DNA of 64,000 nt from assembly GCF_001347015.1 (NCBI RefSeq), contig NZ_CFGI01000006.1, forward strand, positions 62,001 through 126,000, given 5' to 3'. The translations under genes were made by a program, and so were the position numbers. The first letter of the stretch is position 1, and each line of letters begins with the position of its first letter. A model generated the notes under the pieces. That model worked only from the letters and a program-made list of their open reading frames with translations, had not been told where the DNA came from and did not search any database. The stretch comes from Streptococcus pneumoniae (GTDB lineage Bacteria > Bacillota > Bacilli > Lactobacillales > Streptococcaceae). Shown one piece after another: positions 1 through 64,000 of the stretch.

Positions 1-366
1 GGAAATATTTCTTATGGTATTGGGATACATGGCGAAGAAGGCTATCGTATCGTCCCATTCCAATCATCGGAAATTCTGGCAAATGAAATTATAAGTAAAT
101 TAAGATTGCACTATCATTGGAAAAAGGGTGATCAATTTATATTGCTTGTAAATAATCTAGGCACTACCAGCAACTTAGAAATGGGCATATTTATCAATGA
201 TCTCCTTCAACTCTTAGAAATTGAAGGAGTCACTATTACCTTTATAAAATCAGGAACATTTATGACCAGTTTGGATATGGCAGGTATATCCGTAACTCTT
301 TGCCCCGTAAAAAATAAACAGTGGTTAGAAGCGCTCAATGCTCCAACGACAGCTTTTGCATGGTAA
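1..366 (+). CDS. Dihydroxyacetone kinase DhaK-like protein, 3' part only
   Basis: Open from the window edge, in frame 1, for 121 residues to TAA. The GIHGEEG motif near the edge corresponds to the segment of DhaK-family proteins that carries the substrate-binding histidine. The end (ALNAPTTAFAW) matches the usual DhaK C-terminus. DhaK binds dihydroxyacetone for phosphorylation by DhaL with phosphate from DhaM. Some Firmicutes carry a DhaK paralogue (DhaQ) that instead acts as a co-activator with DhaS. No dhaL or dhaM follows; transcription ends at a hairpin and the next gene is on the other strand. The missing N-terminal two thirds prevents choosing between enzyme and DhaQ. Confidence 0.75.
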   Translation, partial: GNISYGIGIHGEEGYRIVPFQSSEILANEIISKLRLHYHWKKGDQFILLVNNLGTTSNLEMGIFINDLLQLLEIEGVTITFIKSGTFMTSLDMAGISVTLCPVKNKQWLEALNAPTTAFAW

Positions 367-383
367 TTTGCTTGTATAACTCA

Positions 384-411
384 AAAGGGCTATATCACTT
401 GATGGCCCTTT
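384..411 (+). terminator. Terminator after the DhaK-like gene
   Basis: Stem AAAGGGC / GCCCTTT (384-390 with 405-411) with a 14-nt loop, followed by a T-rich stretch. It lies between converging genes. Confidence 0.65.
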
Positions 412-463
412 GCTTTTATCTTACGTTTAAAAGAACTCATTCTTGCCATTTCAAATAGGCCAT

Positions 464-1003
464 CTATCCCTTACAATTCTTCCGGTGAGCTTTGAGTTTT
501 TTCAGAGCCCAATCATAGTGACTGGAGGTGCTACTGACAAAGTAGGAACCTAGACTTGTCCCTCCCGTCCACTTATAGATACCTTTGATAAAGAGTTCGT
601 CATTGCTAAAAACTTCTATCAACTCTAAAACCTCCCTATGTGATTGTTCTAGGAGTCTAGTCGCTTCTTCTAAGGAGGTTTTCTGGTGCTTCTTCCAAAT
701 AGCAACATTCATCTCCCCATAAGTTTTCCAATTATAAGGTTCAGGGAGAAAAGGTTTTTCGTGATCTTCTTGATTAGAATGTACCCAAGTCAAAAGTAAC
801 TGCTGCCATTCATAAAGATGGATTAAGACATCCCGTAGATTTTTATCTCTTTTCCAGTGCGCTTCCTTTTTCTTTTGGTCTTTTGAAAAATCAAAAGGAG
901 TCTGCAACTCATCTTCACTTAGTTTAGAGATGAAGAGCTTGAGATTTTCATAATTCTCCTTAGAGGCTAGCACCAGCTCCTCTTTTGTTCTTGGTCTAGG
1001 CAT
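464..1003 (-). CDS. ClbS/DfsB family four-helix bundle protein
   Basis: A 179-aa soluble, helical protein beginning MPRPRTKEEL. The conserved start, the 'LIHLYEWQQLLLTW' helix and the 'GTSLGSYFVSSTSSHYDWA' C-terminal block fit the ClbS/DfsB (DinB-like) family. ClbS itself gives colibactin self-protection, but most members have no known job and nothing here indicates such a toxin. It stands alone, convergent with the DhaK-like gene and co-oriented with the YkgJ-like gene upstream. No convincing promoter of its own was found in the 81-nt gap. Confidence 0.8.
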   Translation of the reverse strand: MPRPRTKEELVLASKENYENLKLFISKLSEDELQTPFDFSKDQKKKEAHWKRDKNLRDVLIHLYEWQQLLLTWVHSNQEDHEKPFLPEPYNWKTYGEMNVAIWKKHQKTSLEEATRLLEQSHREVLELIEVFSNDELFIKGIYKWTGGTSLGSYFVSSTSSHYDWALKKLKAHRKNCKG

Positions 1004-1084
1004 AGAAGTTATCCCTTCATATTACTAGTTATTATGAGAATTTTAATCTTGTAATCTTTGTTCAAAATTTAAAATTACAAATTT

Positions 1085-1579
1085 CTACAACTTATCCTTT
1101 AATTTCTCAACAAAGAGATAGGCTGCTGGGCAGGTCAAGGTATTCTTAATCGTCAAATGGTTGATTTGATGGATTTTTTTACGGTCGGTATGGGGAAATT
1201 CACGACAGGCCTTTGGACGAACGTCATAAATGGAACAGAGGTTATCTCCTCCTAAAAATGGGCAAGGCATTGATTTAAAAACCTTGTCTCCATCTTCATC
1301 CACCTGCAGAAATTCAGCTTCAAAGGCCGGCAATTTCATTTTGAAATATTTGGCAATACGGGTGATGTCTGCCTCTTTGAAGTCAGGACCCAAAGTCTTA
1401 CAACAGTTAGCACATGCAGTGCAATCAATCTCCGAAAAGACTTCTTGGTGAATCTGCTGGGCTATCTTGTCTAGGTTTTTAGGAGGTTTTTTCTTTAGAT
1501 TGGCTAAAACTTTACGGTGCTCCTTCTGCTTTTGCAAGGCCAGCTGGTGATAATACTCAATATCAATTTCTTTAGACAT
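1085..1579 (-). CDS. YkgJ family cysteine cluster protein
   Basis: A 164-aa protein with two cysteine groups: CTACANCCK around residue 55, and CPFLGGDNLC then RPKACREFPH around residues 100-125. This spacing is typical of the YkgJ/UPF0153 family, thought to bind zinc or an Fe-S centre. The biochemical role is unknown for the family. An extended -10 promoter lies directly upstream, so it probably forms a short transcription unit, possibly with the ClbS-like gene downstream. Confidence 0.8.
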   Translation of the reverse strand: MSKEIDIEYYHQLALQKQKEHRKVLANLKKKPPKNLDKIAQQIHQEVFSEIDCTACANCCKTLGPDFKEADITRIAKYFKMKLPAFEAEFLQVDEDGDKVFKSMPCPFLGGDNLCSIYDVRPKACREFPHTDRKKIHQINHLTIKNTLTCPAAYLFVEKLKDKL

Positions 1580-1610
1580 GGTTTCTCTCTTATTCTATTT
1601 ACTTTCCCCT

Positions 1611-1616
1611 ATTATA
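1611..1616 (-). promoter_or_regulatory. Extended -10 promoter of the YkgJ-like gene
   Basis: The minus strand reads TGGTATAAT, a perfect extended -10, about 35 nt upstream of the start codon. No strong -35 is evident. Confidence 0.6.
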
Positions 1617-1675
1617 CCATGCCTCCGGAGCATTTAAAAGTGTACTTTACAAGACTATACTTTTCTAAAAATGCG

Positions 1676-1707
1676 TCAAAAAAACCTTGCAACTAGGTTA
1701 CAAGGTT
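1676..1707 (-). terminator. Terminator of ptsHI
   Basis: An 11-bp stem (1683-1693 with 1697-1707, one G-U pair) with a 3-nt loop. On the minus strand it is followed by a run of seven or more T. It lies 8 nt after the ptsI stop codon. Confidence 0.9.
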
Positions 1708-1714
1708 AATGACA

Positions 1715-3448
1715 TTAATCGAAGTTAACGTATTCTTTTTGAAGTTCAAGAACTTCTTCCATTGTTGAACACTCTGTAAGGGCACGGTTTGCGTACTCTT
1801 CCATCTTAGCAGTATCCAATTTCTTCATCAAGCTACGTGTACGAAGTACAGATGTTGCTGACATAGAGAACTCATCCAAGCCCATTCCGACAAGAAGTGG
1901 AACAGCTTTTTGGTCACCAGCCATCTCACCACACATACCAGCCCATTTACCTTCAGCGTGAGCTGCCTTGATAACGTTGTTGATCAAGCGAAGGATTGAT
2001 GGGTTATATGGTTGGTAAAGGTATGAAACTTGCTCATTCATACGGTCTGCTGCCATTGTGTATTGGATCAAGTCGTTTGTACCAATTGAGAAGAAGTCTA
2101 CTTCTTTTGCAAATTGGTCTGCAAGCATCGCTGCTGCAGGGATTTCAATCATGATACCAACTTGGATGTCATCCGCAACTGCAACTCCTTCAGAAAGAAG
2201 GTTTGCTTTTTCTTCTTCATAAACTGCTTTAGCTGCACGGAATTCTTTCAAAAGGGCAACCATTGGGAACATGATACGCAATTGACCATGAACAGATGCA
2301 CGAAGAAGGGCACGGATTTGCGTGCGGAACATTGCATCTCCAGTTTCAGAAATAGAGATACGAAGGGCACGGAATCCAAGGAATGGGTTCATTTCGTGTG
2401 GCATATCGAAGTAAGGAAGTTCCTTATCTCCACCAATATCCATTGTACGAACAACCACTGGTTTACCATTCATTCCTTCAAGTACAGCCTTGTATGCTTC
2501 ATACTGCTCGTCTTCTGTTGGGAAATCTTGAGAATCCATGTACAAGAACTCTGTACGGTAAAGTCCAACAGCTTCTGCACCGTTGTTGTTAACACCTTCA
2601 ACGTCTTTTGGAGTACCGATGTTAGCAGCCAACTCGAAGTGTTTACCGTCAGCAGTCACTGTTTGAGCATCTTTCAAAAGTGCCCATTCAGCTTTTTGTT
2701 TAGCATAAGCTTCACCAGCTGCTTTAAATTCTGCCGCTTGTTCATCTGTTGGGTTGATAATCACTTCACCAGTAATTCCGTTAACGGCAAGGATATCACC
2801 GTCTTTCACCACTTCAGTGATGTTATTTGTTCCCAATACAGCTGCAATTTCAAGTGTGCGTGCCATGATAGCTGAGTGGCTTGTACGTCCACCGATGTTT
2901 GTTACAAAAGCTTTTACAAAGTTTTTGTCCAATTGAGCTGTATCAGATGGTGTCAAGTCATGCGCAATGACAATCACTTCTTCATTGATAGAAGCTGGGT
3001 TTGGCAATTTCTTACCAAGAAGGTTTGCCAATACACGTTTTGTCACGTCACGGATATCCGCTGCACGTTCTTGCATGTATGGGTTGTCTTCCATGCCTTC
3101 AAAGATAGTGATGAACATATCAGTCACTTCTTTAAGACCTGCTTCTGCATTGACTTTCTTAGCACGGATTGTTTCTTTAATCTGACCAATCAATTCTGGG
3201 TCAGAAAGAACCATCAAATGAGCGTCAAAAACTTGAGCCGCTTCTTCACCAAGCGTACCTACAGCTTTCTCGCGGATAAGAGAAAGCTCGTTTTGAGAAG
3301 CTTCAAGAGCAACATCCAAACGAGCCTCTTCTGCGTTTGTATCTTCGACTGAAATAGTCTCGAATGACAAATCCGGTTGAACGAGTAGATATGCTTTTGC
3401 AACTGCAACACCGTCAGATGCTGCGATTCCTTTAAGCATTTCTGTCAT
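1715..3448 (-). CDS. ptsI: PTS enzyme I (phosphoenolpyruvate-protein phosphotransferase)
   Basis: A 577-aa cytoplasmic enzyme that takes phosphate from PEP and passes it to HPr, feeding all sugar PTS permeases including the two encoded further on. The active-site histidine is His191 in [12 protein letters not shown]. The PEP-binding C-terminal half shows [19 protein letters not shown] and the GTNDLIQY block. Length is normal for the family. It starts 5 nt after the ptsH stop, so the pair is an operon, and ends at a strong terminator. Confidence 0.98.
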
Positions 3449-3453
3449 TTCCC

Positions 3454-3717
3454 TTATGCCAATCCTTCTTTTTCCATTGTTTCTGAGATTGCAGCGATAG
3501 CGTCATCTGCATCTGCACCTTCAGCTGAGATAGTTACGTCAGCACCTTGGCCAACACCAAGACTCATAACACCCATAATTGATTTAAGGTTAACTGATTT
3601 ACCTTTGTACTCAAGAGTGATATCTGAAGCAAATTTGCTAGCAGTTTGTACCAACAATGTTGCTGGACGTGCGTGAATACCTGTTTCTGCCACTACGTGG
3701 AAATCTTTAGAAGCCAT
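3454..3717 (-). CDS. ptsH: Phosphocarrier protein HPr
   Basis: 87 aa, full length. His15 (GIHARPAT) is phosphorylated by enzyme I. Ser46 (NLKSIMGV) is the HPr kinase site, whose phosphorylated form works with CcpA in carbon catabolite repression. The ATG is preceded by AGGAGA. It is first gene of ptsHI behind a 17-bp-spaced promoter. Confidence 0.98.
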
Positions 3718-3779
3718 AGTTTGACTCTCCTTTTGTTCTTTCTTTTTTGAGTTATATGTGATAACCCTTACAATTTGGT

Positions 3780-3808
3780 ATTATACCATCTTCTAGGATT
3801 TTTTTCAA
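3780..3808 (-). promoter_or_regulatory. ptsHI promoter
   Basis: Minus strand: TTGAAA (3803-3808), 17-nt spacer, perfect TATAAT (3780-3785). It sits about 63 nt upstream of the ptsH ATG. Confidence 0.85.
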
Positions 3809-3940
3809 GCATTTTCTGGATTTTCCTTCAATTTCCTTTCAGATAACTTGCTGAAAATCTTCTATCCTAGATAACAAAACACAGGATATAGTTTCTTTAA
3901 AAACGATTTATAGGATAATCATTGCTGTTTTATAGAACAA

Positions 3941-3956
3941 ACACTACATATTGTGT
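3941..3956 (+). promoter_or_regulatory. NrdR box 1
   Basis: ACACTACATATTGTGT matches the 16-bp NrdR-box consensus (ACACWATATWTWGTGT) at 14 or more positions. NrdR is the nucleotide-sensing repressor of ribonucleotide reductase operons. It lies upstream of the nrdH promoter. Confidence 0.8.
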
Positions 3957-3982
3957 TTTGTGAGCTTGAGTAGAAAAAGAGA

Positions 3983-3998
3983 CCACTATATTTAGTTT
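3983..3998 (+). promoter_or_regulatory. NrdR box 2
   Basis: CCACTATATTTAGTTT is a weaker NrdR box. It lies 42 bp (about four helical turns) from box 1 and 7 bp upstream of the -35, so both boxes face the same side of the DNA. Confidence 0.7.
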
Positions 3999-4004
3999 AA
4001 ATCA

Positions 4005-4032
4005 TTGACAAATTTTTATTTTCTGATATACT
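4005..4032 (+). promoter_or_regulatory. nrdH promoter
   Basis: TTGACA (4005-4010), 16-nt spacer, TATACT (4027-4032) with an upstream TG extension. Confidence 0.85.
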
Positions 4033-4066
4033 AAGATAGTATTAAATTTTGAAGAGGAGTTACACA

Positions 4067-4285
4067 ATGGTAACCGTTTATTCTAAAAACAATTGTGTCC
4101 AATGTAAAATGACCAAACGTTTCTTGGACAGTAATAACGTTGAATATAAAGAAATCAATCTTGATGAGCAGCCTGAGTACATCGATCAAGTCAAAGAACT
4201 CGGTTTTAGCGCAGCTCCTATTATCCAAACACCAACTGAAGTCTTTTCAGGTTTCCAACCAGGAAAACTGAAACAATTAGCATAA
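4067..4285 (+). CDS. nrdH: Glutaredoxin-like protein NrdH
   Basis: 72 aa. NrdH is the thioredoxin-fold electron donor for class Ib ribonucleotide reductase. The redox motif CVQC is at residues 10-13 and the SAAPIIQT segment carries the cis-proline loop. The ATG at 4067 is chosen because AGGAG lies 8 nt before it; an earlier TTG would add six unsupported residues. First gene of nrdHEF. nrdI, often found with these genes, is not in this window. Confidence 0.95.
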   Translation: MVTVYSKNNCVQCKMTKRFLDSNNVEYKEINLDEQPEYIDQVKELGFSAAPIIQTPTEVFSGFQPGKLKQLA

Positions 4286-4304
4286 TCTTAGTACATCATC
4301 CAGA

Positions 4305-4345
4305 AGAAACTGCTTCCAGGGCTAACTTAGAAGCCTTTCTTTTGT
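4305..4345 (+). terminator. Possible attenuator between nrdH and nrdE
   Basis: Interrupted stem AGAAA-CT-GCTTC / GAAGC-C-TTTCT followed by a T-rich tail, lying between two genes of one operon. It could set the NrdH:NrdE ratio. The pairing is imperfect. Confidence 0.35.
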
Positions 4346-4365
4346 AATTAGATAAGGGAAATTTT

Positions 4366-6525
4366 ATGGGATTAAAACATCTTGAAGACGTGACTTACTT
4401 CCGTCTCAATAACGAAATCAACCGTCCTGTCAATGGACAAATCATGCTTCATAAAGATAAGGAAGCCTTGGATGCTTTCTTTAAAGAAAATGTAGTTCCA
4501 AACACTATGGTTTTTGATTCAATCAAAGATAAAATCAACTACCTCATTGAACACAACTACATAGAAACAGCCTTTATCAAGAAATACCGTCCAGAATTTT
4601 TGGAAGAATTGTCACAATTTATCAAAGACCAAAACTTCCAATTCAAGTCTTTCATGGCTGCTTATAAATTTTACAATCAATATGCCTTAAAGACTAATGA
4701 CGGTGAATACTATCTTGAAAGTATGGAAGACCGTGTCTTCTTTAACGCCCTTTATTTCGCTGATGGGAATGAAGCTGTTGCAATCGATATTGCCAATGAA
4801 ATCATCCACCAACGCTACCAACCTGCTACTCCTTCCTTCTTGAATGCTGGACGTGCTCGTCGTGGGGAGTTGGTATCTTGTTTCTTAATCCAAGTGACGG
4901 ATGACATGAACTCTATCGGACGTTCTATCAACTCTGCCCTTCAACTTTCACGTATTGGTGGTGGTGTGGGAATTACCCTCAGCAACCTTCGTGAAGCTGG
5001 TGCACCTATCAAAGGCTATGAAGGAGCTGCTTCAGGTGTCGTACCAGTTATGAAACTCTTCGAAGATAGCTTCTCTTACTCAAACCAATTGGGTCAACGT
5101 CAAGGTGCTGGGGTGGTTTACCTCAATGTCTTTCACCCAGATATCATTGCTTTCCTTTCAACTAAGAAAGAAAACGCTGATGAAAAAGTACGTGTCAAGA
5201 CTCTATCACTTGGTGTTGTAGTACCTGATAAATTCTACGAATTGGCGCGTAAAAATGAAGAAATGTACCTCTTCAGCCCTTACTCTGTAGAAAAAGAATA
5301 CAATGTGCCATTCAACTACATCGATATTACTGAAAAATACGATGAATTGGTCGCAAATCCAAATATTCGCAAGACAAAAATCAAGGCGCGTGATTTAGAA
5401 ACTGAAATCTCTAAATTACAGCAAGAGTCTGGCTACCCTTATGTCGTCAACATTGATACGGCTAACCGTGCAAATCCTGTTGATGGAAAGATTATCATGA
5501 GTAACTTGTGTTCTGAGATTCTTCAAGTTCAAGAACCAAGCTTGATCAACGATGCTCAAGAATTCCTTCAAATGGGAACGGACGTTTCATGTAACCTTGG
5601 TTCAACCAACGTAGTCAACATGATGACTTCACCTGACTTTGGTCGTTCTATCCGTGCTATGGTTCGTGCCCTTACTTTCGTTACAGATAGTTCGCACATC
5701 GTAGCTGTTCCTACTATCGACCATGGAAATAGCCAAGCTCATACCTTTGGTCTTGGTGCCATGGGACTTCACAGCTACCTTGCCCAACAACTGATTGAAT
5801 ATGGTTCACCTGAGTCTGTTGAATTTACAAGCATCTACTTTATGCTTATGAACTACTGGACTTTGGTTGAGTCAAACAATATTGCGCGTGAACGTGGTAT
5901 CACTTTCCACAATTTTGAAAAATCAGATTATGCTAAGGGAAGCTACTTTGACAAGTATGTAACTGGCGAATTTGTTCCAAAATCAGACCGTGTTAAAGAA
6001 CTTTTCAAAGATGTCTTTATCCCAAGTGCTGCTGACTGGGCTGAACTTCGAGACAAGGTTCAAGCAGATGGACTTTACCACCAAAACCGTCTAGCTGTTG
6101 CTCCAAATGGTTCGATCAGTTACATCAATGACGTTTCTGCCTCTATCCACCCGATTACGCAACGTATCGAAGAACGTCAAGAAAAGAAAATCGGTAAAAT
6201 CTACTATCCTGCTGCTGGCTTGTCAACAGAAACCATTCCTTACTACACTTCTGCTTACGACATGGATATGCGTAAGGTGATTGATGTTTACGCTGCTGCG
6301 ACTGAGCACGTGGACCAAGGACTTTCACTCACACTCTTTATGCGTAGTGACATTCCAAAAGGACTTTACGAATGGAAGAGGGAAAATAAACAAACGACAC
6401 GTGATTTGTCCATCCTTCGTAACTATGCCTTTAACAAGGGAATCAAGTCTATCTACTACGTCCGTACCTTTACAGATGACGGTGGAGAAGTCGGCGCCAA
6501 CCAATGTGAAAGCTGTGTGATTTAG
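4366..6525 (+). CDS. nrdE: Ribonucleotide reductase class Ib, alpha subunit NrdE
   Basis: 719 aa, normal for NrdE. It reduces ribonucleoside diphosphates to deoxyribonucleotides using the tyrosyl radical of NrdF. Visible are LVSCFLIQ with the first active-site cysteine, the radical-site stretch from NLCSEILQ through DVSCNLGSTN, the NGSISYINDVSASI block, and the C-terminal redox tail ending CESCVI that is reduced by NrdH. It lacks the long N-terminal ATP-cone of class Ia enzymes. The deoxyribonucleotide supply is probably controlled by the NrdR boxes upstream. Confidence 0.97.
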   Translation: MGLKHLEDVTYFRLNNEINRPVNGQIMLHKDKEALDAFFKENVVPNTMVFDSIKDKINYLIEHNYIETAFIKKYRPEFLEELSQFIKDQNFQFKSFMAAYKFYNQYALKTNDGEYYLESMEDRVFFNALYFADGNEAVAIDIANEIIHQRYQPATPSFLNAGRARRGELVSCFLIQVTDDMNSIGRSINSALQLSRIGGGVGITLSNLREAGAPIKGYEGAASGVVPVMKLFEDSFSYSNQLGQRQGAGVVYLNVFHPDIIAFLSTKKENADEKVRVKTLSLGVVVPDKFYELARKNEEMYLFSPYSVEKEYNVPFNYIDITEKYDELVANPNIRKTKIKARDLETEISKLQQESGYPYVVNIDTANRANPVDGKIIMSNLCSEILQVQEPSLINDAQEFLQMGTDVSCNLGSTNVVNMMTSPDFGRSIRAMVRALTFVTDSSHIVAVPTIDHGNSQAHTFGLGAMGLHSYLAQQLIEYGSPESVEFTSIYFMLMNYWTLVESNNIARERGITFHNFEKSDYAKGSYFDKYVTGEFVPKSDRVKELFKDVFIPSAADWAELRDKVQADGLYHQNRLAVAPNGSISYINDVSASIHPITQRIEERQEKKIGKIYYPAAGLSTETIPYYTSAYDMDMRKVIDVYAAATEHVDQGLSLTLFMRSDIPKGLYEWKRENKQTTRDLSILRNYAFNKGIKSIYYVRTFTDDGGEVGANQCESCVI

Positions 6526-6611
6526 TTTCTAGCATAGAAACATTATTTTTCCCTAAGCAGCACTGATAAAATCAAATCTACTATGTCATAACATAATTTA
6601 TGTAACATTTT

Positions 6612-6636
6612 AAAAGTCGGGCTTCCGACTTTTTGT
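6612..6636 (+). terminator. Terminator between nrdE and nrdF
   Basis: AAAAGTCGG (6612-6620), GCTT loop, CCGACTTTT (6625-6633) and further T. A strong hairpin inside what is normally one operon, so nrdF is expected to be partly uncoupled from nrdHE. Confidence 0.85.
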
Positions 6637-6712
6637 GCGATACTCCTATAGAATTATGGTGAAATAGAAATAATTGTGAGTTCGCAATACTAAACACAGA
6701 AAGAGATTTCAA

Positions 6713-7675
6713 ATGGAAACTTACTACAAAGCCATTAACTGGAATGCCATCGAAGATGTCATCGACAAATCAACTTGGGAAAAACTGACAGAGCAATTCT
6801 GGCTCGATACACGTATTCCCTTGTCAAATGACTTGGATGACTGGAGAAAACTATCAAACAAAGAAAAAGACTTAGTTGGAAAAGTCTTTGGTGGTTTAAC
6901 CCTTCTTGATACCATGCAATCTGAAACTGGGGTTGAAGCCCTTCGCGCAGACATCCGTACACCACATGAGGAAGCTGTTTTCAATAACATCCAATTTATG
7001 GAATCTGTCCACGCTAAATCTTACTCATCAATCTTTTCTACCTTGAATACTAAGGCTGAGATTGAAGAAATTTTCGAATGGACCAATACCAATCCTTACC
7101 TACAAAAGAAGGCTGAGATTGTCAACGAAATCTACCTAAACGGCAGCCCACTTGAAAAGAAGGTTGCCAGCGTCTTCCTCGAAACCTTCCTCTTCTACTC
7201 TGGTTTCTTCACTCCCCTCTACTATCTCGGTAACAACAAACTAGCCAACGTTGCAGAAATCATTAAATTGATTATTCGTGACGAGTCTGTTCACGGAACC
7301 TACATTGGTTACAAATTCCAACTTGGTTTCAATGAATTGCCTGAAGAAGAGCAAGAAAAACTCAAAGAATGGATGTACGACCTACTCTATACTCTTTATG
7401 AAAATGAAGAAGGCTACACAGAGAGTCTTTATGACGGTGTTGGTTGGACTGAAGAGGTTAAAACCTTCCTTCGCTACAATGCCAATAAAGCTCTCATGAA
7501 CATGGGACAAGATCCACTTTTCCCAGATTCAGCTGAAGATGTCAACCCAATCGTTATGAACGGTATTTCAACAGGAACTTCCAACCATGACTTCTTCTCT
7601 CAAGTCGGAAATGGTTACCTTCTTGGCGAAGTTGAAGCCATGCAAGACGATGACTATAACTACGGTTTGGACTAA
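6713..7675 (+). CDS. nrdF: Ribonucleotide reductase class Ib, beta subunit NrdF
   Basis: 320 aa, full length. NrdF holds the dimetal-tyrosyl radical cofactor for NrdE. Metal-ligand blocks are visible as SETGVEALR, FMESVHAKSYS and IIRDESVHGTYIG. It follows nrdE after 187 nt and a strong hairpin, so it may use read-through or a weak internal promoter that I could not define. Its stop codon runs straight into a BOX repeat. Confidence 0.97.
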   Translation: METYYKAINWNAIEDVIDKSTWEKLTEQFWLDTRIPLSNDLDDWRKLSNKEKDLVGKVFGGLTLLDTMQSETGVEALRADIRTPHEEAVFNNIQFMESVHAKSYSSIFSTLNTKAEIEEIFEWTNTNPYLQKKAEIVNEIYLNGSPLEKKVASVFLETFLFYSGFFTPLYYLGNNKLANVAEIIKLIIRDESVHGTYIGYKFQLGFNELPEEEQEKLKEWMYDLLYTLYENEEGYTESLYDGVGWTEEVKTFLRYNANKALMNMGQDPLFPDSAEDVNPIVMNGISTGTSNHDFFSQVGNGYLLGEVEAMQDDDYNYGLD

Positions 7676-7826
7676 TACTCTTCGAAAATCTCTTCAAACC
7701 ACGTCAGCTTCGCCTTGCCGTAGATATGCTCACTGACTTCGTCAGTCTTATCTACAACCTCAAAACTGTGTTTTGAGCAACCTACGGCTAGCTTCCTAGT
7801 TTGCTCTTTGATTTTCATTGAGTATA
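7675..7826 (+). repeat. BOX element (boxA-boxB-boxC)
   Basis: Begins ATACTCTTCGAAAATC and ends TTTTCATTGAGTAT. The boxA core (TCGCCTTGCCGTAG) is the site of the BOXA1R primer (here CAGCTTCGCC, one base changed). About 152 nt, as expected for one copy each of A, B and C. It starts on the final base of the nrdF stop codon. BOX elements are non-coding, structured, non-autonomous repeats typical of pneumococcus and its relatives. Confidence 0.93.
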
Positions 7827-7886
7827 ATTCTCCACCACTCTTAACCATCAAAAAGTAAACTAGAAACAACAAAATAATAACTTAAT

Positions 7887-7926
7887 AAAAATATCGAAAG
7901 TTTTGAAAATAAACCTCGATATTTTT
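7887..7926 (+). terminator. A/T-rich terminator-like hairpin before lacR
   Basis: A perfect 11-bp stem AAAAATATCGA / TCGATATTTTT (7887-7897 with 7916-7926) and an 18-nt loop, followed by T-rich sequence. Probably ends the nrdF transcript. It may also form part of the control region of lacR. Confidence 0.6.
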
Positions 7927-7955
7927 GTTTTTGTTTTATTTTGTTGTTTTTGTAT
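7921..7955 (+). promoter_or_regulatory. Candidate LacR operator tract upstream of lacR
   Basis: Repeated TTTTTGTTTTTGTTTTATTTTG-like runs just upstream of the lacR -35. Similar TTTGTTTTTGTT-type runs occur upstream of lacA and of the galactitol-type PTS. Inferred operator, not proven. Confidence 0.4.
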
Positions 7956-7984
7956 TTGAATGATGAGCTAGTTTATGGTAAGAT
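7956..7984 (+). promoter_or_regulatory. lacR promoter
   Basis: TTGAAT (7956-7961), 17-nt spacer, TAAGAT (7979-7984) with a TGg extension; 24 nt before the ATG. Confidence 0.75.
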
Positions 7985-8008
7985 AGTAGTAGGAAACGAG
8001 GTGATAAT

Positions 8009-8770
8009 ATGCTCAAACAAGAAAAATTAACCAAAATTTTAGAAACAGTAAATAGTAAAGGAACCATAACGGTTAAGCAGATTATGGACGAAATAGCCGT
8101 TTCAGATATGACTGCAAGGCGCTATTTACAGGAATTAGCTGATAAAGATTTGCTGATTCGTGTGCATGGTGGAGCTGAAAAACTTCGAACCAACTCCCTT
8201 TTGACTAATGAGCGATCAAATATTGAAAAACAAGCCCTCCAAACGGCAGAAAAACAAGAAATAGCCCGTTTTGCAGGCAGTCTAGTAGAAGAAAGAGAAA
8301 CTATTTTCATTGGACCAGGAACAACATTAGAATTTTTTGCGCGTGAGTTACCTATTGACAATATCCGCGTCGTGACCAACAGTCTACCTGTTTTTCTGAT
8401 TTTAAGCGAACGAAAATTAACAGATTTGATTTTAATAGGTGGAAATTATCGCGAAATTACAGGTGCTTTTGTTGGCACATTGACCCTACAAAATCTCTCT
8501 AATCTCCAATTTTCTAAAGCTTTCGTTAGCTGTAATGGTATTCAAAACGGAGCTCTAGCTACTTTTAGCGAGGAAGAGGGAGAGGCTCAACGCATCGCTT
8601 TAAATAATTCTAATAAAAAATATTTGCTCGCAGATCATAGTAAGTTCAATAAGTTTGATTTTTATACTTTTTATAATGTATCAAATCTTGATACTATTGT
8701 TTCAGATTCTAAACTAAGTGATTCAATCCTTTTTGAGCTATCTAAACTTACTAAAGTCATCAAGCCTTAA
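8009..8770 (+). CDS. lacR: Lactose phosphotransferase system repressor LacR (DeoR family)
   Basis: 253 aa. An N-terminal winged helix-turn-helix (DeoR signature ARRYLQELADKDLLIRVHGG, about residues 35-55) is followed by the DeoRC sensor domain with FIGPGTTLEFFARE. In streptococci LacR represses the lac operon until tagatose-6-phosphate accumulates. It is transcribed away from the lac genes, about 9 kb from their promoter but in the same island. A dispersed hairpin repeat downstream terminates it. Confidence 0.9.
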   Translation: MLKQEKLTKILETVNSKGTITVKQIMDEIAVSDMTARRYLQELADKDLLIRVHGGAEKLRTNSLLTNERSNIEKQALQTAEKQEIARFAGSLVEERETIFIGPGTTLEFFARELPIDNIRVVTNSLPVFLILSERKLTDLILIGGNYREITGAFVGTLTLQNLSNLQFSKAFVSCNGIQNGALATFSEEEGEAQRIALNNSNKKYLLADHSKFNKFDFYTFYNVSNLDTIVSDSKLSDSILFELSKLTKVIKP

Positions 8771-8813
8771 TCAACTGAAAGATTCTGGGTAACAACTCAA
8801 TTTCAGAAGTAAA

Positions 8814-8874
8814 TCTTCCCACAATAAAACGCATAGTATCAAGGTTTTCAACACCTGATATTATGCGTTTTTCT
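8814..8874 (+). repeat. Dispersed terminator repeat, copy 1 (lacR terminator)
   Basis: Begins TCTTCCCACAATAAAACGCA. A 16-bp stem with one mismatch (8826-8841 with 8856-8871, AAAACGCATA.. / ..TATGCGTTTT) is followed by T. A near copy lies at 41772-41834, so this is a mobile or duplicated terminator as well as the end of lacR. Confidence 0.75.
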
Positions 8875-8894
8875 GCGTTAAAGACTTTTTGCCC

Positions 8895-8987
8895 AATTGC
8901 TTTATCTGCAACCTCAAAGCTATGCATTGAGAAACCTGCGACTCGCTTTCTAGTTTAAAGTTGCTCTTTGATTTTTATTGAGTATAA
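8895..8987 (+). repeat. Degenerate BOX element remnant (boxB/boxC)
   Basis: Recognisable pieces are ATCTGCAACCTCAAAGC, TGAGAAACCTGCGACTCGC and the boxC end TTGCTCTTTGATTTTTATTG then AGTAT. BoxA is missing. Together with the hairpin repeat it fills most of the 283-nt gap between lacR and the next gene. Confidence 0.7.
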
Positions 8988-9053
8988 GCAACGTGATTAG
9001 ATAAAAGTTTTGCAGAGTACTAGATATAAGATTTAACTTTTTTTGGAAATTGG

Positions 9054-9311
9054 TTACGATTGTTGAAACGGCATAAAATCTGAATCAAAGGAGATAGTAT
9101 CCCATTCTTCAGGATTGATAAAATTTAAAAATAGATTTTTAAATTCTTCCAGCTCATAATCTGAATGACAAATCCATTCTTTACCGGTCGAGACATACCA
9201 TTTCCCAAGACTTTTCAATTCTTCATTCGTCAAACACGGTATTTGAGAGCATTTTTCAAAGTTGATAATATAAACTTTTTCATAAATAGATTGGATAAAA
9301 TTTTTGAACAT
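9054..9311 (-). CDS. Small hypothetical protein downstream of lacG
   Basis: 85 aa starting MFKNFIQSIYEKVYII. A weak GTGAGG Shine-Dalgarno-like sequence lies about 11 nt before the ATG. No recognised motif; the composition is acidic and aromatic with two cysteines, and there is no signal peptide. It follows lacG by 42 nt on the same strand with no clear terminator between, so it may be co-transcribed. It could be a decayed or non-expressed ORF. Confidence 0.4.
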   Translation of the reverse strand: MFKNFIQSIYEKVYIINFEKCSQIPCLTNEELKSLGKWYVSTGKEWICHSDYELEEFKNLFLNFINPEEWDTISFDSDFMPFQQS

Positions 9312-9353
9312 CTTTTTGCCTCACTAAAATTCTATATCTAATGACTCATTCTA

Positions 9354-10772
<1,419 letters not shown>

Positions 10773-10790
10773 TTAATTAAAAAAGAAATA

Positions 10791-10969
10791 AGATGGAGAG
10801 GAGGCTAGTGAGGCTTTATTCTCCATCTCACTTCTTGTACCGAGTCACCGAATTGTGACATGAGGAGGTAAAAACGATATCTTTTTACCGACGAATTAAC
10901 AAGGCGATTAGGAAATTCGCCATAGCGATTTCCGTAACGATAGGAGACTGTTTTATAGTTCCTATCGTT
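10791..10969 (-). other. Chain of hairpins between lacE and lacG
   Basis: Five inverted repeats in 180 nt: 10936-10945/10960-10969 (10 bp, overlapping the lacE stop codon); 10911-10933 (GGAAATTCGC / GCGATTTCC); 10867-10889 (GGTAAAAA / TTTTTACC); 10844-10848/10855-10859 (GTCAC / GTGAC); 10791-10799/10820-10828 (9 bp AGATGGAGA / TCTCCATCT). None has a clear T-run on the minus strand, so they look like mRNA processing or stability elements rather than terminators. Confidence 0.65.
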
Positions 10970-12659
10970 AATCGAATTGAGCTTGTACGAATGCAAGAGC
11001 ACCTTTTCCATCACGGGTTAATTTGATGTATTGAGCGCCTTCTGTCTTGGCAAGTTTAATACCAAGTTTATCTGTTTCTGCTTTCATATCTTCAAAGTTT
11101 GAAGCAACTTGAGGGGCAAGGATAACTAGATCAAACTCTGGTAACATTTCACGGTGAGCACCATAGCCACCTGCTGCTGCTTTCACAGGAACATTGTATT
11201 CTGCTGCTGCCTTATTCAAAGCATTCGCAAGGAGACCACTTGTACCTCCACCTGCACAGAGAACGAGGACATTTGTTTCTTCAGTGATGGTATTTTGTGC
11301 TGCTTCTACACCAGCTTTTTCAAGAATAGCATCTGCTTTTTCAGTGTTGAAGTTAGCAGCAACTTTTTCTTTCAATTCATCATTAGACTTACCTGAACGT
11401 TCTTCTTCAAGAATTTGTTCGTCATAAACTTTAAGGAATGGATAGTAAATGACTACGTCAACCACGATTAGAAGGGCAGCAAGAATGAATGATAGAACTT
11501 GGAAGTTAGTACCAAGAACTAGACCTAGTGGAGCTGGAGTTGTCCATGGTAGATTAGCAGTAAATGAGTTCATTCCAAGAGTTTCAATAAAGAATTTGAA
11601 GATCCAAACGTTTGCGATAGGAGCAAAGATAAATGGAATGAAGAAGATTGGGTTCAATACAAGTGGTGCACCAAACAAGATTGGTTCATTTACACCGAAG
11701 AAGGTAGGAACTACTGAAGCACGTCCGATTGCACGGTTACGTTTTGATTTTGTTAACCACATGAACATGAATGGAACAACCAGTGTCGCACCAGTACCTC
11801 CCATAGTAACGATAAACATTTGAGTTCCTGAAGTAAGGATTTTATCAGCATGCATACCTTGTTGGAGAAGGTTCAAGTTGACTTCTGCATTAGCATAGGT
11901 AATTGCTGCGATAGCAGGCTCAACGATAGATGGACCATGAATCCCAACAAACCAGAAGAAGGCAAAGGCACCAAAGATAATGGTAATACCTAGATAGCCA
12001 TCAGCTGCAGAGAATAATGGAGCAAAGAATTTACCGATTGATTCAGCTACGCTTGCACCAACAAAATGACGAGCTAGTAAATCAAGAGCATAAAGTGAAA
12101 CAACTGAGAGAGTGAATGGAATCACATCTTTAAAGACTTGTGAAATATTTGGTGGAACTTCGTCAGGCATACGAATAGTGACGTTGTTCTTAACACAAAC
12201 CTTATAGATGGCTACAGTAACAAAGGCAGCAAGGAAGGCTGAAAGCAAACCTTTTGTCCCCAAGAATCCAGTAGCTAGACCATTTTCGATAGGGTCAGCT
12301 GCCAACATCAACAAACCAACAATTGCTGCCAACAATGTTGACATATAGTTGATTTGATTGGTTTTCTCCATGCTTCGATTGACTGAGTCGGTCAATGACT
12401 TAGCTGTTGTACCAGCTACCAAGAGAGCCAGAATACCCATAGAATAGCTGTAAGGTTTCATCAGAAAAGCTACAACTTCATCAGACCATTTAAAGCCCCA
12501 TGAGTTTGGTACAAAGGCAATCAAGATAAAGATACTTGAGAAGAGAATAACAGGCATACCAGCAATAAAACCATCACGAATAGCACGAAGATAGATATTA
12601 CGAGATAGTTTCTCAAAGAAAGGCTTTCCTTTCTCGATAAATGCAATTAGTTTGTTCAT
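10968..12659 (-). CDS. lacE: Lactose-specific PTS enzyme IICB
   Basis: 563-aa membrane permease. The N-terminal IIC domain of about ten hydrophobic segments transports lactose; a linker near residues 410-460 leads to a C-terminal IIB domain with phosphocysteine Cys468 ([12 protein letters not shown]). LacE imports lactose as lactose-6-phosphate using phosphate from LacF. Its ATG overlaps the lacF stop (TAATG), so translation is coupled. Belongs to the lactose/cellobiose PTS family. Confidence 0.96.
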
Positions 12660-12976
12660 TATTTAACTCCTCTCTTATAGAGTTCGATTAAATGGTGCAT
12701 CAAATCTTTTAATAAGATAGTTGTCATCAAGTGGTCTTGGCCATGCATCATGGTTACACTATAGGCTAAGTCCTCACCTGAAGCTTCCTTAGTTAATAGA
12801 CTTGTTTGCGCGTGGTGAGCCTCTGCAATGCAAGAACCAGCTTCCTCTACAAGAGCGTCCGCTTTGACAAAATCACCAGCTTCAGCAGCCTTCAAGGCTT
12901 CCAATAGTTTTGAACGAGCATCGCCAGCATAGGCTACAATTTCAAAACCTAACAATGTTACTTCTTCTCTATTCAT
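12659..12976 (-). CDS. lacF: Lactose-specific PTS enzyme IIA
   Basis: 105 aa, the trimeric helical IIA of the lactose/chitobiose family. The phosphorylated residue is His78 in MMHGQDHL, with His82 nearby. It passes phosphate from HPr to LacE Cys468. It follows lacT by 34 nt and overlaps lacE by one base. Confidence 0.97.
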
Positions 12977-13010
12977 GATAGAATTCTCCTTATGTATTTT
13001 TAAATAATTT

Positions 13011-13847
13011 TTATGACAATAAACGTTGGATATGTAGAACTAGATAAACTCGTTCACTTTTATACAAATCAAGACCCGTATGTTGCGTAATCACATCATA
13101 GATCTTGGAACCAATCTCGAAGGCTTTTGGGTAGGATTGTTTGATATGGTCTTCCATATCCAGAAGCGATTGGTTATCATCTCTTGATCTGTCTAAATAA
13201 TCCAAGAAATAATTCAAATGGATCATGAAGCGATCATAGAAATGGTTATTCTCTTTGGTTCGTTGAATTGCATAGTCCTTTAAAACTTCTTCAACATTCT
13301 TGAGAATTTCTTTCCTCTTATCAATTGACTTAACTACTTCTACTTCATTCTCGCCTTCGGCATTGATGAAATGATAAGCAATCCGAATAATTTCGTCTTC
13401 AGGAAAATTATCGGTCAGTTTTTGACGATAAATTCCAAATGCTTCATTTGCGATTTGAAAAGCGACAGGATACTTAGCAGAAATATCTGGCAGATTACTA
13501 TCCTTGTACCTTCCTTGTGCTAGAGCTTGGTAAGAACAGTAAATATGATCTGTCAAGGTTACATAGAGATACTCTTGAATCGGATAATGATATTTCTTTG
13601 ATAGCTTATCAATGATTTCATAGGTCACTGTGATAAAATCAAGCGGAACATCTTTGAGGAGAGCCATAAAGTTTTCTCTGGACTCCTCGGTCTTCATCCG
13701 AAAGATTTTCTCAACCTGATGTTCAGCAATCAAATCCCCCTTCTTCTTTCCAAATGCAATCCCCTTACCAATTACAATCACCTCTTCTCCTTTATCATTT
13801 CTGACAAGCGAGACATTGTGATTCATTGGATTTAGAATTCGATACAT
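13011..13847 (-). CDS. lacT: Transcription antiterminator LacT (BglG family)
   Basis: 278 aa. Residues 1-55 form the RNA-binding CAT domain ([15 protein letters not shown]). Two PTS regulation domains follow, with histidine-containing stretches near residues 100 and 160 and again near 210 and 270. It is expected to bind the RAT site immediately upstream and block the overlapping terminator when lactose is transported. As its own gene lies downstream of that site, LacT is autoregulated and controls lacTFEG. Confidence 0.94.
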
Positions 13848-13884
13848 GTCAACCTCCTTTTATATCTTAAAGGTATATGAGTAC

Positions 13885-13940
13885 AAAAAATGACCACAAA
13901 TGAACTAGAAAATCAGCCGATTTCTAATTCACCTGTGATC
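13885..13940 (-). terminator. LacT-controlled terminator upstream of lacT
   Basis: A long stem between 13892-13912 and 13919-13940 (minus strand GATCACAGGTGAATTAGAAATC pairing with GATTTTCTAGTTCATTTGTGGTC-like sequence, loop GGCT), then ATTTTTTG. It overlaps the RAT sequence, so only one of the two can fold at a time. Confidence 0.9.
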
Positions 13941-13969
13941 ATGCCTAATATTACTTAGTAACACTCACC
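13937..13969 (-). promoter_or_regulatory. Ribonucleic antiterminator (RAT) site for LacT
   Basis: The minus strand contains GGTGAGTGTTACT, a short spacer and TTAGGCATGATC, the pattern of BglG-family RAT sites (GTTACT...AGGCA). Its 3' end forms the first arm of the adjacent terminator. Confidence 0.85.
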
Positions 13970-13989
13970 TTGTATTAACTTGTGATTTA

Positions 13990-14018
13990 AGTATAGCACA
14001 AGTAAGTTATTTTGTAAA
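13990..14018 (-). promoter_or_regulatory. lacTFEG promoter
   Basis: Minus strand TTTACA (14013-14018), 17-nt spacer, TATACT (13990-13995) with a TGc extension. It lies between lacD and the RAT/terminator. Confidence 0.85.
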
Positions 14019-14081
14019 CCTTTACATGTAACTTTTTTAAAAAATTTTTTAGATTCATGTTCCGAAACTAGAAGGACTTTC

Positions 14082-15062
14082 TTACACGCGTTCTTTCCAT
14101 GAAGTCGCTGTTGTTTGAAGAACTTTATTGAGTTCGTCAATGTTTTCAAATCCAGTTGTGCGAAGCCATTCGCGAGCTGCTGCTTCACCATCTTTGATGT
14201 ATGCTTCAACTGATCCAGCCCATGTAGCACGGCCACAAAGAACTCCGTTAAAGTTTGCACCTGATTCATGAGCAAATACAAGAGTATCTTGGAAGAGTTT
14301 AGCTGATACACCAGCACTCAAGTAGATATATGGCAAGTTAGTTGCTTCATCTTGTGCTTTGAAGAAGGCTGCTGCTTCTTCACGTGTATAAACTACTTCA
14401 CCTTCAGCGAAGCCTTCAACATATTTAATGTTAACAGGAACTTCAACTTTCAAGACATCAATGTTAAAGCGTGGATCTGAGAAGACTTTCATAGCACCGA
14501 TAACTTTGTGTGGTTTTACTTTAGCGTATTCTACAGAACCTGCATCAGCAATTTTTTCATCGTAAGCAAGGATTTCAAGGAAGAATGGAATATCTTCAGC
14601 CACACACTCAGAACCGATACGTTCGATGTAAGCTTGTTTTTCTTGGTTGAGTTCGTCTGAGCTATCTACATCATAGTAAAGCAAGAATTTAACTGCATCT
14701 GCACCTTCTTCTTTAATACGTTTTGCAGACCAAACATCCAAGCAGTCTGGCAAGCGTTTTGTGCTTGTTGTGTCGTAACCTGTTTTTTCATAAGCAAGGA
14801 GAAGACCAGCTTTTTCATCAAGAGCTTTAGTTGCTGGAAGTCCATACTCAGGGTCAAGAAGCATTGATGAAGCATATTTAGTCAATTCATCTGCTACCAA
14901 AACTTTCAGTTCTTCCATTTGAGCTACAGTTGGTTCTTCTGTTTGGTGTTGAGCCATGAGGCGTTTCAAAGCACCACGTTGGTCAAATGCAAGAGCTGAG
15001 ATGATACCATTTTCATCAGAAAGTTTTTCTAAGCGTGCACGTTTTTGTTCTGTTAAAGCCAT
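14082..15062 (-). CDS. lacD: Tagatose 1,6-bisphosphate aldolase
   Basis: 326 aa, class I (LacD) aldolase. It splits tagatose-1,6-bisphosphate to dihydroxyacetone phosphate and glyceraldehyde-3-phosphate, the last tagatose-pathway step. Family stretches are visible: [12 protein letters not shown] at the start, a lysine-containing barrel strand ([12 protein letters not shown]) and [12 protein letters not shown] near the end. The gene begins one base after lacC ends. Downstream is the separate lacT promoter. Confidence 0.96.
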
Positions 15063-15063
15063 T

Positions 15064-15993
15064 TTATACCTCTTTTACTATTAATTGATCATATAGAGCT
15101 TGATAGTTGGCCATGTTGACATGACCAGTCATTTTTTCTTGAGCATTGAGCATACCAAGGACATTTGCCTTGATGAGTAATTCTGCATCCGATTCTTTAT
15201 GAAGTAGTCCTGAAGAAATCCCTGCTACAGTAGAATCTCCAGATCCGACAGGGTTGACTACCTGAATTCTAGGAATATCTACCTTGTAGAAAGTGTCACC
15301 ATGTTTGGCAAAGGCACCGTTGGCACCAAGTGAAACGATAATCCATTCAATACCTGCAAACAAAGGTTCTTGAAGTACTTCTTTTAATTCATCCAAATCC
15401 TCAGAAACTTCTCTTCCTAGAAGCTGAGACAATTCCTCATTATTTGGTTTGATGACTGTTGGTTTATGTGGTGATTCAAGAACCGCCTGAAGTGCTGCAC
15501 CAGAGCAGTCCAAAACAACAGGCTTGCCAGCTTGATTAGCAAGTTCTACCAAGCTCGCATAGTAATCAACTGGAAGTCCAGCTGGCAGACTACCTGAGAT
15601 AGCTACTACTTCAACTGACTCCAAGAGTTTTTTAAAATGTTCCAAAAAGTCTTGACCTTCTTGTTCCAATACTACAGGACCTTTTTCAAGAACTTCTGTT
15701 TGGTTGTCTCCGTGGAGAATAGCAATACAGTTACGAGTTTCTCCCTGAATTGAGAAGAAATCTTTCTTTACTTGATCATCGATATTTTCAACCAAAAACT
15801 CACCAAGTTTGCCACCCACTAAACCAGTAGCAAGAACAGAATCCCCAAATTCTGAAAGTACTCGGGTAACATTGAGTCCTTTACCACCAGCCGTTTTGGT
15901 TACATCAACCACACGATTGACAGTATCAATCTTCAACTCATCCAAGGGATAGGAAATATCAATGGATGGGTTCATTGTGACTGTTAAAATCAT
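15064..15993 (-). CDS. lacC: Tagatose-6-phosphate kinase
   Basis: 309 aa, PfkB/ribokinase fold. It phosphorylates tagatose-6-phosphate to the 1,6-bisphosphate. The two PfkB signatures are visible: [15 protein letters not shown] near residue 37 and [16 protein letters not shown] near residue 250 with catalytic Asp in GSGDS. Gaps to lacB and lacD are 10 and 1 nt. Confidence 0.96.
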
Positions 15994-16003
15994 AGGTCAC
16001 CTC

Positions 16004-16519
16004 TTAGTCGTGGTATTCTCCGCGATCCCATTTTTCAAGGAATTCAGTGAAGAAGTTTGCATCTGTTTGTTGAGCATTGTGACTTTCAAGGTGTTCAATT
16101 TTTGCAATCAATTTTTTGTTCTCTTCAGATGGTTTGTATTCAGCATGGATGAAAGCTTCAATGATGTCACACATGAGCAATTCTCCAGTAATCTTACCAC
16201 CAAAACCGATAACATTGGCGTTCAATTGTTCTTTAGCATAAAGGGCTGTTGTCATATCACGAACCAAGGCAGAACGGACACCTGGAACTTTATTTACAGC
16301 GTTGTTGATACCAACACCAGTACCGCAGATACATACTCCAAGATCAGCTTGGCCGCTAGTTACAGCTTCACCAACTTTTTTACCAAAGATTGGGTAGTGA
16401 GTACGTGTATGGTCATATGTACCAAAGTCAATGACTTCATATCCTTTTGATTTCAAAAATTCTGAAACCGCCATTTTTTCATCTGTTACGATGTGGTCAC
16501 ATCCAATTGCAATTCTCAT
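16004..16519 (-). CDS. lacB: Galactose-6-phosphate isomerase subunit LacB
   Basis: 171 aa, RpiB/LacAB fold. With LacA it converts galactose-6-phosphate to tagatose-6-phosphate. The start ([13 protein letters not shown]) and the [20 protein letters not shown] anion-binding loop with its cysteine are characteristic. Normal length; the second gene after the lac promoter. Confidence 0.96.
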
Positions 16520-16549
16520 TTTTAACTTACCTTTCTTACTGTAATCTAA

Positions 16550-16975
16550 TTAGCACATTTTGTTCAACATGTCGACCCGAATTTGGTGACGACCACCGTC
16601 GTATTTACCGTTAACAAATCCTTTAGCGATGTTTTTAGCCAATTCATCACCAACAAGTTGTGCACCCATAGTGATCATACGTGAGTTGTTGTGGCCACGA
16701 GTCATATAAGCTGAACGTTCGTCAGATACTTCTGCAGCAACCATTCCTTTGATTTTTGTTGCGACCATAAATGGACCAGCACCGTAAGCATCAATCACGA
16801 TACCAAGGTTTTGTTCTTCTTTGTTTACTTCTGCAGCAACAGCGAGAGTCACATCAACAAAGTCTTGACCTTCAGCTGTAACATCCACAACGTGGAAATT
16901 TTCTTTTTCTAAGAAGTCTTTCACAACTTCTTTCAATCTCAAACCTGCAGCATCTGCACCGATAACAATAGACAT
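16550..16975 (-). CDS. lacA: Galactose-6-phosphate isomerase subunit LacA
   Basis: 141 aa, partner of LacB. The start ([16 protein letters not shown]) is typical. The [20 protein letters not shown] loop replaces the catalytic CGTG of LacB, as expected for the LacA half. First gene of lacABCD; GGAG precedes the ATG. Confidence 0.96.
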
Positions 16976-17002
16976 ATTGTATACTCCTTTTTATTTTTTC
17001 TA

Positions 17003-17017
17003 TGCTGGATTCCAGCA
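17003..17017 (-). other. Small palindrome in the lacA leader
   Basis: TGCTGGATTCCAGCA is a perfect 7+1+7 palindrome in the 5' untranslated region, about 30 nt before the lacA start. No T-run follows, so it is not a terminator. Function unknown. Confidence 0.5.
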
Positions 17018-17055
17018 GTGTATTGGCTGTCTTTAAAAAACAGTCAATTAGTCCT

Positions 17056-17114
17056 CACAAACATAATATACTACTATTGTTTGAAAAAGTCAACAGTTTG
17101 TGTTTGTTTTTGTT
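17056..17114 (-). promoter_or_regulatory. lacABCD promoter with flanking LacR-type operators
   Basis: Minus strand TTGACT (17088-17093), 17-nt spacer, TATATT (17065-17070). CACAAACA (17056-17063) lies just downstream of the -10 and an oppositely oriented TTTGTGTTTGTTTTTGTT run (17097-17114) just upstream of the -35. This is the arrangement expected for LacR looping or blocking the promoter. The promoter is seen directly; operator identity is inferred. Confidence 0.75.
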
Positions 17115-17132
17115 ATTTATTTTTTACTTTTT

Positions 17133-18029
17133 TTATAAAACTTCTATCTCAAACCCTAATTCTTCAACCTGATTGGCTTCTAAGAGACGAACATTCTTCT
17201 TATCTTCTAAATGATCTCCTTCTTCAAGGGATGTTGACAAGCCAGACCATGGCTCAAAGGCAATGAAAGGTCCCTTGTTCAAAGTTGACCAGATGATGAG
17301 GTTTGGAAACTCTGTAAAGTGCACTTTCAATCCCTTATCATGTTTACGAGAACGAAGGGCAATTGTTCGAGATTGCAATTCATCCAAAGTCACTGCATCT
17401 GTGCTGAAAAGATCATAACTAAGATCTATTTCTTTTTGTCCCTCTAGCCATAGACTTCTATCTCGGAAATCCAACATACCTGTTTCTGGGAAAGGACGTG
17501 GAACAGAGCAAGTCTCTTCTTTCTCAAACTCTAAATAGTAATCTTCATAGACTTCATCATCCAGTAGAGGACAATTAAATCCTGGATGGCCACCAATAAA
17601 GTAAGGCATGACCTTGCTAGTTTCTTTATTGAAAATCTTGTATTGAGTCCGTACTGTTTTACCAGTAAGGCTATAAGTGATTTCTAGGCGGAAATGATAA
17701 GGATAGTTTTGATAGCTATTCTCATCGTCTTCAATTGCAAAAGTTACACTCTTGTCTGTCTGTTCAACTAATTCAAATTCTTTCTTACGAACCAAACCAT
17801 GACGAGGAATGTTTCCTTTTCTTTCTTGTCCCTTCTCATCTATATAGAGGGCTGTATCCTCTCTCAATGAACCACAAATAGGAAAGAGAACAGGAGCTTG
17901 TCCACTCCAATAAGTGGCATCCCCTTGCCACAAATACTCCAGTCCCTCAGCATCTTTTATAGAAGAAAGAGCCCCACCAAAACTGTTAAATTGAACACTT
18001 AATTGTTCTGATTTTAATTCAATTACCAT
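17133..18029 (-). CDS. lacX: Aldose 1-epimerase family protein LacX
   Basis: 298 aa, galactose mutarotase-like fold. Visible are FPICGSLRED, a conserved arginine in NIPRHGLVRKKEF, and FIGGHPGFNCPL carrying the catalytic-type histidine. LacX homologues lie with lac genes in lactococci and streptococci and probably interconvert anomers of galactose or a phosphorylated sugar. It lies between the galactitol-type PTS and lacA. Only 31 nt separate its start from the preceding terminator hairpin, so its promoter is not obvious and it may depend on read-through. Confidence 0.88.
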   Translation of the reverse strand: MVIELKSEQLSVQFNSFGGALSSIKDAEGLEYLWQGDATYWSGQAPVLFPICGSLREDTALYIDEKGQERKGNIPRHGLVRKKEFELVEQTDKSVTFAIEDDENSYQNYPYHFRLEITYSLTGKTVRTQYKIFNKETSKVMPYFIGGHPGFNCPLLDDEVYEDYYLEFEKEETCSVPRPFPETGMLDFRDRSLWLEGQKEIDLSYDLFSTDAVTLDELQSRTIALRSRKHDKGLKVHFTEFPNLIIWSTLNKGPFIAFEPWSGLSTSLEEGDHLEDKKNVRLLEANQVEELGFEIEVL

Positions 18030-18054
18030 TATTTTCTCCGATTTCTTGATAGTT

Positions 18055-18101
18055 TATAAAAAACTAGGCTGTCACTCCTAAATGGTATGACAACCTAGTT
18101 T
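18055..18101 (-). terminator. Terminator of the galactitol-type PTS operon
   Basis: A 14-bp stem (18061-18074 with 18088-18101, one G-U) and 13-nt loop, followed on the minus strand by TTTTTTAT. Confidence 0.9.
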
Positions 18102-18110
18102 CAACAATTT

Positions 18111-18262
18111 ACGCTCTGCGAAAATCCAATTCAAACTTCGTCAGCGTCGCCTTGCCGTAGATATGGTCACTGACTTCGTCAGTCTTATCTACAACCTCAA
18201 AACTGTGTTTTGAGCAACCTGCGGCTAGCTTCCTAGTTTGCTCTTTGATTTTCATTGAGTTT
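18111..18262 (+). repeat. BOX element (A-B-C) between gatC and its terminator
   Basis: Contains the full boxA core (GTCAGCGTCGCCTTGCCGTAG), one boxB and a complete boxC ending TTTTCATTGAGT. The 5' end is altered (CTCTGCGAAAATCC instead of CTCTTCGAAAATC). It sits between the gatC stop and its terminator, so it is transcribed in antisense with the operon. Confidence 0.92.
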
Positions 18263-18280
18263 ACATTTTATAGGAGCGCA

Positions 18281-19756
18281 TTATTTTGCTTTTGCTGCGT
18301 ACTCTTCATTACGTTTGATCATTTGTTTTCTGTACCAAGCAAAGATACCGATATAGAATACAAGGAAGACTACAGCACCAAGGATTGCTTTGATATCACC
18401 AGTTGTAGTGTTACCAATTGTCCAACCAAGAAGTTTTTCGATTGGTCCTTCAAGAGTAGAGTGAGTAATCAATTGAGTTTCACTCACACCTGCTGGGAAG
18501 GCACCTACACCTTTAGCAAGTTCTGTTGCAAATGGTGCGATAAGTGTACCTGAAAGAAGGAAGAGTGGCAACAAGAGTGTTCCAAAGATGATCATACGGA
18601 GCAATTTACCACGAGTTACAACCAAGAGAGCTGGAGTAACACCCATAGCGATGATACCTGCAAGTGGCAAGATACCATTTCCGACTTTTGAAAGAAGCAC
18701 CGCTTCAACCAACATAATTGGTGCAAGTACGTTGGCACAAGCCCAGATTTCAGCACGACCAGCGATGAATGGCCAGTCAAGACCGATGTTGAATTTACGT
18801 CCTTGAAGACGTTTAGTAGCAACGTTTGTAATACCTTGTGAAAGTGGTTCTACGGCTGCGATGAACCATGAACCGATAAGTGAGAAGAGTTCCAAAGATA
18901 CACCGGCAGTCAAACCAAGAGACAACCATCCTCTGATAACAAGACGCCATTTATCTGCATCTTCAACCCCTGCAATTGGATGTGGAGTTCCCATAATACC
19001 GATAACGATACCAAGGATGAAACCGATGAAGAATTTAGATCCCCAGAAACCGATTTTCTTGTTCAATTTAGCAGCGTCAAAGTCATATTTATCAAGACCT
19101 GGGAAGAATTTTTCAAAAATCTTATCCAAAACCATGATAACTGGGTTCATCATGTAGTTCATGTGAGTTGATGTCATTGGTGATGAACTTGGTGCGTTAA
19201 GAAGGTCGTCAAATGTAGGTTTCATCAAGTCAGAGTTGATAATTTTCAACACACCAACAAGCACGATAGCTGCTGTAGCAATAAAGAGTGAAACCCCTTG
19301 ACTCACACCATTGTTGTCAGCATACCATTTAATCAAAAGACCTGTGATAGACAAGTGCCAGATATCAAAGATATCAACGTCAAGTGTATCAGTTTTCTTC
19401 ATAGCCAGCATCACTATGTTGACAATCAACATGATGAGCAAGAAGTAAAGTGTCCAAGCAGAACCCCAAGTGATTGTAGCAAGTGGTGCCCAACCAACGT
19501 CGGTAATACTCAATTGGATACCAGTGTTTTCAACGAATTTTGCAAGCGACGCTGAGAAAGCAGTGTTTAGCATACCGATGATGGCACCGATACCTGTAAG
19601 AGCGATGGCAAGTTTGATACCACCTTCAAGCGCTTTGGAGAATTTCACTCCAAACAGTAAAGCCAATACTGTCAAAATGATTAACATGATGACAGGTCCA
19701 CCCATATCTAAGATGGGATTGAAAACCTTTCCGATTAGGTCAAAGATTGCATCCAT
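18281..19756 (-). CDS. gatC: PTS permease IIC, galactitol family
   Basis: 491-aa integral membrane protein with many hydrophobic segments, for example MIILTVLALLFG near residue 25 and a C-terminal AILGAVVFLVFYIGIFAWY. It belongs to the galactitol (Gat) family of PTS IIC proteins. Placement beside the tagatose-6-phosphate genes suggests it imports galactose as galactose-6-phosphate, as described for the related PTS of S. gordonii; galactitol is the alternative. GGGAGGA precedes the start. Confidence 0.92.
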   Translation of the reverse strand: MDAIFDLIGKVFNPILDMGGPVIMLIILTVLALLFGVKFSKALEGGIKLAIALTGIGAIIGMLNTAFSASLAKFVENTGIQLSITDVGWAPLATITWGSAWTLYFLLIMLIVNIVMLAMKKTDTLDVDIFDIWHLSITGLLIKWYADNNGVSQGVSLFIATAAIVLVGVLKIINSDLMKPTFDDLLNAPSSSPMTSTHMNYMMNPVIMVLDKIFEKFFPGLDKYDFDAAKLNKKIGFWGSKFFIGFILGIVIGIMGTPHPIAGVEDADKWRLVIRGWLSLGLTAGVSLELFSLIGSWFIAAVEPLSQGITNVATKRLQGRKFNIGLDWPFIAGRAEIWACANVLAPIMLVEAVLLSKVGNGILPLAGIIAMGVTPALLVVTRGKLLRMIIFGTLLLPLFLLSGTLIAPFATELAKGVGAFPAGVSETQLITHSTLEGPIEKLLGWTIGNTTTGDIKAILGAVVFLVFYIGIFAWYRKQMIKRNEEYAAKAK

Positions 19757-19803
19757 AACAGTTCCTCCCTTTTTTATGTTATATGAATGTTAACAAATTA
19801 GAA

Positions 19804-20109
19804 TTAGCTTAACCCGTGTTCTTTGATAGCTGCTTCAATATTGTCAAATACTGGAGCACTCATAGCTGGGATACGGAATAAGATTGGTCCAGCTTCGATA
19901 ACTGGAATACCTGGTTCAAAACCAAGGTCTGTAGCAGCAATTGGAGTAAAGATGTCATAACCTTTGATAAGGTCTTCGTTGACGTCCTTAACCATAACTG
20001 CATCACAGTGCACATCGTAACCACGGTTTGAAAGTTCTTCTTCAAGAGCACTTTTAATTTGGTGGCTTGAGTTAACACCTGCACCGCAGGCAGCAAGAAT
20101 TTTAATCAT
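19804..20109 (-). CDS. gatB: PTS enzyme IIB, galactitol family
   Basis: 101 aa starting MIKILAACGAGVNSS, with the phosphorylated cysteine at position 8. The start at 20109 is chosen because GGAGAT lies just before it; an upstream in-frame start adds 12 residues with no ribosome site. Middle gene of the IIA-IIB-IIC operon. Confidence 0.92.
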   Translation of the reverse strand: MIKILAACGAGVNSSHQIKSALEEELSNRGYDVHCDAVMVKDVNEDLIKGYDIFTPIAATDLGFEPGIPVIEAGPILFRIPAMSAPVFDNIEAAIKEHGLS

Positions 20110-20147
20110 ATGGATCTCCTCCGATTTAATATTTTTAATAGACAAGA

Positions 20148-20624
20148 TTAAGCGATTGCTTCAGCGATATAAGCATAGAGGGCTTCTGGTTCAGAAATTT
20201 TTGATAGGTCTTCAAGATGACCATTTCCAGTAAAGAAGTCCATCAACTGAGCAAGAATGTTTGTTTGACTTGAACTCGAGTTATTGATGATAAAGAAGAG
20301 CAAGGATACTTCTACTTCCTTATCTGGTGCAATCATATTGTGGAAAGTCACTGGTCTCTCTAATCGAACCACCACAACTTTTTCCGCTAAATTATGAACA
20401 ATATCTGTGTGAGGAATAGCCACATTCGGCAAATCCTTACCCAAAAATTCCATATCTAAGCCAGTTGGAAATGACTTTTCACGCGTGATCAAGGCTTCAC
20501 GATAGGTCGGAGTTACGATTTCTCGTTCTTCCAATAAAGTTGCAACCTGATCAAAGAGATGTTCTTGATTATTCGCTTCTAAGCAAAACACAAGGTTTTT
20601 GTCAAAGAAATGATCTAATCCCAT
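20148..20624 (-). CDS. gatA: PTS enzyme IIA, galactitol/fructose-like
   Basis: 158 aa of the PTS_EIIA type 2 fold; active-site histidine in NVAIPHTDIV. It receives phosphate from HPr and hands it to IIB. I start it at 20624 (MGLDHFF) with AGAAGGGA in front; an upstream ATG at 20645 would add seven residues. First gene of its operon, behind a consensus promoter and LacR-type motifs. Confidence 0.9.
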   Translation of the reverse strand: MGLDHFFDKNLVFCLEANNQEHLFDQVATLLEEREIVTPTYREALITREKSFPTGLDMEFLGKDLPNVAIPHTDIVHNLAEKVVVVRLERPVTFHNMIAPDKEVEVSLLFFIINNSSSSQTNILAQLMDFFTGNGHLEDLSKISEPEALYAYIAEAIA

Positions 20625-20660
20625 AAAGTTTTCCCTTCTTTCCATTAACTTTATGCCATA

Positions 20661-20689
20661 AGTATAACACTATATGAAATCGTTGTCAA
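20661..20689 (-). promoter_or_regulatory. Promoter of the galactitol-type PTS operon
   Basis: Minus strand TTGACA (20684-20689), 17-nt spacer, TATACT (20661-20666). Confidence 0.9.
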
Positions 20690-20726
20690 TAGTTTTCTGT
20701 TGATTTTTGTCTCTTTTTTTATATTT

Positions 20727-20772
20727 TTGTTGTGTTTATAGTTTGTTATATAAAAATAAACACACAAACAAA
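20727..20772 (-). promoter_or_regulatory. Inverted-repeat operator candidate upstream of gatA
   Basis: TTGTTGTGTTTAT (20727-20739) is mirrored by ATAAACACACAAACAAA (20756-20772). The half-sites resemble the motifs around the lacA promoter, so LacR may bind here too. Inference only. Confidence 0.45.
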
Positions 20773-20797
20773 TACTACCAGCATTTTTTCTGTTCTA

Positions 20798-20993
20798 ATA
20801 CTCAATGAAAATCAAAGAGCAAACTAGGAAGCTAGCCGCAGGTTGCTCAAAACATGGTTTTGAGGTTATAGATGAAACTGACGAAGTCAGCTCAAAACAT
20901 GGTTTTGAGGTTGTGGATAGAACTAACGAAGTCAGTAACCATACATACGGTAAGGCGACGCTGACGTGGTTTGAAGAGATTTTCGAAGAGTAT
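20798..20993 (-). repeat. BOX element (A-B-B-C)
   Basis: Complete element in reverse orientation, TACTCAATGAAAATC to GATTTTCGAAGAGTAT, with two boxB units, making it about 45 nt longer than the copy at 7675. It lies between the gat promoter region and the lepA terminator. Confidence 0.93.
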
Positions 20994-21000
20994 AAAAACT

Positions 21001-21028
21001 AAAAAAGCAGGCCATTAAAGCCTGCTTT
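21001..21028 (-). terminator. lepA terminator
   Basis: AAAGCAGGC (21004-21012) / GCCTGCTTT (21020-21028), 7-nt loop, then TTTTTT on the minus strand. Confidence 0.9.
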
Positions 21029-21082
21029 ACTATTGATTCTTATATAAATTTCCTGTGAACAAGGAAAGGCATTTCTGATAAC

Positions 21083-22906
21083 TTATTCTTCATCCATACT
21101 CAAGACGCTGAGAAAGGCTTCTTGCGGAACTTCTACCGATCCGATAGCTTTCATACGTTTCTTACCAGCTTTTTGTTTTTCAAGGAGTTTACGTTTACGA
21201 GAAACGTCACCACCATAACATTTGGCAAGTACGTTCTTACGAAGAGCCTTAATATCAGTACGAGCGACAATCTTGTGTCCAATAGCCGCTTGGATAGGAA
21301 CCTCAAATTGTTGGCGAGGGATGATTTTCTTGAGCTTATCAACGATGAGTTTCCCACGTTCGTAAGCAAAATCCTTGTGAACGATGAAGCTGAGGGCATC
21401 CACCTTGTCTCCATTGAGAAGGATGTCCATTTTGACTAGCTTAGATGGGCGATATTCTGACAATTCGTAGTCAAAACTTGCATAACCACGTGTCGAAGAC
21501 TTAAGCTTATCAAAGAAATCAAAGACGATTTCAGCAAGTGGAATTTGATAGATGACATTAACACGGTTATCATCGATATAATCCATAGTCACAAAGTCCC
21601 CACGCTTGCGCTGAGCTAGCTCCATCACTGCTCCAACAAACTCTTGCGGTACCATGATTTGCGCCTTGACATATGGCTCCTCAATGGTCGCAATCTTGGT
21701 TGGATCTGGGAACTCAGACGGGTTAGACACATCCATTGACTCCCCGTCGGTTTGATTAACCTTATAGATAACGGATGGAGCTGTCATGATGAGGTCAATG
21801 TTGAACTCACGTTCCAAACGCTCTTGGATAACATCCATATGGAGAAGGCCAAGGAAACCACAACGGAAACCAAATCCAAGGGCCTGAGATGTTTCTGGTT
21901 CAAACTGAAGACTCGCATCATTCAGTTGCAATTTTTCAAGGGCTTCACGTAGGTCATTGTACTTGTTTGACTCAATTGGATAGAGACCCGCAAAGACCAT
22001 CGGATTCATCTGCTTGTAACCATGTAATGGCTCTGTCGCAGGATTGGTTGCCAAAGTAACTGTATCACCTACACGAGTATCCTGAACCGTCTTGATAGAA
22101 GCCGCAATATAACCAACATCACCCGTCGCAAGGAAATCACGACCAACTGCTTTGGGTGTGAAAATACCAACTTCCGTAACATCAAAGTTCTTGCCATTGC
22201 TCATGAGCTGAATCTTATCGCCAGGTTTAACAACTCCGTCCATGACACGCACTTGGAGAATAACCCCGCGGTAAGCATCGTAAACAGAGTCGAAAATCAA
22301 GGCCTTAAGTGGTGCCGTCACATCACCTGTTGGCGCTGGCACTTTTTCTACGATTTGCTCAAGGATGTCTTCTATACCAATACCAGCCTTGGCAGAAGCC
22401 AAAACTGCTTCGCTGGCATCCAAACCAATCACATCCTCAATCTCTGTACGCACGCGCTCAGGGTCTGCAGCAGGCAGGTCAATTTTGTTAATGACTGGCA
22501 TGATTTCCAAATCATTGTCCAAGGCTAGATAAACGTTGGCAAGGGTTTGAGCCTCAATCCCTTGAGCGGCATCGACCACCAAAATAGCACCCTCACAGGC
22601 AGCTAGCGAACGTGAAACTTCATAGGTAAAGTCAACGTGCCCCGGCGTGTCAATCAAGTGGAAAATATAAGTTTCCCCATCTTTTGCAGTGTAATTCAAC
22701 TCTATAGCATTAAGTTTAATGGTAATCCCACGTTCCCGCTCTAAATCCATACTATCCAAAAGTTGAGCTTGCATTTCACGGCTTGAAACGGTCTCTGTTT
22801 TTTCCAAAATGCGGTCTGCTAGAGTTGATTTTCCGTGGTCAATATGGGCGATAATAGAGAAGTTACGAATCTTCTCCTGTCGTTTTTTCAATTCTTCTAA
22901 GTTCAT
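21083..22906 (-). CDS. lepA: Elongation factor 4 (LepA)
   Basis: 607 aa. Translational GTPase that back-translocates or remodels stalled ribosomes. G1 is AHIDHGKST near residue 20, G3 DTPGH and G4 NKIDLP. The LepA-specific C-terminal domain with a lysine-rich tail ([16 protein letters not shown]) is present. The start at 22906 ([12 protein letters not shown]) has GGAAGAG in front; the longer reading frame upstream is not supported. It has its own promoter although it follows the phosphatase gene. Confidence 0.97.
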
Positions 22907-22934
22907 GATTCTCTTCCTTTCAGGGTATCTATTT

Positions 22935-22963
22935 ATTATAAATTGTTTTTGACATTTTGACAA
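22935..22963 (-). promoter_or_regulatory. lepA promoter
   Basis: Minus strand TTGTCA (22958-22963), 17-nt spacer, TATAAT (22935-22940). It is framed by an 8-bp inverted repeat, CAGGGTAT (22921-22928) and ATACCCTG (22968-22975). Confidence 0.85.
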
Positions 22964-22984
22964 GACCATACCCTGCTAGGAGTA

Positions 22985-23713
22985 CTAATCTTCAGCGACA
23001 AAGCCGTCATTTTCGATAAAGTGATGTTCTGTCATTCCTTGGTCAGTAAAGACAATCCCGTGAAGGACACCACCATAGACAGCTCCTCCGTCCATCCCAA
23101 TCTTGCCATCTTCTGTAGTCCAAAGCTCAGCAGTACCTCGGTCTTGCTTTAACAAACCATAAACTGGTGTGTGACCAAAGACGATAGTTTTCCCAGTATG
23201 ATTTTCGGCTTCGTGGAATGGTTTTCTAAGCCAGACTTTTTTATAATCTGTGGTTTCATGCCAGTCGTCTAAGGTCAAATCAATACCTGCGTGAACAAAG
23301 ATATACTTGTCTGTCTCTACTACAAATGGCATTTGACGAATAAATTCGACCAAGTCTGCCGCTTCAGTAGCAACACGCTTGGCATCCTCAACTCCATCAA
23401 CTGGGGCATCCAAAGGACGACCTAGGATAGAGTTAATAGTTGTATCTCCACCATTGCGACGATAGTGGTCATAGCTTTCTTCTGGGTTATCAAGCCAAGT
23501 CAAAAACATATACTCGTGGTTTCCTGACAAACAGACAGCCCCTTGATTATCTACTAAGTCCTTGACCATTTCAAGAACACGGCGACTATTCTCCCCACGG
23601 TCAATCAAGTCCCCTAGAAAGAGTAACTGGGTCTGACCATCCCATGTTTTGAGAAGGTCTTCCAGCATCCCAGCTTTTCCATGAACATCTCCAATTACAT
23701 AATAGTCTGTCAT
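22985..23713 (-). CDS. Metallophosphoesterase (serine/threonine phosphatase-like)
   Basis: 242 aa. Calcineurin-like phosphoesterase motifs in order: GDVHGKAGML (residue 8), GDLIDRGENS (about 34), GNHEYM (about 63), and later histidines in VHAG and FGHTP. These bind two metal ions. The family includes PrpA/PrpE-type protein phosphatases and Ap4A hydrolases; the substrate here is unknown. It begins one base after recN ends, in the recN-lepA cluster. Confidence 0.88.
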   Translation of the reverse strand: MTDYYVIGDVHGKAGMLEDLLKTWDGQTQLLFLGDLIDRGENSRRVLEMVKDLVDNQGAVCLSGNHEYMFLTWLDNPEESYDHYRRNGGDTTINSILGRPLDAPVDGVEDAKRVATEAADLVEFIRQMPFVVETDKYIFVHAGIDLTLDDWHETTDYKKVWLRKPFHEAENHTGKTIVFGHTPVYGLLKQDRGTAELWTTEDGKIGMDGGAVYGGVLHGIVFTDQGMTEHHFIENDGFVAED

Positions 23714-23714
23714 C

Positions 23715-25382
23715 TTATTTCTCCCTGTTTCTCAACAATTCTCTAGCTTGCGTCAGGGCTGCTTCCGTCACATCATCACCTGCCAGCATCTTGGCAACTT
23801 CCTCCACTCGCTCTTCAACCGTCAAAAGACGAACAGTCGAAACTGTTGAATGGTCATTACTAATCTTCTCAATAAAGAATTGATAATCCGCAATCGCAAT
23901 CACTTGTGGCAAATGGGAAATAGCTAGAACCTGCCCATGTTGGCCAATCTTGTGAATCTTCTGCGCAATAGCCTGAGCTACACGTCCTGAAACTCCTGTA
24001 TCCACCTCATCAAAGACTATGCTGGTCTTGCCTTCTTTACGTGAAAAGGCTGACTTAATGGCTAGCATGAGGCGAGACAATTCTCCGCCAGATGCAACTT
24101 TGACCAAGGGTTTAAAGTCTTCACCAGGATTGGTTGAAATGTAAAACTCGACCATTTCATTTCCCTCACGACTGAATTTGCCCTTGCTAAAACGAACCTG
24201 AAACTGGGCTTTTTCCATATAAAGATCTTGAAGCTCTTGTTTAATCTCAGCTTCTAGCTGCTGAGCCAAGTCATGACGAGCAGAGGCAAGCTGACCTGCC
24301 AAATCAACAAGATTGACTTCCAGTTTCTTAAGCTCTGCTTCCATGTCCTCAGACGAAAGGTTATTTCCTGTCAAGAGATTGTATTCTTCCGTAATTTTGG
24401 CAAAATAAAGCAAGACATCGTCAACAGTCCCACCGTACTTACGGGTAATAGTATGAAGGAGGTCCAAACGATTCTCAACCTGCATGAGACGATTGCCGTC
24501 AAAATCAAGGTCCTCAATGATAGCTTCCAGACGCTTGCTAATGTCTTCTAAGACATAATAAGTCTCAGACAGAGAGCTTGAAATTTCACGGTATTCAGGA
24601 TCGTACTCTTCGACACTTTCCATGTCATTCATGGCTGAACGAACATTGGCCAGACTTGAAAAATCTTCATTGTCCAACATACTATAGGCATTGGTCAGTG
24701 TATCCGCAATATTTTTATGGTTGAGCAGTTTATCACGCTCTTGATTGAGAGCCAAATCTTCTCCAGCCTGCAAGTTTGCTGCCTCAATCTCTGCCATTTG
24801 AAATTCCAACATTTCTATACGAGCCTTGTGTTCCTGTTGGTTTTTCTTGACTTCCAGAACCTGCTTACGCATTTTTCGATAGGCATCAAAACTCGTTTGA
24901 TAGGTTTCTTTCAAGTCCCAAAAGGCTGTATCACCAAATTCATCCAACATCTGGATATGCAGTTGAGGACGCATTAACTCCTCTTGGTCATGCTGACCAT
25001 GAATATCCACCAGATGTTGCCCAATAGCACGCAAAACAGACAGATTGACCATCTGGCCATTGACACGACTGATACTCCGACCATTTTGCAAGATTTCCCG
25101 ACGGATGATGATTTCATCACCCAATTCCAAACCTTGCTCATCAAAAATTTCCTGCAAAAGGCGACTATTTTCAACTGAGAAAAGCCCCTCAATCTCTGCC
25201 TTTGGCGCACCATGACGAATAACATCTGTCGTAGCACGAGCTCCCAACATCATATTCATAGCATCAATGATAATCGACTTACCTGCACCCGTTTCACCAG
25301 TCAGGACTGTCATTCCCTTCTCAAAATGGAGGGAAATAGCCTCAATAATGGCAAAGTTTTTTATCGAAATTTCAAGTAACAT
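23715..25382 (-). CDS. recN: DNA repair protein RecN
   Basis: 555 aa, SMC-like ATPase that acts early at double-strand breaks. Walker A GETGAGKS at residues 29-36, long central coiled coils (about 150-380), and the C-terminal signature KVASGGELSRLMLAIK with Walker B TSIVFDEVDTGVSG. Normal length. Follows argR by 6 nt, an association common in Firmicutes. Confidence 0.97.
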   Translation of the reverse strand: MLLEISIKNFAIIEAISLHFEKGMTVLTGETGAGKSIIIDAMNMMLGARATTDVIRHGAPKAEIEGLFSVENSRLLQEIFDEQGLELGDEIIIRREILQNGRSISRVNGQMVNLSVLRAIGQHLVDIHGQHDQEELMRPQLHIQMLDEFGDTAFWDLKETYQTSFDAYRKMRKQVLEVKKNQQEHKARIEMLEFQMAEIEAANLQAGEDLALNQERDKLLNHKNIADTLTNAYSMLDNEDFSSLANVRSAMNDMESVEEYDPEYREISSSLSETYYVLEDISKRLEAIIEDLDFDGNRLMQVENRLDLLHTITRKYGGTVDDVLLYFAKITEEYNLLTGNNLSSEDMEAELKKLEVNLVDLAGQLASARHDLAQQLEAEIKQELQDLYMEKAQFQVRFSKGKFSREGNEMVEFYISTNPGEDFKPLVKVASGGELSRLMLAIKSAFSRKEGKTSIVFDEVDTGVSGRVAQAIAQKIHKIGQHGQVLAISHLPQVIAIADYQFFIEKISNDHSTVSTVRLLTVEERVEEVAKMLAGDDVTEAALTQARELLRNREK

Positions 25383-25388
25383 ATAGAC

Positions 25389-25820
25389 CTACCAATTTTT
25401 TACTTGTTCAAAGATTTCCTCAGCTAGACTTTCACTTCTGGCAATGACTAAAATCGAGCTATCATCAGCCAAACAGCTAAAAATTTTGTCCGCAAATGTC
25501 TCGATTAACTGAGCTTTTACAAAAGCTGTATTTCCTGGGATAACTTGGAGATTGATCATCTTATCCATCAATTCAGCTGACTCAATATTGTCTTCAGCCA
25601 GTTGCAAACTTTTTACGATTGATTTTGGCAATTCATAGACATAGGTGTTGTCTCTCAAAGGAATTTTGACAATACCTAGCTCTTTGATATCTCGTGATAC
25701 CGTTGCCTGAGTGGCAGTGATGCCTGCCTCTTTCAAATGTTCTACGATTTCTTCTTGTGTACCGATTTGATAATCTGTCACAAATCGTCTAATTTTTTCA
25801 AGTCTCTCTTTTTTATTCAT
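25389..25820 (-). CDS. argR: Arginine repressor family regulator (ArgR/AhrC)
   Basis: 143 aa. The N-terminal winged helix (TQATVSRDIKELGIVK) contacts ARG boxes; the C-terminal domain binds arginine and hexamerises. The usual GTIAGDDT arginine-binding motif is replaced by SCLADDSSILVI, so arginine binding may differ. Streptococci often carry several ArgR paralogues. It overlaps tlyA by 8 nt. Confidence 0.9.
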   Translation of the reverse strand: MNKKERLEKIRRFVTDYQIGTQEEIVEHLKEAGITATQATVSRDIKELGIVKIPLRDNTYVYELPKSIVKSLQLAEDNIESAELMDKMINLQVIPGNTAFVKAQLIETFADKIFSCLADDSSILVIARSESLAEEIFEQVKNW

Positions 25821-26628
25821 TTTTAAATTGACTATGCGCCCTCTCTACTACTTCTTCAATCTCAGCAAGAACCTGATTGCTTGCTGACTCTTCTTTTTTC
25901 AAATACGCTAAAAACTCAATATTTCCATGCCCACCTTGGATGGGAGAAAAATCCAATCCAAGGACTGAAAAGCCTTTCTCTACTGCCATAGCTGTGACAG
26001 ATTCAAGAACATTCTGATGCACCTTGGCATCGCGAATGATTCCATTTTTCCCAATCTGCTCACGTCCTGCCTCAAACTGGGGCTTAACCAGAGCCACAAC
26101 CTGACCTTGATTAGCCAAGACACGATGCAAGGCCGGAAGAATCAGACTGAGGGAAATGAAACTCACGTCAATGCTGGCAAAGCTCGGTTCCTGCTCGAAA
26201 TCAGTCTTTTCAGCATAGCGGAAATTGAACTGCTCCATGCTGACAACTCGTGGGTCTTGGCGTAATTTCCAAGCCAACTGATTGGTACCGACATCGACTG
26301 CAAAGACTAACTCAGCACCATTTTGCAACATAACATCGGTAAAACCTCCAGTAGAGGCCCCGATATCAATCGTTGTTGCCCCTTCTACTGACAAATCAAA
26401 GACCTGCAAGGCCTTTTCCAGTTTCAAGCCACCACGGCTGACATACTTGAGTTTCTCCCCCTTGAGTTTTAGCTCGGTGTCATCTGGAATTTTCTCTCCT
26501 GGCTTGTCAAACCGTTCTCCATTAAGGACTGCTACGACTAGGCCAGCCATGACACCGCGCTTGGCCTGCTCTCTAGTTTCGAACAAGCCTTGTTTATAAG
26601 CTAGCACATCCACTCTTTCCTTAGCCAT
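25813..26628 (-). CDS. tlyA: TlyA family rRNA methyltransferase (hemolysin A homologue)
   Basis: 271 aa. An N-terminal S4 RNA-binding domain (ERVDVLAYKQGLFETREQAKR) and an FtsJ-like SAM-dependent methyltransferase domain with IDIGASTGGFTDVML. TlyA proteins make 2'-O-methylcytidine in rRNA; the haemolysin name is historical. Overlaps both neighbours by 8 nt. Confidence 0.93.
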   Translation of the reverse strand: MAKERVDVLAYKQGLFETREQAKRGVMAGLVVAVLNGERFDKPGEKIPDDTELKLKGEKLKYVSRGGLKLEKALQVFDLSVEGATTIDIGASTGGFTDVMLQNGAELVFAVDVGTNQLAWKLRQDPRVVSMEQFNFRYAEKTDFEQEPSFASIDVSFISLSLILPALHRVLANQGQVVALVKPQFEAGREQIGKNGIIRDAKVHQNVLESVTAMAVEKGFSVLGLDFSPIQGGHGNIEFLAYLKKEESASNQVLAEIEEVVERAHSQFKNE

Positions 26629-27496
26629 TGATTCTCAAACTTTCTACTACATTTACAATTGATTCTATCTCAAAAGCTACCTGCTGAGCAATTTCTTCTA
26701 ATTTTATATTAGCTTGATCCAGAGTCTGATTACAAAAGGCAATAGCCTCTTCCAATCCCAACAAGGCTGGATAGGTTGACTTTTCTGCATGTAAGTCCTT
26801 TTGCGGTGTCTTGCCAATTTCCTCAAAACTAGCTGTTACATCCAGTACATCATCTCTGACTTGAAAAGCTAGACCAATCAACTCTCCTACAGTTTTCAGT
26901 TTTTCTTGTAATTCTGGAGACAGCTCAGCTATGATGGCTGCTGCTTGGAAGGGATAGGCTAGCAGTTTACCAGTTTTATTGGCATGAATAGTCTGGAGTT
27001 CTTCCAAAGTTAGAACTTGGTGTTCCCCCTCCATATCCAAAACCTGCCCTGCCACCATGCCCAGACTACCTGAAGCAAGCGATAAGTTGGCAATCAAGTC
27101 CACCTTAATCTGACTTGGCAAATCTGCCTGCGCTATCAAGGCATAAGGATCTAGGAACAAAGCATCTCCAGCCAAAATGGCCATAGCTTCACCGAATTTC
27201 TTATGGTTGGTCAAACGTCCTCGACGATAATCATCATCATCCATAGCAGGAAGATCATCATGAATCAAGCTCCCTGTATGAATCATTTCCAAGGCCGCGG
27301 CCACCTGTGCATGTGCTGGTTTAATAGCCACCTGCAAGGCTTCCAGAACTTCTAACAGAAGAAAAGGCCGAATACGTTTGCCACCAGCATGAATGGAATA
27401 GAGAACAGACTCTCGCAAACTAGAGGCAAACTGCTGGTCTCCATAAAAATCTTCCAAGGCTGACTCGACAAGAGCTAATTTTTCTTGCTTCTTCAT
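26621..27496 (-). CDS. ispA: Farnesyl diphosphate synthase
   Basis: 291 aa, class I trans-prenyltransferase. First aspartate-rich motif [10 protein letters not shown] near residue 80 and second DDVLD near residue 220. It makes farnesyl diphosphate for undecaprenyl phosphate and thus cell-wall synthesis. It overlaps xseB by 4 nt and tlyA by 8 nt. Confidence 0.95.
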
Positions 27497-27705
27497 TCAA
27501 AATCACTTTCTGTTTCGTCTTCTTGCATGACCTTGACCAAGGTCTTTTCAGCCTTGTCCAACGTTGCTTGGAGCTCTTTTGACAAGACCATGCCCTTTTG
27601 AAAGGCAGCAATCGCATCTTCCAGAGCAATTTCACCATTTTCCAAACTTTGGACAATGGTCTCCAGTTCTGCTAGATTTTCCTCAAATTTCTTTTGTTTT
27701 GACAT
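27493..27705 (-). CDS. xseB: Exodeoxyribonuclease VII small subunit
   Basis: 70 aa, helical. [20 protein letters not shown] is the typical N-terminal block. It forms the single-strand-specific exonuclease with XseA. Overlaps xseA by 23 nt and ispA by 4 nt. Confidence 0.95.
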
Positions 27706-29023
27706 CTTTAACCTCTAATTCTACTCGACCATCTCGCATCAAAAGCGTCACTTGGTCTTTTTTCTTCAAACTCTCAACCGAATCTACAACGGACTCTTCT
27801 TTCTTGACAATAGCATAACCACGCGCCACGATTCGACTGGTATCCAACATGAGCAAAGCTTCTGAAAGCCGCTTGACCTCAGCAACCTTGGCATCATAAA
27901 CCAAAGCCATTTGGCTACCTAAGAGCTTGTCCAACTGTCCTAAACGGTCTTGATAGCGTTGGATTTTGGTAACAGGTGATAATTGTACCAGTCGATGCGT
28001 CCTTGCTTGTACTATCTGTTTGTTATCAGAAATCCGTGTTCGCAAACTTTGTTTTAAGCGCAATTGCAGTTGATCCAAGCGTTGCAAATAGCCATCATAC
28101 AAGCGCTCTGGCTGTCTAAAGATGACTGACTGACTGCATTTTTTCAAAGCTTCTTGTTTCTTCGATAGGATATTTCGGACTGCCGTTGCCATCCGTTTTT
28201 CCTGATTTTGCAAATGAGCCAATACATCCAACTTGGTCACAGGTGTGGCTAGTTCAGCCGCCGCTGTTGGCGTTGCAGCGCGTCGATCTGCCACAAAATC
28301 TGCCAAGGTCACATCCGTCTCATGCCCCACACTAGAAATAACTGGCAAACGAGATTCAAAAATAGCTCGTACCACAATTTCTTCGTTAAAGGCCCAGAGA
28401 TCCTCTATGGAACCACCACCACGACCAATAATCAGCAAGTTCAAATCGTCACGTTGATTAGCACGCGCAATATTTCGAGCAATTTCCTCCGCAGCCCCTT
28501 CACCTTGAACCTTGGTCGGATAGAGAAGAATGTCGACACCTGGAAATCGCCTGCTGACTGTCGTGATAATATCTCGAATCACGGCTCCACTGCGACTGGT
28601 TACTACACCAATTCTCTTAGAAAATTGAGGCAGAGGTTGCTTGAAGCGTTCTTGAAACAGGCCTTCTTCTGTCAATTTTTTCTTGAGTTGCTCAAACTGA
28701 ATCGCAAGCGCCCCAACCCCATCAGGCTCAGCCTTTTCTATGATGATGGAGTAGCTACCACTTGGTTCGTAGACCTGTACGCGCCCAATCACATTGATCT
28801 TCATCCCTTCTTCCAGGTCGAAGCCTAATTTCTGATAAATCCCAGACCAGATGGTCGCTTGAATAACTGCATGGTCATCTTTTAGGGAGAAATATTGGTG
28901 AGTAGGTCGTTTACGAAAGTTGGAAACTTGACCAGTTAAATAGACCCGTTCCAAGTAAGGGTCTTTATCGAATTTCATTTTCAGATACTTGGTCAAAGTT
29001 GTTACCGATAAATACTTTTCCAT
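27683..29023 (-). CDS. xseA: Exodeoxyribonuclease VII large subunit
   Basis: 446 aa: N-terminal OB fold (about 20-100), then the catalytic domain with [10 protein letters not shown] and [16 protein letters not shown], then a coiled-coil tail. The ATG at 29023 (MEKYLSV) is chosen; a GTG two codons earlier lies within the ribosome-site sequence AGGTGGAG. First gene of the minus-strand cluster ending at lepA. Confidence 0.95.
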
Positions 29024-29063
29024 CTCCACCTACTATTCATTTACTTGCTCTTTCATGGGTATT

Positions 29064-29069
29064 ATTATA
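29064..29069 (-). promoter_or_regulatory. Extended -10 promoter of the xseA cluster
   Basis: Minus strand TGGTATAAT, about 40 nt before the xseA start. No good -35. Confidence 0.65.
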
Positions 29070-29164
29070 CCAAAAATATGCCTAAAAATCTCCATTTATG
29101 TACCATTATGAGGGAAAAATAAATAATAGGTTTACAACAAATATCTGACAGCTTATGGCATAAG

Positions 29165-29207
29165 AAAACGAGTATCTCCAATTACGGATATACTCGTTTT
29201 TTTGATA
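29165..29207. terminator. Bidirectional terminator after the adhesin gene
   Basis: A 15-bp stem with one mismatch (29165-29179 with 29186-29200, AAAACGAGTAT.. / ..ATACTCGTTTT) and a 6-nt loop. T-run is seven on the plus strand and TTTTCTT on the minus strand. Confidence 0.8.
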
Positions 29208-29262
29208 TTTTAAAAGTGAACTTTTGCCTTCTGCTTAAATCTTTTCGACAAAACCTTGATAA

Positions 29263-31647
29263 CTATTTGTTACTTTCATCTTTACGTTTAGTAAACACAA
29301 AGAATGATGCTAAAGTTGTTAATAACCCAACCACAGTCATACTCATGTCCGACGCACTCCCCGTACGTGGCAATGTTGGTTTTTCCTCTTTTGGTGGCTT
29401 AACTTGTTTTGTTGGTTTCACCATTTTTGGTGGCTCAACCGGTTCTGTTGGTTTCTCCACTTTTGGCGATTCCACTGGTTTTGCTGGTTTCTCCACTTTT
29501 GGCGGTTCCACTGGTTTTACTGGTGTCTCCACTTTTGGTGGTTCAACAGGTTTTACTGGTGTCTCCACTTTTGGTGGCTCCACTGGTCTCGTTGGTGGCG
29601 TTGGTTCTTTCAAGTCAGGCTTAACCGGTGGGGTTGGAGCTTTTGGTTCTTTCAAGTCAGGTTTCACTGGTTTTTCTTTATCGAACTTGTTTGGTTCTTT
29701 TGGAGCAACTCCTAATGGTGTTGGTTCTTTAAGTTCTGGTTGTTTTGGTTCAATCGGTGGAGTTGGTGGCGTTGGTTTTGGTGTTTCAACCAATTCTAGT
29801 TTCGGTTTCACTTCAATATATTCGTCAACGATAGCCGTGTTGATTCCGAATAATTGAGTGAATGGGACGGTTGCACCAAATTCCAAATAGAAGCCATCTT
29901 CTGTCACTTTTATAACACCTGCACCCCTGTACTTGTAAGGTGATTCTTGGTTATCCCATACCGGGTTTCCACTGTTAATTTCATCTAATGTTTTATCAGC
30001 ATAAATTCCATCACCATGTTTATCAACAAAAGATTCATTCAATTTGATAAATGAAGCATTATGAATAGCATACACAATTTCACGATAGGTACTAGGCCAT
30101 TTATTCACATTGGATCCATATTTGTTAGTCATATAATCTTTGACTTTTTTGAAACCATCTTTTTTGTACTCTTCTTCATCTTTTTGGTATGCTTGTTTCA
30201 ATTCTGCTTTTTTTGTCCCCCACTCTTGACGTTTAGCAGGGTCACTCAACAATCCGCCGGGTTTTGATGCTGTTTCGATGTCTACGTTATACAGTTTCTT
30301 AAATTCGTCATTTAAGTATTCCTCATAAACTCCTGATTTCCCATAGAATTCTTTAAACATATCCTTATTGTCTGCAAAATTAGACGAGTTCCAAGAATAA
30401 TCGTTCCATCCTGTATTCATAGAGCTTACTGCGAACATGATTGGTTTTTCTTTTGTTGGAATCACTTTCGTTCCATCTTCAAGATATAGAGTTGGTTTCA
30501 TACGAACTCTTGTACTATATCCATGTTTTCTGAAATCACCATAGATTGATACTGAAATAGTTGGATCGTAGGCAGGAGAAATTTGCATTGTATCAACAGA
30601 ACTACCAGTCTCTAAGACAGTGTATTCATAATCAATACGTGTGACTTTTTTCTTATCGTATGTGGTGTTCTCTAAGTTTGTGTAAGTCACGGTAAACGGT
30701 CTATCTTTTTTGGCAATGACAGGATATGTGGTGATATGTGGGTCTTTGCCGTATTCTCGATAACCTGTTACTGTTTCATCCCATCGTTTGATGATCTTAT
30801 CTGTCAAATTATTTTTTGCTAATGCTTCATCTGATAATTGGTCGCTACTCAACTTTTTATGATTTAGTTTCCAAAAACTTCCGTCTTTCTGAGTATATTT
30901 CAACATTGCTAAAGCACCAGTATCACCAGTATCTTTAACTTCTATGCTGATTTTAGCATTTGGTTCTTTAACGAAAATCAAATAGTTTTTTTCTTCGCTT
31001 GCAAAACGACCTGGTTTCTTCGATTCTTCTTCGAATTTTTTCAATTTTTCGTTATATTCTGCTCTACGTTTATCGTTTTCAATTTTATCAGCAGCTTCAT
31101 TAGATTTAACTTGTTTATTATATTCTGCAAGTTTTGTATTGTATGTTGCGAGTTTAGCGTCATAATCAGCTTTGGCCATATTATAGTCAGTTTGAGCTTT
31201 GTCATAGGCCGCTTTATCTTTTTCATATTGTGCTTTTTTAGCGTCCCACTCAGCTTTAAGTTTTTCGTATTCAGCTTTTACCTTGTCCGCCTCAGCTTTT
31301 TGTTTATTGTATTCCGAAAGGTCACTTTCGTATTTTGTAAGTGTCTCTTTGTTTGTAGCTAACGCTTTGTCATATTCAGCCTTCGCCTTATCGTACTCAG
31401 CCTTGTCCGCTTCATATTTAGCCACACTTTCATTGTAGGCTTTAAGTTCTACTTCATATGCTTTCTTATCTAATTCATATTTTGTTGTTTCTGCCTTATA
31501 CGTAGTTAAAGCCTTGCCATAACTATCAGACTCGTTTTGTTGAATGTTTGAAGATTGGTCAGAAGCTTCAACTGTATGTACCCCAAATAAGATAGCAGAA
31601 GTTAAGCATGCGCTTGCTAATCCAAATTTTACTGAGTTTTTGTTCAT
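29263..31647 (-). CDS. LPXTG-anchored surface adhesin with GbpC/antigen I/II-type domain
   Basis: 794 aa. Signal peptide about residues 1-28 (KFGLASACLTSAILFG, cut near VEA). Residues ~45-190 form a charged coiled coil with tyrosines spaced seven apart (YDKAKAE YDKALAT), like the A region of antigen I/II. Residues ~200-580 match a GbpC/Spa variable domain (VWDNQESPYKYRGAGVIKVT). Residues ~590-755 are proline-rich repeats built on PVEPPKVETPVK. LPRTG at 759-763, a hydrophobic segment and KRKDESNK form the sortase signal for SrtA (37131). It probably binds host glycoproteins or glucans. The shorter ATG start at 31647 is preferred to an upstream GTG. Confidence 0.9.
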   Translation of the reverse strand: MNKNSVKFGLASACLTSAILFGVHTVEASDQSSNIQQNESDSYGKALTTYKAETTKYELDKKAYEVELKAYNESVAKYEADKAEYDKAKAEYDKALATNKETLTKYESDLSEYNKQKAEADKVKAEYEKLKAEWDAKKAQYEKDKAAYDKAQTDYNMAKADYDAKLATYNTKLAEYNKQVKSNEAADKIENDKRRAEYNEKLKKFEEESKKPGRFASEEKNYLIFVKEPNAKISIEVKDTGDTGALAMLKYTQKDGSFWKLNHKKLSSDQLSDEALAKNNLTDKIIKRWDETVTGYREYGKDPHITTYPVIAKKDRPFTVTYTNLENTTYDKKKVTRIDYEYTVLETGSSVDTMQISPAYDPTISVSIYGDFRKHGYSTRVRMKPTLYLEDGTKVIPTKEKPIMFAVSSMNTGWNDYSWNSSNFADNKDMFKEFYGKSGVYEEYLNDEFKKLYNVDIETASKPGGLLSDPAKRQEWGTKKAELKQAYQKDEEEYKKDGFKKVKDYMTNKYGSNVNKWPSTYREIVYAIHNASFIKLNESFVDKHGDGIYADKTLDEINSGNPVWDNQESPYKYRGAGVIKVTEDGFYLEFGATVPFTQLFGINTAIVDEYIEVKPKLELVETPKPTPPTPPIEPKQPELKEPTPLGVAPKEPNKFDKEKPVKPDLKEPKAPTPPVKPDLKEPTPPTRPVEPPKVETPVKPVEPPKVETPVKPVEPPKVEKPAKPVESPKVEKPTEPVEPPKMVKPTKQVKPPKEEKPTLPRTGSASDMSMTVVGLLTTLASFFVFTKRKDESNK
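29400..29640 (-). repeat. Tandem repeats encoding the proline-rich stalk
   Basis: About eight imperfect 30-33-nt units encoding variants of PVEPPKVETPVK. Such in-frame repeats are prone to copy-number change, which would alter stalk length. Confidence 0.75.
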
Positions 31648-31757
31648 ATTACTCACTCTTTCTTAGAACGATTTAGAGAAAACTTAGTTTCTTTTGATTA
31701 TTTATTTTCCAAACTTAATACATATACAATAAATTTACTTAAATCTAATTCATCTGT

Positions 31758-32396
31758 TTATTTACTATTTCGAGCTTCTTCCAAAATCTTAGCAATCTTG
31801 GTCGTCAACAGGTCGATAGCCACTGTATTGCTGACTCCCTCAGGAATGACAATATCCGCATAACGCTTGGTTGGTTCGATAAACTGATGGTACATGGGCT
31901 TGACCACACCTAAATACTGGTCAATAACGCTATCAAGACTACGGCCACGTTCTTCCATATCGCGCTTGATACGACGAATAATGCGCACATCATCATCCGT
32001 ATCCACAAAAATCTTGATATCCATCAAATCGCGCAGACGCTTGTCCTCCAAGACCAAAATCCCCTCAACGATAAAGACATCTTGAGGCTCCTGACGATAG
32101 GTCTTGCTACTTCGTGTATGCTCTGTATAGTCATAAGTCGGAATGTCCACTGGACGCCCAGCTAACAATTCCTTAATCTGCTCGATCATCAAGTCTGTAT
32201 CAAAGGCAAAAGGATGGTCGTAATTGGTTTTGACACGCTCTTCAAAGGTCAAATGAGACTGATCCTTGTAGTATGAATCATGCTCAATCATGGAAATCTT
32301 TTCATCAGGAAAATGCGATAAAATGGCTCTTGAAACACTGGTCTTACCACCACCAGAACCACCTGTCACTCCGATAATGATTGGTCTATTTTGCAT
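31758..32396 (-). CDS. udk: Uridine kinase
   Basis: 212 aa. P-loop [14 protein letters not shown] at residues 9-22, substrate motifs EHDSYYKDQ and YDHPFAFD. Phosphorylates uridine and cytidine for pyrimidine salvage. No hairpin follows before the adhesin gene, whose 110-nt leader region shows only A/T-rich sequence. Confidence 0.96.
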
Positions 32397-32510
32397 GCTA
32401 TCCTCCGTTTTTTTATCCGTGGTCTATTCTATCACATTTTTGGCAAAATTTATAGTCTGGTTTTGGATAGTTTAGGGGAAACAATTCTAATCCCTACACC
32501 CCCAGTTAGA

Positions 32511-33389
32511 CTAGCTAAAAACCTTCCTTGGCTTGTAGAGATTATCTCGCTTTTCTAGAATGGCTAGCAATTTGTCATCCTCAAAGGCAGCCAATTCTTG
32601 ATCTGTTTGGTCGAGCTCGATAAAACGACCAAAGCGTACTTCTGCAGCCTGTTCTTGAGTTAAGAAAACTTTGACAAGGTCTCCTGTCCCAATCTCTAAA
32701 GGATGGAGAAAGTCCAGTTGACCAGCCTCTACTTTTTCAGCAATTTCTTCCAAGGTCAGTGAATCTTCTAATTGCAAACCAGCTGCACTAGTTCGAGTCA
32801 AATGAGACATATGAGCCGCATAACCAAGCTTTTCTCCCAAGTCAACCGACAAGGTACGGATGTAAGTTCCCTTACTGCATTTCACACGAAAAGTAAAACG
32901 TGCAAGGTCGCCTTCATAAGAAATCGGACTTGTCCGCTCAAATTGATAAATGGTCACCTGACGTTCTGGACGCTCCACTTCCTGACCAGCACGCGCATAC
33001 TCATAAAGCTTGCGACCATTGACCTTAACCGCAGAGTACATAGGTGGAATCTGAGTAATATGCCCAGTCAGACTAACAATCGCTTCATTGACAAGTTTTT
33101 CATCCAAGGGCGATAAAACAGGTGTCTCTGCGACCACTTCCCCACTGGCATCCTCAGTCGTCGTGGAATAACCCAGAGTGATTTCCCCCTCATAGACCTT
33201 GCCCTCGTCCTGCATAAACTCGACCATGCGTGTCGCCTTGCCAACCGCAATCGGCAAAACACCCACCACATCCGGATCCAAGGTCCCACCATGACCAATC
33301 TTCTTTGTTCCCAAAATCTTACGCAGTTTAAAAACCGCATCATGCGAGGTCATCCCCGCTTCTTTTTTTAAGTTGATAATACCGTTCAT
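32511..33389 (-). CDS. truB: tRNA pseudouridine-55 synthase TruB
   Basis: 292 aa. Catalytic Asp in [14 protein letters not shown] near residue 40; KxxGxTSHD-type start ([12 protein letters not shown]). Modifies U55 in the tRNA T-loop. Starts 9 nt after the DUF2130 gene, so probably co-transcribed with it. Confidence 0.96.
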
Positions 33390-33398
33390 TTTTGCTTT

Positions 33399-34673
33399 CT
33401 ACTCCCCCTTCAGCGCTTCAAACTTAGCTTTCATTGTTGGATTTTTTCGAGTTAGTTTTTTTACTGAAACGTCTTCCAATTTGTTATTAGCTAGACGGAG
33501 TTGGTTTTCAGATGTTGTTAGGAATTTCTTGACCTCTTCCATGCGTTTGATGGCCTTGTCGATTTCATCAATAGCTTTACCAAAGTTGGTCGAAGCTGAA
33601 TTATAGTTCTTAGCAAAAGCTAGCTTAAAGGCATCCAAGTCTTCTTCAAAGTGCGTAATATCAATATTTTGCTCACGAACCAAGGCCAACTCCTGCTTGT
33701 ATTTTAGGGAATTAAGCGCCGCATTTCGCAAGAGCCCAATCAACTGAATAAAGAATTGAGGACGAACCACATACATCTTTTCATACTCATGGCTGACGTC
33801 TACAATCCCTGTGTTAAAGTAGTCGTTATCAGCTTCAAGCATGGTCACCAAAACCGCATACTCACAGTTCTTCTCCCGACGGTCCTTGTCTAACTCCTTG
33901 TAAAAATCTGCATTCTTGTGCTTCTTCTCTGTTCCGTCAGCTTCATTCTTCATCTCAAACATGATGGAAATGATTTCAACACCATTTTTATCACACTCAC
34001 GGAAGATAAAGTCCCCCTTAGACCCACGCGCAGAGACCTTGTTATCCTTTTCAAAGTAAGCATTTGGAAAGGCGAAACTACGGACCTTGTTAAACTCACT
34101 CTCTGCGTAGTGTTCCAGACTTTCCCCGATAGCTTTTGTAGATTGTTGAGCTTTGAAATTCTTGTAAAATTCGACTTGTTCACTTGCTGCTTTGAGCTGG
34201 GCTTCGTAGTTTTGCTTAACAGAAGCAAGAGAGAGTTCGTTTTCTTTTTCTTGCAAAAGAAGTTGATTTTTAACCTGGTCTCGTTCTTTTTCTAGGTCAG
34301 AAAGGGTCTTTTGCAGTTGATTTTCATGCTCCAAACGCAAGGTTGCCAATTGGTTCTCCAAAGCCTGCACTTCCTTGTCCTTTGCTAATAAAGCCTGATG
34401 GCTTGTCTGTTCAACCTCTTTCTTGGCCAATTCTTTTTCTGTATCAAAGTTTTGGATTTGACTCTGCAGTTGCGCAATTTCTTTGTCTTTTTGAGCTAGT
34501 TTAGACTGTTGTTCATTCATGGCCTTTTGCTCAGCCAAGGCCAGTTCCTGCTTCATCCGATCGTGCAATTCCTTATCAAACTCTGCTGTTCTCACTTGGG
34601 ACAAAAGTTCGACATACTGACTTTCATTTACTGTAAAGACTTCCCCACAGTTGGGGCATTTGATTTCGTTCAT
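33399..34673 (-). CDS. DUF2130 coiled-coil protein
   Basis: 424 aa. N-terminal CPNCGEVF knuckle, a long coiled coil (about 30-190, Q/K/E-rich), then the DUF2130 domain (ESEFNKVRSFAFPNAYFEKD, IMFEMKNEADGT), which resembles RmuC/restriction-endonuclease-like folds. Function unknown. A cytoplasmic DNA-associated role is conceivable from the fold but is inference. Confidence 0.85.
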   Translation of the reverse strand: MNEIKCPNCGEVFTVNESQYVELLSQVRTAEFDKELHDRMKQELALAEQKAMNEQQSKLAQKDKEIAQLQSQIQNFDTEKELAKKEVEQTSHQALLAKDKEVQALENQLATLRLEHENQLQKTLSDLEKERDQVKNQLLLQEKENELSLASVKQNYEAQLKAASEQVEFYKNFKAQQSTKAIGESLEHYAESEFNKVRSFAFPNAYFEKDNKVSARGSKGDFIFRECDKNGVEIISIMFEMKNEADGTEKKHKNADFYKELDKDRREKNCEYAVLVTMLEADNDYFNTGIVDVSHEYEKMYVVRPQFFIQLIGLLRNAALNSLKYKQELALVREQNIDITHFEEDLDAFKLAFAKNYNSASTNFGKAIDEIDKAIKRMEEVKKFLTTSENQLRLANNKLEDVSVKKLTRKNPTMKAKFEALKGE

Positions 34674-34723
34674 ATCGTTCCTCTTTCTAGACTTCTGTAA
34701 CCATTATATCATGCCTGAGGGAA

Positions 34724-34755
34724 AATCAAAAACAGTGAGTCGAAACCCACTGTTT
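34724..34755 (-). terminator. Terminator of the metY-type gene
   Basis: AAACAGTG (34730-34737) / CACTGTTT (34748-34755), then TTTTTGATTTT on the minus strand. Confidence 0.8.
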
Positions 34756-34767
34756 ATATCTTTTACT

Positions 34768-36048
34768 TTAAATTTTTTCCAATGCCAAGCGCAAATCTTC
34801 GATCAGATCATCTACATTTTCAAGTCCGATTGACAAACGAATTTGGTTTGGTGTGACACCTGCTGCTTCTAGGTCTTTTTCTGACAACTGACCATGTGTT
34901 GTAGTCGCTGGATGAACAACAAGAGACTTGGCATCTGCCACGTTTGCAAGGTCAGAGAAGATTTCTAAATGATCAATTACCTTGCGTGCTTCTGCCTCCC
35001 CACCTTTGACATGGAAGGTAAAGATGGAACCCACACCTTTTGGCAAGTATTTCTCAGCCAAAGCATGATAAGGACTATCTGCAAGTTTTGGATAATTTAC
35101 CTTTTCTACCTTAGGATGCTTGACGAGAAAATCAACAATTTTCTCTGCATTTTGCACATGGCGTTCGACACGAAGAGAAAGGGTTTCCAGTCCTTGGAGT
35201 AACAAGAAGGCATTAAATGGTGACAAGGCCGCACCTGTATCACGGAGCAATTGAACACGAACAGCGATAATAAATGCTGCTGCACCTACATCACGAGTAT
35301 AGCTCAAGTTATGATAGCTTGGGTCTTCCTCAACAAATTGAGGAAATTTCCCTGAAGCCGCCCAGTCAAAATGACCGCTATCGACAATCACTCCACCAAT
35401 AGTCGTACCATGCCCACCGATAAACTTAGTCGCAGAGTGAATGGCAATATCTACACCATGAGAAAAAACGTTAATCAAATAAGGTGTGGCAAAGGTATTG
35501 TCCGAAACGAGTGGAATCTGGTGTTTATGAGCAATCTCAGCCAATTTTTCCAAGTCAGGAATGTTAATCAAGGGGTTGCCCAAGGTTTCAATCAAGACAA
35601 GTTTGGTATTGTCATTGATAGCTGCTTCCACTTCCTCCAAATTATCCACATCGACAAAGGTTGTTGTGATCCCATAACGAGGAAGGGTTTCTTTCAAGAG
35701 ATTGAAAGTCCCACCGTAAATAGTTGATGCTGCTACAACATGGTCACCAGCATGGGCAAGTGCCAAAATCGTATAAGTCACTGCTGCCATACCTGATGCT
35801 GTTGCAAGAGCTCCGACACCACCTTCTAGAGCTGCAATTCTTTCTTCAAAAGCAGCCGTTGTAGGATTGGTGATACGAGTATAAATGTTCCCTGGTTTCC
35901 TCAAGGCAAACAGATCGGCACCTTCCTGCGTGTCATCAAAAACAAAGGATGTTGTTTGATAAATCGGCACTGCACGAGACTTAGTTGCTGGATCAACTAC
36001 TTGCCCAGCATGTAGTTGCAAAGTTTCAAATTTAAAATCACGAGTCAT
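34768..36048 (-). CDS. metY: O-acetylhomoserine sulfhydrylase / cysteine synthase
   Basis: 426 aa, PLP-dependent Cys/Met metabolism enzyme. The start (FKFETLQLHAGQ) and PLP-lysine block HSATKFIGGHGTTIGG place it in the MetY branch. It makes homocysteine from O-acetylhomoserine and sulfide and may also make cysteine. It stands alone with its own terminator. A MET-box half-site (TATAGTTT at 36062-36069) lies just upstream, hinting at MtaR/MetR control. Confidence 0.9.
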   Translation of the reverse strand: MTRDFKFETLQLHAGQVVDPATKSRAVPIYQTTSFVFDDTQEGADLFALRKPGNIYTRITNPTTAAFEERIAALEGGVGALATASGMAAVTYTILALAHAGDHVVAASTIYGGTFNLLKETLPRYGITTTFVDVDNLEEVEAAINDNTKLVLIETLGNPLINIPDLEKLAEIAHKHQIPLVSDNTFATPYLINVFSHGVDIAIHSATKFIGGHGTTIGGVIVDSGHFDWAASGKFPQFVEEDPSYHNLSYTRDVGAAAFIIAVRVQLLRDTGAALSPFNAFLLLQGLETLSLRVERHVQNAEKIVDFLVKHPKVEKVNYPKLADSPYHALAEKYLPKGVGSIFTFHVKGGEAEARKVIDHLEIFSDLANVADAKSLVVHPATTTHGQLSEKDLEAAGVTPNQIRLSIGLENVDDLIEDLRLALEKI

Positions 36049-36162
36049 AAGGCGACCTCCATATAGTTTGATTAAGGATATTGTAGCACTATCGACCTAT
36101 CTTGACTAATACCTCTTTTCTATATTTTGATATAAGGAGTGGCTATTACTTCTTACAAAATC

Positions 36163-36187
36163 GAAAAAAGCACGAATCAATCGTGCT
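36163..36187 (-). terminator. Terminator of the formate/nitrite transporter gene
   Basis: AGCACGA (36169-36175) / TCGTGCT (36181-36187), 5-nt loop, TTTTTTCG on the minus strand. Confidence 0.9.
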
Positions 36188-36194
36188 CATTTCC

Positions 36195-36992
36195 TTAATC
36201 TACATAAGTATCTTCATTTTTATTGAGGAAGGCATATGGAAGACCCATCAAGAGGCCTCCTCCGATAAAGTTTCCAACGAAGGTTACACCCCAGTGGCGA
36301 AGCATATTTCCAACACCGAAATTAGCAATTGAGTCAGCAGCAACACTGAATTTCACAATCGCGAAAGAAGCAAAGTTCGCCGCAATGTGCTCGTTTGTTA
36401 AGAATACAAACATGTAAATCGCTGACAACACAAGCCAAAGTTTGGCACCACCATCTTTGACCAAAACAAATGAAAGAATCGCAATATTAACGAAAATATT
36501 TGCCAAAATCGCCTCAAGCAAGACTAATTCATTTGAGCGGCCTAACTTCATCTCAACAACACCTGAAATAAAGCTATCGTGAGTCAGATGTGCATAGGCT
36601 GCTGAATGAGCAAAGCCCCAACCGGCTATCAAGGCCCCGATAAGGTTGAACAAGGTACAGTAAAGTAAAATCTCAGCTGTTTTTCTCCAAGAAATTTTTT
36701 TCAAGAAACTACCTGCAGTCAAGAACATCATGTTTGATGTTACCAACTCGGCATTCAAGAAAACAATGTAGGCCAATCCCCAAGCAAAGACAAAGGGGAA
36801 GAGGAAGCGTCCACTACCTGGCGCCATTTTATTAATCAAGTCAGCCCCAACTGCACCTGCAGCAGTACTGAAGGTTAAAAATGCACCTGCGAACATAGAA
36901 CGAATCGCATACTTAAATTTGCTTTGACTATAAAGACTTTCTTTCTTCTTGCAAGCAAATTCAATCTTTGAGATAAATTCTGAAGAAACCAT
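36195..36992 (-). CDS. Formate/nitrite transporter (FNT) family channel
   Basis: 265 aa, six hydrophobic segments. FNT pentamers pass formate, nitrite or hydrosulfide; in fermenting streptococci formate from pyruvate formate-lyase is the likely substrate. FNT features include RSMFAGAFLTFSTAAG near the start and a C-terminal NFIGGGLLMGLPYA. A cre-like site near the promoter fits catabolite control. Confidence 0.92.
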   Translation of the reverse strand: MVSSEFISKIEFACKKKESLYSQSKFKYAIRSMFAGAFLTFSTAAGAVGADLINKMAPGSGRFLFPFVFAWGLAYIVFLNAELVTSNMMFLTAGSFLKKISWRKTAEILLYCTLFNLIGALIAGWGFAHSAAYAHLTHDSFISGVVEMKLGRSNELVLLEAILANIFVNIAILSFVLVKDGGAKLWLVLSAIYMFVFLTNEHIAANFASFAIVKFSVAADSIANFGVGNMLRHWGVTFVGNFIGGGLLMGLPYAFLNKNEDTYVD

Positions 36993-37021
36993 AATAAACT
37001 CCTAAATCTTTTTTCTTGATA

Positions 37022-37060
37022 ATTATATCACAAACTTTAGAATTAAGGAAGCGTTTTCTG
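37022..37060 (-). promoter_or_regulatory. FNT gene promoter with cre-like site
   Basis: Minus strand TGATATAAT (-10 at 37022-37027). A cre-like GGAAGCGTTTTCTG (37047-37060 as read on plus) overlaps the -35 zone, a position where CcpA would repress. Confidence 0.65.
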
Positions 37061-37090
37061 TATTTCATAACAGTTTATTTTTATGAAAAT

Positions 37091-37127
37091 CTTAAAAAAT
37101 CAGTGAAATCATGGATTTCACTGATTT
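37091..37127 (-). terminator. Terminator of gyrA-srtA
   Basis: A 14-bp perfect stem AAATCAGTGAAATC / GATTTCACTGATTT (37097-37110 with 37114-37127), then TTTTTT on the minus strand. Confidence 0.93.
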
Positions 37128-37130
37128 GTA

Positions 37131-37874
37131 TTAATAAAATTGTTTATATGGTTGATTAAAAGCTGTTAGGATTTCATCAGATGTTTGTGAATAATCTTTT
37201 GTTTCTTTCAAATCGCCTTTTACAATAATACGTTCTGTAGCAGCAAGGTCTTCACAGGTTACTAATGTGATTTCATTGACCCCATCTCTATCATCAACTT
37301 CATCAACACGATCCGGTGTCACACGTTTGACTTCACGGATTTCATAGGTATAAACTTTATTTTTATCAGTTAGATAAATTTTCATACCATTTTTAGCATT
37401 ATCTAAAGGAGAAAATAACATTTTATTAGCATTATCGACCCCAAAAATATGATGACTAGCTAGACTATAATTTCCTTCTCCCATTACTTGCTCGCGTTTC
37501 ATTGTACCAGCGCCGTAGAAGAGATTAACATTATCAAGTCCTTTAAAAATCGGCAAATTCATTTCCAATTCAGGAATTGCAATTCCCCCAATAACTGGTA
37601 ATTTTTGAGCATCCCATTGAGAAGCTAGAACAGCTTCCGAAGAAATCGCTTTGACCGAATCAAAATCAAAATTTCCTTCTGTATCCTGATTTTCTTCTAT
37701 TTTTTCTTTTGATACCTGGCTAACTTGATACTTATTGGTATTCCAGACCATGAAAATATTTCGAATTTGCGCATTAAAAATCAAAGTCAGTGACAGTAAT
37801 ATCAGAAATCCTGCTAGGATATTTGTCAGCAGATTTTTTCGTTTGTTTTTCTTTTTATTATTTTTTTGAGACAT
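37131..37874 (-). CDS. srtA: Sortase A
   Basis: 247 aa, membrane-anchored transpeptidase. N-terminal basic segment and one membrane helix (about 14-34), then the catalytic barrel with His141 (LASHHIFG), Cys207 (TLVTCEDL) and Arg215 (ERIIV). It cleaves LPXTG and links proteins such as the adhesin at 29263 to peptidoglycan. Its ATG overlaps the gyrA stop (TAATG), so the two are translationally coupled. Confidence 0.97.
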   Translation of the reverse strand: MSQKNNKKKNKRKNLLTNILAGFLILLSLTLIFNAQIRNIFMVWNTNKYQVSQVSKEKIEENQDTEGNFDFDSVKAISSEAVLASQWDAQKLPVIGGIAIPELEMNLPIFKGLDNVNLFYGAGTMKREQVMGEGNYSLASHHIFGVDNANKMLFSPLDNAKNGMKIYLTDKNKVYTYEIREVKRVTPDRVDEVDDRDGVNEITLVTCEDLAATERIIVKGDLKETKDYSQTSDEILTAFNQPYKQFY

Positions 37875-40342
37875 TATGCTTCACCTTCTGTTTCATTTTC
37901 TGTCCCAACTTCTTCTTTTTCTGCCGCTGCAACCGTTGTGAAGGTCACTATCTGAGCATCTTGATCCAGGCGCATTACTTTAACTCCCATAGTTGCGCGT
38001 CCTGTTTGTGAAATATTGGCAAGATTGGTTCGAATCATGACACCTGTATCAGTGATAATCATCACATCCTCATCCCCTTGAACAGTCATAAGACCGGCCA
38101 GCAAGCCATTTTTTTCGGTAATTTTAGCTGTCTGCATTCCCTTACCACCACGACCTTTTGTTGGGTATTCAGTAGCGACTGTACGCTTACCATATCCTTT
38201 TTCTGTGATAATGAGAACCTCATCTTGATCAGTAATCAAGCTGGCACCAACAACTGTGTCTCCTTCACGGAGGTTAACACCTTTCACACCAGTGGCGATA
38301 CGACTCATGCCACGAACGGCTGATTGATTAAAACGAACTGCATAACCAAACTTGGTACCAATGATAATATCCGTATCTTCTTCCGTCAACAAGACATTGA
38401 TTAACTCATCTTCATCCTTTAGATTCAGCGCTTTGAGACCATTTTGACGAATATTGGCAAATTCCTTAACACTGGTTCTCTTCACAATACCGTGACGGGT
38501 TGTAAAGAAGAGATAAGCATCATCACTGCGATCAGACTCAACATTGATAACCGTCTGAATACTTTCGCCTTCATCCAATTTCAAGAGATTGACTACTGGT
38601 AGACCTTTGGCCGTCCGACCATACTCAGGAATTTCATAACCTTTCAGGCGATAGACACGTCCTTTATTTGTGAAGAAGAGCAGGTGATCATGGGTGCTAG
38701 TTGACACTAATTCTCGGACAAAATCATCATCCTTAACACCTGTACCTTGAACACCGCGGCCACCACGTTTTTGAGCAGTGAACTCATCCTGATCCAAACG
38801 CTTAATGTAGCCTCTGTTAGAAAGGGTAATCAAGACATCCGATTCTTCAATCAAATCTTCATCTTCAAGACTCAAGACTTCACCGACCATCAACTCTGTA
38901 CGGCGTTTATCAGAAAATTTACGTTTAACTTCATCCAATTCGTCTTTGATAATTTGAGAAACACGTTCTGGCTTAGCAAGAATATCCGCCAAATCCGCAA
39001 TCAAAGCCAAGAGGTCATCATACTCAGACTGGATCTTATCACGTTCTAATCCCGTCAAACGGCGAAGACGCATATCAAGGATGGCCTGACTTTGACGTTC
39101 AGAAAGCTTAAATTTACTCATCAACTCCGCTTGTGCTTCCGCATCCGTTTCACTAGCACGGATGATACGAATCACTTCATCGATATGGTCTAGCGCAATT
39201 AAGAGACCTTCTAAGATATGAGCGCGTGCTTCCGCTTTTTCCTTATCAAAACGTGTCCGACGAACAACTACTTCTTTTTGGTGCTCGATATAAGCATCCA
39301 AAATCTGACGAAGGGATAAAATCTTCGGTACACCATTTTGGATAGCAAGCATATTGAAACCAAAGTTGGTTTGCATCTGGGTCATCTTGAAGAGGTTATT
39401 GAGGATAACATTGGCTGAGGCGTCGCGCTTGACTTCAATAACAAATCGAACCCCTTCGCGATTTGACTCATCACGTACTGCTGTGATGCCCTCAATGCGT
39501 TTTTCCTGAACCAAACGAACAATATGCTCATGCACCTTGGTTTTATTGACCATATAAGGAAATTCTGTTACAACAATGCGCTCACGGCCAGTCTTAGTTT
39601 CTTCGATTTCAGTACGAGAACGAAGAACAATAGAACCTTTACCTGTTTCATAAGCCTTATGAATGCCTGATTTCCCCATGACAAGGGCACCTGTTGGAAA
39701 ATCTGGACCAGGCAAGACTTCCATCAAGTCCTTGGTAGTCACTTCAGGATTGTCCATGACCAACTTCACTGCATCAATGGTTTCACCCAAGTTATGAGGG
39801 GGAATATTGGTCGCCATCCCAACGGCAATACCAGTTGCTCCATTGACCAAAAGGTTTGGAAAACGAGCTGGCAAGACCAAGGGTTCCCGTTCATTGGCAT
39901 CATAGTTATCAACGAAATCAACTGTATTTTTATTGATATCACGAAGCATCTCCAGAGCAATCTTGCTCATACGTGCCTCAGTATAACGCTGGGCGGCAGC
40001 ACCATCTCCATCCATGGAACCAAAGTTTCCATGCCCATCTACAAGCATGTAACGGTAACTCCACCATTGAGCCATGCGGACCATTGCTTCATAGATAGAA
40101 GAATCCCCGTGTGGGTGGTATTTACCCATGACATCCCCTGTAATACGAGCAGATTTTTTATGAGGTTTGTCTGGAGTAACACCCAATTCATTCATTCCGT
40201 AGAGAATGCGACGGTGAACAGGTTTCAAGCCATCTCGAACATCAGGAAGAGCCCGGGCTACGATAACACTCATGGCGTAATCGATAAAGCTCGTCTTCAT
40301 CTCCTTTGTCAGATTGACATTCACTAAATTTTTATCCTGCAT
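37874..40342 (-). CDS. gyrA: DNA gyrase subunit A
   Basis: 822 aa. Catalytic Tyr120 ([10 protein letters not shown]) and six beta-pinwheel repeats in the C-terminal half. The GyrA box appears as [10 protein letters not shown]. The quinolone-resistance region has Ser81 and Glu85 ([10 protein letters not shown]), the susceptible-type residues. The start at 40342 ([10 protein letters not shown]) matches the usual streptococcal protein; the upstream extension is unsupported. Confidence 0.98.
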
Positions 40343-40379
40343 TAATAAATGCCTCATTTCACAATTAGTAAGTAACAAC

Positions 40380-40385
40380 ATTATA
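40380..40385 (-). promoter_or_regulatory. gyrA promoter (-10)
   Basis: Minus strand TGGTATAAT about 38 nt before the gyrA start. Confidence 0.7.
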
Positions 40386-40419
40386 CCATAAATTCCCATC
40401 TATTTCAGCCTCTAAACCA

Positions 40420-40433
40420 CTAAAACGTTTACA
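40420..40433 (+). promoter_or_regulatory. cre-like site between gyrA and ldh
   Basis: CTAAAACGTTTACA differs from the consensus TGWAANCGNTNWCA at the first two bases only. It is 22 bp upstream of the ldh -35, a location compatible with CcpA activation of ldh. Confidence 0.6.
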
Positions 40434-40455
40434 TTGAGAACTATAAGGCATATTC

Positions 40456-41522
<1,067 letters not shown>

Positions 41523-41534
41523 TTTAACTATAGA

Positions 41535-41567
41535 CAACTCCTTGAATTATCAGGGAGTTGTTTTTTA
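41535..41567 (+). terminator. ldh terminator
   Basis: CAACTCC-t-TGA / TCA-g-GGAGTTG (41535-41560) followed by TTTTTT. Confidence 0.9.
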
Positions 41568-41573
41568 TCTATA

Positions 41574-41767
41574 TTATAGTAGGTTGAAGTTGAAATAGCA
41601 CTCCATTACTCTAAAACCTTGTTATAAAATGCTTTAAATTCCTAATTGATTTGTTCAGATTTTATAGTTCATTGAATCTATAACAGTACGTATCGACTGC
41701 TAAAATATTTCTATAAATCAATTTTCCTTTCCTAATCGATTTGTTCATATCTTATTTCAATCCATTA
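41574..41767. repeat. Two tandem RUP-like repeat units
   Basis: Starts TATAGTAGGTTGAA and ends TTCAATCCATTATA, giving imperfect terminal inverted repeats. Internally, two related units of about 100 nt share CCTAATTGATTTGTTCAGAT and CCTAATCGATTTGTTCATAT. Size and ends resemble RUP, a pneumococcal repeat thought to be moved by an IS630-type transposase. I recognise it by memory of the ends, so identity is tentative. It fills much of the 344-nt gap after ldh. Confidence 0.5.
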
Positions 41768-41771
41768 TACA

Positions 41772-41834
41772 TCTTCCCACAATAAAACGCATAATACCAA
41801 GGATTGTCATGTACCTTATCTTATGCGTTTTTTC
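41772..41834. repeat. Dispersed terminator repeat, copy 2
   Basis: TCTTCCCACAATAAAACGCA is identical to the start of the copy at 8814. Stem AAAACGCATAA / TTATGCGTTTT (41784-41794 with 41821-41831), T-runs on both strands. It probably terminates the restriction-like operon on the minus strand. Confidence 0.75.
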
Positions 41835-41866
41835 TGATTTCAAAGAATTTTGACTCGGCCTTCTTT

Positions 41867-44800
41867 TTAATTATTTTCAAAATAGGAATCAACCAACTCC
41901 TGAACTCTTCCTTCTTTAGCCACTGGAATAGTATCTTCTAAAACAAAATTCTTCCTACTAATATCTTTAGAAAGATTTCCAAAAATAAAATTAGTCGAGA
42001 TATTATAGATAATCTCAGACGGAGCAAATCCATAAACCTGATTCTCTAAAATATGCTTCAAACGTTTTTCAGAATCTGGAAATAATTGTTTCAAACCATC
42101 ACTATTATAGAGGCGTTTAACCAATTCTGCAATATAGAGACCTGACTTCATATATAAATCAATAAAAGTCTTAGATGGATCATCAAAAATCCCTGGATTT
42201 TCCTTTTCCAAATCATCCACCATCCTTTTCACCACTCGTTTAGGAGTGAAAATTTGGTTGGTCTTCTGCGGTGGAATATAGTCAAAAATGTCTTCTTTTT
42301 GATCTTTAAAATAATCCGCCAACTCCTTTTTCTTGCGAAGAAATTCTTGAATAGCTTCGTCAAATGTTGCTTTATCAAAGAGATGCCCTGCAAAATCCTG
42401 CCCACCATCTCGCAAATATCTAAACTGATCAATCGTAATACCAGTCACCTCAAAGAAGACTTGCTCAGGAACAAAGGCATCAAAATTATCAAGTGTTAGA
42501 GATTGATTGCCATAGGCCATGATGAAACTTGGAATTGTTCGTGCAAATCCTCGAAGATGGTCCCGAATTTCATCTTGGGCTGATTGTTTCAGCTGCTCAA
42601 CACGTTTTATCTCAACTTGTTCGATAAATTTCTCAGGCATTTTTTCCACTTCTTTTTTGAGTGTTTGTTCTAATTTTTCTTTGTGAATAAGATTATTTTC
42701 TTCTAAACGTTTATCCAAATCTTCTTGAATCTTATCTTTTTGCTCCTTATCATTTGCTTCCTTGAGTTGTTCTTTCAACTCTTCCTTGATATGAGCTTCA
42801 GAAATTTTACGTTCTATCTCATTTTTTCGAATTTCATTCTCAAATATTGCTGTAATTTGTTTCTTGATGTGATCTGCTTCTCGAGTTTTAAGGTCTTCAT
42901 ATCCAACTTTCAATTCCTCTACAATCACTGAAGAAACTGTCTTGCTCAAGTCATTGACTAGTTGCTTTTGAGTTTTATCTTCGTCCTTAGTGATCAGTTC
43001 AACAACAGACTGACCGAGTCCATAGACTTTTTCTCCAAAAAGTCGCATTTGCTGATTCACTACGATTTCATGGTCTACTACTGCATTCCCCTCATCATCT
43101 ACTGTAACATCTGAAAAGTCTAATAGTTCAGATGATGTTTGTAACTTCCCTTCCTTTTCAACTGGGAGTTCATTTAAAATGTCTAGAACTGTTTGACTAG
43201 CTTGGAAAATACCGCTGATATTATCAAATAAGAGATTGGACATAAAGCCACGTTTAAGAACTTCTCTAGCTTTTATCTGGCGAGGAATGGTTAGAACCGC
43301 CTTAGCATCAATTTCAACCATCTTACCAGCACTATCTTCAGCTATGACAGGGAAGAAATTTAGTAATTCTCTGATATTTTCTTCACGAGTTGTCGAAGTC
43401 CCGCCGCCTCCTGCAGTTGCAAGCGATAAGTTGTTGGCAAACTCATCAAAGAGAATCAAGGTTCTTTCCGGCGCAAAGTCAAATACATAGGCTCTTTCTT
43501 TGCGAAAGTGATTTCCTTTGTTATCGGTCCATGAGTAAGGATTTTGAGCACGGAAGGCGGCCTGCATATAAAGTGCAGGTGATTTCAAATTTGATAACAT
43601 CAATACGCCCGTCCATTCAGGGATAGTGACACCTGTCGTCAATTGACCGACGGATAGGGTGATGGTTTTGTCATTCTCTGCTATCGCTTTTCTAACCAAA
43701 TCTAAGGATTTGAGTTTGACTTTATCGTCATCCTCAGACATACGCCCGTCGCCAGCAGCTAACACAATCTCATAATTTTCATAGATAGGATGTTCTTCTA
43801 GTAGAGCTTTTAAAGCTTTAGCTGAGGCTACACGTTCTAACAGCCAAAAAGTATGATTGAGTTCATTTCGAAGTTCTTTGGTTGAAAATGGATATTTTTC
43901 ATTGCTCGATAGAGTATCTAACCAATTTCTGACATCTTGCTCATGGATAAATTTCCCTTTATCATCTGTGGCGAAAAATTCACTCAAGTCAAAAGCATAG
44001 TCGATATTTTCGCCATCCAGTTGAGCACCTTTTTCTAACTCCTCACCAATCATCTGAGACATTTGATAGGTAAAGAGATTTAACTGAGGTAAGGTTTCAT
44101 ATGGATTTTCCTCTTCTTGCTCAGAAGACCAAGTCGATTTAGCAGACTGTTCATCCGCATAAGACCAGTTGTAGATTTGATCCTCTGTAAAATCTCCTTT
44201 GGCCAATGCTTTAAATGGTGTACCTGACAAATGCAGAGTAAAATTCCGTCGAATCTTATTAAAGGCTTGGTCAGTCTTGAAGGTATCAACTCCTTCATGA
44301 GCCTCGTCAATAACCAACAAATCCCAATGCAGATCAGTCACCCATTTGAGTTTATCGTGCTCGCCACCTAAATAAACAGAACCTTTCAAGTCTTGAAGAC
44401 TGATAAAAGCAAGTTGTCTTACATCGTCATCTAAAATACCAACAAATTCTTTTCGTGACAAGGTTGGACGACTCTTAAGGCTGTCTGATTCAGAAACAAA
44501 CTTATAAGTCGTTTGACCTGCTATGAATGTTTCGAAATCATCATACCATGAGTTAGCTATTGCCGGTCTGTTGGTTACAATTAAGACATTGACAGCCTCC
44601 ATCCGTCGAGCTAAGTCATAGGTAGATAAGGTTTTACCAAATCGTGGCTTGGCATTCCAGAGAAATTTGCCTCCAGCATGTTCTTGGAAATAAGCTAATG
44701 TATTAGCAACTGCTTCTTCCTGCTCTTGTCGCAAGGTATAGTCCTGTCCTTGTCCAGGCTGATAACCTGATAAATCATGCTTAACAAACTTATCGAAGAG

Positions 44801-45124
44801 ATTTTTTGATTTTTCAGGAGTTCCATTAAAATAAAACCATTCCGTCTTAGGACGACGTTCCACATCATGGAAAGAAAGGAAATGGTGAAAATCATGGTCC
44901 TTAAAAGTCTTTCCCTTATCAGGTTCTTCCGTATAAGCTGCATCTCCAGTCCATAAAACATCTGTATCTATATGAGCTGTATGCGTTTGTTCTTTAATCC
45001 GTTGTCTGACATCACGCTCCGTATAACCAATCTTAATCCAGCCCTCATTGCTGGTTACCGTCGGTGTAGTGTAGGCATAGATTTTAGGATGAATTTCTTT
45101 AGTTGTTTTAATTTCTACTGGCAT
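41867..45124 (-). CDS. GIY-YIG/T5orf172-helicase restriction-type protein
   Basis: 1085 aa. Residues ~12-110 are a T5orf172/GIY-YIG-like nuclease domain (IYAYTT ... WIKIGYTERDVRQR). Residues ~125-600 form a superfamily 2 helicase/translocase: Walker A NAKPRFGKT (157-165), DEAH (273-276), SGTPF (300-304), and late motifs GVTIPEWTG and QAAFRAQNP. A coiled coil spans ~720-860. Residues ~955-1085 look like the first half of an N6-adenine methyltransferase (FTPKRVVKRM, FIDLYMKSGLYI, YGFAPSEIIYN) but end before any NPPY motif. It probably cuts unmodified DNA together with the methylase at 46206. It starts 21 nt after the Abi gene. Confidence 0.85.
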   Translation of the reverse strand: MPVEIKTTKEIHPKIYAYTTPTVTSNEGWIKIGYTERDVRQRIKEQTHTAHIDTDVLWTGDAAYTEEPDKGKTFKDHDFHHFLSFHDVERRPKTEWFYFNGTPEKSKNLFDKFVKHDLSGYQPGQGQDYTLRQEQEEAVANTLAYFQEHAGGKFLWNAKPRFGKTLSTYDLARRMEAVNVLIVTNRPAIANSWYDDFETFIAGQTTYKFVSESDSLKSRPTLSRKEFVGILDDDVRQLAFISLQDLKGSVYLGGEHDKLKWVTDLHWDLLVIDEAHEGVDTFKTDQAFNKIRRNFTLHLSGTPFKALAKGDFTEDQIYNWSYADEQSAKSTWSSEQEEENPYETLPQLNLFTYQMSQMIGEELEKGAQLDGENIDYAFDLSEFFATDDKGKFIHEQDVRNWLDTLSSNEKYPFSTKELRNELNHTFWLLERVASAKALKALLEEHPIYENYEIVLAAGDGRMSEDDDKVKLKSLDLVRKAIAENDKTITLSVGQLTTGVTIPEWTGVLMLSNLKSPALYMQAAFRAQNPYSWTDNKGNHFRKERAYVFDFAPERTLILFDEFANNLSLATAGGGGTSTTREENIRELLNFFPVIAEDSAGKMVEIDAKAVLTIPRQIKAREVLKRGFMSNLLFDNISGIFQASQTVLDILNELPVEKEGKLQTSSELLDFSDVTVDDEGNAVVDHEIVVNQQMRLFGEKVYGLGQSVVELITKDEDKTQKQLVNDLSKTVSSVIVEELKVGYEDLKTREADHIKKQITAIFENEIRKNEIERKISEAHIKEELKEQLKEANDKEQKDKIQEDLDKRLEENNLIHKEKLEQTLKKEVEKMPEKFIEQVEIKRVEQLKQSAQDEIRDHLRGFARTIPSFIMAYGNQSLTLDNFDAFVPEQVFFEVTGITIDQFRYLRDGGQDFAGHLFDKATFDEAIQEFLRKKKELADYFKDQKEDIFDYIPPQKTNQIFTPKRVVKRMVDDLEKENPGIFDDPSKTFIDLYMKSGLYIAELVKRLYNSDGLKQLFPDSEKRLKHILENQVYGFAPSEIIYNISTNFIFGNLSKDISRKNFVLEDTIPVAKEGRVQELVDSYFENN

Positions 45125-45145
45125 AAGTATTCCTTTTTTAAAAAA

Positions 45146-46096
45146 CTAAGATAATTTTTCTAACTCTGTTAAATCGATTCCCATCGTGTTTAAAATATCA
45201 TCAAATACTACAGTTTTAAATTCATCAGCATACTGATTGAATAGATTCATTAAAGCTTTATATAATCTTTGAAAATCCTTCTTATCAAGTACAATTTTTA
45301 AAAATAGAATAACCACTATGAAACGTTTATTATCATATCTCCTTATCCCAAAATGATTTGCTATTTGAGATATTCTGACATTTCTTAAATTAACATTATA
45401 CAGCCGTTCATCATGTGCACAGATATTTCTAACTAGATTAGCCACTTTCAAACATGCACTTAAATCTGCACTAGATAGTCTAAATGTATTGTCTTTATTT
45501 TGTGTTCTATATTTATCTGTATAAAATTTTGCAATGATATTCTTTGTACTATCCGTTAAAATATTGTAAAAATTAGCAATGTTTCCCATTGTAAGAAAAT
45601 TAACTAAAACCCAAAGTGGTACTTCCCCATGTTCCTCAATGTAATGTTTAATAGCGCCAGTTCTATCTACCTTATCATGAATCGTCTTGGTTAAGATAGA
45701 GATTTGTTGAAGAACTTTTTTAGGATCATCGTCTACAAAATTTGCAATATCTAAATAAGCATTCTTACGAGGGTGTTTTTTAGAGAATTCATATGCAACT
45801 GTGGTCTTTATTGAATTTTCGAATATCAATAAATATTTCAATAATAATATCCTTAGTTCTCTATCAAATAAAAACAAGGCCTTTAGTTCGTTAAAGTGAG
45901 TTCCTTTTTGATAAATTTCAGGTTCAACAGGTCGATTATTGCTATCCTTTACTAAAAATAAATCTTTATAACCGTTTATAACATTGTAATAGTTTTCTTG
46001 TTCTAAAAATCTCTTTGGCTTCCCATTCGTTGGTACTACAACACCCCTATTTCTTAAGATTGTTAACTGTTGATTAAATGTTTTATGTTCCTTCAA
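45146..46096 (-). CDS. Abi_2 (AbiD/AbiF-type) abortive infection protein
   Basis: 316 aa. The N-terminus (NQQLTILRNRGVVVPTNGKP, ENYYNVINGYKDLF) is typical of the Abi_2 family. Later blocks FDRELRILLLKYLLIFENSIKT and LVRNICAHDERLYN match the family core; the R-x4-6-H element is HEPN-RNase-like. Such proteins kill or arrest phage-infected cells, probably by RNA cleavage. The start is TTG with GGAGAT 4 nt upstream; no ATG occurs early enough to keep the conserved N-terminus. It sits between a methylase and a nuclease-helicase gene and has its own promoter plus leader terminator. Confidence 0.88.
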   Translation of the reverse strand: MKEHKTFNQQLTILRNRGVVVPTNGKPKRFLEQENYYNVINGYKDLFLVKDSNNRPVEPEIYQKGTHFNELKALFLFDRELRILLLKYLLIFENSIKTTVAYEFSKKHPRKNAYLDIANFVDDDPKKVLQQISILTKTIHDKVDRTGAIKHYIEEHGEVPLWVLVNFLTMGNIANFYNILTDSTKNIIAKFYTDKYRTQNKDNTFRLSSADLSACLKVANLVRNICAHDERLYNVNLRNVRISQIANHFGIRRYDNKRFIVVILFLKIVLDKKDFQRLYKALMNLFNQYADEFKTVVFDDILNTMGIDLTELEKLS

Positions 46097-46107
46097 ACTT
46101 ATCTCCT

Positions 46108-46147
46108 ATAAAATAAAAAGGGTCAGGGCATCGTATGCTTCCTGACC
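46108..46147 (-). terminator. Terminator/attenuator in the Abi_2 leader
   Basis: GGTCAGG (46121-46127) / CCTGACC (46141-46147) with an inner GCAT/ATGC stem (46128-46131 / 46135-46138), then CTTTTTATTTTA on the minus strand. It lies downstream of the Abi promoter and upstream of the Abi start codon. It also ends the methylase transcript. Confidence 0.85.
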
Positions 46148-46156
46148 TAATCCTAT
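46110..46156 (-). ncRNA. Predicted ~47-nt structured RNA upstream of Abi_2
   Basis: A transcript from the consensus promoter (start near 46156) would end at the hairpin T-run near 46110. It is a short leader plus one stable hairpin. No tandem repeats of type III antitoxin RNAs are seen. Existence as a separate RNA is inferred from promoter and terminator only. Confidence 0.45.
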
Positions 46157-46162
46157 GTGTCT

Positions 46163-46191
46163 ATTATAGATCACTGAGCGCTATTTGTCAA
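46163..46191 (-). promoter_or_regulatory. Consensus promoter upstream of Abi_2
   Basis: Minus strand TTGACA (46186-46191), exactly 17 nt, TATAAT (46163-46168): both hexamers perfect. It lies between the methylase stop and the leader terminator. Confidence 0.9.
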
Positions 46192-46205
46192 ATAAAAATA
46201 CTTCT

Positions 46206-48089
46206 CTAATCCATCTCCCTTACATGAGTCTCAATAAAGGCAATTTCCTCAGGGGAAAGGTCATATTTTTGATAGAGCTGACCGTCAATATCAGCCACTG
46301 ATTGTGTCCAATCAATGTCCGAATTGACCGTGAAGTCTTGGAGTGGGACTTTGGCCCAAGTTGCTGGAGGATTATCTTGCGTTAATTTCAAAATACCTAA
46401 CATAACTCTAGCAAATTTAGTTTTAATATACTTAAAACAAGCCTCTGCTTCTATTTTTGTGTCAAATTTTCCAATAGATATAAACGTCTGAGAATACCCG
46501 ATTAGGGGTTCCCCGATTAGGGGTGTTGAAAGCACTTCACCTAAAGCACCACTTCCGTTAGCTTTAGGTAAAATAATTTTCCAAAAGAGCAAGTTAGGAT
46601 GCTCTCGTAAGTATTCTTTTTTTAGATATTTTACAGAGCGCCCGTTTTTCTCTCGTCCAATTATTTGAACGTATTCTGTATTTGAATCTACTTTATCTTT
46701 AAATACCTCAGGGTATCGTTCAAAAATATTTGTAGAAACAGCTTTTCTGTGACTTGAATCAGTTCTAGAGATTAGTTCCGGAAAATCTTCAAACATAATG
46801 TCTGTCAACTTGTGACTATCTGAGCCAAACATAATTTCTGATAGTGATGGTTCTTGCAACTTTTTAACTTTTCTATAGATACTATCAAGTAAAGGCTCAG
46901 AGATAAATGTCTCTATTGGTTCAAAATCTTTATTTTTGTCATGATAAGTGATGACAACACCGCCTTTAATATCAGTCCCAGGAAAAACTTTATTGCTCTT
47001 TAATTCATAAAATTTAACTTTTAAATGTCTACTATTTAACATTTTATGATTCCATTTTTTGGGAGTTCCTCCTGTATTCGCAAGAAATCTAGCTGGGGTC
47101 ACTAGCACAGTTTTATCTGAAATTTTATAAGATTCCTCCATAAAGAAATGATAAATAGGCCTTGTCTGAGTATTCGCCCCTTCAATTTCCTCCTGATAAG
47201 GCGGATTTCCTATCACGACATCAAATTTCATTTCACTTTCCTCACTTGATAGGCGCTCAAAACCTATCATTTTATTCTTTTTCCAGTCTTTGATTTGGGT
47301 TTTAGATTCTTCTGCTTCTTGAATTTCTAGCTCATCTGTAAACAAGCTTAGTTGTTGAGATTGTCCTTGGCTAGCTGAATAAGGACTATTTTTTTCCAAT
47401 CCATCCATCTGAAAGACATTGTAGGATATAATAGTCGCAATCTCTTTCTTTTGCTCTAATGTTGGTTGATTTCCAGTCTTAGCAAGATAGTAGTCCTCAA
47501 ATGTCGCCAAAAGATTCTCACGCGCCAAAAGGAGAGAATCTCCTTGATACTCATAACCATAAGAAGCTCGGTAAGCTTTTTTTAAAAGTTCATAGAAGGT
47601 TACTTCATCAGAAACTTCACGACTAATCCTTTGCAGTTTTCTATCTACAAACCCAACACGCTCAGATAATGGAATTTCCTCACCAGTTACCGTATCATAT
47701 CGCGTTACCATATAAGGTGCTTCACCACAGGTAATTTCTAGCCAGCGCACTTGGATATAATCTTCAAGATTCAGAGTTTCAAGTTCAGCTTCAACGTAAC
47801 CATTTTGCTTTTCAACTAACCAAGTTGGCGTAAAAACTTCGGCTCTAATCTTAGTCCGATCTTTTTGCTCATATTTGGATTTTTCAGATCTGGGTTGAAT
47901 CAAGTTGGCATAGGTTCCCGTCACCTTACTTGGATTGATGCGATCACTTGGAGCAAATCCCTTTCCTAACAATTCATAAGAATGCGTAGCCCAAACAATT
48001 GATTTCTTTGTCGTTCGATCTTTTAAAAGAATTTTTAATAAGTCAGCCGATTCTTTAGATAAACTTTCTTCACTAATATCTATTGTCAT
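46206..48089 (-). CDS. Eco57I-type N6-adenine DNA methyltransferase
   Basis: 627 aa. SAM-binding region includes EVFTPTWLVEKQNGY and WLEITCGEAPYM (about 90-130), and the catalytic motif is VIGNPPYQEEI near residue 295. The C-terminal ~330 residues likely recognise the target sequence. It probably methylates host DNA to protect it from the nuclease-helicase at 41867. The ATG at 48089 has AGAGG 6-7 nt before it; the upstream TTG is rejected. First gene of the operon; its promoter abuts a BOX element. Confidence 0.88.
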   Translation of the reverse strand: MTIDISEESLSKESADLLKILLKDRTTKKSIVWATHSYELLGKGFAPSDRINPSKVTGTYANLIQPRSEKSKYEQKDRTKIRAEVFTPTWLVEKQNGYVEAELETLNLEDYIQVRWLEITCGEAPYMVTRYDTVTGEEIPLSERVGFVDRKLQRISREVSDEVTFYELLKKAYRASYGYEYQGDSLLLARENLLATFEDYYLAKTGNQPTLEQKKEIATIISYNVFQMDGLEKNSPYSASQGQSQQLSLFTDELEIQEAEESKTQIKDWKKNKMIGFERLSSEESEMKFDVVIGNPPYQEEIEGANTQTRPIYHFFMEESYKISDKTVLVTPARFLANTGGTPKKWNHKMLNSRHLKVKFYELKSNKVFPGTDIKGGVVITYHDKNKDFEPIETFISEPLLDSIYRKVKKLQEPSLSEIMFGSDSHKLTDIMFEDFPELISRTDSSHRKAVSTNIFERYPEVFKDKVDSNTEYVQIIGREKNGRSVKYLKKEYLREHPNLLFWKIILPKANGSGALGEVLSTPLIGEPLIGYSQTFISIGKFDTKIEAEACFKYIKTKFARVMLGILKLTQDNPPATWAKVPLQDFTVNSDIDWTQSVADIDGQLYQKYDLSPEEIAFIETHVREMD

Positions 48090-48117
48090 AAGCAACCTCT
48101 CTTATATTGTAAGCCCT

Positions 48118-48123
48118 ATTATA
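48118..48123 (-). promoter_or_regulatory. Methylase promoter (-10)
   Basis: Minus strand TGATATAAT, 28 nt before the ATG. The -35 position falls in the TTCGAA end of the adjacent BOX element. Confidence 0.7.
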
Positions 48124-48133
48124 TCATATTTTA

Positions 48134-48239
48134 ATACTCTTCGAAAATCAAATTCAAACCACGTCAGCGTCGCCTTACCGTACTCAAGTACAGCCTGCGG
48201 CTAGCTTCCTAGTTTGCTCTTTGATTTTCATTGAGTATA
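48134..48239 (+). repeat. BOX element (A-C, no boxB)
   Basis: About 106 nt from ATACTCTTCGAAAATC to TTTTCATTGAGTAT, with boxA directly joined to boxC. It fills the gap between relE and the methylase gene. Confidence 0.92.
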
Positions 48240-48270
48240 AAGAATGAAAATTTACTTGGAAAAAAGTAAT

Positions 48271-48534
48271 TCAATAAATATCTCTCCGATGACCAACTTC
48301 TAGAGTAGCAACGACTAATTCATCATCTACAATTTGTACGATAACTCGATAATTGCCAATTCTATAGCGCCATTGACCAACGCGATTACCAACCAAAGCC
48401 TTTCCGTGTCGTCTTGGGTCTTCCAAAACATTGGTTTGTAAATAGTTTGTAATTAGCTTCTGCGTATAACGGTCCAATTTTTTCAATTGCTTGATGAAAC
48501 GTCTTATTGGAACTAATTTATACAAATTATTCAT
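48271..48534 (-). CDS. relE: RelE-type mRNA interferase toxin
   Basis: 87 aa, RelE/ParE fold. FIKQLKKLDRYTQKLI, then WRYRIGNYRVIVQIVDDELVV and the terminal VGHRRDIY, the latter with the basic and tyrosine residues used in ribosome-dependent mRNA cleavage. It overlaps the antitoxin gene by 8 nt, the usual toxin-second order. Confidence 0.92.
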   Translation of the reverse strand: MNNLYKLVPIRRFIKQLKKLDRYTQKLITNYLQTNVLEDPRRHGKALVGNRVGQWRYRIGNYRVIVQIVDDELVVATLEVGHRRDIY

Positions 48535-48769
48535 CCTCCAAGCCTAAATCATGCATCATTTCTTCCCAAGTAATGGGTTCAACTCCTTTTTCCAAGTCTT
48601 CTAAATACTCTTGATAGGCTAAATCTGCCACACGAGCATCGTATTCGTCTTCTAGAGCTTCGAGAGTTTTGGTGCGGATCAGTTCCGACAGGGAAACTCC
48701 TTCAAACTTAGCCATTGCTTTCATAAATGTTTTATCAGCTTCAGAAACTTTTAATGTAATAGTAGCCAT
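48527..48769 (-). CDS. relB: RelB/DinJ-type antitoxin
   Basis: 80 aa. N-terminal ribbon-helix-helix (ATITLKVSEADKTFMKAMA) and an acidic C-terminal tail that wraps the toxin. The ATG at 48769 follows GGGAGT; the longer upstream frame reads through the promoter. With relE it forms an autoregulated pair, here beside the restriction-type operon. Confidence 0.9.
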   Translation of the reverse strand: MATITLKVSEADKTFMKAMAKFEGVSLSELIRTKTLEALEDEYDARVADLAYQEYLEDLEKGVEPITWEEMMHDLGLEDE

Positions 48770-48792
48770 CTTTTGTACTCCCTTTTTTAATG

Positions 48793-48829
48793 GTAACACT
48801 ATTGTATTACTTTTTAGGTGTTCAGTCAA
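48793..48829 (-). promoter_or_regulatory. relBE promoter and operator
   Basis: Minus strand TTGACT (48824-48829), 17-nt spacer, TACAAT (48801-48806). An imperfect 18-bp palindrome GTAACACTATTGTATTAC (48793-48810) covers the -10, as expected for autorepression by RelB-RelE. Confidence 0.8.
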
Positions 48830-48830
48830 T

Positions 48831-48859
48831 ATAAAAAGAACACCTTCTCAGCGTTCTTT
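48831..48859 (-). terminator. vicRKX terminator
   Basis: AAAGAAC (48835-48841) / GTTCTTT (48853-48859), TTTTTAT on the minus strand, directly after the vicX stop codon. Confidence 0.8.
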
Positions 48860-49669
48860 CTATATGTCTGTCAAGGGTGTTGCGGTATCTGGTGAGGTAT
48901 CATAAACCTTAAAGTCTACTCCAACTCCCAGATCAGCTTGTGCTAGCTGATTGACCATAGTCATGTGAGCCAGCTCCTTGATATTGTTTTCCTTAGACAA
49001 GTGACCAAGATAGATTTTCTTAGTGCGATTTCCTAGCGTCCGAATCATTGCTTCAGCACCATCTTCATTAGAAAGGTGACCCAAATCCGATAGGATTCGT
49101 TGTTTGAGTCGCCAAGCATAAGATCCTGCTCGCAAAATCTCTACATCATGGTTGGACTCGATAAGATAGCCGTCTGCATTTTCGACAATCCCTGCCATAC
49201 GGTCACTGACATAACCTGTATCTGTCAAAAGGACAAAACTCTTGTCATCCTTCATAAAGCGATAGAACTGCGGTGCGACTGCATCATGACTTACACCAAA
49301 ACTCTCGATGTCAATATCTCCAAAGGTTTTGGTTTTGCCCATCTCAAAGATATGCTTTTGCGAAGAATCCAACTTGCCAAGATATTTACTATTTTCCATA
49401 GCTTGCCAGGTCTTTTCATTGGCATAAAGATCCATACCATACTTGCGAGCCAAAACACCCACTCCATGGATATGGTCTGAATGCTCATGTGTAATCAAGA
49501 TGGCATCCAAGTCTTCTGGTTTGCGGTTAATTTCAGCAAGGAGACTGGTAATTTTCTTACCAGACAAACCGGCATCCACTAAAAGCTTCTTTTTTGGGGT
49601 TTCCAGATAAAAGGAATTTCCACTGGAACCTGACGCTAAAATACTATATTTAAAGCCTATTTCACTCAT
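48860..49669 (-). CDS. vicX: VicX/WalJ metallo-beta-lactamase fold protein
   Basis: 269 aa. Metal-binding THEHSDHIHG near residue 60 with later His/Asp residues (LTDTGYVSD, SNHDVE). Co-transcribed with vicRK and linked in streptococci to cell-wall and biofilm phenotypes; enzymatic substrate unknown. One base separates it from vicK. Confidence 0.94.
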   Translation of the reverse strand: MSEIGFKYSILASGSSGNSFYLETPKKKLLVDAGLSGKKITSLLAEINRKPEDLDAILITHEHSDHIHGVGVLARKYGMDLYANEKTWQAMENSKYLGKLDSSQKHIFEMGKTKTFGDIDIESFGVSHDAVAPQFYRFMKDDKSFVLLTDTGYVSDRMAGIVENADGYLIESNHDVEILRAGSYAWRLKQRILSDLGHLSNEDGAEAMIRTLGNRTKKIYLGHLSKENNIKELAHMTMVNQLAQADLGVGVDFKVYDTSPDTATPLTDI

Positions 49670-49670
49670 T

Positions 49671-51020
49671 CTAGTCTTCTACTTCATCCTCCCATACTTC
49701 TTCTTTCACTGCATCCTTATCATAAGGGAGCACAATGGTAAAGGTTGATCCCTTACCGTATTCACTCTTGGCCCAAATAAAGCCCTTATGTTGTTTGATA
49801 ATTTCTTTGGCAATAGACAGTCCCAAACCTGTACCACCTTGGGCACGACTTCTAGCACGATCCACACGATAAAAACGGTCAAAGATACGTGGTAAATCCT
49901 GCTTAGGAATACCTAAACCATGGTCTGAAATGGATAAAATCATCTGGTCTTCAGTTGTCTTCATTCTGACAGTGATTTTACCTCCATCTGGCGAATACTT
50001 AATGGCATTATTTAAAATATTGTCGACAACCTGCGTCATCTTATCTGTATCAATTTCCATCCAGATAGAATTGATGGGATAATCTCTCACCAACTCATAT
50101 TTTTTCTCCTTTTCCTGTCCTTTCATCTTGTCAAAACGGTTGAGGATAAAGGTAATAAAGGCAGTGAAGTTAATCAGTTCCACATCCAGATGACTGGTCG
50201 CATTGTCAATCCGAGAGAGATGAAGGAGATCCGTCACCATACGCATCATACGATTGGTTTCATCAAGAGAAACCTTGATAAAGTCTGGTGCTACAGTTTC
50301 ACACAAAGCCCCCTCATCCAAGGCTTCAAGATAAGATTTCACGCTGGTTAAAGGAGTCCGTAACTCATGACTAACGTTGGAAACAAAGAGTCTCCGTTCG
50401 CGCTCTTCCTTCTCCTGCTCCGTCGTATCATGCAAAACAGCCACCAAACCTGAAATAAAGCCAGACTCTCGACGAATCAAGGCAAAGCGAACTCGAAGGC
50501 TCAGATATTCGCCATTGATATCTTGGGAATCTAGCAACAATTCTGGACTTTGGGTAATCAAATCACGCAATTCATAGTCTTCTTCTATCTTGAGTACTTC
50601 CAAAATGCTTCTATTCAGAACATCTTCTTTAACCAGCCCCAGTTGCTTCTTGGCTGTATCGTTAATCATGATAATCTGCCCCCGACGATTGGTCGCAAGA
50701 ACCCCATCTGTCATATAAAACAGAATACTATTTAGTCTCTTACTCTCTTGTTCTAGATTTTCCTGAGTGAGACGAATAACCTCCGACAAGTCATTCAAAT
50801 TATTGGTAATATTGGTGATTTCAGACCCACCTTGCATATCAAGAACCTTGGAATAATCTCCTGCAATCAAATCTTTAACCTTTTGATTGATTTGCTTCAA
50901 CCGAATATTATCACGTCTATTCTCCAGTAATAAGAGGGTCACAACAAGGATGAAACCTAACAAAATCAGGATAAAGATAAAATCTCTGGTAAAAATGGTT
51001 TGTTTCAGTAAATCAAGCAT
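49671..51020 (-). CDS. vicK: Sensor histidine kinase VicK (WalK)
   Basis: 449 aa. One membrane helix (about 13-32) and almost no extracellular part, the streptococcal form, then HAMP (~35-85), PAS (~95-200), the H-box with His218 ([14 protein letters not shown]) and HATPase boxes ([23 protein letters not shown]). It phosphorylates VicR. Overlaps vicR by 8 nt. Confidence 0.97.
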
Positions 51021-51717
51021 TATTTCTCATGTAATACCCTACACCACGGCGCGTCAAGATATACTCTGGTCGGCTGGGTGTATCTTCAATCTTCTCACGC
51101 AGACGTCGGACAGTCACATCAACCGTACGGACATCACCAAAATAGTCATAACCCCAGACAGTCTCAAGCAAGTGTTCACGCGTGATGACTTGACCTGTAT
51201 GCGATGCCAAATGATACAAAAGCTCAAACTCACGATGAGTTAAGTCTAGTTCTTCGCCATATTTTTTAGCCACGTAGGCGTCTGGAACAATTTCTAAATC
51301 CCCAATTTGGATAGGCTGAGGTTTACTTTCTGCTTCCTGCCCATCTACTGGCATAGGTTGAGAACGACGCAGCAAAGCTTTAACACGCGCCTGCAACTCA
51401 CGATTTGAGAAGGGTTTTGTCACATAGTCATCTGCTCCAAGCTCTAAACCGATGACCTTATCAAATTCACTATCCTTAGCTGACAGCATGATAATAGGCA
51501 CACTACTGGTCTTGCGAATGGTCTTAGCAACTTCTAAACCATCAATTTCTGGAAGCATCAAATCCAGAATAATAATATCTGGCTGCTCTGCTTCAAATTG
51601 TTCTAGCGCTTCACGACCATTAAAAGCAGTTACAACCTCGTAACCTTCCTTGGTCATATTAAACTTGATAATATCCGAGATTGGTTTCTCATCATCTACA
51701 ATTAGTATTTTTTTCAT
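51013..51717 (-). CDS. vicR: Response regulator VicR (WalR)
   Basis: 234 aa, OmpR family. Receiver domain with phospho-acceptor Asp52 (IIILDLMLP) and Lys in YVTKPF; C-terminal winged helix ending in VGYYMRNNA. Essential in pneumococcus for peptidoglycan hydrolase expression. The ATG at 51717 follows AAGGTGA; the longer frame runs into the promoter. Confidence 0.98.
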
Positions 51718-51738
51718 ATGTTCACCTTTTTCTCTACT

Positions 51739-51744
51739 ATTATA
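51739..51744 (-). promoter_or_regulatory. vicR promoter (extended -10)
   Basis: Minus strand TGGTATAAT, 21 nt before the ATG; -35 weak. Confidence 0.65.
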
Positions 51745-51772
51745 CCAAAAAAATAGCAAGAAGACATAATAG

Positions 51773-52948
51773 CTAGTCTTGGCTACTGTCTAAGTTGGCT
51801 TTTGCATAAGCCTGCCAGATTTTTTGTTGGGGTTTGGCAAGTGGGTAATTCTTAAACTCTTCTGGTGAAAGCCAGCGAACTTCTCTATCTGAAAAATCAT
51901 GGTAGTCACTCACCTGACCGGCTACAATTTGAACATGCCACTTGCGATGGCTAAAGACATGTTTTACCATCTCAAAATAAGTATCAAACCAATCAACATC
52001 TAGGTCATAGTCCTGCTGGAAACTCTCCTCTGGACTAGGGCCAAAGTTCACACTTTCTTCTGCAACCTGATGAAAGAGGTCAAACTGCTCTTCTTGCGGA
52101 AAGTTATCAACTTCTATCAAGGGGAAATGCCAAAATCCTGCCAAGAGCTTTTCACTTTCATTTTTTTCAAGCAAAAATTGTCCCTGACTATTCTTTACCA
52201 CCAAGGCTTTAAGATAAATAGGGACCGGCTTTTTCTTGGGAGCCTTGATTGGATAACGGTCCATTGTGCCATTCTGATATGCCGCACTAAAGTCCTTAAC
52301 TGGGCTTTCTTCTGGTCTGGGATTTACAGGCGCCTCAATATCAGATCCTAAGTCCATCAAAGCTTGATTAAAGTCACCAGGCCTTTCTGGGTCAATCAAG
52401 ATTTCCATCATTACCTGAAAAATTTTGCGATTACTTGGAATCCCAATATCATGGTTGACTTCAAACAGACGGGCCAAAACACGCATAACATTACCATCTA
52501 CAGCTGGCTCAGGCAAGTTAAAAGCAATACTGGAAATCGCACCTGCGGTGTAAGGTCCAATTCCTTTTAAGCTGGAAATTCCTTCATAGGTGTTTGGAAA
52601 TTGGCCACCAAAGTCAGTCATAATCTGCTGGGCTGCAGCCTGCATATTACGAACTCGAGAATAATAACCCAAACCTTCCCAAGCCTTCAACAAACGCTCT
52701 TCAGGCGCATTCGCCAAACTTTCCACTGTTGGAAACCAGTTCAAGAATCGTTCGTAATAAGGGATAACCGTATCCACCCTGGTCTGCTGGAGCATAATTT
52801 CAGATACCCAGATATGATAAGGATTTTTACTTCTGCGCCACGGTAAATCTCGCTTGTTTCCATCATACCAACTGAGGAGTTTCTCACGAAAAGAAACAAT
52901 CTTCTCCTCCGGCCACAGAACGATACCGTATTCTTTCAAATCTAACAT
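51773..52948 (-). CDS. mutY: A/G-specific adenine DNA glycosylase, clusterless MutY
   Basis: 391 aa. Removes adenine paired with 8-oxoguanine. Catalytic Glu50 ([10 protein letters not shown]), helix-hairpin-helix [10 protein letters not shown] (127-136) and Asp151 (VDGNVMRV) are intact; a NUDIX-like C-terminal domain follows. The four cysteines that normally hold a [4Fe-4S] cluster after FNQALMDLG (194-201) are absent, and no cysteine occurs in the whole protein. This fits the clusterless MutY class of lactic-acid bacteria. The ATG lies only 6 nt after a -10 hexamer. Confidence 0.95.
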
Positions 52949-52954
52949 ATCTCT

Positions 52955-52960
52955 AGTATA
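52955..52960 (-). promoter_or_regulatory. mutY promoter (-10), probably leaderless
   Basis: Minus strand TATACT, AGAGAT, then the mutY ATG, so transcription should start at or next to the start codon. The -35 (AGGACA, 17-nt spacing) is weak. Confidence 0.55.
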
Positions 52961-52995
52961 ACACAGAAGACTCTAACTGTCCTTTTCCTAGTATT

Positions 52996-53022
52996 AAAAA
53001 GCCTCTTCCCAAGGGAAAGAGG
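52996..53022 (-). terminator. Second terminator after fhs
   Basis: CCTCTTCCC (53002-53010) / GGGAAAGAGG (53013-53022), one bulge, then TTTTTAA on the minus strand. Confidence 0.8.
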
Positions 53023-53057
53023 ACTAAATTTTATTGATGAACTGCTTGCAGTCTGAG

Positions 53058-53091
53058 AAAAAATGAGCTTGGATTAAAATCTCCAAACTCA
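53058..53091 (-). terminator. First terminator after fhs
   Basis: TGAGCTTGGA (53064-53073) / TCCAAACTCA (53082-53091), 8-nt loop, TTTTTT on the minus strand. Confidence 0.85.
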
Positions 53092-53112
53092 TTTAAAGTC
53101 AATTGCAATATA

Positions 53113-54783
53113 CTAGAACAAGCCTAATACTGTTCCATCGCTTTCAACATCCATGTTGAGAGCAGCTGGTCGTTTTGGAAGTCCTGGCATGGTCATGACA
53201 TCGCCAGTTAGAGCAACGATAAAGCCTGCCCCTAATTTTGGTACCAATTCACGAATGGTAATTTCAAAGTTTTCAGGTGCCCCAAGTGCATTTGGATTGT
53301 CTGAGAAGCTATACTGGGTCTTAGCCATACAGATTGGTAATTTGTCCCAACCGTTTTGAACAATTTGAGCGATTTGCGTTTGAGCTTTCTTCTCAAAGTT
53401 CACTTTGCTACCACGGTAGATTTCAGTAACAATCTTTTCAATCTTTTCTTGGACAGAAAGGTCATTGTCATACAAACGTTTATAGTTAGCTGGAGTTTCA
53501 GCAATAGTCTTAACAACTGTTTCGGCAAGTGCTACTCCACCTTCTGCACCATCAGCCCAGACACTTGCTAGTTCAACTGGCACATCGATTGAAGCACAAA
53601 GTTCTTTCAAGGCTGCAATTTCAGCTTCTGTATCAGAGACAAATTCGTTAATAGCTACGACTGCAGGTACTCCAAATTTACGGATATTTTCAACGTGGCG
53701 TTTCAAGTTGGCAAAACCGGCACGAACAGCTTCTACGTTTTCTTCTGTCAAAGCGTCTTTAGCCACACCACCATTCATCTTAAGGGCACGAAGGGTTGCA
53801 ACAATGACAACTGCATCTGGAGATGTTGGCAAGTTTGGTGTCTTAATATCAAGGAATTTCTCGGCACCAAGGTCTGCACCAAAACCAGCTTCTGTAACTG
53901 TGTAATCAGCCAAGTGAAGGGCTGTTGTAGTTGCCAAGACTGAATTACATCCATGAGCAATATTAGCAAATGGACCACCATGTACAAAGGCAGGTGTTCC
54001 GTAAATTGTCTGAACCAAGTTTGGCTTAATCGCATCCTTTAAAATCAATGCTAAGGCACCTTCAACCTGCAAATCACCTACAGAAACAGGTGTACGGTCA
54101 TAGCGATAACCGATAACTATATTAGCCAAACGGCATTTCAAGTCCTCGATGTCCGTAGCTAAACAAAGAATCGCCATGATTTCAGAAGCGACGGTAATGT
54201 CAAAGCCATCCTCACGTGGAATACCATTTAGAGGGCCACCAAGTCCAACAGTTACATGACGAAGGGCGCGATCATTCAAGTCCACAACGCGTTTCCAGAG
54301 GATACGACGTTGGTCAATTCCCAACTCATTTCCTTGATGCAAGTGGTTGTCAATCAAGGCAGAAAGAGCGTTGTTGGCAGTTGTAATCGCATGCATATCT
54401 CCAGTAAAGTGGAGGTTGATGTCTTCCATTGGCAGAACTTGTGCATACCCACCGCCAGCAGCACCACCCTTAATCCCCATTACTGGACCAAGAGATGGTT
54501 CGCGAATGGCAATCATGGTTTTCTTGCCAATCTTGTTCAAGGCATCCGCAAGACCAATGGTAATGGTTGATTTTCCTTCACCTGCAGGTGTTGGGTTGAT
54601 AGCAGTAACCAAAATCAATTTCCCAACTGGATTGCTCTCAACTGCACGAATTTTATCAAAGCTGAGCTTAGCCTTGTACTTTCCGTACAACTCCAAATCG
54701 TCGTAAGAAATACCAAGTTTCTCTACAACATCAACGATTGGCTTCAACTCAATACTCTGTGCGATTTCAATATCTGTTTTCAT
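53113..54783 (-). CDS. fhs: Formate-tetrahydrofolate ligase
   Basis: 556 aa. ATP-dependent formation of 10-formyltetrahydrofolate for purine and fMet-tRNA synthesis. P-loop [14 protein letters not shown] near residue 66 and the [21 protein letters not shown] signature near 95-115. Monocistronic with two terminators in tandem. A perfect MET-box lies between it and coaB. Confidence 0.98.
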
Positions 54784-54816
54784 TCAAAACTCCTCTAACC
54801 TCTAATGTGATAATTC

Positions 54817-54822
54817 ATTATA
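54817..54822 (-). promoter_or_regulatory. fhs promoter (-10)
   Basis: Minus strand TGTTATAAT, about 35 nt before the ATG. Confidence 0.7.
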
Positions 54823-54922
54823 ACACAAAACAAGATTTTTAACATCCTTAAACTCTCTAAACGTTCGTAAATATCTCTATTTTTAAGGTTTTTAGAGCCC
54901 TTTCTTAAATTTTATATGGCTT

Positions 54923-54939
54923 TATAGTTTAAAACTATA
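54923..54939. promoter_or_regulatory. MET-box (MtaR/MetR site) between fhs and coaB
   Basis: TATAGTTTAAAACTATA is a perfect 8+1+8 palindrome and matches the streptococcal MET-box TATAGTTtnaAACTATA. It lies about 85 bp from the coaB start and 110 bp from the fhs -10. It suggests methionine-linked control of one-carbon metabolism through fhs. Confidence 0.75.
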
Positions 54940-55003
54940 GTAGATTCTTATTATTTTTTATATATATTCAAGCGCTTTCTTTTGCTTATTATTTTTTTTT
55001 TGG

Positions 55004-55009
55004 TACAAT
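55004..55009 (+). promoter_or_regulatory. coaB promoter, leaderless arrangement
   Basis: TGGTACAAT (-10 at 55004-55009) is followed after 6 nt by the coaB ATG. TTGCTT 16 nt upstream could be the -35. No Shine-Dalgarno sequence can fit between start site and ATG. Confidence 0.7.
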
Positions 55010-55015
55010 GGTGCT

Positions 55016-55705
55016 ATGAAAATTTTAGTTACATCGGGCGGTACCAGTGAAGCTATCGATAGCGTCCGCTCTATCACTAACCATTCTACAGGTCGCTTGG
55101 GCAAAATCATCACAGAGACTTTGCTTGCTTCAGGACATGAAGTTTGTTTAATGACGACAAAACGAGCTTTGAAGCCAAAAGCCCATCCCAACCTAAGCAT
55201 TCAAGAAATTAACAATACCAAGGATCTTCTACTAGAAATGCAAGAACGTATCAAGGATTATCAGGTCTTGATTCACTCAATGGCCGTATCTGACTACACT
55301 CCTGTTTATATGACAGGGCTTGAGGAAGTTCAGGCTAGCTCCAATCTAGAAGAATTTTTAAACAAGCAGAATCATCAGGCCAAGATTTCTTCAACTGATG
55401 AGGTTCAGGTTTTGTTCCTTAAAAAGACACCCAAAATCATATCCCTAGTCAAGGAATGGAATCCTACTATTCATCTTATTGGTTTCAAACTGCTGGTTGA
55501 TGTTACCGAAGATCATCTGGTTGATATTGCACGAAAAAGTCTTATCAAGAATCAAGCAGATTTAATCATCGCGAATGACCTGACTCAAATTTCAGCAGAT
55601 CAGCACCGAGCTATATTTGTTGAGAAAAATCAGCTTCAAACAGCCCAGACTAAAGAAGAAATTGCAGAACTCCTCCTTGAAAAAATTCAAGCCTATCATT
55701 CATAG
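55016..55705 (+). CDS. coaB: Phosphopantothenate-cysteine ligase (separate CoaB)
   Basis: 229 aa. Joins cysteine to phosphopantothenate in coenzyme A synthesis. VTSGGTSEAIDSVRSITNHSTG at the start and HSMAVSDYTP near residue 86 are the CoaB blocks. In most bacteria it is the C-terminal half of a CoaBC fusion; streptococci carry two genes, as here. Followed by coaC after 11 nt. Confidence 0.96.
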   Translation: MKILVTSGGTSEAIDSVRSITNHSTGRLGKIITETLLASGHEVCLMTTKRALKPKAHPNLSIQEINNTKDLLLEMQERIKDYQVLIHSMAVSDYTPVYMTGLEEVQASSNLEEFLNKQNHQAKISSTDEVQVLFLKKTPKIISLVKEWNPTIHLIGFKLLVDVTEDHLVDIARKSLIKNQADLIIANDLTQISADQHRAIFVEKNQLQTAQTKEEIAELLLEKIQAYHS

Positions 55706-55716
55706 AAAGGAAAACT

Positions 55717-56268
55717 ATGGCAAACATTCTCTTGGCTGTAACGGGTTCAATCGCCTCTTATAAGTCGGCAGATTTAGTCAGTTCTCTAAAAAAACAAGGC
55801 CATCAAGTCACTGTCTTAATGACTCAGGCTGCTACAGAGTTTATCCAACCTTTGTCACTACAGGTACTCTCACAGAATCCTGTCCACTTGGATGTCATGA
55901 AGGAACCCTATCCTGATCAGGTCAATCATATCGAACTTGGAAAAAAAGCAGATTTATTTATCGTAGCCCCTGCAACAGCTAACACAATTGCAAAACTAGC
56001 TCACGGCTTTGCGGACAACATGGTAACCAGTACAGCTCTAGCCCTACCAAGTCATATTCCCAAACTAATAGCTCCTGCTATGAATACAAAAATGTATGAC
56101 CATCCAGTAACTCAGAATAATCTGAAAACATTAGAAACCTACGGCTATCAGCTGATTGCTCCTAAGGAATCCCTACTAGCTTGTGGAGACCACGGACGAG
56201 GAGCTTTAGCTGACCTCACGATTATTTTAGAAAGAATAAAGGAAACTATCGATGAAAAAACGCTCTAA
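55717..56268 (+). CDS. coaC: Phosphopantothenoylcysteine decarboxylase (CoaC)
   Basis: 183 aa flavoprotein. GSIASYKSADL binds FMN; catalytic histidine in VNHIELGKKADL near residue 73; PATANT and PAMNTKMYD motifs; ACGDHGRGAL contains the active-site cysteine. Makes 4'-phosphopantetheine. Its end overlaps the next gene by 17 nt. Confidence 0.96.
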   Translation: MANILLAVTGSIASYKSADLVSSLKKQGHQVTVLMTQAATEFIQPLSLQVLSQNPVHLDVMKEPYPDQVNHIELGKKADLFIVAPATANTIAKLAHGFADNMVTSTALALPSHIPKLIAPAMNTKMYDHPVTQNNLKTLETYGYQLIAPKESLLACGDHGRGALADLTIILERIKETIDEKTL

Positions 56269-56818
56269 TATTGCACCCATTGCTATCTTTTTTGCAACCA
56301 TGCTCGTGATACACTTTCTGAGCTCGCTTGCCTTTAACCTTTTCCCATTTCCAATCAAACCGACCATCGTTCATATTCCTGTCATTATTGCCAGCATTAT
56401 CTACGGTCCACGAGTTGGGGTTACACTTGGATTTTTGATGGGACTTCTTAGCTTGACAGTTAATACGATTACGATTCTACCTACAAGCTATCTCTTCTCA
56501 CCATTTGTACCAAACGGAAACATCTACTCAGCTATCATTGCCATCGTCCCACGTATTTTGATTGGTTTAACTCCGTATCTAGTCTATAAACTAATGAAAA
56601 ACAAGACTGGTCTGATTTTAGCTGGTGCCCTTGGTTCACTTACCAACACAGTCTTTGTACTTGGTGGAATTTTCTACCTTTTTGGAAATGTCTTTGATGG
56701 TAATATCCAAAAACTCCTAGCAACTGTTATCTCAACAAATTCGATTGCTGAATTAGTTATTTCCGCAGTTCTAACCCTAGCTATTGTTCCACGACTACAA
56801 ACCTTGAAGAAATCATGA
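56252..56818 (+). CDS. ECF transporter S-component next to coaBC
   Basis: 188 aa, about six hydrophobic segments (for example IFFATMLVIHFLSSLAF, VIIASIIYGPRVGVTLGFLMG). The fold and size match substrate-binding S-components that share a common EcfAAT energising module encoded elsewhere. Linkage to coaBC suggests uptake of pantothenate or a CoA precursor; this is inference from context. Its TGA stop coincides with the right-end hairpin of an IS200-like element. Confidence 0.85.
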   Translation: MKKRSNIAPIAIFFATMLVIHFLSSLAFNLFPFPIKPTIVHIPVIIASIIYGPRVGVTLGFLMGLLSLTVNTITILPTSYLFSPFVPNGNIYSAIIAIVPRILIGLTPYLVYKLMKNKTGLILAGALGSLTNTVFVLGGIFYLFGNVFDGNIQKLLATVISTNSIAELVISAVLTLAIVPRLQTLKKS

Positions 56819-56867
56819 CCACCCGTCAAACGGGTGGTTTGTCCCAGGGCTATAAGCCCAAATTACC

Positions 56868-56898
56868 AGCCAGCGCCTAAAGACGCTGGCTTTCACTT
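56868..56898 (+). terminator. Terminator-like hairpin in the IS right part
   Basis: AGCCAGCG / CGCTGGCT with 8-nt loop and TTTCACTTTG tail on the plus strand; may end coaBC transcription. Confidence 0.5.
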
Positions 56899-56953
56899 TG
56901 TTCAAGCCTCATTGCTCTTGACTCGTCACTTGCCTCTTAAAGAGGCTTTAGTA

Positions 56954-57469
56954 TTACTTACCACTATCCCTAAAGGGATCCTCATATTCTTTTACACTCA
57001 ATTTATCTAGTGCTATATCATGCTTTACTCGTTCTCGAATTTTCATACTCGTGAAGAAATCATCCACTGGATAATTTCTTTAATCTTGAATATATTTCTT
57101 AATTGTGGCTTCATTAAGTCCTACTGTACTTACATAATAACCTTCCGCCCAGAAATGCCGATTCCCAAACTTGTACTTGAGATTGGCGTGTTTATCAAAC
57201 ATCATGAGTGCACTTTTTCCTTTTAAATAACCCATGAAACTCGAAACACTTATCCTTGGTGGAATACTTACTAACATGTGTACATGGTCTGGCATTAAGT
57301 GACCCTCGATAATTTCAACTCCTTTATAACTACACAAGCGATGAAATATTTCGCCTAAACTACTTCGATATTGATTATAGATGACTTTTCGTCTATACTT
57401 AGGGGTGAACACAATGTGATATTTACACATCCACTTTGTGTGTGATAAACTATGTGCCTTTTGTGCCAT
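56954..57469 (-). pseudogene. tnpA: IS200-type transposase TnpA, interrupted by an in-frame stop
   Basis: Starts MAQKAHSLSH at 57469. The HUH motif is HVH in LMPDHVHML. The open frame stops at 57080 after 129 residues, in KKYIQD. Skipping 51 nt (57037-57087) restores the family C-terminus, RERVKHDIALDKLSVKEYED to the stop at 56954. The extra 17 codons include TAA, carry a 9-bp inverted repeat, and are flanked by ATTC. They fall in the catalytic helix just after the presumed nucleophile Tyr, removing the YIREQ glutamine side. The protein should be inactive. Confidence 0.85.
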
Positions 57470-57552
57470 ATTTTTCTCCTTTCGCTTTACAATTGGCTTG
57501 AACACCTTTATTGTATCGCGTTCGGAGTTTTTTTGGTATAACCTTCGACGCG

Positions 57553-57577
57553 CACCCGCATAGCGGGTGGTTTTTTT
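57553..57577 (+). terminator. Terminator in the IS left end
   Basis: CACCCGC, ATA loop, GCGGGTG, then seven or more T on the plus strand. It would block transcription entering the element in antisense to tnpA. Confidence 0.7.
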
Positions 57578-57626
57578 GTCTCGCACCTAGCGGAGCGAGA
57601 CGGACTGAAAGTCACATAATAAAAAT

Positions 57627-57664
57627 AATCTCCACTTTCAAACTTGAAGGTGGAGATTTTGTTT
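57627..57664 (+). terminator. Probable original terminator of coaBC-S-component operon
   Basis: AATCTCCAC..TTGAAGGTGGAGATT hairpin (57627-57657) with TTTTGTTT. It lies just beyond the IS200 element and in the right direction for the coa operon. Confidence 0.75.
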
Positions 57665-57702
57665 GAGGTAGTTTCTTTTTAGTGAAATCTTTACCAATAT
57701 TT

Positions 57703-57818
57703 ATACTCAATGAAAATCAAAGAGCAAACTAGGAAGCTAGATGCAGGTTGCTCAAAACACAGTTTTGAGGTTGTGGCTGGAAGCTGACGTGGTTTGAATT
57801 TGATTTTCGAAGAGTATA
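57703..57818 (-). repeat. BOX element with shortened boxA
   Basis: TACTCAATGAAAATC to GATTTTCGAAGAGTAT, reverse orientation. boxC and part of boxB are normal; boxA has lost the TACGGCAAGGCGAC core and keeps only GCTGACGTGGTTTGAA. With the IS end and terminator it fills the 417-nt stretch between tnpA and niaX. Confidence 0.88.
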
Positions 57819-57849
57819 AATCCTTGCTTTATTGTCTGGTTTATAGTAC

Positions 57850-57867
57850 TATACTAGTGTATATACA
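57850..57867 (+). promoter_or_regulatory. niaX promoter region with candidate NiaR site
   Basis: TATACT (57850-57855) followed by the palindrome TGTATATACA (57858-57867), 20 nt before the start. As niaR is the next gene, this is the likely NiaR operator. The -35 is not clear. Confidence 0.45.
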
Positions 57868-57886
57868 GACAAAAAAGGAGATTCTT

Positions 57887-58414
57887 ATGAATACACGGAA
57901 AAAGACACAATTTATGACAATGACTGCCCTTTTAACGGCTATTGCGATTTTGATTCCAATTGTTATGCCTTTTAAGATTGTCATTCCTCCTGCTTCTTAC
58001 ACTCTAGGGAGCCATATCGCTATTTTTATTGCTATGTTCTTATCGCCCTTGATGGCAGTTTTTGTCATCCTAGCCTCTAGTTTTGGATTTTTGATGGCTG
58101 GCTATCCCATGGTTATCGTTTTTCGAGCTTTTTCCCATATCTTTTTTGGGACTTTGGGGGCTCTTTACCTACAAAAATTCCCCGATACCCTAGATAAACC
58201 AAAATCTTCCTGGATTTTCAACTTTGTGTTAGCGCTTGTCCATGCCCTTGCTGAAGTATTGGCCTGTGTCCTTTTTTACGCAACTTCCGGTACCAATGTA
58301 GAAAATATGTTTTATGTTCTATTTGTGCTAGTTGGATTTGGTACAATTATCCATAGTATGGTAGACTATACATTAGCACTAGCTGTCTATAAAGTGCTTC
58401 GAAAACGCCGTTAA
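57887..58414 (+). CDS. niaX: Niacin ECF transporter S-component NiaX
   Basis: 175 aa, hydrophobic, about five to six membrane segments. MTMTALLTAIAILIPIVMPF, IPPASYTLGSHI and MAGYPMVIVFRAFSHI fit the NiaX family, which captures niacin (vitamin B3) for NAD synthesis and uses the shared EcfAAT module. AAGGAG precedes the ATG at 57887. Followed after 11 nt by its probable regulator niaR. Confidence 0.88.
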   Translation: MNTRKKTQFMTMTALLTAIAILIPIVMPFKIVIPPASYTLGSHIAIFIAMFLSPLMAVFVILASSFGFLMAGYPMVIVFRAFSHIFFGTLGALYLQKFPDTLDKPKSSWIFNFVLALVHALAEVLACVLFYATSGTNVENMFYVLFVLVGFGTIIHSMVDYTLALAVYKVLRKRR

Positions 58415-58425
58415 GAGGAAAAACT

Positions 58426-58941
58426 ATGACAAAAGATCGCAAACAAGCTCTGCTCCAACTCTTGAAAGAAGCTCCTAAAGCCCTCAACGGCCAAAGTTTG
58501 GCTGAACATTTTCATGTCACACGTCAGGTCATTGTACAGGACATTGCAATTTTAAGAGCCGATGGCGCTCCTATCCTATCCACCAATCGTGGCTACATCT
58601 ATAAGCAAATTGATACCAATCCATACGTCCACAAACTTTTCAAAGTCAAACATGAAGTTGAAGAAATCGGTCAAGAACTCCTTGCTATCGTAGATAATGG
58701 TGGACGTGTTCAAAACACCTTGATTGACCATCCCGTTTATGGAGAAATTGAAACCTTGCTGAAACTGTCTTGCCGCAGAGATGTTCAACATTTTCTAGAA
58801 CAAGTCGAGCATTCTGATTTTAGACCTTTATCTGAATTAACAGATGGTGTCCATTACCACCTAGTCGAAGCCGAAACAAAACAAGACCTCCACTATATCG
58901 AGGAGGCCTTGGATCAGCTAGGTTATTTAGTAAAAGACTAG
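58426..58941 (+). CDS. niaR: Niacin-responsive repressor NiaR
   Basis: 171 aa. N-terminal HTH_11 winged helix (GQSLAEHFHVTRQVIVQDIAILRADG) and a 3H domain with three conserved histidines (TLIDHPVYGE, HSDFRPLS, DGVHYHLVEA) that bind metal and niacin. It represses niacin uptake and NAD genes when niacin is ample. Operon with niaX. Confidence 0.9.
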   Translation: MTKDRKQALLQLLKEAPKALNGQSLAEHFHVTRQVIVQDIAILRADGAPILSTNRGYIYKQIDTNPYVHKLFKVKHEVEEIGQELLAIVDNGGRVQNTLIDHPVYGEIETLLKLSCRRDVQHFLEQVEHSDFRPLSELTDGVHYHLVEAETKQDLHYIEEALDQLGYLVKD

Positions 58942-59141
58942 AAGGTTTTCTTCTCCCAATCGTCTTCTGTACGGCGAGGGTAGAAAAATTCAGATTTGTC
59001 CGGAGCTTCCATCATCTCCATCAGAGGTAGCATATCATAGGCCAGATCCAAGTTTGGAATCTGGTCTTTTTGAATCCAATAGCTCAAATAGTAACAATGA
59101 TATTTAAAAACTACATTGAATGAAGATGAATAAGTACCTAC
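58938..59141 (-). pseudogene. 3' remnant of an unidentified gene beside the rbs operon
   Basis: An open stretch of 67 codons ending TAG encodes a protein-like C-terminus (VFKYHCYYLSYWIQKDQIPN, DLAYDMLPLMEMMEAP, FFYPRRTEDDWEKK). It has no start codon and is preceded by a stop 13 nt from the rbsB end. The composition is that of a real protein; a NUDIX-type hydrolase tail is possible, but I do not recognise it firmly. It overlaps the niaR stop codon by two bases. It looks like the leftover of a gene cut by arrival or loss of neighbouring DNA. Confidence 0.6.
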
Positions 59142-59153
59142 TTATTAAATATA

Positions 59154-60119
59154 TCACCAGTTATGTTGATCAACATTATCCTTAGTCACAAGATAAATTG
59201 GAGAAACTGTTTCTTTTTCTAGTTTTTTCCCTTGATAATGATCAATTGCTGATTGAATAGCAATTTCACCCATCTTAGCTGGTTGCTGAGCAATAGTGGC
59301 AGTAATATCACCTTTGGCAATAGCATCATGTGCATCTGGTTGACCATCAATACCAACAATTAATACATTGCTAAGACCAGCTGCTTTTACTGCTTGTGCA
59401 GCTCCTAAGGCCATCTCATCATTCTGTGCAAAGATTGCTTGTACTTCTTTGTTTCCTTGAATCATATTTTGCGCTGTATTCAAAGCTTTTGCGCGATCAA
59501 AATTAGCGGATTGACTAGAAAGAACATCTAAATTTGTCTTTGAAATTTGTTCAAATCCTTTACCTCTATCTACAGTTGCAGAAGCGCCAGGGACTCCTGA
59601 TAATTCAAAAGTTTTTGCTTTTTCTCCCAATTGCTTGGTAATAAATTCTGCAGCCATTTTACCTGCTTCTACGTTATCAGAAGCAACAGTTGTCAAGACT
59701 TCACCGCCATTACTACCGCGGTCAATTAAGATTACTGGAATATTTGCATTATTAGCAGCTTTAATAGATGTTACAATTGCGTCAGAATCAACTGGATTAA
59801 TTAGTAAAGCATCTACATTTTGACTAATAAAATTTTGAATATCATCTGCTTGTCTAGCAGCATCATCTTGTGCATCTGCTATCTTCAAAGTTACTTCTTT
59901 TTCTCTTGCGGCTTTTTCAAGACCATCTTTCATAGCTACAAAATAGGGATTGTTAGTAGTCGAAATAGAAACTCCTAATTTTAATTCTTTTGCCGACTTT
60001 TGAATCGTAGATTTATTATCATTTGATGAATTTCCTAAACCAGTTTTTCCACAAGCTACTAAAGCAAAAATAAATGTTACAAACAAAGCAAAAATGCTAA
60101 TTCTTTTAATATTTTTCAT
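59154..60119 (-). CDS. rbsB: Ribose ABC transporter substrate-binding lipoprotein
   Basis: 321 aa. Lipobox ALVAC with Cys23, then a periplasmic-binding-protein fold (NNPYFVAMKDGLEKAAREKE, DAQDDAARQADDIQNFISQ, FAQNDEMALGAAQA). Captures ribose at the cell surface. Last gene of the operon, 103 nt after rbsC; that gap contains a small GGGA/TCCC hairpin but no terminator. Confidence 0.94.
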   Translation of the reverse strand: MKNIKRISIFALFVTFIFALVACGKTGLGNSSNDNKSTIQKSAKELKLGVSISTTNNPYFVAMKDGLEKAAREKEVTLKIADAQDDAARQADDIQNFISQNVDALLINPVDSDAIVTSIKAANNANIPVILIDRGSNGGEVLTTVASDNVEAGKMAAEFITKQLGEKAKTFELSGVPGASATVDRGKGFEQISKTNLDVLSSQSANFDRAKALNTAQNMIQGNKEVQAIFAQNDEMALGAAQAVKAAGLSNVLIVGIDGQPDAHDAIAKGDITATIAQQPAKMGEIAIQSAIDHYQGKKLEKETVSPIYLVTKDNVDQHNW

Positions 60120-60222
60120 GTTATTACTCCTAGTAATATATATCTATAGGGATAGTTTCAATCCCGATTATTGTACGTCATCTAATAAATTGTTACTATT
60201 TCCAAAAAAATTGAAAATTATT

Positions 60223-61167
60223 CTACTGTTTTACAACTTTAAAACGATCAATCAGAACAGCAATTAAGATTACAACTCCTTTTACTACTTGTTGCCAAAA
60301 TGCTGAAACACCGATAATATTAAGTCCATTATTCAAAACCCCAATAATTAAAGCACCTATTAAGGTCCCCAGTATACGACCTTTACCTCCTGATAATGAT
60401 GTTCCCCCAAGAACAACAGCTGCAATAGCATCCATTTCATAACTAGCACCTGCTGTTGGTTGAGCAGAACTTAAGCGTGATGTTATAATCAATCCAGAAA
60501 TTGAAGCCATAATACCTGAAATTGAATAAATGATAATTTTCACTTTATTTAGTTTCACACCTGATATATATGCTGCTTTTTCATTCCCCCCTATAGCATA
60601 CACAGATTTACCAAATGCTGTTTTATGAAGTAAAACATATAAAACAATAAATACAATAAACATAATAATTACAGGAAATGGAATTCCGACTATATAACCT
60701 TGCCCCAAAAATTGAAATAAGAATGTATCACTTAATCCTTTTGTAATAGGATTCCCATTTGTATAAACAAGTGTTGCGCCTCTAAAAATAGTCATAGTTG
60801 CTAAAGTAACGATAAATGGAGCTAATTTCCCGTAGGAAATCAATAAACCATTCATCATCCCCAGTATGCAACCCAAAATTAAAGAGATGAGAATTGCTAA
60901 CGTAACAGGCATTCCAGATCCTAATAAACCTGCTGTTAGCGCACTGGATAAGGCTAAAATTGATCCTACTGATAAATCGATTCCACCTGTTAGAATAACA
61001 AAAGTCATTCCAAAAGCAATCAGTGCATTTGATGTTACTTGCAATAGTAAATTTAACAGATTATTTGCTGTTAAAAAATTTGAATTGATAATAGTGATGA
61101 CAGCCATTAAAATTATCAATGCTATTACTGTTGTCAATTCTGACATATACTTCATAGTATTTTTCAC
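60223..61167 (-). CDS. rbsC: Ribose ABC transporter permease
   Basis: 314 aa, eight to ten membrane helices, BPD_transp_2 family (ILTGGIDLSVGSILALSSAL, IAAVVLGGTSLSGGKGRILG). Starts one base after rbsA. Confidence 0.95.
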   Translation of the reverse strand: MKNTMKYMSELTTVIALIILMAVITIINSNFLTANNLLNLLLQVTSNALIAFGMTFVILTGGIDLSVGSILALSSALTAGLLGSGMPVTLAILISLILGCILGMMNGLLISYGKLAPFIVTLATMTIFRGATLVYTNGNPITKGLSDTFLFQFLGQGYIVGIPFPVIIMFIVFIVLYVLLHKTAFGKSVYAIGGNEKAAYISGVKLNKVKIIIYSISGIMASISGLIITSRLSSAQPTAGASYEMDAIAAVVLGGTSLSGGKGRILGTLIGALIIGVLNNGLNIIGVSAFWQQVVKGVVILIAVLIDRFKVVKQ

Positions 61168-61168
61168 A

Positions 61169-62647
61169 CTATTGTCCTCCTGTAGCTAGTTGCATAACTT
61201 TTTCTTGTGTAGCTTCTCGACGTGTTAATTCCCCACTAATTCTACCTTCATGCATGACCATAATGCGATCACTGACTCCAATCACTTCTGGTAAATCTGA
61301 AGATACCATAATAATCGGCACACCTCGTTCAGCCAATTCATTCATTAATTGGTAAATTTCACGCTTAGCTCCAACATCTACCCCACGAGTTGGCTCATCT
61401 AAAATCAGTACTTTTGGTGCAATACCTATCCATTTTGCTAAAACTACTTTCTGTTGGTTACCACCAGAAAGTGTTCCAACTTCCTTATCTGGATAACCTG
61501 ATTTAATTCGTAGCCTATCAATTAAACGTTGTACAAATATATCACTTGTTTTATTATCGAAAATGCCATTTTTAACAAAATCACGAGTACTAGGTAAAGT
61601 CATATTATCTTTAATAGAAAAATCTAAAATCAATCCCTCATCTTTACGATCTTCTGTTAAGAAACCAATTCCATGCTTAATTGCTTCAAAAGGATTTTTA
61701 ATTATCAGTTGTTCTTCGTTTATTATAATTTGACCAGATTTTAAAGAATCAATTCCAAAAATTGCTCGCATTATTTCAGTACGACCAGCACCCATCAAAC
61801 CAGAAAAACCAAGAATTTCCCCTTGACGTACATAGAAAGAAATATCCGTAAAAGCATCACCAGAAAGATTATTAGCTTGAAAAACAATATTCCCAATCTC
61901 AGCCTTTTTTTCTGGATAATAATCTTCTAATTCACGACCTACCATCTTCTGAACTAATTCATCCGCATTAGTTAACTTCGTTTTCTTAGTATCAATTACA
62001 AACCCATCCCTCATAACAGTTATAAGATCTGTAATCTTAAAGATTTCTTCCATCCGATGTGAAATATACACAATACCTACACCATCAGATTTTAATCCTT
62101 CTATCACTTTAAAAAGTGTTTCAGTTTCACGATCAGTTAAAGCTGCTGTGGGTTCATCCATAATTAACAAGGAAACTTCTGATAATAGACATTTTGCTAT
62201 TTCTATCATTTGTTGTTGTCCGACTGATAATTGACCAATGATTGCATCGAGAGGAATAGATATATTAAGACGTTTAAATGCTTCTTTAGCTTTCCTTTCC
62301 ATACTAGCTTTATCTAGAAACCCAATCGAATTTTTAATTTCTCTTCCTAAAAAAAGATTATCAAGTACAGTCATATCCGGCCAAGTATTCATTTCTTGAT
62401 GAATAAAACTCAGTCCAAACCGTTCTGCCTCTTGAGGATTAGAAAATGTTTTTTCTTTTCCATCAATAAAAATAGTTCCTGAAGTAGCTGGAAAAAGTCC
62501 AGTTAAAATATTCATTAAGGTTGATTTGCCTGCACCATTCTCTCCCATTAAAGCATGAACTTCTCCTGAATTAAGAACCAAATCAATACTTTCTAAAACA
62601 CGATTATTCCCAAAAGATTTTGAAATGTTCTTCATTTCAATTTTCAT
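61169..62647 (-). CDS. rbsA: Ribose ABC transporter ATPase
   Basis: 492 aa, two fused nucleotide-binding domains. The first has Walker A GENGAGKST and LSVGQQQMIEIAK; the second has the usual degenerate Walker A (GLMGAGRTE) but a full LSGGNQQKVVLAKW signature. Energises RbsC. Confidence 0.95.
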   Translation of the reverse strand: MKIEMKNISKSFGNNRVLESIDLVLNSGEVHALMGENGAGKSTLMNILTGLFPATSGTIFIDGKEKTFSNPQEAERFGLSFIHQEMNTWPDMTVLDNLFLGREIKNSIGFLDKASMERKAKEAFKRLNISIPLDAIIGQLSVGQQQMIEIAKCLLSEVSLLIMDEPTAALTDRETETLFKVIEGLKSDGVGIVYISHRMEEIFKITDLITVMRDGFVIDTKKTKLTNADELVQKMVGRELEDYYPEKKAEIGNIVFQANNLSGDAFTDISFYVRQGEILGFSGLMGAGRTEIMRAIFGIDSLKSGQIIINEEQLIIKNPFEAIKHGIGFLTEDRKDEGLILDFSIKDNMTLPSTRDFVKNGIFDNKTSDIFVQRLIDRLRIKSGYPDKEVGTLSGGNQQKVVLAKWIGIAPKVLILDEPTRGVDVGAKREIYQLMNELAERGVPIIMVSSDLPEVIGVSDRIMVMHEGRISGELTRREATQEKVMQLATGGQ

Positions 62648-62660
62648 AGGTAACCCCCTT

Positions 62661-63059
62661 CTAAATAATAACTCCTGATTGCAAGATTATATTCGAATAT
62701 GGTGTATCTTCCCCAGTGCGAATAACTGCCTTAACTTTAGTATTCATAGCTTTCAATTCTTCATGACTAATATATTCAATAATTATATTCGATCCTAAAA
62801 GATCTAGAACTGCTTGCCACTGTTCTTTGTTTTTTTCCTTAATTTCTTCTGCTAAGAAAATTTTTTCAATAAGTACATAATCTGAATATTCTTTTAAAAC
62901 TTCTAAAAAACTTGGACTACCTTTTCTTAATGCTAAATCAATTTTGTCAACACCTTTTGGAACTGGCAATCCTAAATCTCCGATACAAACCAAATCCATA
63001 TGACCTAAATCATCAGCTAGTTTTGCTATATTACTATTTAAAATCCCATATTTCTTCAT
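62661..63059 (-). CDS. rbsD: D-ribose pyranase
   Basis: 132 aa. MKKYGILNSNIAKLADDLGHMD with the catalytic His20 is the family signature. Interconverts pyranose and furanose forms so that RbsK receives furanose. Overlaps rbsK by 26 nt. Confidence 0.95.
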   Translation of the reverse strand: MKKYGILNSNIAKLADDLGHMDLVCIGDLGLPVPKGVDKIDLALRKGSPSFLEVLKEYSDYVLIEKIFLAEEIKEKNKEQWQAVLDLLGSNIIIEYISHEELKAMNTKVKAVIRTGEDTPYSNIILQSGVII

Positions 63060-63945
63060 ATCCTGAATGCTCCTTTATTTCTTTCAAACTCGGCATTCCT
63101 CCTTGCGCTCCAAATCTTTGAACAGAAAGATGTGAAGCAATCGTTGCAAAGGACAATGCAACATTCATCTCTTTTCCTTTTGAGATAGCATAAGCAAAAG
63201 CACCATTAAACGTATCTCCTGCTCCTGTAGTATCAACTACTTCTGCTTTTATAGCAGGAATCTTCTGAACTGCTGTCCCATCATAATAAATAGAACCTTC
63301 AACTCCTAATGTCACAATCATTTTATTAGGATAAATTTTAATAATTTCTTCTAATTTCTTATCTGGAAAAAGCTCTGAACATTCATGCTCATTAGGAGTC
63401 ATAAAATCACAAAAAGGAATCATCTCTATGTCTGTTTCTCTAGCTGGTGCAGGATTGTAAAGCACCTTAACTTGATTTTCTTGACAAAATTTAGCTATAG
63501 ATAGGTTGGCTTCATGTGGTATTTCATTCTGTAATACAACAATACTTGCATCACTAATCAATTCCCACTCATTTTTCCAATCATTTGTTTTAACTAAATT
63601 ATTCGCTCCGGGATAATAAATAATCCTATTATCACCTCCATATAAAGTAATTTGTGCAACTCCTGTAGATTGTGGTACCGTTCCCACATGTTCTGTAGAA
63701 ATATTATTATTTTGCAGATTACTTAGTAAATCTGCTGAAAAAATATCTTCTCCGACGTTTCCAAATATGTAAATATTATCTTCTACACTTGATAATCTAC
63801 CAATAGCTACCGCTTGATTTGCACCTTTTCCACCTGGAACTATATTAAATAAATCCCCAAAAATCGTTTCACCTCCTTCTGGAATCCTTTTTGTTCTCAT
63901 AACTAAGTCCATTGAAATACTTCCAACAACAACAATTTTACTCAT
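63034..63945 (-). CDS. rbsK: Ribokinase
   Basis: 303 aa, PfkB family. VPGGKGANQAVAIGRL near residue 40 and DTTGAGDTFNGAFAYA near residue 240 with catalytic Asp. Phosphorylates ribose for entry to the pentose phosphate pathway. Its ATG overlaps the preceding stop codon (TAATG). Confidence 0.96.
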   Translation of the reverse strand: MSKIVVVGSISMDLVMRTKRIPEGGETIFGDLFNIVPGGKGANQAVAIGRLSSVEDNIYIFGNVGEDIFSADLLSNLQNNNISTEHVGTVPQSTGVAQITLYGGDNRIIYYPGANNLVKTNDWKNEWELISDASIVVLQNEIPHEANLSIAKFCQENQVKVLYNPAPARETDIEMIPFCDFMTPNEHECSELFPDKKLEEIIKIYPNKMIVTLGVEGSIYYDGTAVQKIPAIKAEVVDTTGAGDTFNGAFAYAISKGKEMNVALSFATIASHLSVQRFGAQGGMPSLKEIKEHSGYEEIWDFK

Positions 63946-64000
63946 TACTTTCTCCTTAATGTATTTCTTTCTACGTATCTAACAGGTAGTTTAATTTTAG
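63945..64000 (-). CDS. rbsR: 3' end of ribose operon repressor RbsR (partial)
   Basis: The minus strand reads ..KIKLPVRYVERNTLRRK then TAA. The LPVRYVERNT pattern is the usual C-terminus of LacI-family repressors such as RbsR. The stop overlaps the rbsK ATG, and the rbsK ribosome site AAGGAG lies inside this gene. Only 17 residues are visible; identity rests on context and the tail motif. Confidence 0.65.
   Translation of the reverse strand, partial: KIKLPVRYVERNTLRRK

Follow-up and report, generated by a model that had tools for sequence, protein, structure and literature searches.

The closest described relatives of the locus analyzed here are abortive infection genes accompanied by a small RNA. 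In Clostridioides difficile, the terminated leader RNA RCd22 binds AbiF (AbiFCd) and neutralizes it in cis and in trans (PMC12373285), and AbiFr neutralizes PbAbiF (PMC12737573). The links of Abi_2/AbiF proteins to RNA partners and to the ancestry of Cas13, which the original prediction for this locus had invoked, are published (PMC12373285, PMC12737573). In the 76-nt leader of AbiD1 (L. lactis, pIL105), a 50-base transcript ends at a terminator before the gene; on phage infection the full-length mRNA was not raised and activation was translational, and reporter expression was no higher once the terminator sequence had been removed (PMC2661086). In the available text of that report, the short leader transcript is given neither a function nor an antitoxin reading (PMC2661086). 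ToxIN consists of an RNA antitoxin and a toxin, and phage PhiTE carries an antitoxin-like RNA, pseudo-ToxI, that suppresses the toxin (PMC3475682). In S. thermophilus, AbiD is reported to be the commonest non-CRISPR, non-restriction-modification defense system, present in 74 of 263 strains, and its mechanism is listed as unknown (PMC12322248).

An AbiD gene preceded by a putative small RNA lies in the 64-kb stretch of streptococcal DNA that we analyzed (the window). The locus shares with AbiF/RCd22 of C. difficile phages a SigA promoter, a structured RNA, a terminator and predicted read-through into an Abi_2 gene, and its Abi protein is homologous to phiC2 AbiF (29% identity over 291 columns). 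RCd22 differs in that its transcripts measure 88 to 132 nt, contain two RF03085 motifs and have the terminator as a distinct element (PMC12373285), whereas the window RNA is predicted to be a single 42-nt hairpin that also serves as the terminator, and it has no match to RF03085. The likeness to PbAbiF-AbiFr (PDB 8vz6) covers the protein fold and an RNA gene adjoining the toxin gene. With AbiD1, as described in the accessible part of PMC2661086, the window shares the AbiD group and a short terminated leader (about 60 nt versus 76 nt). The streptococcal phage copies of the RNA may parallel pseudo-ToxI. ToxI is repetitive, unlike the window RNA. ToxN belongs to a protein family other than Abi_2/AbiD.

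Judged against the published RCd22, AbiFr and AbiD1 leader, the window locus looks like a module of a known kind, and we consider it probable that it encodes a type III-like RNA-protein toxin-antitoxin module whose hairpin doubles as the terminator. As in such modules, a predicted RNA gene with its own promoter and terminator lies directly 5' of the toxin gene. As Rfam abiF gives no match, the case for an antitoxin is made by position, by fold and by the relatives of the protein. Several points count against the module: the RNA has one unit where ToxI has tandem units and RCd22 two motifs, more distant relatives carry other hairpins, and AbiD1 showed translational activation and no gain in reporter expression on loss of the terminator sequence (PMC2661086). 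Such a module would extend the AbiF/Cas13-ancestor system to a minimal RNA in which the antitoxin is the terminator, and the idea of an RNA antitoxin can be put to a direct test now that AbiD genes are seen to be preceded by a conserved class of RNA. Our literature search found no description of the 42-nt RNA; the models of Zilberzwige-Tal (Cell 2025), outside that search, might include it.

Anatomy of the leader and its gene

The original prediction had placed a perfect promoter between the methylase stop codon and the Abi start, with a nested hairpin and T-run about 10 nt past its start point and an RNA of about 47 nt. Both elements were recovered (Table 1). The promoter, with its 17-nt spacing, is the sole perfect instance on both strands of the 64 kb, and none arose in 100 shuffles. 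The gap before the hairpin is about 9 nt, and the predicted RNA would measure 42 to 47 nt, from a start and an end that we infer. The 70-nt leader folded with -16.5 kcal/mol (z, -2.6), equalled by 1 of 200 shuffles, and downstream of the hairpin the strand reads CTTTTTATTTT, reaching 46110 (-). An automatic terminator scan of the window did not list the hairpin, plain though it is in the fold, probably because of its bulge. At up to 3 mismatches the RNA unit is present in one copy in the window, and R1, our model of the conserved unit, has one match in the genome.

Table 1. Features of the abi leader and flanking genes in the window
Feature	Position	Strand	Description and basis
Eco57I-type DNA methyltransferase	46206..48095	-	upstream of promoter; profile match
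Methylase stop codon	46208-46206	-	just 5' of promoter
Promoter, perfect sigma-70/SigA type	46163..46191	-	TTGACA-17-TATAAT; consensus scan, 12/12
-35 box	46191-46186	-	TTGACA
Promoter spacer	between -35 and -10	-	17 nt
-10 box	46168-46163	-	TATAAT
Predicted RNA start	~46156	-	from -10 position
Predicted RNA, 42 nt	46115..46156	-	free tail AUAGGAUUAG, then hairpin and U-run; modeled as conserved unit R1
Nested hairpin	46121..46147	-	GGUCAGG-AA-GCAU-ACG-AUGC-CCUGACC (stems of 7 and 4 bp separated by an AA bulge; ACG loop); candidate antitoxin and intrinsic terminator stem
Terminator T-run	46110..46119	-	TTTTTATTTT
Ribosome-binding site	46103..46107	-	AGGAG
Abi start codon	46096-46094	-	TTG
Abi_2/AbiD protein, 316 aa	45146..46096	-	HEPN motif RNICAH at residues 223-228; profiles, alignment, model
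ResIII helicase/restriction protein	41867..45124	-	downstream of abi; profile match

A hidden small RNA or an attenuator had been proposed. The first part is supported, in that a putative small RNA and terminator form a unit conserved with the Abi_2 gene. An attenuator with a competing antiterminator gained no support: the predicted transcript has just about 9 nt 5' of the hairpin, and these are unpaired in the minimum free energy fold, the conformation considered, which holds no competing helix.

The Abi protein matched Pfam PF07751 with 138.8 bits (cut-off, 25.6) and AbiD in PADLOC with an E value of 1.1e-50. Its HEPN RNase motif, R-polar-xxx-H, is intact. In an alignment of 60 relatives, excluding six copies with short first frames, R223, N224, C226, A227 and H228 were invariant and only the third residue of RNICAH varied. 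In a Foldseek search with the AlphaFold model (pLDDT, 93.9), the sole PDB match at E ≤ 0.001 was 8vz6, PbAbiF with its noncoding RNA (E, 8.5e-11; TM, 0.75/0.79). The modeled fold of the putative Abi toxin matches that of PbAbiF.

Because a ResIII protein gene lies downstream and the methylase gene upstream, the RNA-abi unit appears to sit inside a restriction-modification locus. A ParE-like toxin gene and its neighbor adjoin this apparent locus.

Conservation of the RNA with abi genes

A species-genome scan yielded 78 Abi loci; in 11 of them the encoded protein shares 60% or more identity with the window Abi (best segment). An R1-type RNA (consensus AUARGAYUAG plus hairpin, 42 nt) preceded all 10 close homologues with a readable leader, 54 to 62 nt 5' of the start codon; at the 11th (L038) the leader is lost at a contig end. 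In nine aligned leaders (seven distinct), 77 of 77 stem cells were paired and 2 of the 11 pairs had changed on both sides. The close homologue loci include Lachnospiraceae and Erysipelotrichaceae, and the neighbors of the RNA-abi unit vary: a methylase; an AbiEii gene paired with one that is AbiEi-like but scores under its cut-off; a gene resembling GMP reductase (by eye); or repressor, Fic and integrase genes.

Six divergent loci, two of them streptococcal, had a mean pairwise identity of 85% over the RNA (first 36 nt), 100% in the -35 box and 94% in the -10 box, compared with 31% in the promoter spacer, 26% immediately 5' of the -35, 49% over the 6 nt that follow the -10 and 43% past the RNA. 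Outside the promoter boxes, conservation starts at the expected transcription start. A chance origin of promoter and hairpin is ruled out by their recurrence at homologous loci, and was rejected also on the contrast between RNA and spacer identity and on the shuffled sequences. Another reading raised at the outset, that the hairpin is only the methylase terminator and abi is expressed from elsewhere, agrees with its position right past the methylase stop. We rejected it, and put its probability close to nil, since promoter and hairpin recur jointly behind unrelated genes in other neighborhoods and the promoter scan listed no second promoter between the hairpin and the Abi start.

Viral contigs scanned with the RNA pattern alone gave two matches, both just 5' of an Abi_2-type gene (Pfam for L133); the promoter of the L133 phage locus is weaker (TTGACT/TACTAT, 9/12). 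The same leader occurs in the named phages Javan235 and Javan119, where abi adjoins the integrase gene; in Javan119 it sits between a CI-like repressor and integrase. Against plasmid DNA, the leader plus gene had no match and the 42-mer only partial matches.

Among Abi leaders, the window RNA class was seen solely with the closest proteins. Run on the leaders of the window and of more distant relatives (67 loci from genome_contigs, 7 from viruses and 15 others), R1 recovered the window and otherwise gave only chance matches of at most 15.8 bits. Distant relatives carry other hairpins, among them a Clostridia class in which 6 of 8 pairs had changed on both sides. By our own scoring, 52 of 78 distinct Abi leaders had promoter, terminator and start codon in that order, as did 9 of the 304 genes that served as controls at these loci; at low G+C the figures were 47 of 54 and 8 of 215. 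These counts leave out L001 to L004, duplicates of more than 85% identity and leaders with less than 200 nt of upstream sequence. About two-thirds of Abi_2 leaders look as if they share this design, carrying other RNAs. In 46 of the 52 arranged leaders, the RNA contained UAYG in 43 (about 20 expected after shuffling) and had it in a loop in 32; because the loop test was our own and rough, we claim no RNA superfamily.

Membership in RF03085, the abiF RNA of Rfam, was rejected. There was no match in the window (none at the gathering score, none at E ≤ 10 in 501 nt), in 20 Abi loci or in 15 loci of phages and of RNA copies lacking abi; phiC2, a positive control taken by accession, matched with 37.6 bits. 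Under stricter filters, 284 Streptococcus genomes gave 0 matches over the cut-off. One sub-threshold match of 20.0 bits, in G275 and directly 5' of an Abi_2 gene, looks like a divergent RF03085 member.

Proposed action of the RNA

In the toxin-antitoxin module that we favor, the strong promoter would fire constitutively and yield mostly the 42- to 47-nt RNA ending at its own hairpin, with rare read-through giving abi mRNA. The RNA, through its free tail GAUUAG and bulged hairpin, would bind the AbiD HEPN dimer and keep the RNase site closed, so that the hairpin would restrain the toxin doubly, as terminator and as antitoxin. Phage infection would upset the RNA:protein balance, free the RNase and lead to abortive infection.

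Retention of the RNA at every close homologue with a readable leader, together with the report of AbiF as a Cas13 ancestor (PMC12737573), would also fit an RNA that, as in Cas13, serves the Abi RNase as an activating cofactor or as a guide and exerts no restraint. We regard this as very unlikely, since published AbiF RNAs neutralize their protein (PMC12373285) and the window RNA is near-invariant and lacks a variable spacer-like stretch. Alternatively, as proposed for AbiD1, the leader could be a 5' untranslated element read by a phage protein that controls translation. The AbiD1 leader is alike in anatomy, with its short transcript, terminator and stem-loop at the ribosome-binding site (PMC2661086), and the window leader fold has a weak hairpin at the ribosome-binding site downstream of the terminator. 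However, because the stretch past the RNA is so poorly conserved across the six loci, this hairpin, folded from the window leader only, seems unconserved, and we consider such an element very unlikely.

Copies without an adjacent abi gene

R1 matched 22 of 284 Streptococcus genomes at E ≤ 0.1; 19 were kept at 41 bits or more, and matches of 36.0, 30.0 and 25.6 bits were dropped as weak. The abi gene directly follows the RNA in 8 of the 19 (the copy in G227 has an internal stop), and adjacency in G133 was inferred because the RNA lies at the end of one contig and a 70%-identical abi at the start of another. The other 10 have no abi beside the RNA. These orphan copies had not been anticipated by the original prediction. 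A tblastn search with nine Abi proteins found no abi within 10 to 18 kb around each of the 10 orphans, and no close Abi was found elsewhere in these genomes; G096 and G035 have relatives of 26 to 31% identity.

The settings of the orphans differ and comprise versions of the same restriction locus that lack abi, islands, and prophage-like stretches. In G159 and G210 the methylase-RNA-helicase order is kept and abi is missing. The G096 copy has integrase-like and XRE-like genes in its vicinity (by eye). In G035, G217 and G042 the RNA comes after a DUF4325-type gene (Pfam for G217, by eye for G035 and G042, truncated in G035), with helicases nearby in G035 and G217, and the copy in G136 precedes a terminase-small-subunit-like gene (by eye). 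In an order-level sample (345 genomes), the G708 RNA precedes what is left of an Abi gene, a C-terminal stretch of 26 aa (65% identity; E, 2.7e-5), and the RNAs of G791 and G859 lie 5' of a KilA-N-type gene (Pfam for G791, by eye for G859). More distant Abi genes occur elsewhere in G708 (29%), G791 (26%) and G859 (39%), the last with a different hairpin. Four identical 31.5-bit copies in G734 were dropped, the one examined (L174) lying beside a transposase-like gene, as were weak phylum-sample matches (398 genomes; 31.1, 27.1 and 26.1 bits), with no Abi gene among the few surrounding open reading frames inspected. Promoters are recognizable at the orphans of G159, G210, G096, G791 and G859 (10 to 11 of 12) and weak at the DUF4325 copies (9/12 with a poor -10) and in G708 (8/12); at the phage tRNA copies and G136 the search found none (6 to 7 of 12).

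When the ten orphans and the abi-linked copies were aligned together, in an alignment fitted to R1, 186 of 187 stem cells paired; for orphans alone, the count was 98 of 99. In each case, 5 of the 11 pairs had changed on both sides. Alignment A5 gave 7 of 11 with the 36-bit copy L156 and 5 of 11 without it; L156 was dropped and the lower figure used. Twelve orphan sequences, including L171 to L173, carry 44 stem differences from the window and 4 broken pairs of 132, versus an expectation of 32 under random change and 18 if every change were a transition, a contrast inflated because shared ancestry is ignored; three of the four breaks fall in L171 and L173. Intact orphan stems are hard to reconcile with decay alone, and their staying paired suggests continued function, possibly anti-addiction or phage counter-defense. 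Since 10 of 19 genomes lack an adjacent toxin, toxin restraint may not be the sole role of the RNA.

Copies G283, G084 and G221 lie in prophage-like stretches, judged by eye from neighboring genes. The hairpin is 3 to 5 nt 5' of a tRNA in each (tRNA-Glu, -Tyr and -Arg, respectively) and in phage Javan291 (tRNA-Tyr), and none of these four has a terminator-length U-run. Such copies bear on whether the hairpin is a terminator or attenuator only, lowering abi transcription in cis while the released RNA is idle. A hairpin and T-run immediately 5' of the gene, in a layout common among Abi_2 genes, are what such an element would look like. Pairing alone would suffice for a terminator, yet the free 5' tail and the loop are conserved across bacterial families, and copies exist without abi, some before a tRNA and short of U's; we therefore hold this explanation to be unlikely, and retain the toxin-antitoxin module.

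A broader reading, which we offer tentatively and consider less likely than not, is that the 42-nt RNA is both the streptococcal AbiD antitoxin and a mobile counter-defense part. Terminator-less phage copies before tRNAs would be released by tRNA processing and act as decoys that disarm AbiD-type RNases, the hairpin in this slot being exchangeable (Javan1 and G001 carry another) in line with an arms race, and chromosomal orphans would confer anti-addiction immunity. If functional, the orphan and phage-tRNA copies would be natural RNA-based anti-defense, comparable to pseudo-ToxI. The phage records examined were Javan119, Javan235, Javan291, Javan1 and Javan173. Javan173 has a tRNA-like sequence and no obvious R1 hairpin (by eye), and Javan1 (tRNA match) and G001 (by eye) have similar upstream sequence and a tRNA, with a different hairpin in the slot. 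A viral contig equal in length to the G221 contig carries the same RNA-tRNA element.

RNA copies ahead of tRNAs in phage and prophage-like DNA

Copies of the RNA, the predicted 42-nt hairpin RNA ahead of the window Abi_2 gene, were observed immediately upstream of tRNA genes in phage or prophage-like DNA, where the hairpin lacked a terminator-length U-run. Searches around the three genome copies turned up no Abi_2 gene, and the annotations in the 16 kb of streptococcal phage Javan291 that were examined include none.

RNA hairpins directly before tRNAs, none with a terminator-length U-run
Position	Surroundings	tRNA
L153:1501-1540	prophage-like stretch	tRNA-Glu
L154:1501-1540	prophage-like stretch	tRNA-Tyr
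L155:1501-1539	prophage-like stretch	tRNA-Arg
L169:8001-8040	phage Javan291	tRNA-Tyr

A different hairpin, GAUUGGCGAG...CUCGCC, occupied this pre-tRNA slot in phage Javan1 (L178, about 1540-1575) and, as judged by eye, in genome G001 (L180); no cognate Abi was found for it among the loci compared.

Orphan copies beside other genes

At L172:1501-1542 the RNA was retained while the abi gene behind it had been lost, the C-terminal 26 residues being the only recognisable remnant. In two other genera a KilA-N-type gene lay downstream of the RNA (L171:1501-1542 and L173:1501-1542). In three streptococci (L161-L163) a DUF4325-type gene preceded the RNA, with helicases nearby in two of the three and a zeta toxin nearby in L161. 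Genome G734 carried four identical copies (L174-L177) of a hairpin resembling R1, the search model of the RNA, at 31.5 bits; the single copy examined (L174) adjoined a transposase-like gene.

Features of Abi_2 leaders

In the window leader, a weak A+U-rich hairpin covers the RBS 3' of the terminator (46098-46117, minus strand), and this stretch was poorly conserved among relatives. The arrangement resembles that of the Lactococcus relative AbiD1, for which an RBS hairpin after the terminator has been described (PMC2661086).

Clostridia Abi_2 leaders contained a covarying hairpin (L056, L066, L069 and L073), in some leaders as two copies, and the three loci of this group searched against the Rfam abiF family RF03085 (L052, L060 and L077) gave no match. 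Rfam's model may miss streptococcal abiF members; in G275 a sub-threshold RF03085 match (20.0 bits; L125:1501-1539), preceded by GATTAAG, lies immediately ahead of an Abi_2 gene.
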